The notes below the pieces were generated by a model that saw nothing but the letters and a program-made list of their open reading frames with translations, made no database searches and was not told the origin of the DNA. Shown here one piece after another: positions 1-27,563 of a stretch of DNA of 27,563 nt. Within the stretch, counting starts at the first letter, position 1, and every line of letters starts with the position of its first letter. Both the position numbers and the translations under genes were made by a program. Source of the DNA: a virus; IMG/VR virus record IMGVR_UViG_3300046455_000309, positions 1-27,563 of that record; one strand, given 5' to 3'.

Positions 1-1
1 A

Positions 2-139
2 TGGGACAGCGTGTCCCTTGGCCCCGTGTCCCTGTCCGGCCGTAAGGACGCCTCGACCGGGCCGCAGGGCGTCGACCTCGCCCCGCGCGCCGGCCGGGCC
101 CTACGGCGGGCCGGACTCATCCCGGGAGTGATCGGGTGA
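2..139 (+). CDS. Head-tail connector protein, C-terminal end (partial)
   Basis: Frame 2 is open from the left edge and reads WDSVSLGPVSLSG, then a tail ending in RRAGLIPGVIG and TGA at 137-139. The stop overlaps the GTG start of the head-closure gene by 4 bp, so the two are translationally coupled. Only about 45 residues are visible, so the family cannot be proved from sequence. The assignment as an HK97 gp6 / SPP1 gp15-type connector is inferred from position: in siphoviruses this gene sits directly before head closure, the gp10-like protein and the tail terminator. The ATG at position 1 is in another frame that stops at 43-45 and is not a gene start. Confidence 0.55.
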   Translation, partial: WDSVSLGPVSLSGRKDASTGPQGVDLAPRAGRALRRAGLIPGVIG

Positions 140-453
140 CCGCGCTCCCCGCATGGCTGCTACGCCACACGGTCACCGTCGAGCCGTACCGGGGCAGCGG
201 CGCGTACGGGCCCGTTTACGGCGAGCCCGCCGCCGCCGCGGCCCTGGTCGCGGCGACCGTCAAGCACGTGCGCGACGCCACCGGAACCATCGCCGTGTCT
301 ACCGCGCAGATCTACGCGGGGCCCGACCTCGACTGTCCCGTCGGGTCCCGGGTGATCCTCCCCGACGGCCGGATCACCCGGGTACTCACCGTCGCCGCAC
401 ACACCGCGCCGGGCCTGCCCGTGCCGCACTCGACGGAGGTGTACTGCGAATGA
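136..453 (+). CDS. Head closure protein (head-tail connector family)
   Basis: A 105-residue small beta-rich protein with a GTG start inside the previous stop (GTGA overlap). It contains VTVEPYRGSGAYGPVYGEPA followed by beta strands and GPDLDCPVGSRVILPDGRI. Short head-completion proteins of the SPP1 gp16 / lambda gpFII type have this look: a strand-rich fold with the phrase 'R V I L P D G R'. Such a protein would plug the capsid portal after packaging and give the tail a docking surface. Size, composition and place between connector and gp10-like gene support the call; there is no catalytic motif to confirm it. The stop overlaps the next ATG (ATGA at 450-453). Confidence 0.65.
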   Translation: MTALPAWLLRHTVTVEPYRGSGAYGPVYGEPAAAAALVAATVKHVRDATGTIAVSTAQIYAGPDLDCPVGSRVILPDGRITRVLTVAAHTAPGLPVPHSTEVYCE

Positions 454-794
454 GCGCACGCGTCACGTTCAACGCCGGACCGGCCCTCGCCGCCATACGG
501 GCCGGATCTGCGCGAGGCGTACGCCTAGGCGCCGAGCACCTGCTACAGGTCGCACGGGCCCGAGTGCCGATCGAGGAGGGCACCCTCGAACGCTCCGGGG
601 TCGTGTCCGTGGACGAGGCAAGCGCCGAGGCCGCCGTCAGTTTCGACCAGCCCTACGCCGTGCGCCAGCACGAGGAGATGGACCTACGGCACGACGCCGG
701 CCGAACGGCGAAGTACCTCGAAACGCCGCTCCGCGAGGAGGCCGACACCATAAACGCGATCATCGCGGCCGAGGTGCGGAGGGCACTGCGGTGA
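450..794 (+). CDS. HK97 gp10-like minor head-tail protein
   Basis: A 114-residue protein. The start is the ATG inside the upstream stop (ATGA), which excludes a longer upstream extension of the same frame that merely shadows the previous gene. It reads FNAGPALAAIRAGSARGVRLG, then AEHLLQVARARVPIEEGTLERSG, then VSFDQPYAVRQHEEMDLRH. The run 'long helix, VPIEEGTLERS, YAVRQHE' is the characteristic layout of the HK97 gp10 / minor-capsid family (helix, then 'P.dtG.LR.S', then 'YA...e.g'). The likely role is at the head-tail joining interface or neck. The stop overlaps the GTG of the tail terminator gene. Confidence 0.75.
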   Translation: MSARVTFNAGPALAAIRAGSARGVRLGAEHLLQVARARVPIEEGTLERSGVVSVDEASAEAAVSFDQPYAVRQHEEMDLRHDAGRTAKYLETPLREEADTINAIIAAEVRRALR

Positions 795-1225
795 CGTTCC
801 TTGTCGACCTGGTCGACGGCCTCGCCCGCCTGCTCGACGCCGAGGGCGTCGCCACCTACCGGCCCGCCGGCATCTACACCAGCGGCGAGACCGCGATCAC
901 GGACACCGTGATGCCGGACAGCCCGGACCGCGCCGTCGTTCTCACCGCGTACGACACCGCCGACGGCGCCACCCTTACCGACTGCACTGTGTTCGTTCAG
1001 GTGCGCACGCGCGCCGGCGCCGACCCGCGCCAGGTCGCGGCCCTCGACGAGCAGGTGTTCGCCGTACTGCACGGCCTACGCGACCAGCAGTACGGCGATG
1101 CCCGCCTCGCCCTCATGAAGCGCGAGAACACCGCTCCGATGGGCGCCGACCCGGTCGGCCGATACGAGCGGACCAGTAACTACACCGTGCGCGCCCAGCG
1201 CCCGCCCAGCAATCGCCTCGAATAG
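791..1225 (+). CDS. Tail terminator (tail-completion) protein
   Basis: A 144-residue protein starting at GTG in a GTGA overlap. It opens with the helix FLVDLVDGLARLLDAEGVATY and continues with the core VVLTAYDTADG...CTVFVQVRTRAGADPRQVAALDEQVFAVLHGL. The pattern is a long N-terminal helix, a central strand with 'vqvr.Rg..d', then a helix with 'ald..v...L.gl'. It fits the minor-capsid/tail-terminator fold (lambda gpU, SPP1 gp17, HK97 gp10-adjacent). Position immediately before the tail tube gene is the usual one. It would cap the tail tube and join it to the head. Confidence 0.75.
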   Translation: MTFLVDLVDGLARLLDAEGVATYRPAGIYTSGETAITDTVMPDSPDRAVVLTAYDTADGATLTDCTVFVQVRTRAGADPRQVAALDEQVFAVLHGLRDQQYGDARLALMKRENTAPMGADPVGRYERTSNYTVRAQRPPSNRLE

Positions 1226-1239
1226 GAGGGCCCCCGCCC

Positions 1240-1728
1240 ATGAGCACGCCCACAGAGCCCGTCGAGACCGAGACCGCGCTCGCGGCCCGGTACCGGATGG
1301 ACGTCGACACCGGCACCGTCACCCCTACGTGGTCCTGGCTTCCCGGCATCAACGACTTCTCCCCGAAGGTCGACCAGACCCAGCAGAAGTCGACCACCTA
1401 CGACGACGACGGGTGGACGGACCAGACCGTCACCGAGCTCGCGTGGTCGGTCGAGGTGACCCTCGTACACCGCTGCCACCCGACCACGAAGGCGTTCAAC
1501 CCCGCCCAGGAAAAGCTCAGGCTCGCGGCCGAGGCGTTCGGGGCCGCCGCCCGCGTTCACGTCCGCTGGTACGACAAGGAAGGCCGCGACGAGGCGTACG
1601 AGGGTTACGCCCTGGTCCAGTGGGAGCGCGACGGCACCGCAACCGACGACCTCGACACGGTCAAGGTCACGCTCACCGGCAAGGGCAAGCGCGTCGCCAT
1701 CGAGAACCCGCTCGCCGAGGAGGGCTGA
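1240..1728 (+). CDS. Major tail tube protein
   Basis: A 162-residue protein with a strong Shine-Dalgarno AGGAGGG at 1224-1230, nine bases before the ATG; a highly expressed structural gene is expected to have one. The sequence is beta-rich: YRMDVDTGTVTPTWSWLPGI, then the phrase QKSTTYDDDGW, then WSVEVTLVHRCHPTTKAFNP. 'W..l.gi.df....D......t..yddgGw' is typical of actinophage tail tube proteins. It ends in VKVTLTGKGKRVAIENP, as tube proteins often end with a 'f.l.G.G.....np' strand. It would polymerise into the tail tube around the tape measure. It precedes the chaperone genes, as usual. Confidence 0.85.
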   Translation: MSTPTEPVETETALAARYRMDVDTGTVTPTWSWLPGINDFSPKVDQTQQKSTTYDDDGWTDQTVTELAWSVEVTLVHRCHPTTKAFNPAQEKLRLAAEAFGAAARVHVRWYDKEGRDEAYEGYALVQWERDGTATDDLDTVKVTLTGKGKRVAIENPLAEEG

Positions 1729-1730
1729 TC

Positions 1731-2216
1731 GTGGCGTTCAAGGCTCTGGGGGAGCTACTCGACGAGACGCTCACGCTCCCCGTAGGCGACAAGACCTACA
1801 CGGTTCCCGCCCCGTCCGCCGCAACCGGTCTGAGAGTTCAGGCGATCATGCAGGCCGCCGCGACGGCCGCGGACGGCGGGAAGGTAGACGAGGCGATCCT
1901 CGCAGACGCCGCCGAGCGCGACATGTACGCCGACGTCCTCGGCACCGCACACGCCGAGATGGTCGCGGACAACGTGGCGTGGCCGACGCTGAAACACTGC
2001 GCCGTCACGGCCATGGTGTGGATCGTCCAGAACAAGGACGCCGCCGAACGCTACTGGAACAGCGGCGGCGACCCTTCTCGCCTGGCCCCGAACCGGAAGG
2101 CCCGCCGCAGCTCATCGGCTACGGCGAGCAAGACCCAGTCTCGGGGCTCTTCGAGTACTACCTCCCCCCGCCCGGTCAAGAGCGGCGCCGGAAAGAAGAC
2201 CGCCGACCGCAAGTGA
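1731..2216 (+). CDS. Tail assembly chaperone, unshifted product (gpG type)
   Basis: A 161-residue protein starting at GTG (1731), two bases after the tube-gene stop; the SD-like GAGGAGGG lies inside the end of the tube gene. The start VAFKALGELLDETLTLPVGD, and the later phrase WNSGGDPSRL near residue 115, are typical of actinophage 'G' chaperones (DUF7426-like). The C-terminal 45 residues are low-complexity, rich in Ser, Arg, Lys and Thr, as usual for the unshifted tail. It should bind the tape measure during tail assembly and be absent from the virion. A minority of ribosomes are expected to shift into the -1 frame; see the next entry. Confidence 0.85.
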   Translation: MAFKALGELLDETLTLPVGDKTYTVPAPSAATGLRVQAIMQAAATAADGGKVDEAILADAAERDMYADVLGTAHAEMVADNVAWPTLKHCAVTAMVWIVQNKDAAERYWNSGGDPSRLAPNRKARRSSSATASKTQSRGSSSTTSPRPVKSGAGKKTADRK

Positions 2217-2428
2217 AGTGGTCGCAGATCCTCGACGAGTGGCCGCTCGTCGAGGCTGACCTACACGAGGTGTACGGCGTCGACATCGGCGCCCCGGGCC
2301 TGCTCGACGCACGTTCGTGGCGATGGCTACGGGTGCGCATCCTCGGCCTGCTCTCCGCGGACTCCCGCATACAACGCCTGTTCGACCCCCCGCCCGACGC
2401 GAACACGTCCGGCACCAGGCGCACCTAA
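1731..2428 (+). CDS. Tail assembly chaperone, -1 frameshift product (gpGT type)
   Basis: The -1 frame relative to the G gene is open across 1979-2428 and reads as real protein from about 2080: GPPQLIGYGEQDPVSGLF, then VKWSQILDEWPLVEADLHEV and ARSWRWLRVRILGLL. It has no ribosome-binding site or sensible start of its own, and the unshifted frame continues under it for about 140 bases. This is the arrangement of G/GT chaperone pairs between tube and tape-measure genes. The shift most likely occurs at 2072-2078 (see that entry), giving ...GGDP joined to FSPGPEPEG.... The fused T domain would recruit tube subunits to the tape measure. The exact junction is inferred. Confidence 0.8.
2072..2078 (+). 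other. Candidate -1 ribosomal slippage site (CCCTTCT)
   Basis: The unshifted frame reads C CCT TCT here. The P-site codon CCT can re-pair perfectly as CCC one base back; the A-site TCT would re-pair with TTC, which is poor. No canonical XXXYYYZ heptamer is present in the overlap. CCCCGAA, at 2087-2092, is a weaker alternative. The window for the shift is bounded by conserved G-type sequence before about 2070 and T-type sequence after about 2095. Confidence 0.4.
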
Positions 2429-2473
2429 CTGAACACCCGCGTCACCGCGGCCTACCCGAAAGGAGGCCGCCCC

Positions 2474-4690
2474 ATGACGCTCACCGTGGGCGAGCTCGCC
2501 GCCACCATCACCGTGGACGACTCCCAAGCCGAGCAGGGCCTCGACGGTTTCCAGTCGCGCCTACGGTCCACCCTCGCCCGCATCACGCAGCGCACCGAGG
2601 CTGCGGGACATGAGGCGGGCGGAGCGCTCGGCGACGGCCTGAACCAGGGCGCCAGCGGCGGCGCCTCCGAGGCCGGAGAGTCCATCACCGGCAAGCTCAA
2701 GGGCCTCGCCCTGGGGGCCGTCGGAGGGGCGCTCGGCGCCGCCCTAATGGGTGGCATCGCCGAGGCGATGGATCAGCAGCAGATCACCACCAAAATGGGT
2801 GCCCAGCTCGGCGCGACCGCCGCCGACGCCAAGCGGTACGGCGAGGTCGCGGGCAGCCTGTTCTCCAACGCCGTCACCTCCGATTTCGCGACGGCCGCCG
2901 AGGCAGTCAAGGCCACCATGAGCGCGGGCCTCGCCGACCCGTCCGCGACGAACGCGCAGCTCCAGTCCATCGCCACCAACGTGAGCGACGTCGCGTCCAC
3001 GTTCGATCTGGACCTCGGCGAGACAGCGACCGCCGTCGGGCAGCTCATCCGCAACGGGATGGCGCCGAACGCAAAGGCCGGTCTGGACCTCATAGCCAAG
3101 TCCATGCAGGGCACGGACGGCCGCGGCGAGGATCTGCTCGAAACGGTCTCCGAGTACGGATCGATCTTCAAACAGGTCGGTCTCGACGGGGCGACGTCCT
3201 TCGGCCTGGTCAACCAGGCGTTGAAGGCAGGCGCGAAAGACACCGACGTCGTCGCCGACTCGATCAAGGAGTTTCAACTCCTTGCGACGTCGGGCAATGC
3301 GCCCGTGGCGGACGCGTTCAAGGCTCTGGGTCTGAACGCCAAGCAGATGGGTAACGACGTCGCCGCGGGCGGCACGCGCAGCAAGGGCGCGATTGGCAAA
3401 GTCCTCGACTCCCTGCGCAAGATGGGCCCCCACAGCGCCAAAGCGAAGCAAATCGTTTCCACGCTGTTCGGCGGGCCCGGTGAAGACCTGGGCGCCGCCC
3501 TGTTCGCGATGGACGTCGGTACGGCGTCCGACGCCATGTCGGGGGCTGCGGGCTCCGCCGACGGCCTCGGCGACAGCCTGCGGGACAACGCGGCCTCGCA
3601 GCTGACCGCGTTCAAGAACGGGATGCAACAGAACCTTGTCGAGTTTCTCGGCAGCACGGTTGTGCCCGCACTGACCAACTTCATGGACCTGGTCCGCGAC
3701 AACAAAGAGATCTTCACCGCCGCCGCGGTAGTGATCGGCGCCGCGTTCGCTGCGATCGGTCTCGCCGCGACGGTCGCCGGTATCGAGATGGCCGCCGCAT
3801 GGATCATCGGCCTCGGCCCCGTGATGTGGATCGGCATGGCCGTCGCCGCTCTGGTGGTGCTGATCATCGCCTACTGGGACGAGATCAAGGCGGGCACGCT
3901 CGTCGCCTGGGACTGGTTCGTCGGGAAACTGATCTGGGCCAAGGACATGGCGATTTCGATTTTCATGAACTTCACGCTCATCGGCCTGTTGATCTCGCAC
4001 TGGGATGCCATCCGGTCCGGTGCCGAGTCCGCGTGGAACGGCATGATCGACTGGTTCGCCGGCATCCCGGGGTGGGTGGCCGGCGCGGTGTCGGGCCTCG
4101 GATCGCAAATCTCCGGGGTCGCACGCTCGGCCTGGTCCTCGTTCAAGGCCGCGTCCGTGGCGAAGGTGACCGAGTTCCTGTCGTACATGCGGTCGCTGCC
4201 CGGTAAGGCGTCGTCCGCGATCGGCTCTCTCGGGGGCCTGCTCGTCGGCAAGGGCAAAGACATCGTGCGCGGCCTGCTCGCTGGCGTGCGCAGCATGGGC
4301 GGTTGGCTGCGGTCGCAGCTCATCTCTTTCGCCAAGAACATGATCCCGGGCCCCATCGCGAAAGCGCTCGGCATCAACTCGCCCTCCCGCGTGCTGGCTG
4401 ACCGGGTCGGCCGCTGGATTCCCGCCGGCATCGTGGCGGGCGTCGAGGACGGCGCGGGCGAGGTCGATACGACCATGCGGAACCTGGTGTCGATTCCGAC
4501 CGCCGGGCAGGCCACCGCGGCGAACGTCGCAGCCTCGACCGGCGCGGCTGTCGCCGCCTCCGGATCGGCCGCCGCTGAGGGCCGCCTGGTCCTCGACGTG
4601 ACCGGCGCGGATGCCCAGTGGCGGGCCCTTGTGCGGCGCATGGTCCGCGTGGACGGTCGCGGCTCCGTACAGCTCGCGTTCGGCTCCTGA
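2474..4690 (+). CDS. Tail tape measure protein
   Basis: A 738-residue protein with AGGAGG at 2461-2466, seven bases before the ATG. It is rich in Ala, Gly and helix. A strongly hydrophobic stretch at roughly residues 410-470 (IFTAAAVVIGAAFAAIGLAA, then MWIGMAVAALVVLIIAYW) provides the membrane segments seen in tape measures. The C-terminal part has SLGGLLVGKGKDIVRGLL and ALGINSPSRVLADRVGRWIP, the INSPSRV...G..ip.Gi..G signature of phage tape measures. It sets tail length and may help DNA entry. It is short for a siphovirus; at about 1.5 angstrom per residue it predicts a tail near 110 nm. It lies after the chaperones and before the distal tail genes, as expected. Confidence 0.95.
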   Translation: MTLTVGELAATITVDDSQAEQGLDGFQSRLRSTLARITQRTEAAGHEAGGALGDGLNQGASGGASEAGESITGKLKGLALGAVGGALGAALMGGIAEAMDQQQITTKMGAQLGATAADAKRYGEVAGSLFSNAVTSDFATAAEAVKATMSAGLADPSATNAQLQSIATNVSDVASTFDLDLGETATAVGQLIRNGMAPNAKAGLDLIAKSMQGTDGRGEDLLETVSEYGSIFKQVGLDGATSFGLVNQALKAGAKDTDVVADSIKEFQLLATSGNAPVADAFKALGLNAKQMGNDVAAGGTRSKGAIGKVLDSLRKMGPHSAKAKQIVSTLFGGPGEDLGAALFAMDVGTASDAMSGAAGSADGLGDSLRDNAASQLTAFKNGMQQNLVEFLGSTVVPALTNFMDLVRDNKEIFTAAAVVIGAAFAAIGLAATVAGIEMAAAWIIGLGPVMWIGMAVAALVVLIIAYWDEIKAGTLVAWDWFVGKLIWAKDMAISIFMNFTLIGLLISHWDAIRSGAESAWNGMIDWFAGIPGWVAGAVSGLGSQISGVARSAWSSFKAASVAKVTEFLSYMRSLPGKASSAIGSLGGLLVGKGKDIVRGLLAGVRSMGGWLRSQLISFAKNMIPGPIAKALGINSPSRVLADRVGRWIPAGIVAGVEDGAGEVDTTMRNLVSIPTAGQATAANVAASTGAAVAASGSAAAEGRLVLDVTGADAQWRALVRRMVRVDGRGSVQLAFGS

Positions 4691-4723
4691 ACACCCCTTC
4701 AAGCACCGTAAGGAGGGGTCCCG

Positions 4724-6850
4724 TTGGCGTTCCCCGATGACCCGCTCGGCGTGATGGTCGAGTTGTTCGTGAGCGGCGCGTGGGTGGACATCACCGGCGA
4801 CGTCTACACCACCAACCTGATCACGATCACGCGCGGGCGGGCCGACGAAGCGAGCAGGACCGACGCGGGAACGTGCACGTTCGTCCTCAACAACACGACC
4901 GGCCGCTACAGCGCGCGCAATCCCCGCTCGGACCTGTTCGGGCGCATCGGCCGGAACACGGCCGTACGGGTGTCCATACAGCCTGGCGGGCCCTCCGCGG
5001 ACCGTCTGATCAGGTTCGTGGGCGAGGTGTCCTCATGGCCGCCGAAGTGGTCCACGGCGCGGTACGTCACCGTGTCCGCGACGGCCGCGGGAATCCTGCG
5101 CCGCCTCGGGCAGGGCGCGACTCCCCTCGCGTCCCCGATGCGCCGCGAGTTGGTGAGCCCGACCCGTACGGGCATCGTCGCGTACTGGCCAATGGAGGAC
5201 GGCAGCACAGCGACTGAGTTCGCCTCTGCTCTGTCCGGCGGGCCGTCGATGACCACTGTCACCCCGGGCGCCAAACCGGCCGCGTACAGCGCGTACGCGG
5301 CCTCGGCGCCGCTGCCCACACTTGGCGACGGCATCCTCGTGGGAAAGCTCCCGGCGTACACGATCACCGGGCAAACGGCGCTCCGCGCGTTCATGGCGTT
5401 CCCCGATACAGCACCGACCGTGGACGCGCCGATTCTGGATCTCACCACGTCCACCGGCATGCGATGGCTACTCACGTGGGAATCGGCCGGATGGCTCAGC
5501 ATCCAAGGATTCGACAAGGCTGGCGCCGCCGTCGTCGCGTCCTCGTTCGGCCCCGTAGTCGATGCGGGCCGGCGCGTGCACGTCGGCTTCGACTTCACGC
5601 AGTCAGGCAGCACGCTGACGTGGCGCGCGTACGTCCTCGACGTCGCCGAGTACACGTACGGCGTGGGCGGCCCAGTTCGCTCGGCACACGGCGACGTCAC
5701 CGGGTACACCTTCGGCCGCGTGGCCGCGTTCACGCTCGGCAGTACCGGTCTGGGCGACATGGCGTTCGGTCACCTCGCCGTGGCCACCGATACCGCGGCC
5801 TACACCTCGACCGGAAACGCCATGGTCGGTTGGGCGGGCGAGCCTGCCCGCACGCGGATCGTCCGCCTGTGCGCGGAAGAGGGAATCCCCCTCACCGCGG
5901 ACGGAGTGGCGGGATTCCCGGGCACGCCTGTGGGTCCGCAGTCGGTCTCCGCCCTGCTCGACCTGCTGCAAGAAGCCATGGACGTTGATGAGGGCCGACT
6001 GTTCGAGGCGCGCGGCAGTCTCGCCCTGGCCGTTCGCCCCCGCTCGACGCTCTACACACAGACGCCGGCTCTCACCCTCGACTACGCGGCCGGCGACGTT
6101 GCGGCCGATCTGGACCCGATTGACGACGATCAGCACGTACACAACGACGTGACGATCGTCCGCGAGGGGGGAAGCTCAGCCCGCGCGGTCGCCGATACGG
6201 GCCCGCTGTCCATCCTCGACCCGCCCGCGGGCGTGGGCCGGTACGCGCAGTCGACGACGCTCAACCTGGCCACAGACGACCAGTGCGCCCCCGTGGCGTG
6301 GTGGATGCTGCACCGCGGCACGTGGGATGCACCCCGCTACCCGTCCGTGTCGGTCGAGGTCCACAACGCTCCGGAGCTCGCCGAGCAGGTCGGCGCGGTC
6401 GATGTGGGGGACCGGGCCGTCATCATCAACCCGCCGCCGTTCCTACCGCCCGAACAGATCGAGCTCCTCGTCGAGGGCTACACCGAGACGCTCGGCATCC
6501 GTACGTGGGATATCACGTTCAACGCGTCCCCGGGCGGTCCGTGGCTGGTCGCCATGACCGACGACGCCGAATACGGGCTCGCGGACACCGACGGCTCAAC
6601 GCTCACCACGGCGGTGAACGCCACCGTGGGCACCGTTCGCGTCACGGCCGTTGCAGGGAACCCGTGGGCCGCCATCGACCTGCCGTACGACGTGCTGTGC
6701 GGCGGCGAGGTCATGACCGTGACGGCCGTCGCCCCGGTCAACTCGACCACACGGGATCTCACGGTGACGCGCGGCACGAACGGCGTCGCCCTCGCCCATC
6801 CGGTCGGCGCATCCGTCGCCCTCCCTCACACCGCATTCGCTGCTCTCTAA
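4724..6850 (+). CDS. Minor tail protein, distal-tail type with a LamG-like domain
   Basis: A 708-residue protein with a TTG start. The choice is supported by a very strong AAGGAGGGG at 4710-4718, five bases upstream, and by the N-terminus AFPDDPLGVMVELFVSGAWV. Residues 30-130 (ITRGRADEASRTDAGTCTFV, then GRYSARNPRSDLFGRIG) are the conserved start of actinophage distal-tail/minor tail proteins. Residues about 145-370 (GIVAYWPMEDGS, FDFTQSGSTLTWRAYV) look like a concanavalin/LamG-like sandwich that may bind sugar. The region LDLLQEAMDVDEGRLFEARG continues the tail-hub domain, and the last 70 residues form another small beta domain. It probably sits at the tail tip and contributes to adsorption. 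Confidence 0.8.
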   Translation: MAFPDDPLGVMVELFVSGAWVDITGDVYTTNLITITRGRADEASRTDAGTCTFVLNNTTGRYSARNPRSDLFGRIGRNTAVRVSIQPGGPSADRLIRFVGEVSSWPPKWSTARYVTVSATAAGILRRLGQGATPLASPMRRELVSPTRTGIVAYWPMEDGSTATEFASALSGGPSMTTVTPGAKPAAYSAYAASAPLPTLGDGILVGKLPAYTITGQTALRAFMAFPDTAPTVDAPILDLTTSTGMRWLLTWESAGWLSIQGFDKAGAAVVASSFGPVVDAGRRVHVGFDFTQSGSTLTWRAYVLDVAEYTYGVGGPVRSAHGDVTGYTFGRVAAFTLGSTGLGDMAFGHLAVATDTAAYTSTGNAMVGWAGEPARTRIVRLCAEEGIPLTADGVAGFPGTPVGPQSVSALLDLLQEAMDVDEGRLFEARGSLALAVRPRSTLYTQTPALTLDYAAGDVAADLDPIDDDQHVHNDVTIVREGGSSARAVADTGPLSILDPPAGVGRYAQSTTLNLATDDQCAPVAWWMLHRGTWDAPRYPSVSVEVHNAPELAEQVGAVDVGDRAVIINPPPFLPPEQIELLVEGYTETLGIRTWDITFNASPGGPWLVAMTDDAEYGLADTDGSTLTTAVNATVGTVRVTAVAGNPWAAIDLPYDVLCGGEVMTVTAVAPVNSTTRDLTVTRGTNGVALAHPVGASVALPHTAFAAL

Positions 6851-6859
6851 GGGGCCCCC

Positions 6860-8491
6860 GTGTCGTCAACTCCCGTATCCCAATGGCTTCCGGGCATGGC
6901 CGTCACGGCCGGCCGCCTTCAGTACATGCTCGAACGGACCCTCGAAACACAGTCCGTGAAGGCATTCGGCGCGGTGGGCGACGGCACGGCCGACGACGCT
7001 CCCGCCATTCAGGCCGCGCTCACCGCGGCGAAGAACCTCGGCGGCGGGTGGGTGATCGTCCCCCCGGGCACCTACCGGCTCGCCACACTGCCGCTCCGGA
7101 TCTACAACAACACCCGGTTGACCCTGCTCCCGGGCGCCAAGTTCGTACGCAGCGCCACCGCGACGATGCTCCTGAACGGCGACGCGGCGCAGTCTCTCGG
7201 CGGATACACCGGCCACAGCCGGATCACGATCGAGGGTGGCGTGTGGGACATGCAAGGCACGGCCGTCGGCCTCACCGCCTCGGCCATGTGCATCAGCATC
7301 GGCCACGCAACGGACATCACCGTGCGAGACGTCGAGATCCGCGACGTGCCGGGGTATCACGCGATCGAGTTGAACTCCACCAAACGCGCCATCATCGAGC
7401 GATGCCGGTTCCTCGGTTACGTCGACCCCGGCGCGCGGGACTTCTCCGAGGCGATACAGATCGACCTCGCCAAGAGCTCGGCCGTGTTCGGGGGGTTCGG
7501 TCCGTACGACCACACCCCGTGCGAGGACGTCCTCGTGACCGGCTGCTACGTCGGCGCGTCCGGCACGGCAGGCACAACCGTGTGGCCGCGCGGTGTGGGG
7601 TCGCACTCGGCCACGATCGGGAAGTGGCACCGCCGTATCCGTGTGGTCGGCTGCTCGTTCGAGTCGCTGCCTCAGTACGCCGTCAGCGCCTACAACTGGG
7701 AAGACGTCTCCGTATCCGCGTGCAACTTCGTCTCGTGCGGGTCCGGGGTGCGGTTCCGCACCGTGATCATCGCGGACACCGAGGACACCAAGGACGCGAG
7801 CGGCACACAGACGAGCGCTTCCCAGAGTATGCGGAACCTGTCCGTGACGGGTTGTACGTTCCGCAGCGGCGGAAGCTACGACGAGCCGATTGTCGCCCTC
7901 GGCGAGACGACCGGGCAGGTACTCAACCTGACCATTTCCGGCAACAGCATCGACGGCAGCTCGGGCGCGCAGAACGGCATCCGGCTGGAACAGGTCGAGC
8001 GGTTCTCCGTGACCGGCAACGCCATCGCCAACACCGACGGCACCGGTATCAGCATGGAAACCACCGACAACGGGACCGTGTCCGGCAACGAGGTGATCTT
8101 CGCTGGGGCGCACGGCATCACCGCCGTCACCTGTACCCAGGTCACCATCACCGGCAATCAGATCCAGTACCCCAGCAACAACGGGATCTTGGTGCAGGCC
8201 GGTTCCGACATCCAGCTCCGCGGCAACTACATCAAGGCGCCCGGCCGCGCAACGACCGCCACGTGGTACGGCATCCGACTGTCGACGTCCGCAAGCAGTG
8301 TGTCGGTAAGCGACAACAAGTGCCGGCCGAACGGCTCCGCCCCCGAGGCCATCAACGGCTTCTCCGCCACGAACACATGCACTCTCGTGCAGCGCCACGG
8401 CAACGATTGGCGCGGCACGACATGGACGGGCGGACCGCTCGACGACCTGTCCACCACCCCGAACACGAGCGCGACCGACGTGACCACGTAA
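6860..8491 (+). CDS. Tail spike, pectate-lyase-like right-handed beta-helix
   Basis: A 543-residue protein with a GTG start and AAGGGG at 6849-6854. Residues about 35-75 read VKAFGAVGDGTADDAPAIQA then GGGWVIVPPGTYRL, the classic start of the Pectate_lyase_3 / SGNH-free beta-helix depolymerase family. From about residue 110 to 500 there are repeated short beta rungs (VSVSACNFVSC, LTISGNSIDGSSG, FSVTGNAIANTDG, VTITGNQIQYPSN). This is a parallel beta-helix that usually trimerises into a spike and cleaves or binds a surface polysaccharide. The substrate cannot be told from sequence. There is no obvious C-terminal chaperone or autocleavage domain. It is the last structural gene before the terminator. 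Confidence 0.85.
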   Translation: MSSTPVSQWLPGMAVTAGRLQYMLERTLETQSVKAFGAVGDGTADDAPAIQAALTAAKNLGGGWVIVPPGTYRLATLPLRIYNNTRLTLLPGAKFVRSATATMLLNGDAAQSLGGYTGHSRITIEGGVWDMQGTAVGLTASAMCISIGHATDITVRDVEIRDVPGYHAIELNSTKRAIIERCRFLGYVDPGARDFSEAIQIDLAKSSAVFGGFGPYDHTPCEDVLVTGCYVGASGTAGTTVWPRGVGSHSATIGKWHRRIRVVGCSFESLPQYAVSAYNWEDVSVSACNFVSCGSGVRFRTVIIADTEDTKDASGTQTSASQSMRNLSVTGCTFRSGGSYDEPIVALGETTGQVLNLTISGNSIDGSSGAQNGIRLEQVERFSVTGNAIANTDGTGISMETTDNGTVSGNEVIFAGAHGITAVTCTQVTITGNQIQYPSNNGILVQAGSDIQLRGNYIKAPGRATTATWYGIRLSTSASSVSVSDNKCRPNGSAPEAINGFSATNTCTLVQRHGNDWRGTTWTGGPLDDLSTTPNTSATDVTT

Positions 8492-8511
8492 CAGCCCTCG
8501 CCCACCTCGCA

Positions 8512-8540
8512 CGCCCCGCGCACCGCGCCGGGCGTTTTTT
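8512..8540 (+). terminator. Rho-independent terminator after the tail genes
   Basis: The stem CGCCC-C-GCGC pairs with GCGC-C-GGGCG around an ACC loop with a single C-C mismatch, followed by six T residues at 8535-8540. It lies 20 bases after the tail-spike stop and 16 before the endolysin ATG, so it should reduce read-through from the tail operon into lysis genes. It is the only hairpin in the window with a long T-run. Confidence 0.85.
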
Positions 8541-8556
8541 CATGCCCGGAGGCATC

Positions 8557-9501
8557 ATGACCAGCACTTCCCGCGGTATCGACGTGTCCGCCTACCAGCC
8601 CGTACAGGACTGGGAAGCTCTCAAGTCGGGCGGCCTCGCGTTCGCGTTCGCCAAGGCGTCCGAGGGACAGACCAGCCACGACCCCAAGTTCGCGACCCAC
8701 ATCAAGGGCATCAAGGCCGCGGGCCTGGTCCCGGGCGCGTATCACTTCGCGTGGCCGAACCAGGACGCCGCGAAGGAGGCCGCGAACTACATCGCCGCCG
8801 TCAAGGCGCACGCGGGTACCGGGTTCCTGCACTGGCTCGACCTTGAGGCCTACAGCGACCGCCGCAACTACAAGGGGCGCACCGCCGCGCAGATCAAGGC
8901 GTACGCGACGGCATGGGTGGCCGCCGTGCAGAAGGCGTTCCCCGGGCAGCGCGTCGGAATCTACACGTCCGGAACGGACATCGCCGCCGGACACGTCCCC
9001 GCGGGCGTGCCCCTCTGGTACCCGGCGTACCCGGGCAGCCGCGTCGACACGTTCGCCGAGGCCGAGGCCGCGAGCAAGCCCGCCCCGTCCGGACGCGCCG
9101 TCACAATCTGGCAGTTCACGTCGACCCCGGCCCGCGGCCCGCGCGTCGACTCGAACCTCTGCTACATGTCCGCCTCGGCGCTGCGCACGTGGGCCACGGG
9201 CGACACCGCGCCGAGCACGCCCACGACGCCGAGCAAGCCGTACACCCCGCCGCCGTTCCCGCCGGGCCTCGCCCCGGGCCACAGCCAGCCGTCGGCCGTG
9301 TCGCTTCAGCGCGCGCTCAAGAAGGCCGGATGCATGTCCGCGAGCGTCGTCGAGTCGCCGCGCTACGGGCCCAAGACCCAGGGAGCCGTGGCCAGGTTCC
9401 ACAACGCGCACCCGAAGTACCGCGCCGCGGGCAGCACGCACGACGTGCAGATCGGTCCGAAGGGGTGGGCGGCCCTGTTCCGCCTCGCCTACGGCAAGTA
9501 G
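8557..9501 (+). CDS. Endolysin: GH25 muramidase with C-terminal wall-binding-like domain
   Basis: A 314-residue protein. The ATG at 8557 is chosen over the in-frame ATG at 8542 because GGAGG at 8548-8552 sits between them. Residues 7-14 (GIDVSAYQ) and 93-98 (WLDLEA, with Asp95 and Glu97) are the glycoside hydrolase 25 signatures; they act as the catalytic acids that cut the N-acetylmuramic acid to N-acetylglucosamine bond. Further GH25 phrases are FAFAKASEGQ, GAYHFAWP and GIYTSG. A Pro/Thr-rich linker lies near residues 208-235. The C-terminal 75 residues (QRALKKAGCM, YGPKTQGAVARFHNAHPKY) resemble a peptidoglycan-binding repeat. No signal peptide is present, so export depends on the holin. 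Confidence 0.93.
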   Translation: MTSTSRGIDVSAYQPVQDWEALKSGGLAFAFAKASEGQTSHDPKFATHIKGIKAAGLVPGAYHFAWPNQDAAKEAANYIAAVKAHAGTGFLHWLDLEAYSDRRNYKGRTAAQIKAYATAWVAAVQKAFPGQRVGIYTSGTDIAAGHVPAGVPLWYPAYPGSRVDTFAEAEAASKPAPSGRAVTIWQFTSTPARGPRVDSNLCYMSASALRTWATGDTAPSTPTTPSKPYTPPPFPPGLAPGHSQPSAVSLQRALKKAGCMSASVVESPRYGPKTQGAVARFHNAHPKYRAAGSTHDVQIGPKGWAALFRLAYGK

Positions 9502-9516
9502 GGCACCGCAAACGCC

Positions 9517-9543
9517 GCCCGCCCCGCACCGCGCCGGGCGGGC
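9517..9543 (+). terminator. GC hairpin between endolysin and holin genes
   Basis: GCCCGCCC (9517-9524) pairs perfectly with GGGCGGGC (9536-9543). There is no T-run. It could be a weak terminator or an RNA-stabilising processing hairpin between the endolysin stop and the holin SD at 9554-9560. Confidence 0.4.
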
Positions 9544-9569
9544 CCCCACCGTCGAAAGAGACCCCCGCC

Positions 9570-9830
9570 GTGAACCTCACCCCCACCAAGCGCGCCATAC
9601 GCACCGGGATTCAGACCCTGCTCGCCGTCGCCGCCCTGGTCCCCCTCGCCGCCGTCGCGCTCGCCGGCACCCCCGCCCTGTCGACCGCGCTCCCGTGGCT
9701 CGCCGCCGCCGCCCCGACCGCGGCCACCATCGCCGCCGGGTTCGCCCGCGTCATGGCACTCCCCACCGTCGAGGCATTCCTCGACCGTTTCGGCCTCGGC
9801 CTGGTCGACGACGGGAGCAGCGACCAGTGA
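9570..9830 (+). CDS. Holin, two membrane segments
   Basis: An 86-residue protein with a GTG start and GAAAGAG at 9554-9560. A short basic N-terminus (TPTKRAIRTG) is followed by a first hydrophobic segment near residues 15-33 (TLLAVAALVPLAAVALAG), a second near 41-62 (ALPWLAAAAPTAATIAAGFA), and a charged tail (FLDRFGLGLVDDGSSDQ). Size, topology and place right after the endolysin are those of a class II-like holin that permeabilises the membrane and frees the lysin. No sequence motif is specific for holins, so the call rests on topology and context. The stop overlaps the next GTG (GTGA). Confidence 0.8.
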   Translation: MNLTPTKRAIRTGIQTLLAVAALVPLAAVALAGTPALSTALPWLAAAAPTAATIAAGFARVMALPTVEAFLDRFGLGLVDDGSSDQ

Positions 9831-10093
9831 CCGACCCTCACTCCGCACCCACCACCGATCCGGCCGTGGCCGTGGCGCTCGCCGAGCTCCGCGGCACCGT
9901 CGCCGAAGGGTTCGCCACCGTCAACGGATCGTTGGCCCTGCTCGCGCAGCGCACCGACCAGACAGACAAGACCCTCGACGAGCACGGCAACCGCCTCGCC
10001 GCCCTCGAACGCAACCGGTGGCCGCTCCCTGCCCTCGCCGCCGTCACAGGCCTCGGAAGCCTGGCCGTGACCCTCTGGCAGTCCGCGCACTGA
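9827..10093 (+). CDS. Small tail-anchored membrane protein of the lysis cassette (XhlA-like)
   Basis: An 88-residue protein coupled to the holin by a GTGA overlap. Residues 15-65 form an amphipathic helix or coiled coil (VALAELRGTVAEGFATVNGS, then LDEHGNRLAALERNRW). Residues about 66-85 are one hydrophobic segment (LPALAAVTGLGSLAVTLW) ending four residues from the C-terminus. This is the topology of XhlA-type partners of holins, which sit on the inner face of the membrane and may set lysis timing. A second holin or antiholin role is equally possible. It is the last late gene before a strong hairpin. Confidence 0.65.
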   Translation: MTDPHSAPTTDPAVAVALAELRGTVAEGFATVNGSLALLAQRTDQTDKTLDEHGNRLAALERNRWPLPALAAVTGLGSLAVTLWQSAH

Positions 10094-10104
10094 CCGCAGC
10101 ACAA

Positions 10105-10142
10105 CGCCCCCCGCACGGCCCTCACAGGCCGCACGGGGGGCG
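10105..10142. terminator. Bidirectional terminator between the lysis genes and the GntR gene
   Basis: CGCCCCCCG (10105-10113) pairs perfectly with CGGGGGGCG (10134-10142), and a nested GGCC...GGCC pair lies in the loop. It sits between two converging genes, 11 bases after the last lysis gene and 11 bases before the regulator's stop. A short CCTTTG follows on the plus strand. It should end transcription from both sides. Confidence 0.75.
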
Positions 10143-10153
10143 CCTTTGTCGTA

Positions 10154-10906
10154 TCAGGAACGCGCCGGAACGGTGCCGTACACAGCAACCCAGCGATCCC
10201 CGCGCATCACGATGTCCGCCGTCTCGACCGGCCGCCCCGTGGCCTGGTCGTAGTACGTCCGCTCGACGAACAGCACGGCCGCGGACGGGTTGATGCCGAG
10301 CGCCGCAGCCTCGGCCCGCGTCGCACCGCGCGCCGTCACCCGCTCGACCGCCTCACCCACGTCGACCCCGATGACCCGCATCCGCGCCGAGACACCAATA
10401 CCCGCGTACGGGCCCGCCTCGGGTAGCACGATCATGGATTGCCCCGTGACCGCGATCGGCTCCCACGACGTCGCAAGCTGCACGGGCACGTCATCGGCGA
10501 GGTACACATACTCGGTCCGCATCACGGGCTCGCCCCCGCGGATACCGAGCCGCTCGGCCGTACCCGCGTCCGCGACCGCCGTCGCCGAGTCGTGGCGCCA
10601 CGTTCCGGCCGCGCCCTGCTCGGCGACGCCCTGCGCGAAGGGGGAGTCTTCCGGCCGCTTCCGGTGCCGGCGGACGAGCAGCTCGGGCGACTCGTTCCCG
10701 CGGACGTAGTGCCCGGCTCCGTGGCGAGAGATCACTAGACCGTCCTCGACCAGGACCGCGTACGCGCGGGCACCGACAGAGGGCGACACGCCATGGTCGC
10801 GGCCGAGCTCGGCCACCGAGGGAAGACGATCCCCGGGCGCGAATTCGCCGCCGACGATCCGGCCGCGGAGCTCCTCGGCAATCACGAGGTACGGCGCCGG
10901 GTCCAC
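10154..10906 (-). CDS. GntR-family transcription regulator with UTRA (HutC-type) domain
   Basis: The start is set at the second of two adjacent GTG codons (10906) because GGAGGG (10918-10913) lies six bases upstream; an upstream GTG at 10945 would add 13 residues. The product has 250 residues. The N-terminal winged helix covers PYLVIAEELRGRIVGGEFAP, GDRLPSVAELGRDHGVSPSV and GLVISRHGAGHYV, the GntR signature. The C-terminal half (RLGIRGGEPVMRTEYVYL, VLFVERTYYDQATGRPVETA) is a UTRA ligand-binding domain. KorSA-type regulators of Streptomyces mobile elements share this architecture. It is transcribed away from three small genes and likely represses them and itself through the inverted repeats at 10971-11005. 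The ligand is unknown. Confidence 0.92.
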   Translation of the reverse strand: MDPAPYLVIAEELRGRIVGGEFAPGDRLPSVAELGRDHGVSPSVGARAYAVLVEDGLVISRHGAGHYVRGNESPELLVRRHRKRPEDSPFAQGVAEQGAAGTWRHDSATAVADAGTAERLGIRGGEPVMRTEYVYLADDVPVQLATSWEPIAVTGQSMIVLPEAGPYAGIGVSARMRVIGVDVGEAVERVTARGATRAEAAALGINPSAAVLFVERTYYDQATGRPVETADIVMRGDRWVAVYGTVPARS

Positions 10907-10945
10907 CACGGGCCCTCCAAACGGGGAGTTTCGGGAGTGACGCAC

Positions 10946-10975
10946 CTGACAGAGTACGCAACACAGGTCTACTCT
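10946..10975 (+). promoter_or_regulatory. Promoter for the small-gene cassette
   Basis: CTGACA (-35, 10946-10951) and TACTCT (-10, 10970-10975) are separated by 18 bases. The -10 box overlaps the first operator arm, so bound regulator would block RNA polymerase. AGAGTA at 10951-10956 is the reverse complement of TACTCT. Confidence 0.6.
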
Positions 10976-11005
10976 TCGAGATGAGTTCCGCTCTACTCGA
11001 AGAGT
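10971..11005. promoter_or_regulatory. Inverted-repeat operator pair for the GntR regulator
   Basis: ACTCTTCGAG (10971-10980) is the exact reverse complement of CTCGAAGAGT (10996-11005). Each arm is itself a small pseudo-palindrome of the form CTC-NNN-GAG, the symmetric half-site layout that GntR dimers read. Two dimers could therefore bind 25 bases apart, over the -10 box and the transcription start of the plus-strand cassette. Confidence 0.7.
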
Positions 11006-11019
11006 CGGGGGACCCCGTC

Positions 11020-11259
11020 ATGCCCAGGACCCGTTTAAGCGTCGACACGCTGCGCTCGGCCATCGCCGAGGCCACCGGCGACGTGCCCACCGTGCACAAC
11101 CGCGGGCCGTACGTCCGTATCTACGTGGCCGCCCCCCAGGACGAGACAACGTTCCGGGAGCTGCTCGACGTGCTGCTCACCGCGGACGCGTGGGGGAGCA
11201 GCGACGGCACGGGACAGCTGCGCATGTGGGCTGCGGTCCTGACGGGGGGCGAGTCATGA
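11020..11259 (+). CDS. Small protein of unknown function, first gene of the GntR-linked cassette
   Basis: A 79-residue protein. The ATG at 11020 is preferred to the in-frame ATG at 10981 because the latter lies inside the operator region, while GGGGG at 11007-11011 precedes 11020. The sequence LSVDTLRSAIAEATGDVPTV then YVRIYVAAPQDE and FRELLDVLLTADAWGSSDGT suggests a compact alpha/beta fold. I do not recognise the family. It is coupled to the next gene by ATGA and should be repressed by the divergent GntR protein. A role in host takeover, superinfection control or defence is possible but not shown by sequence. Confidence 0.7.
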   Translation: MPRTRLSVDTLRSAIAEATGDVPTVHNRGPYVRIYVAAPQDETTFRELLDVLLTADAWGSSDGTGQLRMWAAVLTGGES

Positions 11260-11468
11260 GCCCGCGCCCGAACATCCCGCCGGCCGACGAGCTGACGTAC
11301 GCGCAGCATCAGGGATGGGCGTGCGTCTACTGCGGCGCGTCGCTCATGCAGGGGGGTGTCAGCGTGGGGCGCGCGTTTGCGCAGCTCCAGGGCGTACACA
11401 CGCTCGATATCGAGGTCTACGCCTGCAAGGTCCCGTGCAAGCGGCACACAGGAAGGCGGACGCGATGA
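11256..11468 (+). CDS. Small zinc-ribbon-like protein of unknown function
   Basis: A 70-residue protein starting at the ATG within the ATGA overlap. It contains GWACVYCGASL and, 30 residues later, YACKVPCKRHTGRR: two CxxC/CxxxC pairs and a following His, spaced like a small zinc ribbon. The middle (GRAFAQLQGVHTLDIEV) is predicted strand-rich. Similar short 'CvyCGa' proteins are common in Streptomyces mobile elements, without known function. The metal site is inferred from cysteine spacing only. It is coupled to the next gene by ATGA. Confidence 0.7.
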   Translation: MSPRPNIPPADELTYAQHQGWACVYCGASLMQGGVSVGRAFAQLQGVHTLDIEVYACKVPCKRHTGRRTR

Positions 11469-11647
11469 CTGCCGGGGTGCTCATCTGCTGCCGGTGCGAC
11501 TTCTCGATTCTGCCCAACGAGCGTCCAGCGAAGCATGTTCACGACCGACCGACGGGTGCCCCGCTGGTCGAGTTCAGCCATGCCGATGGGTGCTCTCCAT
11601 ATCCCCCGCGAGTGGCGTTGAGGAGCGCCGCGAGCGGGGCGGGGTAG
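11465..11647 (+). CDS. Small Cys/His protein of unknown function, last gene of the cassette
   Basis: A 60-residue protein, start at the ATG of an ATGA overlap. It opens with AGVLICCRCDFSIL (CCxC), and continues with KHVHDRPTGA and FSHADGCSPY, giving Cys and His residues that could hold one zinc. The function is unknown. The region after residue 48 is low complexity. It ends 35 bases before a perfect hairpin that closes the cassette. Confidence 0.6.
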   Translation: MTAGVLICCRCDFSILPNERPAKHVHDRPTGAPLVEFSHADGCSPYPPRVALRSAASGAG

Positions 11648-11682
11648 CGCTGGCCGTTCCATCCAGTCGCGCCCCGCATAGG

Positions 11683-11714
11683 ACGACCCCCGAGACGCCG
11701 GCATCGGGGGTCGT
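11683..11714. terminator. Bidirectional terminator closing the cassette
   Basis: ACGACCCCCGA (11683-11693) pairs perfectly over 11 bases with TCGGGGGTCGT (11704-11714); TCTCATTT follows on the plus strand. It lies between the last small gene and the converging minus-strand fragment at the attachment site. Confidence 0.75.
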
Positions 11715-11729
11715 TCTCATTTCCGCAGT

Positions 11730-11975
11730 TCAGGCCGCGAGTGTTTTACCCACGTTGTTCCACATCAGTGTGGCCAAAACACTCCCCTCCCCCATGCCGA
11801 GGTCAGAGAGTGCGTGGGCGAGCTGGGCTGCGCGGTCGCCGATCTCCCGGAAGTTCCGGCGGTGCGGCTCCGCCTCGCCGGTCCAAGTCGTCACGGTCGA
11901 GTCACCGTGGATCGTCCGGCCGTGCTCAAGAATGCGGCTGATCGAGAGCGGTACATCTTGCATGGTGCCGAGCAC
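11730..11975 (-). pseudogene. 5' fragment of a host acyl-CoA synthetase gene carried next to attP
   Basis: The minus strand has a complete translation start, GGGAGG (11987-11982), six bases, then GTG at 11975. It encodes 81 residues: LGTMQDVPLSISRILEHGRT, then TTWTGEAEPHRRNFREIGDR, then AAQLAHALSDLG and LATLMWNN. This is the exact N-terminus of bacterial long/medium-chain acyl-CoA synthetases (AMP-binding family), which then continue 'aeHlEay.avp.mGavlHtlN'. Here it breaks after MWNN at the centre of the attP and runs into VGKTLAA and a stop. About 86% of the enzyme is missing. Frame, start and codon pattern are intact, so this looks maintained. Integration would join it to the rest of the host gene (see findings). 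Confidence 0.85.
11739..11784. other. attP: Phage attachment site (attP) for the serine integrase
   Basis: GAGTGTTTT (11739-11747) and AAAACACTC (11776-11784) are perfect inverted arms. The CCAC / GTGG pair just inside (11749-11752 and 11771-11774) adds to the symmetry. The 46-bp span with imperfect internal dyad fits the roughly 50-bp attP of large serine integrases. The symmetry axis lies at 11761/11762 (CA on the plus strand, TG on the minus strand), the predicted crossover dinucleotide. Homology to a host gene ends just beyond this axis. It lies about 270 bases from the integrase stop, a common position. Confidence 0.8.
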
Positions 11976-12021
11976 GGCAGACCTCCCGGGGTGCGGTCGC
12001 CACATCGCGACGCGTGCCCCG

Positions 12022-12051
12022 ATTCTGCGCACATACCGCGCGGTATGTCAC
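12022..12051 (-). promoter_or_regulatory. Promoter of the captured acyl-CoA synthetase 5' end
   Basis: Reading the minus strand, GTGACA (12051-12046) and CAGAAT (12027-12022) are 18 bases apart. The expected start of transcription is about 40 bases before the GTG at 11975. The -35 box touches the last base of the integrase stop codon. An 18-bp palindrome fills the spacer. Confidence 0.5.
12031..12048. promoter_or_regulatory. Perfect 18-bp palindrome, probable TetR-type operator
   Basis: ACATACCGCGCGGTATGT is a perfect palindrome lying between the -35 and -10 boxes of the minus-strand promoter, two bases after the integrase gene. 'ATACCG..CGGTAT' dyads are typical of TetR-family operators in actinobacterial fatty-acid genes. 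It is therefore likely the host's own control site, carried along with the gene fragment. Confidence 0.65.
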
Positions 12052-13670
12052 TACCTGGCGGTAACCGGTTTGGTCTGTTCCCACGGGTCCGGCTCCCACA
12101 TCGGGTGCACGGTGATCGCGACGTTCTCGTATCCGGTCCCGTTCCGAGTGAGGGCGACTCGGCGAATGACCTTGCGCAAGATCAGGTTGCGTTCGGCGAC
12201 GTTGATCGTGTCCCACTCCGCGATCAGTCCGACCATGAGCGGGTTGAACTCGGCACGGTCGGGCAACGGCTCGACCTCGGGGACGGTGTCGAGTACGGCT
12301 TTGGCGCGGTCGCGGTCCTTGCGGATGAGCGCTGCGGCCTCTTCGTACTCCCCTTCCTCGTAGTCGCCCGGGTTGGCCGCGTGGTCGGCGCGGAGTCTGG
12401 CGAGCGCGTTGCGGTACTTGTCGACCTCGGCCTGTGCGCGGGCACGGGCGCGCATGTTCTCGGCCTGGCGGTCGGGGCCGTCGGCGCGGTCGTCGCCGAG
12501 CTCGGTCGGGGGTGCGGCGTCGATGTCGTCGGCCACCTTGTCCGCGATCCATTTGCGAACCTCGGCCTCGACGGTGTGGCGCGGTACGAGTACGCCCTCG
12601 CACGCGGTCGCTCCGGACTTCGCACGGGCACTGCACCGGTAGGCGAACCCCTTGACGTTCTCGTCTCCGCGGCGGGCCGCGTTCAGGCTCGTGCCCTTGC
12701 GGCAACCTGCGCACTTGGGGAGTCCGGTGAGTTCATAGAGGCCCGTGCGGGACCGCGGCGCGGTGTCTCGCACCACCTTGCGTCGCTGCTGGTATGCCGT
12801 CCACAGGTCGAAGTCGATGAGCTCCTCTTGGGCGCCCTGGATATACACGCGGTTGCGGCATGATCCGTCGACCTTGCGGCATCGGCAGTCGGGATCGTGG
12901 ACGATGAGCAGGCCCGCGGGAAAGCCACTGTCCATGTACCGCGTGAGGGTCTCGGTGCTCCACAGACTGTTTTGGGTGGTGCGGTGTCCGGCGGAGTTGA
13001 GTCGGCCTGTGAGCGCGGTGAATCCGTCGCCTGCCACGTAGTCGCGGTACAGGTCGGCGACGATGGGGCCGAGAGTCTCCTCGGCCTCGTACCGTTCTTT
13101 CTGGAGTACGCCCGTGGCGGCGTCGTAGCGGCGGTGCCACAGGTAGCCCCACCGTTTGCGTCCCTGGGCGGGCAACTTGAGTTTGTAGCGGCGGTGGTCG
13201 TGCGTCTCGCGCCACTGCTCGCCGGCGCGGTCGCTCTCGAACGCCCCGAATTCGAGGATCATGCCGCGCTGGAATCGGCCGATGGCGGTCGAGGCGTCGA
13301 CCGGTTCCGTGGCGGATTCGAGCTCGCCGCCCGCCTGCTGCAACCGGGCGAGCCAGAATGCGTTACCGGTGCGGTCGCGGCCGAAGCGGGAGTATCGCCA
13401 GACGGCCACGCCTCGGGCCTCGCTCGCCTCGACGCGCTCGACGCACTTGGTGATCTTCCGGCGGAAGTGCCGGCCGGACACGTCGAGGTCTTCCACCCAT
13501 GCGACGATCCGGCGCCCGGTACGCCGGGCCCATTGGGCGATCGCGTCCCGTTGGAGCTCGGGACTGATCTTCTCCTCCTTCCACGTGCTCACGCGGATAT
13601 AAGCGATCCACGGCTCGCCGTCCTCGTCGGGCGGCGAGCCGTGGAATGTGGCTGGCAGTGGTGACGTCAC
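12051..13670 (-). CDS. int: Large serine integrase
   Basis: A 539-residue protein. The N-terminal catalytic domain (residues 21-160) has WIAYIRVSTWKEEKISPELQ with nucleophile Ser28, then VAVWRYSRFGRDR with the active-site arginines, and GMILEFGAFESDRAGEQW. A recombinase domain covers about 165-300. The zinc ribbon uses Cys320, Cys323, Cys346 and Cys357 (LPKCAGCRKG ... CSARAKSGATACEG). A long coiled coil follows at about 400-465. It inserts phage DNA by attP x attB recombination. An extra cysteine cluster (DCRCRKVDGSC, 262-271) is unusual. The ATG overlaps the stop of the upstream membrane-protein gene by 4 bp. attP lies directly downstream. Confidence 0.97.
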   Translation of the reverse strand: MTSPLPATFHGSPPDEDGEPWIAYIRVSTWKEEKISPELQRDAIAQWARRTGRRIVAWVEDLDVSGRHFRRKITKCVERVEASEARGVAVWRYSRFGRDRTGNAFWLARLQQAGGELESATEPVDASTAIGRFQRGMILEFGAFESDRAGEQWRETHDHRRYKLKLPAQGRKRWGYLWHRRYDAATGVLQKERYEAEETLGPIVADLYRDYVAGDGFTALTGRLNSAGHRTTQNSLWSTETLTRYMDSGFPAGLLIVHDPDCRCRKVDGSCRNRVYIQGAQEELIDFDLWTAYQQRRKVVRDTAPRSRTGLYELTGLPKCAGCRKGTSLNAARRGDENVKGFAYRCSARAKSGATACEGVLVPRHTVEAEVRKWIADKVADDIDAAPPTELGDDRADGPDRQAENMRARARAQAEVDKYRNALARLRADHAANPGDYEEGEYEEAAALIRKDRDRAKAVLDTVPEVEPLPDRAEFNPLMVGLIAEWDTINVAERNLILRKVIRRVALTRNGTGYENVAITVHPMWEPDPWEQTKPVTAR

Positions 13671-14026
13671 TGTGCCCGTTCCTTCCGGTGTCCGTCGTCG
13701 TGCCAGATCGGCGCGTCGGCGTTCAGGGGGATTACGTTGTCCGGCCGCGTGTCGAGGTTGTCGCCCGGTCCGGGTTCTCCGTGGGTGTTCTGGTCGAGCA
13801 GGCCGCGGGCGACGTGGTCGAGGGCGCGCATGTATCCGGCGGTCTCGGCTTGCTGTATCTCTTCCTGCCGCAGTTCGTGATACATCCGGGCGTAGAGCGG
13901 TATGGAGAGCACGGCGAAGAGCAGGCCCGTGCGCGCAAGGGTGATGCTGTCGAGGTAGGTTCCCAGTCCGCCGAAGAGGATTCCGCTCGTAAGGAAGCTG
14001 TAGGCGAGGGTTCGGCGAACTGTCAT
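13667..14026 (-). CDS. Membrane protein coupled to the integrase gene
   Basis: A 119-residue protein. Two hydrophobic helices lie near residues 7-25 (LAYSFLTSGILFGGLGTYL) and 30-47 (LARTGLLFAVLSIPLYAR). A soluble helical stretch (HELRQEEIQQAETAGYMRAL) and a disordered acidic C-terminus (DNLDTRPDNVIPLNADAP) follow. Purine-rich AAAGAGAG lies about eight bases before the ATG. The stop overlaps the integrase start (ATGA), so expression of the two is tied. I do not recognise a family. Being expressed with the repressor and integrase suggests a lysogeny function such as superinfection exclusion; this is inference from context. Confidence 0.75.
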   Translation of the reverse strand: MTVRRTLAYSFLTSGILFGGLGTYLDSITLARTGLLFAVLSIPLYARMYHELRQEEIQQAETAGYMRALDHVARGLLDQNTHGEPGPGDNLDTRPDNVIPLNADAPIWHDDGHRKERAQ

Positions 14027-14040
14027 GGGAGCGCTCTCTT

Positions 14041-14484
14041 TCAGTGTTCCGCGGTGCGTTGTGCGTCTTCTGGTGGTGGGTTGCGCTGGAGTGTCTGCGT
14101 CATGGCGAGGAATAGCCGGCGCTGCTGCGCGTCGGTGATGCCGAGCTCGTCCGCGGCCTGATCGGGCGTGATGCGACGCCCGCCGGCGGGCGGGTTGTTT
14201 ACGGCGGACAGTTCGCTCGGGTTGAGGATTCCTGCGCGAACGAGTACCTCGCCGAGGGAGATATGAAGCGCTTCGGCGAGCTGCGCGAGCACTTGGGTGT
14301 TGGTGGCGCCTTGACCGGAGAGGATGCGGCTGATGGTGGCGCGTCCGATGCCGGATTCTTCGGCGAAGCGGCTTTGTCCGCCGCCTCGGATGCCGAGGTC
14401 ATATCCGCGGCTCTCTAGCTGCTGGCGGAGCCACAGCGCGAAGCTTGCGCGCGCCTGCTCGTCGGTGGGGGAAGTGCGTTCCAT
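14041..14484 (-). CDS. XRE-family repressor
   Basis: A 147-residue protein. Residues about 37-57 (QSRFAEESGIGRATISRILS) are a lambda-repressor-like HTH, followed by the usual helix TNTQVLAQLAEALHISLGEV. The C-terminal part (ITPDQAADELGITDAQQRRL) may be for dimer formation. There is no LexA-type protease domain, so induction by self-cleavage is unlikely. The -10-like TATGTT lies only about 10 bases before the ATG and no SD is visible, so the mRNA may be leaderless. It faces the early plus-strand operon and is the best candidate for the immunity repressor. The membrane-protein gene starts 14 bases downstream. Confidence 0.88.
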   Translation of the reverse strand: MERTSPTDEQARASFALWLRQQLESRGYDLGIRGGGQSRFAEESGIGRATISRILSGQGATNTQVLAQLAEALHISLGEVLVRAGILNPSELSAVNNPPAGGRRITPDQAADELGITDAQQRRLFLAMTQTLQRNPPPEDAQRTAEH

Positions 14485-14779
14485 GGGTGGAACATACCGT
14501 GCGTGAGCGGAAACAGGCGAGGGTCTCAGGTGACTTACGCGCTGTCTTGTCTTGATTACGGCGCATCACGGCCCCCATCGCTCTTGCAGCTCGAACGCTC
14601 GCTCGATCATGTAGGCCAACAGTGCGTGCGTCAAGCATGTACCCACGGTGAAGCCTGCGTGGATCTCAGGCCTCACATGTGGAGGACTTGTGTTGCCAAT
14701 GGGGTTGCCGTGATCGTTCAAGCGTGAGTAATGTTCCACTCGTGGACGGAAACAGACCGCCCGCGGAAGGACTGCCGAC
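14485..14779. promoter_or_regulatory. Divergent control region between repressor and early operon
   Basis: No convincing gene lies in these 295 bases, although two weak ORFs cross it. It is clearly less GC-rich than its surroundings. GTGGAACAT (14487-14495) and ATGTTCCAC (14731-14739) are exact inverted copies, each at a -10 box of its own direction. GTGAGCGGAAACAG (14503-14516) and GTGGACGGAAACAG (14742-14755) are near-identical direct repeats. Together these give at least two kinds of candidate operator for the XRE and Cro-like proteins. The middle, 14520-14700, shows no further clear structure to me. Confidence 0.75.
14705..14734 (+). promoter_or_regulatory. Early promoter
   Basis: TTGCCG (14705-14710) and TAATGT (14729-14734) are 18 bases apart, about 45 bases before the Cro-like gene. 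The -10 box overlaps ATGTTCCAC, one of the inverted repeats, so binding there should shut off the early operon. Confidence 0.6.
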
Positions 14780-14998
14780 ATGTATGACCGAACAGTTCTA
14801 GTCACCGCCGCACGAAACATGGGCGACCACGGCCCCGTAGACCTCGCCAAGCGCTTGAAGGTTGCACGAAACACGGCATGGCGCTTGTGGCACGGCCACA
14901 CCGCGCCGTCCGCGTACCTCGCCGCGAGCGTCGAGCTGGCCTACGGAGTGAGCGCCCGTCAGCTCATCCAGCCCGCCCCCGAGCAGGCCGCCCGATGA
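14780..14998 (+). CDS. Cro-like small HTH protein, first early gene
   Basis: A 72-residue protein with GGAAGG at 14765-14770, nine bases before the ATG. VDLAKRLKVARNTAWRLWHG is a helix-turn-helix, followed by SAYLAASVELAYGVSARQLI, the closing helices of a small XRE/Cro domain. It faces the XRE repressor gene across the operator region, the classic place for Cro. It could also work as a recombination directionality factor for the integrase, since serine-integrase RDFs are small and varied. The stop overlaps the next start (ATGA). Confidence 0.75.
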   Translation: MYDRTVLVTAARNMGDHGPVDLAKRLKVARNTAWRLWHGHTAPSAYLAASVELAYGVSARQLIQPAPEQAAR

Positions 14999-15171
14999 GC
15001 GCCCCCGCCACCCGCGCCGAGTGCATCACCGCCGCCCGCGCCGTCCTCGACGCCGCCCGTCGCCGCCGTGACCGCGACCGCGCCGCTGGCCGACTCGACC
15101 CCGAGACCGAGTTCGCGCTCCGCCGCCTCGAACGCGAGCAGCAGCCCCAGGGCGACCGCCTCGCCGCATGA
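14995..15171 (+). CDS. Small highly charged helical protein, unknown function
   Basis: A 58-residue protein coupled by ATGA. It is almost wholly helical and rich in Arg, Ala and Glu (ITAARAVLDAARRRRDRDRA, then EFALRRLEREQQPQGDRLAA). No motif is recognised. The strict overlap with the Cro-like gene and absence of a better reading on either strand support it as a gene. Confidence 0.55.
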   Translation: MSAPATRAECITAARAVLDAARRRRDRDRAAGRLDPETEFALRRLEREQQPQGDRLAA

Positions 15172-15174
15172 AGC

Positions 15175-15205
15175 GGGGCCGCCCGGCTGCAACCGGAACG
15201 GCCCC
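15175..15205 (+). terminator. Hairpin downstream of the first early genes
   Basis: GGGGCCG (15175-15181) pairs with CGGCCCC (15199-15205), and a nested CCGG/CCGG lies inside. There is no T-run. It may attenuate transcription between the regulator genes and the rest of the early operon. Confidence 0.4.
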
Positions 15206-15240
15206 TACGTCAGTACGCCACCACTCGAAGGCAGACGAAC

Positions 15241-15621
15241 ATGACCAGCACTCAGGCTACCCGCGTACCCCGCGTCGCCCTCGCCCTCGCCGGCGTCGCC
15301 GCCGGCCGCCGACACATCGTCCGCGCCGCCGTCGTCGCCCGTCAGCTCGAACAGATCGTTCCCGGCATCGTCCGCGTGCGGATCGTCCCCGTGTGGACGG
15401 ACCGCGACGGAACCGGCCGCGTCCGCACGTGGGTTGCCCTCGACGACGCCCTCGGCGCCGTCGCCGGGACCCGCGAACAGCACCGCGCCGCGCACGGCCT
15501 GATCACCCGTATGTACCCCGGGGCCGACTGGACCCGCGCCCACACCTACGACGCCCGCACCGGCGAGCTCACCCTCGACCAGTCGTGCGCCCCGGCCGAG
15601 CTCACCGCCAAGGCCATCTGA
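15241..15621 (+). CDS. Protein of unknown function
   Basis: A 126-residue protein with GAAGGCAG at 15227-15234 before the ATG. It has a helical N-terminus (RRHIVRAAVVARQLEQIVPG) and strands (VRVRIVPVWTDRDGTGRVRT, WVALDDALGAVAG), then an Asp-rich end. No family recognised. The stop shares one base with the next ATG (TGATG), so the two are coupled. It lies upstream of the recombination gene. Confidence 0.7.
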   Translation: MTSTQATRVPRVALALAGVAAGRRHIVRAAVVARQLEQIVPGIVRVRIVPVWTDRDGTGRVRTWVALDDALGAVAGTREQHRAAHGLITRMYPGADWTRAHTYDARTGELTLDQSCAPAELTAKAI

Positions 15622-16061
15622 TGATCACACCCCAACTCACCGTTGACGGCACTGCCGTTCAGCTCCCGATCCGGGGCCGCGCCGTCGCCCTGGTCGACGA
15701 GCTCGCCCTCGCCTACGCCGAGGACCCCGTCAACGTCGGGCACCTGCTCGCCGCGCACGCCGGATCGGTACTGCGCCTCGACTTCGCCGAGTGCTCGGAG
15801 ACCGCGCCGGATCACGTCGTCGCGATGCGTGCCGCCGAGGCCGACGGCACCCGCGAGGCCCTGCTCGAAGAACTGCCGAGCGCCGAGCGCCTCGACGAGG
15901 TCCTCGACCCGGACTCCGCGATCAGTCTCGCGACCCGTCTGACCAAGTTGGCCGCCGCCGTCCGCCGCCGCTACCCGGACGCACCGCCGACGCTCGCGGG
16001 CCGCTTCACCCAGTTCGCCGCCATCATCCGCACCAACAAGAGCCGGAGCGACCGCCCGTGA
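15621..16061 (+). CDS. Protein of unknown function
   Basis: A 146-residue protein, start set by the TGATG overlap. It is acidic in the middle (LRLDFAECSETAPDHVVAMR) and ends in a basic helix (LTKLAAAVRRRYPDAPPTLA, then FAAIIRTNKSRSDRP). No catalytic motif is visible. It is coupled by GTGA to the ERF gene, so a role in recombination or DNA metabolism is possible. Confidence 0.7.
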   Translation: MITPQLTVDGTAVQLPIRGRAVALVDELALAYAEDPVNVGHLLAAHAGSVLRLDFAECSETAPDHVVAMRAAEADGTREALLEELPSAERLDEVLDPDSAISLATRLTKLAAAVRRRYPDAPPTLAGRFTQFAAIIRTNKSRSDRP

Positions 16062-17128
16062 CCGTCACCAGCTTGCCCCTGCCCGCCCACACCATGACCG
16101 AGCTCATGTCCGCTCCGGCCGAGGCCCCGGCCCCGCCGAAGGTCACGTACGTGCCCGCCCCGTCCGGCGCCCCGGCGGACGCCCCCCGCGTGTTCGCCGT
16201 CATCAATCAGGTGATGCGCGACGTGATGCCGGTCAGCAAGGACAAGGAGAACCAGCAGCAGCGGTACAAGTTCCGCGGAGTCGACGACGCCATGTCGGCA
16301 ATGGCCGGGCCCATGCGGACGCACGGCCTGTTCATCCTGCCGAGCATCACGCACCACGACGCCAAGCAGCGCGGCGAGAAGATGACGCACGTCAACATCA
16401 CGATGACGTACTACGTCTACGGACCGGCGGGCGACTGCCTGCTCGCCGAAGTCCCGGGCGAGGCGAGCGACTTCGCCGACAAGGCCACGAACAAGGCCCA
16501 GTCCGCGGCCCTCAAGTACCTCTTGTTCACCCTGTTCATGATCCCCGTGGACGGCCGCAGCATCGACGACGGCGACCGCGATCACCCCGTCGAGCCGACC
16601 GTCGAGCACCGCGCCGAGCAGGCCCAGCGCCAGGGCCGCCAGCAGCAGCGCCGCCAGCAGGGCCAGCAGTCGCGCCAGCAGGGCCAGCAGCAGCCCCGCC
16701 GCTCTCGGCAGGCCGAGGCGGGCCCGTGGGAGCAGCAGGCGCCCCAGCAGGGCCAGACGCGGCCCGACTACGCCGCCCAGGCACAGCAGGCCAACAGCCC
16801 CGAGGAGTTCGCCAAGGTGCGGGCCGCCGCGGAGAAGGCCGGCGCCCCCGCCGAGTTCCTCGCCAGCCTCGACAAGATCGCAGCCCAGAAGCGGGCCGCC
16901 GCCCAGCAGGCCACCGAGCAGCAGGGCCAGCAGCAGACGCCGCCGCCCGGCCCGGACCGCGCCGCCCAGGCCACCGCCGAGGAGCGTCTCCGCCTCGCCG
17001 CGTCGCGGGCCGGTATGCAGACCCTCGACGCCGATTTCGAGCGCGCGTACGGGACGCCCATCGACCGCGCCGCCGCGGCCACGCTCAACGCGTTCGCCGC
17101 GCAGGTCGAGAAGGCGGCCCAGAAGTGA
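16058..17128 (+). CDS. erf: ERF-family single-strand DNA annealing protein
   Basis: A 356-residue protein with a GTG start in a GTGA overlap. Residues about 45-175 carry the ERF domain: VFAVINQVMRDVMPVSKDKE, YKFRGVDDAMSAM, MRTHGLFILPSITHH, VNITMTYYVYGP, then FADKATNKAQSAALKYLLFT and FMIPVDG. 'YkfRgvDdvm.a......hg' and 'D..dKatn.A.shA.KY.l...f.ip' are the defining signatures. It anneals complementary single strands in phage recombination, probably with the SSB encoded at 21594. Residues about 190-300 are an extremely Gln-rich linker (about one in three is Gln). A C-terminal helical domain (ERLRLAASRAGMQTLDADFE) follows. Confidence 0.92.
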   Translation: MTVTSLPLPAHTMTELMSAPAEAPAPPKVTYVPAPSGAPADAPRVFAVINQVMRDVMPVSKDKENQQQRYKFRGVDDAMSAMAGPMRTHGLFILPSITHHDAKQRGEKMTHVNITMTYYVYGPAGDCLLAEVPGEASDFADKATNKAQSAALKYLLFTLFMIPVDGRSIDDGDRDHPVEPTVEHRAEQAQRQGRQQQRRQQGQQSRQQGQQQPRRSRQAEAGPWEQQAPQQGQTRPDYAAQAQQANSPEEFAKVRAAAEKAGAPAEFLASLDKIAAQKRAAAQQATEQQGQQQTPPPGPDRAAQATAEERLRLAASRAGMQTLDADFERAYGTPIDRAAAATLNAFAAQVEKAAQK

Positions 17129-17883
17129 CCGAGCAGCCCCTCAGCGGCATCGAACAGCACCACCTCGACACGATCACGGAGCGCCTCGGCGTCAACCGGA
17201 TCGAGGCCGAGGAGCGGGCCGCCCGCGGCGAGAGCCTCCTCGACCCGCCGGCCGCCGCCGAGGACGTCGAGGACGCCCCGAAGGCGACCGCGCCGAACCC
17301 GACCGCCGTACGCGACGCCGTCGCCCGCGAGGCCGTACTCGGCGCCCTGCTCGACCAGATCAAGGCCGAGTACACCGCCACCCGCGCGCACGTTCAGACC
17401 CTGCTCGACGAGCAGTACAAGGCGACCGGCACGACCAAGGCAGACGCCCTAATTCCCGGCGGGATCAAGGTTGGTTCCGTCTCCCGCAGCGGCGGCGAGC
17501 GGGCCGCCCAGGTCACCGACGAGGACGCGTTCCGCACATGGGTGCGCGACACCTACCCGACGGAGCACGTCGTCGAAGTAGTGCCCGTGCAGATCCTCAC
17601 CAGCGTGCAGCCGGGATTCGTCGCGAAGATCCTCGCCGAGGTCAACGCCGCCGGAGCCGCCCGCTACGCGGACCCCGTGACGGGCGAAGTGCACGACGTT
17701 CCCGGCGTCGAGCTCCGGCCGTCCCGCGCCCCCTCGCACCGCATGACCTATAGCCGCGTGAGCAAGACAAACCCGCTCACCGGTCGCGACATGGTCACCC
17801 AGGCATGGCGCGAGAGCGGCCTCGCCGCGCACGTGTTGCCCGCCCTCGCCCAGGCCGCGCCCGCCGAGGACACCGCCGCTTAG
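17125..17883 (+). CDS. Protein of unknown function coupled to ERF
   Basis: A 252-residue protein with a GTG start in a GTGA overlap with erf. The N-terminal part is helical and acidic (HHLDTITERLGVNRIEAEER). A central coiled helix (VLGALLDQIKAEYTATRAHV) leads to a strand-rich region (GGIKVGSVSRSGGERAAQVT, EHVVEVVPVQIL). 'Long helix, then beta sheet' resembles the plan of Gam-type nuclease inhibitors, but I see no specific motif. Being coupled to the annealing protein, a recombination partner such as a nuclease inhibitor or exonuclease accessory is a fair guess only. Confidence 0.75.
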   Translation: MTEQPLSGIEQHHLDTITERLGVNRIEAEERAARGESLLDPPAAAEDVEDAPKATAPNPTAVRDAVAREAVLGALLDQIKAEYTATRAHVQTLLDEQYKATGTTKADALIPGGIKVGSVSRSGGERAAQVTDEDAFRTWVRDTYPTEHVVEVVPVQILTSVQPGFVAKILAEVNAAGAARYADPVTGEVHDVPGVELRPSRAPSHRMTYSRVSKTNPLTGRDMVTQAWRESGLAAHVLPALAQAAPAEDTAA

Positions 17884-17891
17884 AGCCGTCC

Positions 17892-17917
17892 GGCCCGCCC
17901 CCACTGCGGGGCGGGCC
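17892..17917 (+). terminator. Perfect GC hairpin between early genes
   Basis: GGCCCGCCCC (17892-17901) and GGGGCGGGCC (17908-17917) form a 10-bp stem with a 6-base loop. No T-run follows. It lies between the ERF partner and the HNH-like gene, and is the same type as the hairpin at 25932. Confidence 0.5.
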
Positions 17918-17937
17918 CGCACTCCGGAGACACCGTC

Positions 17938-18528
17938 ATGCCGCTCCCCGCCGCCACTGTCGACCACCTCGCCGACCTGTTCACCCAGGGCGCCACCAAC
18001 CGCGCCGCCGCCCTCGCCCTCGGCATCAACAAGGAGACCGCCGCCCGCTACCGCGCCAGCCTCGGAATCGGACCGGCCCCCAAGCGCCCCGCCGCGAACC
18101 GCTCGACGCTCACCGTCGAGGAGAAGTTCGCTACGTACACCCGGCCCGTCGAGGGCGGACACCTCGAATGGGCCGGCCGCCACCACAGCGCCAACGGCAC
18201 GCCCGTATTCACCCACCGCGAGCAGACCTACACCGCCCGGTCGATTGCGTTCCGCGTCGCCACCGGACGCGCCCCCGAGGGATACGTCACCGCCGAGTGC
18301 GAGAACCCCGAGTGCGTCGCACCCGCGCACGTCGAGGACGAGCCCGGACGGACCCGCGTCCGCGCCCAGCTCGCCGCCGTCCTCGGCATCGCAACGGCCC
18401 TGGTCGAGTGCACCCGCGGCCACGACACGGCCACCCACCGCCGCTACGACCGCGAAGGCCGCGCCTACTGCGGCACCTGCCACGCCGACGCCAAGCGCGC
18501 CCGCCTCGCCGACGAGGCCGCCGCATGA
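17938..18528 (+). CDS. HTH plus HNH-like zinc protein
   Basis: A 196-residue protein with GGAG at 17926-17929. The N-terminal part is an HTH (LADLFTQGATNRAAALALGI, NKETAARYRASLG). The middle, WAGRHHSANGTPVFTHREQT through ARSIAFRVATGRAPEG, then CENPECVAPAHVEDE, resembles HNH endonucleases of the HNH_3 group, where 'C.np.CvnP.Hl' carries the last His. The second half of the usual motif is weak. A C-terminal pair (CTRGH ... YCGTCHADAKRARLAD) is a second zinc site. It may be a site-specific nicking enzyme or just a DNA-binding protein. The stop overlaps the next start (ATGA). Confidence 0.7.
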   Translation: MPLPAATVDHLADLFTQGATNRAAALALGINKETAARYRASLGIGPAPKRPAANRSTLTVEEKFATYTRPVEGGHLEWAGRHHSANGTPVFTHREQTYTARSIAFRVATGRAPEGYVTAECENPECVAPAHVEDEPGRTRVRAQLAAVLGIATALVECTRGHDTATHRRYDREGRAYCGTCHADAKRARLADEAAA

Positions 18529-18758
18529 GCGCCGCCCGGGCCCGCCTCGACCGCGCCGCCCGCATGCTCGCCAGCCCGGCACCCGAGCCGGTACCCGGAC
18601 AACTCGCCGTCGAGGTCCCGGCCGTCGAGGACAAGCCGCCGAAGGTCTGCGAGTACGGCAACCCGCGATGTGGCGCCGTCCCCGTCCGCCCGTACATCGG
18701 TGGTTGGTTCTGCGACACCCACCCCGCCGGCCGACGCCCCACCCTCAACAAGGAGTAG
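18525..18758 (+). CDS. Small zinc-binding protein of unknown function
   Basis: A 77-residue protein coupled by ATGA to the HNH-like gene. The N-terminus is a basic helix (ARARLDRAARMLAS). The C-terminal part has KVCEYGNPRCGAVPVRP then GGWFCDTHPAGRRPT, with three Cys and one His spaced like a treble-clef finger. The function is unknown. AAGGAG just before the stop serves the next gene. Confidence 0.65.
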   Translation: MSAARARLDRAARMLASPAPEPVPGQLAVEVPAVEDKPPKVCEYGNPRCGAVPVRPYIGGWFCDTHPAGRRPTLNKE

Positions 18759-18767
18759 TGACCCCCC

Positions 18768-19682
18768 GTGACCCTCGACGCGTACGACTGGGCATGGAAA
18801 CACGCCCGCTCACGCGGGAACGCACGCCTTGCCGTCCTCGCCGTCGCGGACAAGACCACCGGGGCCGACGCCGTGGCGCGCCTCGGCCTCGCCGAGACAC
18901 AGCGCCGCCTCGGAGGCGTCGGAAAGGGCGTTGCCGTCAAGGCCCTCGCCGACGCCGTGAAGTCCGGCGATCTGGAGATCATCGAGCCCGCCCAGGGCAG
19001 CCGCGCCGTCCTCTACCGCATCCCCGGAGCCGTCGGCTACGACCGCCGTACCGGTCCGGAATCCGGACCACAAACGGCCGCCGCGTACCGGTCCGGAATC
19101 CGGACCACTACCGATTACCGGTCCGGGAGCCAGACCAGTAAGGCCCCCGCTACTGGTCCGGAATCCGGACCAGTAGCCGAGGACCCCGAAGACGGTTTGT
19201 GGTCCGGAATCCGGACCGGTAGTGGTCCGGATTCCGGACCACATCACCCACCCATAGAAAGAATGAATGAAGGAGTGAGCGAGGGAGCGCCCGCGCCGCT
19301 CGACCTCACCGCCGGAGGAATCCCTCCGTTCGCTCGCCCCCTGGTCGACCAGATCACCGCCGCCGACGTGTTCGTCGGTTGGGACCTCACCGCGGGTGAG
19401 TGGCTCCGCCTCGACGCCATGGTCCGACGCTCCGGCGTCGACATGCTCGCCCGGCACGCCGTCACCCTCGCCGCCCGCCAGACCGTCAGCAGCGCCCGGT
19501 ACTTCCTGCGCGCATGGACGAGTCTCCCGCCGGCCCCGACCGAGGGCACCGTCGCCGCCGCCCCCGTCGCCCGGCCCGCCGGGAACGTGATCCCCCTCGA
19601 CCGCTCCCAGCCCCGCGGACGCGCCGCCCAGTCCGCCGACTACCTCGCCCAAGCCCTCGCCGCCATGGAGGCCCAGCAGTGA
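18768..19682 (+). CDS. Winged-helix replication initiator, lambda-O-like, with the origin inside the gene
   Basis: A 304-residue protein with a GTG start after AAGGAG (18750-18755). Residues 1-90 form a winged-helix domain: LDAYDWAWKHARSRGNARLA, LGLAETQRRLGGVGKGVAVK, ALADAVKSGDLEII. Residues about 95-165 are a low-complexity linker (TGPESGPQT, RSGIRTT, GSGPDSGPHH) that is the translation of six iterons in two different frames. The C-terminal 130 residues (LVDQITAADVFVGWDLTAGE, MLARHAVTLAARQTVSSARY) are helical and may bind the loader or helicase. Lambda O has the same plan: DNA-binding head, iteron-coded linker, partner-binding tail. The stop overlaps the GTG of the next gene. Confidence 0.8.
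   Translation: MTLDAYDWAWKHARSRGNARLAVLAVADKTTGADAVARLGLAETQRRLGGVGKGVAVKALADAVKSGDLEIIEPAQGSRAVLYRIPGAVGYDRRTGPESGPQTAAAYRSGIRTTTDYRSGSQTSKAPATGPESGPVAEDPEDGLWSGIRTGSGPDSGPHHPPIERMNEGVSEGAPAPLDLTAGGIPPFARPLVDQITAADVFVGWDLTAGEWLRLDAMVRRSGVDMLARHAVTLAARQTVSSARYFLRAWTSLPPAPTEGTVAAAPVARPAGNVIPLDRSQPRGRAAQSADYLAQALAAMEAQQ
19053..19240. repeat. Six palindromic iterons, candidate replication origin
   Basis: GGTCCGGAATCCGGACC, a 17-bp palindrome around a central A, occurs at 19053-19069, 19090-19106, 19155-19171 and 19201-19217. It is inverted (central T) at 19224-19240 and degenerate (three changes) at 19120-19136. The start-to-start spacing is 37, 30, 35, 46 and 23. The copy at 19155 extends to a 27-bp perfect palindrome (19150-19176). 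Copies are read in two different frames of the overlying gene, so selection acts on DNA. They are the likely binding sites of the winged-helix protein they lie in. Confidence 0.85.
19254..19271. other. AT-rich stretch next to the iterons, possible unwinding element
   Basis: Fourteen of 18 bases are A or T (ATAGAAAGAATGAATGAA) in a region otherwise above 70% GC. It starts 14 bases after the last iteron. The lambda origin has its AT-rich unwinding region in the same place. Confidence 0.6.
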
Positions 19683-20365
19683 CCCCCCGCGAAGTCGCCG
19701 CCCTGCTCGCCTACGTCGTCCGCCTCGATCCCCGCCTCGCCCTCGACGACCCGCACGCCGCCGCCGAGCGCCTCGCCCAGTGGGCCGACCTGCTCAGCGA
19801 TGTGCCCGCCCAGGCCCACGGGTGGGACGCCGCCCGCGTCGCCCGCGAATACATCGCCCGCAACCCGTACCGCATCCAGCCGTCCGACGTATCCCGACCG
19901 TGGCACGCCCACAAGGCCGCCCAACTCGCCCGCCACGTCGGCACGTTCGAGCCGACCGCGCACCCGCAGCTCGACCCCGACGACGTCGAGGGATACCGCA
20001 ACGCCCTCGCCGCCGAACGCCACGCCATCGCCATCGGCCAGCAGGCCCCCACCACGCACCGCGCCATCACCGCGGGACCGGCCGCCGCCGAAGTCGAGCG
20101 CCGCCTCGCCCAGCTCGGCACGTACATGCCCCGCACCATCGCCCAGGCCCTCGCCGACTACCGGCCCCGCCGCACCCAGCGCGAGCAGCTCGCCACCGCC
20201 GGCCGAACCGACCCGCTCGACGTGCCGTGCCCGCACGAGCACTGCCGCGCCGCCACCGGCGACCCCTGCCGCAACATCCACCGCGCCCCCCGTGCCACCG
20301 CCCACCCGTCCCGCCTCGACGCCGCCCAGGCCGCCGAGAACTCCCGACAGGAGACCGCCGCATGA
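19679..20365 (+). CDS. Possible replication partner protein with C-terminal zinc finger
   Basis: A 228-residue protein with a GTG start in a GTGA overlap with the initiator gene. The first 100 residues are helical (VTPREVAALLAYVVRLDPRL, LAQWADLLSDVP, ARVAREYIARNPYRIQPSDV), the kind of domain found in replisome organisers. The C-terminus (PCPHEHCRAATGDPCRNIHR) is a CxxxxC...C..H finger common in actinophage proteins, where it reads 'CP.c.a..G.pC'. Its position right after the lambda-O-like gene suggests a P-like helicase-loading role, but no ATP-binding motif is present. The next gene overlaps by ATGA. Confidence 0.65.
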   Translation: MTPREVAALLAYVVRLDPRLALDDPHAAAERLAQWADLLSDVPAQAHGWDAARVAREYIARNPYRIQPSDVSRPWHAHKAAQLARHVGTFEPTAHPQLDPDDVEGYRNALAAERHAIAIGQQAPTTHRAITAGPAAAEVERRLAQLGTYMPRTIAQALADYRPRRTQREQLATAGRTDPLDVPCPHEHCRAATGDPCRNIHRAPRATAHPSRLDAAQAAENSRQETAA

Positions 20366-20817
20366 ACCCCAAGCGTCCCGACCGGGCACCGCACAAGCGC
20401 CGCCACCACACCAGCGACCACACCCAGAACACCACCGGATACCGGATCACCGGCAGTTGGAACAAGCGGCCCGACCGGCCCGCCATCCGCAGCACTCAGG
20501 ACCGCCACCAGGCCCGCCGCATCGCCCGCGAAATGGCCGAGCAGGGCGCCTATGTCGTCGTCGAGCAGCACGCCGGATACGGCCAGTGGCGGACCCTGTA
20601 CGAGGTCGACGGGCCCGCCCTCGCCGCCGCCGTCGCCGACGAGCTGCGCCGGGCCGAAGCCGAGCGCCGCGCCGCCGTCGAGGCCGAGCAGCGCCGCCAG
20701 GCCGCCGCCGCCAAGACCGACCGCGACCGCGCCGCCCTCGCCCGCCTCATGGTTCAGCCGCCCGTACCGCGGGACGCCACCGGCCGCGTCACCGTCCGCC
20801 ACACGGCAGGAGCCTGA
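20362..20817 (+). CDS. Basic protein of unknown function
   Basis: A 151-residue protein coupled by ATGA. The N-terminus is very basic and His-rich (KRPDRAPHKRRHHTSDHTQN). A central small domain (RHQARRIAREMAEQGAYVVV, then QWRTLYEV) may be a double-stranded-nucleic-acid or dsRBD-like fold. A long charged helix follows (ALAAAVADELRRAEAERRAA). No family recognised with certainty. Confidence 0.65.
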   Translation: MNPKRPDRAPHKRRHHTSDHTQNTTGYRITGSWNKRPDRPAIRSTQDRHQARRIAREMAEQGAYVVVEQHAGYGQWRTLYEVDGPALAAAVADELRRAEAERRAAVEAEQRRQAAAAKTDRDRAALARLMVQPPVPRDATGRVTVRHTAGA

Positions 20818-20820
20818 ACC

Positions 20821-21006
20821 ATGCCCGCACCCCGCGCCGCCCTCGCCGTCATACGGGCCGCCCTCGAAGACGCCCCCACCGCCGAACTGTTGCAGCGCCC
20901 CGGCTGGACCACCCAGCGCCTCGCCGTAGCCCTCGAACTCGCCGGATGGACGATCACCCCCACCGGGCCCACCGGCAGCCCGCAGACGCCCCCACAGACT
21001 GTTTGA
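20821..21006 (+). CDS. Small protein of unknown function
   Basis: A 61-residue protein with CAGGAG just upstream. ALAVIRAALEDAPTAELLQR then QRLAVALELAGWTITPTG looks like a small helical domain, perhaps a winged helix. The Pro/Thr-rich tail is disordered. It is the last gene before the structured intergenic region at 21007. Confidence 0.55.
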   Translation: MPAPRAALAVIRAALEDAPTAELLQRPGWTTQRLAVALELAGWTITPTGPTGSPQTPPQTV

Positions 21007-21019
21007 CCTCGCCCAGACC

Positions 21020-21102
21020 CCGGGGTGTCCGGGGATTCCCACGGACACCCCGGACAGCTATCGTCCATCCATGGACGATCCGTTTCCGCCCACGGAACGG
21101 AT
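21020..21102. repeat. Three adjacent inverted repeats in an intergenic region
   Basis: CCGGGGTGTCCG (21020-21031) pairs with CGGACACCCCGG (21042-21053). ATCGTCCAT (21060-21068) pairs with ATGGACGAT (21071-21079). ATCCGTTTCCG (21078-21088) pairs with CGGAACGGAT (21093-21102) with one bulge. They fill the 135-bp gap between two early genes. The first may be a terminator (no T-run); the second and third look like operators, or a single folded RNA leader of the HNH gene. Confidence 0.65.
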
Positions 21103-21141
21103 TTATCCCCGGGCACTGACTACATCCAGCGGAGGTTACGA

Positions 21142-21594
21142 ATGCGCCCCACCGTCGCCGAACGGTTCGCTCGGTTCGTCACCACCGCCGGCCCCATCCC
21201 GCTCATCAAGGGCGTACACGGCCCGTGCCACCAGTGGGGCGGAAGCCTCGACGACAACGGATACGCCCGCTTCTGGCTCAACGGCCGCAACCGCCGCGCC
21301 TATCACGTCGCCTACGTCACCGCGCACGGCCCGATACCCGTCGGCCTCGACGTCGACCACCAGTGCCGCAACCGCGCGTGCGTGAACCCCGCCCACCTCC
21401 GGGCCCTCACCCACCGCGACAACGTCCTCGCGTCCGGCAACGTCGCCGCACTCCGCGCCGCGCAGACCCATTGCCACAAGGGCCACCCGTTCGACGAGGC
21501 CAACACCCAGCGCCGCGCCAACGGCACCCGCCAATGCCGCGCATGCGCCCGCAACCGCGCCACCACCCCCAACACCCTTGGAGAAGCCGCCTGA
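21142..21594 (+). CDS. HNH endonuclease (HNH_3 type)
   Basis: A 150-residue protein with GGAGG at 21131-21135, six bases before the ATG. It reads [20 protein letters not shown] then [20 protein letters not shown], and [20 protein letters not shown] with the HNH core (Asp-His, Asn, His). A second zinc finger, [14 protein letters not shown]...QCRACARNR, closes the protein. 'W.g..d..GYg.f.....r...aHr.a' is the DNA-binding part. It could be a free-standing homing endonuclease or a nicking enzyme used in replication or packaging. It sits between a structured spacer and ssb, a likely insertion spot. The stop shares one base with ssb (TGATG). Confidence 0.9.
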
Positions 21595-22082
21595 TGTCTG
21601 GCGAAACGATCCTCACTTTCATCGGCAACGTCGTCGCCGACCCCGAACTCCGGTTCACCCCGGGCGGTGCCGCCGTCACCAACTTCCGCATGGCCTCGAC
21701 CCCCCGCACGTTCGACAAGCAGGCCAACGAGTGGAAAGACGGCGAGCCCCTGTTCCTGTCCGTCGCCGTATGGCGCCAGCAGGCCGAGCACGTCGCCGAG
21801 ACCCTCACCCGAGGCATGCGCGTGATCGTCGTCGGCCAGCTCACTCAACGCCAGTACGAGGCCAACGACGGCACCAAGCGCAGCAGCTACGAAATCAAGG
21901 CCGAGGAAGTCGCGCCCAGCCTGAAAACCGCCACCGCCACCGTCACCAAGGCCAACGGCCAGAACAACGGCGGCACCTCGACCGGCGGATACGGCCAGCA
22001 GCCCCAGCAGCGCAGCGGATACGGCCAGCAGCAGCCCCAGAGCGACCCATGGGCGACCAACAGCCAAGAGCCCCCGTTCTAG
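21594..22082 (+). CDS. ssb: Single-stranded DNA-binding protein
   Basis: A 162-residue protein. The OB fold spans residues 1-110: [80 protein letters not shown]. The linker is rich in Gly, Gln and Tyr ([18 protein letters not shown]). The C-terminus [10 protein letters not shown] ends in the PPF tip that binds partner proteins, though it is less acidic than the usual DDEPPF. It coats single strands in replication and recombination and would work with the ERF protein. The start is set by the TGATG overlap with the HNH gene. Confidence 0.97.
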
Positions 22083-22159
22083 CCCCCTCGACCGCGACCG
22101 GACGCCGCGCCGCCCACGCGCGCGAGCACCTCGACCACCCGAGACCAGGAGACCGCCCC

Positions 22160-22633
22160 GTGCCTACGCCCGAAGCCATCGCCGCCGCCGTCAAGTCCCT
22201 CGCCGCCGCCGGACAGTGTGGCTACGCCCTGCTCTACGGCCAGCCGTGCCCCGTCCACGACAATGGCGTCCCCGCGCAGGCCACCATCACCGTCAAGCCG
22301 CAGGCCGTCGACCCCGAGCTGTTGACGGTCGAGATCAACTCCCAGGGCATCCCGCCGGCCGACATCGCGCACGCGCTGCGCCAGGCCGCCGAGCAGCTCG
22401 ACAAGGAGGCCCGCGCCGCGGCCGTCAACGCCGTGCCCACCGTCGGGAACCGGTACGTGAAGCGAGCCGCCCCCGACGCCGGCCGCATCGTCGCCGTCAC
22501 CAACGTGTGGAAGGCCCACGACGGACACATCGCCGTGGCCTACGAGTGGGGCGACCACGGCCAGTGTGGCAGCGCATGCCCGCTCGACGTGTTCCACCGC
22601 ACCTACGAGCCGGCCGCCGAGGCGCAGCGATGA
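22160..22633 (+). CDS. Protein of unknown function
   Basis: A 157-residue protein with AGGAG at 22147-22151 and a GTG start. The N-terminus (AAAGQCGYALLYGQPCPVHD) has a C..8..C..H arrangement. The C-terminus contains AVAYEWGDHGQCGSACPLDV, another CxxxC pair. The middle is one long helix (DIAHALRQAAEQLDKEARAA). No family is recognised. It follows ssb with a 77-base gap that shows no clear signal beyond the SD. The stop overlaps the next ATG. Confidence 0.7.
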   Translation: MPTPEAIAAAVKSLAAAGQCGYALLYGQPCPVHDNGVPAQATITVKPQAVDPELLTVEINSQGIPPADIAHALRQAAEQLDKEARAAAVNAVPTVGNRYVKRAAPDAGRIVAVTNVWKAHDGHIAVAYEWGDHGQCGSACPLDVFHRTYEPAAEAQR

Positions 22634-22923
22634 GCGTCGTCGCCGAGACCGTCGCCCAGCTCGCCGCCGCCGTCGGAGTCTCGGCCGCCCTCGCCGTCCT
22701 GATCACCCGCCGCGACCCGGGCCCCCTCGCCCGCCGCGACCGCGCCGGCCGCACCGCCCGACAGCGCGCCCAAGACGACCGCGACCTACTGCGCCTCGCC
22801 CACAACTCCCGCCGCAAGGACCGCACCCCGATGATCCCCGCCCCCCTCGCCAACGACGAGCGCTCCCCCGATTGGTGCCACCGCCACGGATGCCACCGCA
22901 GCCAATGCCCCGGGCCCGAGTGA
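22630..22923 (+). CDS. Small protein with N-terminal membrane segment and Cys/His tail
   Basis: A 97-residue protein coupled by ATGA. Residues 6-26 are hydrophobic (TVAQLAAAVGVSAALAVLIT), followed by a very basic helix (RRDRAGRTARQRAQDDRDLL). The tail WCHRHGCHRSQCPGPE could bind zinc. A membrane anchor with a basic cytoplasmic segment would keep it at the inner membrane. The function is unknown. The stop overlaps the next GTG (GTGA). Confidence 0.65.
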   Translation: MSVVAETVAQLAAAVGVSAALAVLITRRDPGPLARRDRAGRTARQRAQDDRDLLRLAHNSRRKDRTPMIPAPLANDERSPDWCHRHGCHRSQCPGPE

Positions 22924-23099
22924 CCGAGCCGCAACGGGCGCCCCTGCTCGCCGGGGCGCCCCTCACCCCCGAGGCGTGGCAAGACCTGTACGCCCGCAAC
23001 CGCCGCGCCGGCATCCCGCCCGGAACCCGCATCACCGCCGAGCTCGCCCGCCAACTCTTGACCCCCGAGGAGCGCCCCTCATGGCCCGCCGACTCGTGA
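22920..23099 (+). CDS. Small protein of unknown function
   Basis: A 59-residue protein with a GTG start in a GTGA overlap. PLTPEAWQDLYARNRRAGIP then GTRITAELARQLLTPEERPS is helical, with no motif I can name. It overlaps the next gene by 19 bases, and its own end carries that gene's GAGGAG SD (23067-23072). Confidence 0.6.
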   Translation: MTEPQRAPLLAGAPLTPEAWQDLYARNRRAGIPPGTRITAELARQLLTPEERPSWPADS

Positions 23100-23395
23100 A
23101 CGACGACCACCAGATGTTCCGCGTCCTGATCGTCAACCGGCAGCGCCGCGAAAACCCCAACTGGGAACGCGGCAACCTCGACTCCCCACGCTTCCTGTGG
23201 GACGGCCCCGAACACACCACGCCGTACGGCCCGTACAACACGCTCGGCGCCGCCCGCGGGCAGCTCACGTTCCACACGGTCGACGCCTACGGCAACCCGA
23301 AAGCCGGCGTCGTGTCCGGTCACATCGAGCAGGCCGAGACCGTATGGACGCCCGTGGACACCGCCCGCCCCGAGGCCGAGGGGAACGCCCGATGA
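23081..23395 (+). CDS. Small protein of unknown function
   Basis: A 104-residue protein with GAGGAG at 23067-23072, inside the previous gene. It contains FRVLIVNRQRRENPNWERGN, YGPYNTLGAARGQLTFHTVD and GVVSGHIEQAETVWTPVD. The alternation of short strands around 'GpY.tlgaArg.lt' and a final 'G.ie.a...W.p.' resembles a small actinophage early-protein family of unknown function. It is coupled to the next gene by ATGA. Confidence 0.7.
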   Translation: MARRLVNDDHQMFRVLIVNRQRRENPNWERGNLDSPRFLWDGPEHTTPYGPYNTLGAARGQLTFHTVDAYGNPKAGVVSGHIEQAETVWTPVDTARPEAEGNAR

Positions 23396-24384
23396 CCCGC
23401 CGCACCATGGCCGAGCGCAAGCGCCGCGCATCCGAACGCGACGCCCGCCGCGAGTCCCTGCTCGTCCTGCTCTCACGCACCCGCCGCGGCGTCGCCCTCA
23501 CCCCGGCCGAGGCCGCACTCCTGTTCGCCCACGTCGAGGTAGAGCTCGCCGAGGCCGACGAGTTGCGCCGCAGCGTCGCCGGGCAGCAGACCGCCATACA
23601 GGCCGCGGGCCGCCGCGCCGACGCAGCCGACGCCGTCATCGTCGAGGTAGAGCAGGACCGCGACCAGGCGCGCGCCGAGCTCGCCGAGCTCCAGGCCGCC
23701 GCCAAGCAGGCCCAGCAGCGCGCCCGCGTCGAGCGCTCCGCCCCGGACGCCGAGCACGCCGCCATGAACCGGCACCTCGACGGCATGCGCACCCGCGCCC
23801 AGAAGGCCGAGCGGAGCCTCGCCGGCTACGTCAGCGTGTTCGGGCCCGACGCGGTCGACAACTTCCACACCATGCAGCACCGCGCCAAGCAGGCCGAGGC
23901 CGCCATCGCCCGCGTCCGCGACACCGCCCACCGCATGCGCGCCGGATCACCCGAGGGCGCAGCAGCCATCTACGCCGACCGCATCGAGCAGGCCCTCGCC
24001 GACGACCCGTACGCCCTCACCCCCGAACAGACCGCCGTACACGCCGCGTTCGGCGCCGCCGCCGACAGCGCCGAGGCCCGCCTCGCCGAGCAGCAGCGCG
24101 CACACGAGATCGAGCTCGCGACCGCCCTCCGCACCCACGCCGCGGACGCCGAACAGTGGCGCGCCTACGGCAATAACGCAGCGGAGCAGGCCGCCACCGA
24201 GCGCCGCCGCGGCGACGGATGGAAGCGGCACGCCCTCGACGCCGACCACAAGGCCGACCGATACCGCCTCGCATGGTTCGCCGCCCGCCGCGACCGCAAG
24301 GCCGACCGCGCCGCCATGGCCGCCGAGCTCCCGTTCGTCGAGGCCGGCCGCCGCCTGCTCGCCGTCATGCAGGCCCAGCAGTAA
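23392..24384 (+). CDS. Long coiled-coil protein of unknown function
   Basis: A 330-residue protein coupled by ATGA. It is almost all helix, Ala/Glu/Arg-rich, with heptad-like stretches (LRRSVAGQQTAIQAAGRRAD, VEQDRDQARAELAELQAAAK, ARVRDTAHRMRAGSPEGAAA). Only a short centre (GYVSVFGPDAVDNFHTMQH) looks globular. There is no Walker or metal motif. Such proteins are common in Streptomyces phage early regions and remain uncharacterised. It may be a scaffold or inhibitor acting by coiled-coil pairing. A 54-base gap with an SD follows. Confidence 0.7.
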   Translation: MTRRTMAERKRRASERDARRESLLVLLSRTRRGVALTPAEAALLFAHVEVELAEADELRRSVAGQQTAIQAAGRRADAADAVIVEVEQDRDQARAELAELQAAAKQAQQRARVERSAPDAEHAAMNRHLDGMRTRAQKAERSLAGYVSVFGPDAVDNFHTMQHRAKQAEAAIARVRDTAHRMRAGSPEGAAAIYADRIEQALADDPYALTPEQTAVHAAFGAAADSAEARLAEQQRAHEIELATALRTHAADAEQWRAYGNNAAEQAATERRRGDGWKRHALDADHKADRYRLAWFAARRDRKADRAAMAAELPFVEAGRRLLAVMQAQQ

Positions 24385-24438
24385 CCGAGCAGTCGCCCGC
24401 AACCCACCGCCCCGCCCGGTCCCGAAGGAGCCCCGCCC

Positions 24439-25281
24439 ATGAGCGCCGCCGTGCACGCCATCCGACCCGACGCCGCCGACTACCTCACCCGCCGCCAGGC
24501 CGCCGACGACCTCACCGCGATACGCGAGCAGTGGGGCGACCTGCTCGCCGCCATCGACCGCGCCCCCGCCGCCGAGTGGCCGCCCCGCGAGACCCGCTCA
24601 TTTCTCGACCACGTCGAGCACCAGGCCGCCGAGGACGAGCCGACCGGGCGCAGCCTCGGCCGTACGCCGCTCACCCTCCGGGAGCACCCTGCCCCGTTGA
24701 ACCTCGCCGCCCTCGACGCCGCATGCGACGTCGAGCGGGCCCTGTTCGAGCTCGCCGACACCCTCGCCGCCGCTGTGCAGCGCGCCCCCCGCCGCCTCGC
24801 CGTCGTCACCAGCCAAGCCCAGAACCCGCGCAAGGTGGCCGACCGCGCCGACCGTGACGACCCCGCCCGATGGCACTACCAGGCGCCCACCTCGCCCGGC
24901 AGCCGCGCGTACGGGCTCCATTGGGCCGCAGTGTGGATCGAGGGCCGCGTGTTGGGCGAAGACCTCGACCGCGGCCTGTTCCGGCCGCTCCCGGCCCGCC
25001 TGCTCGACGAGGCCGCCGCCGTGGCGCGCCGGGCGCGGGCCGACGTCGAGCGGGCCCTACAGCGCGACGGGCGCACGGTGCACCTCGACACCCCGTGCCC
25101 GTACTGCGCCGGCGAGCTCACCGGTGCCACGCAGGTTGGGGGCGAGCCGTTCGTGTGGTGCGCCCGGGGCGAGGCGTGCCCGGCCCCCGTGGTCCTCGAC
25201 CGGCGCCGGCGAATGTGGCGGGGCGCCGACATGGTCACGTTGTGGGTGGCCATGGACGCCGCCCGAAAGCGGGGCGAGTAG
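24439..25281 (+). CDS. Protein of unknown function with C-terminal zinc ribbon
   Basis: A 280-residue protein with AAGGAG at 24425-24430, eight bases before the ATG. The first half is helical (DYLTRRQAADDLTAIREQWG, LDAACDVERALFELADTLAA). Residues about 145-215 have HYQAPTSPGSRAYGLHWAAV and VWIEGRVLGEDLDRGLFRPL. The C-terminal 60 residues form a zinc ribbon (PCPYCAGELTG ... WCARGEACPAP) and a helix (MWRGADMVTLWVAMDAARKR). This resembles a family found widely in Streptomyces phages (DUF7341-like) whose role is unknown. It closes the long coupled gene cluster. Confidence 0.75.
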   Translation: MSAAVHAIRPDAADYLTRRQAADDLTAIREQWGDLLAAIDRAPAAEWPPRETRSFLDHVEHQAAEDEPTGRSLGRTPLTLREHPAPLNLAALDAACDVERALFELADTLAAAVQRAPRRLAVVTSQAQNPRKVADRADRDDPARWHYQAPTSPGSRAYGLHWAAVWIEGRVLGEDLDRGLFRPLPARLLDEAAAVARRARADVERALQRDGRTVHLDTPCPYCAGELTGATQVGGEPFVWCARGEACPAPVVLDRRRRMWRGADMVTLWVAMDAARKRGE

Positions 25282-25341
25282 CAGCAGGCGTAACGGGCGG
25301 GGCGTGCCGGGCAGTTGGGTGCGCCCCTTTCCTCGAACCTC

Positions 25342-25377
25342 TTGTGAACCAAGTTCAGAACGCAGTACAGTTGCGTT
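25342..25377 (+). promoter_or_regulatory. Promoter with overlapping inverted repeat
   Basis: TTGTGA (25342-25347) and TACAGT (25366-25371) are 18 bases apart. AACGCA (25359-25364) and TGCGTT (25372-25377) form a perfect inverted repeat centred on the -10 box. The local sequence is AT-richer than its surroundings. It lies in a 146-base gap and would drive the gene at 25428. Confidence 0.7.
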
Positions 25378-25427
25378 CCCGCCGGACGTCACCCGGCACC
25401 ACCTCGACCGCCAAGGGAGCAACCCCC

Positions 25428-25925
25428 ATGAGCGCAGTCACCATCCCCGGCGCCCTCGCCGACCACATCACCGCCAGCAACCCCCGCAACGTCGTACTAC
25501 GCGCCACCCTCGACAACGCCCGCCGAGGCCGCGGCCGAACCCTCATCATCGAACCCAGCGGCACCCACGTGCTGCACCTCATCAGCGCGCACGCCGAGGC
25601 CTTGCTCATCAACCGCGGCTTGCATACCCCCGCCGAGATCCGCGCCGCCCGCACCTGGATTGACCGCATCGGCCACGCCCCCACCGAGTTCACCGCCGCC
25701 CAGTCCGCCGACCGGTACATCGCCCGCGAGTTCCCGGCCGTCGCCGACCTGCTCAACATCAACCGCCAGGCCGCCGACGACGAGGCCCGCTACGCCGCCG
25801 CACTCGTCACCGAGGCCGAGGCCACCGAGGGCACGTGGCGAGGTGAGTGGATCGGCCCCCGCGTCGACGACGCCCTGTTCACCATGGACACCAGCGACGC
25901 CGAACAGGGCGCTCTTTTCGCGTAA
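25428..25925 (+). CDS. Protein of unknown function under its own promoter
   Basis: A 165-residue protein with AAGGGAG at 25413-25419. It opens with AVTIPGALADHITASNPRNV then VVLRATLDNARRGRGRTLII and HVLHLISAHAEALLINRGLH. A fold of helices and strands with 'TPAEIRAARTWIDRIG' near residue 70 follows. The C-terminus TMDTSDAEQGALFA is acidic with a hydrophobic tip. No catalytic motif is seen and I do not know the family. Having its own promoter, outside the coupled cluster, suggests different timing. Confidence 0.7.
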   Translation: MSAVTIPGALADHITASNPRNVVLRATLDNARRGRGRTLIIEPSGTHVLHLISAHAEALLINRGLHTPAEIRAARTWIDRIGHAPTEFTAAQSADRYIAREFPAVADLLNINRQAADDEARYAAALVTEAEATEGTWRGEWIGPRVDDALFTMDTSDAEQGALFA

Positions 25926-25931
25926 CCCACC

Positions 25932-25957
25932 GGGCCCGCCTCGACCGGGGCGGGCCC
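25932..25957 (+). terminator. Perfect GC hairpin
   Basis: GGGCCCGCC (25932-25940) pairs with GGCGGGCCC (25949-25957), with an 8-base loop, seven bases after a stop codon. There is no T-run. The type matches 17892 and 26461, so this phage may use T-less hairpins as terminators or mRNA ends. Confidence 0.5.
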
Positions 25958-25981
25958 CACCGAAGGACAGGACACGGAACC

Positions 25982-26446
25982 ATGAGCAGCGACGAGCACC
26001 AGGCCACCGAGCAGCAGGCCCGCGACATCGAGGCCCTGCTCGCCCGCGCGCGCCTCGCCGACCGGCCGCCCATGACCGCGGCAGACAAGCTCCGCGCGCA
26101 GACCCTCGCCGCCATCGCCCAGTTTGAACGCGAGACCCGCGCCGCCGCCGTCGAGACCGGCCGCGACCCGTTCGAGCAGGTGCGCCACATCGCCGACGGG
26201 TACGCCGACGCGAAGGACGACGCCGAGCAGCTCGCCGACTACCTCGACCACCTCGGCAACGAACTCACCCTCGCCGACGTCCGAGCGCTGCGCCTCGCCA
26301 CCCAGGCCGGCGCAGACGTCACCCCGCATCTGATCTGCCAGGCCATCGACCAAGGACGCAAGGCCGCAGACGTCGCCCGCGAGCTCGGCGTATCCGAGGG
26401 GTACGTCTACCGGATCTTGCGCGAGCGCCCCACCGGCGCCCAGTAG
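25982..26446 (+). CDS. Helical protein with C-terminal helix-turn-helix
   Basis: A 154-residue protein starting at ATG; the upstream SD is weak (AAGGACAG at 25963-25970). The first 110 residues are helical and acidic (QARDIEALLARARLADRPPM, VRHIADGYADAKDDAEQLAD). The C-terminal 30 residues (AIDQGRKAADVARELGVSEG, YVYRILRERP) are an HTH of the resolvase/Hin type, with 'gr...dvA.elGvs.gyvyrilre'. It is probably a DNA-binding regulator. It is followed within 80 bases by a second HTH protein gene. Confidence 0.7.
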   Translation: MSSDEHQATEQQARDIEALLARARLADRPPMTAADKLRAQTLAAIAQFERETRAAAVETGRDPFEQVRHIADGYADAKDDAEQLADYLDHLGNELTLADVRALRLATQAGADVTPHLICQAIDQGRKAADVARELGVSEGYVYRILRERPTGAQ

Positions 26447-26460
26447 CCCGCAGACAGACG

Positions 26461-26499
26461 CGGGCCCGCACACGGTGACGTCACCACCGGGCGGGCCCG
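26461..26499. repeat. Nested palindrome between two HTH genes
   Basis: CGGGCCCGC (26461-26469) pairs with GCGGGCCCG (26491-26499). In the loop lies GGTGACGTCACC (26474-26485), a perfect 12-bp palindrome. The outer stem looks like the phage's other GC hairpins. The inner palindrome looks like a protein-binding site, perhaps for one of the flanking HTH proteins. Confidence 0.6.
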
Positions 26500-26521
26500 A
26501 CTAACCACGGGAGCAACCCCC

Positions 26522-26929
26522 ATGGCCACCACCCACCCTATCGACCCCGAGCGCACCGCCCGCCACGCCGAGGTGCGCCGCCTCGCCGACGAGGAGCAGC
26601 TCAGCAACCGCGCCATTGCGCGCCAGCTCGGCATGCACCACACCACCGTGGGCCGCATCCTGCGCACCACCCCCGCACCGGACGCACCGCCGGAGCACAC
26701 CACCACCGCGCCAACGGTGCGCACCACCCCCGTGACCAGCGGAGCAGGCCCACGCACCTCCCAGCTCGTACACGAGCTCGACCCGCGGCTGATCCAAGAT
26801 CTCAACGTCCTCATGGCCGGGAGTGGTGCGCTTCCTGCACCACTGGCGCGCGCCATCCATGCCGCCGCCCAGCACCGCCGCGCCCAGTGGCGCACCGCCA
26901 TGGAGCGCAGCGAGCAGGCCGCCCAGTGA
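26522..26929 (+). CDS. HTH DNA-binding protein
   Basis: A 135-residue protein with GGGAG at 26509-26513. Residues about 14-47 (RHAEVRRLADEEQLSNRAIA, RQLGMHHTTVGRILRTT) are an HTH of the resolvase/terminase-small-subunit type. A Thr/Pro-rich linker follows, then a helical C-terminus (LDPRLIQDLNVLMAGSG, APLARAIHAAAQHRRAQWRT). Its architecture suits a regulator or a DNA-recognition subunit. The partial gene at 27342 has a similar N-terminal HTH, so the two may be paralogues. Confidence 0.75.
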   Translation: MATTHPIDPERTARHAEVRRLADEEQLSNRAIARQLGMHHTTVGRILRTTPAPDAPPEHTTTAPTVRTTPVTSGAGPRTSQLVHELDPRLIQDLNVLMAGSGALPAPLARAIHAAAQHRRAQWRTAMERSEQAAQ

Positions 26930-26966
26930 CCGGCGACCGGTCGCGCCAGCCGTCGCGCACCCACGG

Positions 26967-26996
26967 TTGCGCCGTTATCGATCCGTGACCTACAGT
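26967..26996 (+). promoter_or_regulatory. Promoter upstream of the Acb2-like gene
   Basis: TTGCGC (26967-26972) and TACAGT (26991-26996) are 18 bases apart. TACAGTTG is shared exactly with the promoter at 25366. Transcription should start near 27003, about 100 bases before the gene at 27106. Confidence 0.7.
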
Positions 26997-27047
26997 TGGC
27001 CGCGTCTCCGCCGTGCCCGGACACCGGGCGCCGCGTCCGCAGACCAC

Positions 27048-27078
27048 ACGCCCCGCCGAACCCCCCACGGCGGGGCGT
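27048..27078 (+). terminator. Leader hairpin before the Acb2-like gene
   Basis: ACGCCCCGCCG (27048-27058) pairs perfectly over 11 bases with CGGCGGGGCGT (27068-27078), followed by TC. It lies inside the untranslated leader of the predicted transcript from 26991, 28 bases before the ATG. It may be an attenuator, or end a leader RNA of about 75 bases. Confidence 0.6.
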
Positions 27079-27105
27079 TCGCATGCCCACCACAGAGAGG
27101 CCCCC

Positions 27106-27318
27106 ATGCAGCCCGCCGACATCGAGCACCGGTTCGCGTTCCACGCGGCCACCACCGACGAGAAGCGCGACGCCCACGCCTCCGTGCGCCAGGCATGCCG
27201 ACGCCTCGCCGACCACATCAACGAGCAGTGCCCCGACGGCCGCGAGAAGGCCCTCGCCCTCACCTCGATCGAAGAGGCGATGTTCTGGGGCAACGCCGCA
27301 TTGGCCCGCCAGACCTGA
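27106..27318 (+). CDS. Acb2/Tad1-type cyclic-nucleotide sponge (anti-CBASS)
   Basis: A 70-residue protein with GAGAGG at 27095-27100, five bases before the ATG. The pattern QPADIEHRFAFHAA, then a helix (AHASVRQACRRLADHINEQC), then PDGREKALALTSIEEAMFWG, NAALARQ matches the helical-hairpin family of Acb2, where 'D...Rf.yHpp', 'P.GREkslAlT.lEeamMWANAaIAR' are the conserved phrases. Known members are phage proteins that assemble as hexamers and sequester the cyclic di- and trinucleotide signals of CBASS; related Tad1 proteins bind Thoeris signals. The length (about 70-95 in the family) fits. Which signal this one binds is unknown. It has its own promoter and sits beside a terminase-like gene, as is common for these genes. 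Confidence 0.8.
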   Translation: MQPADIEHRFAFHAATTDEKRDAHASVRQACRRLADHINEQCPDGREKALALTSIEEAMFWGNAALARQT

Positions 27319-27341
27319 CCGCGCCGAGGGGGTGACCGACC

Positions 27342-27563
27342 ATGGCCGCCCGACCCATCGACGCCAAGGACCGCGCCGCCGTCCGCCGCCTGCACAAGCA
27401 AGGCAAGACCCGGAACGACATCGCCCGCGCCATCAAGCGCTCGCCGTCGACCGTGACGAAGATTGCGAAGGAGCTCGGCCTCACCTTCGAGCGGGGCGCC
27501 GAGGTAGTCGCCGCCACCGAGGCCCGCCGCATCGACCTCGCCGCGCGCCGCGTCGCCCTCGCC
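27342..27563 (+). CDS. HTH protein, possible terminase small subunit (partial)
   Basis: Open from the ATG at 27342 to the right edge (74 codons, no stop). GAGGGGG at 27326-27332 is the SD. Residues 8-45 (AKDRAAVRRLHKQGKTRNDI, ARAIKRSPSTVTKIAKELGL) are an HTH, followed by TFERGAEVVAATEARRIDLA. Actinophages often carry such a protein just before the large terminase; it may recognise packaging sites. The large terminase gene is not in the window, so the role is inferred. It resembles the N-terminus of the protein at 26522. Confidence 0.7.
   Translation, partial: MAARPIDAKDRAAVRRLHKQGKTRNDIARAIKRSPSTVTKIAKELGLTFERGAEVVAATEARRIDLAARRVALA

Follow-up and report, generated by a model that had tools for sequence, protein, structure and literature searches.

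Streptomyces phages with large serine integrases whose attP is joined to a putative promoter and the first 74 codons of the target acyl-CoA synthetase gene

Large serine integrases are generally viewed as interrupting the genes that they target and it is on this basis that they are used as genome-engineering tools. tRNA-gene-restoring phages and islands, like the phage described here, bring sequence that replaces the severed part of the gene, which is usually the 3' end of the RNA gene, restored through a tyrosine-integrase core. Integration in the 5' end of a protein gene, again as in this phage, is found in the SXT/R391 ICEs, where the target is prfC, and the work of Hochhut and Waldor in 1999 reportedly established that the element supplies a new prfC 5' end; these ICEs differ from the phage in having a tyrosine integrase. 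Phage R4 targets an acyl-CoA synthetase gene at a different place in the coding sequence, and the literature statement needed for a comparison with R4 was not found.

Islands and prophages in dusA insert by means of tyrosine integrases in the 5' part of the gene and replace its 5' end, with putative promoter elements present both before and after integration (PMC4482086). The phages considered here resemble them in that the 5' end of a protein gene is replaced by element-borne sequence. However, the dusA elements have a tyrosine integrase and the piece replaced is short, one beta strand being discussed (PMC4482086), whereas here a large serine integrase is accompanied by 74 or ~233 codons and by a promoter block that matches the host gene's own. 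The dnaJ2 prophages of Bifidobacterium are likewise actinobacterial temperate phages by which the target protein gene is reconstructed on integration (PMC6109161), but they use a tyrosine integrase and a 35-bp core at the 3' end of the gene and bring no promoter (PMC6109161). SP-beta in spsM and skin in sigK are elements that interrupt a protein gene, which is rebuilt on excision during development (PMC4191935, PMC5025042). The closest well-described relative is Streptomyces phage SV1, with an integrase 47% identical to the one reported below, and it is SV1, rather than R4, that is the relevant known relative. In SV1 attP lies just after int and attB is inside the acyl/aryl-CoA ligase gene SCO4383, and according to its authors the phage carries no compensating homologue or fragment of its target (PMC4068962). 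An SV1 integrating vector was unstable in S. venezuelae, from which toxicity was deduced, yet the SV1 lysogen was stable, an observation left unexplained (PMC4068962). The present phage is like SV1 in having attP next to int and attB inside a CoA-ligase-type gene, but unlike SV1 it carries a fragment of its target gene. No description of a large serine integrase element with such a 5'-end module was found in the open-access literature and, because this search was a limited one, its novelty is provisional.

The DNA analysed, referred to as the window, is a virus record of 27,563 bp with genes that include those for tail tape-measure, tail-spike, repressor, replication-initiation and single-stranded-DNA-binding proteins. 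Directly behind the stop codon of its integrase, and in the same direction, lies a stretch of host-like DNA terminating in attP. The features of this region, in window coordinates, are as follows.

12051..13670, minus strand: large serine integrase, 539 aa, with PF00239, PF07508 and Zn-ribbon domains
12022..12053, minus strand: captured host block, putatively a promoter, TAGTGACATACCGCGCGGTATGTGCGCAGAAT, the same block being present upstream of native host acyl-CoA synthetase (ACS) genes and phage modules
12031..12048, no strand: 18-bp palindrome ACATACCGCGCGGTATGT between the putative -35 and -10, conserved in phage and host copies
11982..11987, minus strand: Shine-Dalgarno sequence GGGAGG, placed 6 nt upstream of the GTG start and conserved among relatives and native genes
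11754..11975, minus strand: phage-borne first 74 codons of an ACS, VLGTMQDVPL...LATLMWNN, matching Streptomyces synthetases
11739..11784, no strand: attP core, an imperfect dyad, with the crossover dinucleotide TG at 11762-11761 (minus strand)
11730..11753, minus strand: phage P' part closing the free-phage frame (VGKTLAA stop), the source of stub tails at host-phage junctions
11680..11717, no strand: terminator-like inverted repeat with 14-nt arms, 93% complementary, between attP and the neighbouring small genes

Both the Resolvase (PF00239, E 5e-21) and Recombinase (PF07508) domains of the integrase score above the Pfam cut-offs, with the Zn-ribbon PF13408 slightly under its own. The enzyme thus has serine recombinase domains and is not a tyrosine integrase of the dusA/prfC type, and together with its cognate attP, 267 bp past int, it shows the domains and the attP layout of large serine integrases. 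Its TAG stop codon (12053-12051) is immediately followed by TGACATACC and lies inside the captured promoter block, of which the TAG forms a part in the window and most relatives. At one locus (L091, in genome G020) the integrase reading frame extends across the promoter and terminates within the ACS module.

The module contains a minus-strand ORF of 81 aa from GTG (11975-11973) to TGA (11732-11730), the first 74 residues of which end in MWNN. The match of the 74-residue fragment to Pfam PF00501 is weak (E 7.7e-5; 22.1 bits against a curated cut-off of 29.9 bits), that to the N-termini of Streptomyces synthetases is strong, and since Pfam alone is sub-threshold the ACS identity is assigned from the close match to Streptomyces proteins. 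The first-pass annotation had placed the N-terminal 74 codons of an ACS, with a Shine-Dalgarno sequence and start codon, on the integrase side of attP, and the ORF and the Streptomyces matches confirm this. The captured stretch proved to be longer than was then claimed: the segment from the integrase stop to the GTG (12053 to 11976) is host-like as well and holds the conserved promoter block and palindrome. A putative -35 (GTGACA, 12051-12046) and a putative -10 (CAGAAT, 12027-12022) are separated by an 18-nt spacer, and the block TAGTGACATACCGCnnGGTATGTGCGCAGAAT, with the palindrome between the putative hexamers, is common to native Streptomyces ACS genes and phage modules, a conservation that suggests a promoter. 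Genomes were searched with this pattern, allowing <=2 mismatches and using the reversed pattern as a control. There was one match per genome in those without this prophage (G010, G014), none with the reversed control, and two per lysogen (G020, G353), of which one lies at the stub and the other at the phage copy. The palindrome is probably an operator; it is degenerate in a few of the phage and host copies and is not strictly kept, because the native upstream sequence of G001 has lost it. A literature search by motif for its regulator gave nothing usable.

A 46-bp attP dyad had been proposed at 11739-11784 and its existence is borne out by arm pairing and a shuffle test: the arms (11739-11753 and 11770-11784, 15 nt each) are complementary at 13/15 positions, a strength that was reached by 1/300 mononucleotide shuffles of a 501-bp region. 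The core common to attP and attB is ATGTG, with TG at the axis, and the attB arms differ from those of attP. The axis (11762/11761) falls inside a Trp codon, the crossover being the TG in LM|WNN, and the integrase-proximal arm doubles as coding sequence for EGSVLATL of the enzyme. An attP arm of this kind is at once an integrase half-site and protein-coding sequence, and the host promoter travels along with it. The earlier statement that homology ends at the attP axis after MWNN needs correction: the axis is inside the Trp codon, the sequence common to related phages stops at ATGTG, and the window shares the NN codons too. When the attP region was compared with phage records by blastn at the DNA level, there was no match. 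Recombination was observed in the form of natural junctions.

Very probably, then, the segment consists of an attP and, fused to it, a functional 5' module captured from the phage's own integration-target gene. Recombination of attP with attB by the integrase would take place within Met-Trp, codons 72-73 of the fragment, in a chromosomal FadD-like ACS gene that is carried by nearly all Streptomyces. Because the module is on the integrase side, reads toward attP and is in phase with attB, a single crossover would swap the 5' ends. The native promoter and first codons would be left as a short stub closed by phage sequence, and the phage promoter, palindrome, Shine-Dalgarno sequence and first codons would form the new front of the gene, so that the lysogen would still have a full-length enzyme, now chimeric, driven by a promoter of the host type. 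Precise excision would give the native gene back.

The natural junctions agree with this scheme. When 393 Streptomyces genomes were searched with the integrase, 5 genomes of the MWNN type were found, and the target ACS gene was present in 59/61 Streptomyces genomes. An int-module pair followed by the rest of the host ACS gene occurs in S. sabulosicollis (L003), Streptomyces sp. 8L (L002/G001), G020, G353, G140 and G268. Both junctions are seen in the last five, and S. sabulosicollis is a sixth genome in which the restored junction alone was seen (restored ORF 550 aa). In each of the five lysogens the native 5' end breaks off at ATGTG, where the phage P' half closes it to leave a stub of 82-87 aa. 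At the other junction the 5' end brought by the phage continues in frame into the host 3' part, in an intact ORF of 549-586 aa. The restored ORFs are full-length and of the FadD/PRK06187 kind. The junctions are on one contig in G020, G353 and G268 (~38.6, ~40.6 and ~38.9 kb apart), and rejoining the flanks at the ATGTG core gives an intact native gene in 5/5 lysogens. It had been predicted that the host 3' part would be joined to the phage 5' part with the native 5' end left as a stub, and exactly this is seen in the five genomes; lysogens of the MWNN type are all integrated at the predicted codon and their junction frames are unbroken. As in target-restoring elements, the cut-off gene end is carried by the phage and an intact ORF stands beside a stub. 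Unlike the targets of SP-beta and skin, which are broken as long as the element is in place, the gene here is complete in the lysogen.

Seven other viral contigs and 7 bacterial genomes have this arrangement or a variant of it. The free-phage form (int, module, attP and closing tail) is represented by the window and by L009, L011, L012, L013, L014, L017 and L025. In most of these the homology with the host gene ends at ATGTG, after which phage sequence closes the frame, most often with a tail of ...KTLAA stop. In four provirus records (L010, L018, L021, L023) the last position is that of the int stop codon, the probable reason being that the 5' module or host gene behind int resembles host DNA, so that the module may be missed where proviruses are trimmed. 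In a partial sewage phage record (MW091528, Bacteriophage sp. 438212; L101) a stretch 34% identical to an ACS N-terminus lies near the end, at 31091-31303, where no gene is annotated. Close relatives can do without the module: G005 has an integrase 65% identical to that of the window, nested in the carrier clade, lacks the module and keeps an intact native ACS. The G005 contig C3 (37,780 bp; L097, L120, L121) has attP-like half-sites, AAGTGTTTTACC and GGTAAAACACTC, at its two ends, and the intact native ACS lies elsewhere.

Other relatives have other devices. The G037 integrase is 44% identical to that of the window and adjoins a mid-gene ACS integrase in the tree. G037 was considered as an MWNN-type lysogen and rejected, as its junctions place the crossover at FHV codons, about codon 233. 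The phage there carries a promoter and the whole 5' part to ~codon 233, ~77% identical to the native copy, and the restored gene encodes 551 aa. On one contig int and the 5' module are joined to the phage P' side, together with the native stub, and the restored gene is on another (L092, L093, L094), so G037 is a probable tandem prophage with its outer junctions on two contigs. In G168 and G331 a relative is integrated at the same mid-gene site as in G037, but int is not followed by a 5' module; of the host gene there remain a 3' remnant and a 5' stub of 279-285 aa. Directly behind the stub these prophages (L125, 1112-3609; L131, reverse strand) carry a complete spare ACS gene, the two being 87% identical. 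The start codon of the spare gene overlaps the stop codon of the stub and is preceded by a Shine-Dalgarno sequence, and its own attB-like site is altered, with FHCNSWG in place of FHVNAWG. This layout makes it likely that stub and spare gene are expressed from the host promoter as a translationally coupled pair. Related integrases are also found at the start of an exonuclease-III-like (xthA) gene (L004/L045, L005, L042). The attP arm of this type, seen also in the attP of L019, L020 and L100 (Vondra), reads as a Shine-Dalgarno sequence and then GGAGCATGTTTTG, with TTG as start and codons such as those for LYTVT or LFTLT after it, and these phages may bring a new Shine-Dalgarno sequence and start codon in a minimal form of the same trick. 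In relatives of the SV1 type (L049, L053, L099 (SV1)) a 4-coumarate-CoA-ligase-like gene is interrupted in its middle, and int is not followed by a 5' module.

Phylogenetic analysis, from which the attP-arm codons were removed, placed 12/14 phage modules in one clade with 99% UFBoot support. The modules of G020 and G037 fall outside it, and there were probably therefore at least 3 captures. The median pairwise dN/dS of 0.16, approximate because dS among the modules is near saturation, indicates purifying selection, and variable columns number 26, 23 and 55 of 59 at codon positions 1, 2 and 3. Specialised-transducing phages arise by imprecise excision with host DNA, and the module does resemble a captured flank beginning at a gene promoter. 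That one phage captured functionless flanking DNA by chance in this way is nonetheless hardly credible. Carriers of the module number 8 viral contigs and 6 lysogens of the MWNN type, their integrases being ~52-100% identical to that of the window, a distribution that refutes capture in a single isolate, and its own clade and purifying selection point to an old, maintained trait; chance capture may at most account for how the module first arose. It is very improbable, too, that the module is kept not for gene restoration but to provide homology for integration, excision or superinfection by way of RecA. Stub and phage modules do form direct repeats of ~290 bp that flank the prophage, but within a single lysogen the coding DNA of the two copies has an identity of only 64-77%, from which it also follows that the module is not a recent copy of the present host, and they diverge mostly at third codon positions, as expected under selection at the protein level.

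A larger but still small probability attaches to the view that the swap mainly re-wires the gene, by phage control or an altered enzyme, rather than merely restoring it. The phage N-terminus has 65-74% protein identity with that of the host in the 5 lysogens, and through the attP arm DDRVATL of the hosts becomes EGSVLGTL. However, the phage copy retains the host-type promoter and palindrome, and relatives restore the gene in different ways, one of which apparently relies on the host promoter. In principle the target of selection could be the 81-aa peptide of the free phage instead of the restored enzyme, and a function of that peptide or of the stub peptide, for example as a degron-tagged or dominant-negative fragment, would fit the conserved closed ORF with its Shine-Dalgarno sequence and the LAA ends in the window, L009, L011, L012, L013/L014, L025 and the G001 stub. 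The tails vary, with LTA, LPA, CGA, LGQ and LGA in others, which makes such a function very improbable; an ssrA-like degron on the stub was rejected as the LAA tail is not conserved. Restoration of the target gene thus remains the preferred reading, under which the chimera would be expressed and active and loss of ACS would be what selects for the module. A fitness cost is argued for by relatives that keep the gene by different routes and by its presence in 59 of those 61 genomes. It is fairly probable that one phage family has repeatedly and independently evolved devices that keep ACS alive in lysogens (a promoter with 74 codons, a promoter with ~233 codons in G037, a spare gene in G168 and G331), the loss of ACS being a major cost of lysogeny that drives the evolution of attP modules.

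These observations bear on the SV1 puzzle, in which an int/attP vector is unstable in S. venezuelae and the lysogen healthy. Related phages compensate target damage in cis, and minimal int/attP vectors may therefore lack the part that makes integration harmless. With the gene's putative on-switch and first 74 codons carried beside attP, each insertion of a phage of this Streptomyces family would rebuild a complete ACS gene.
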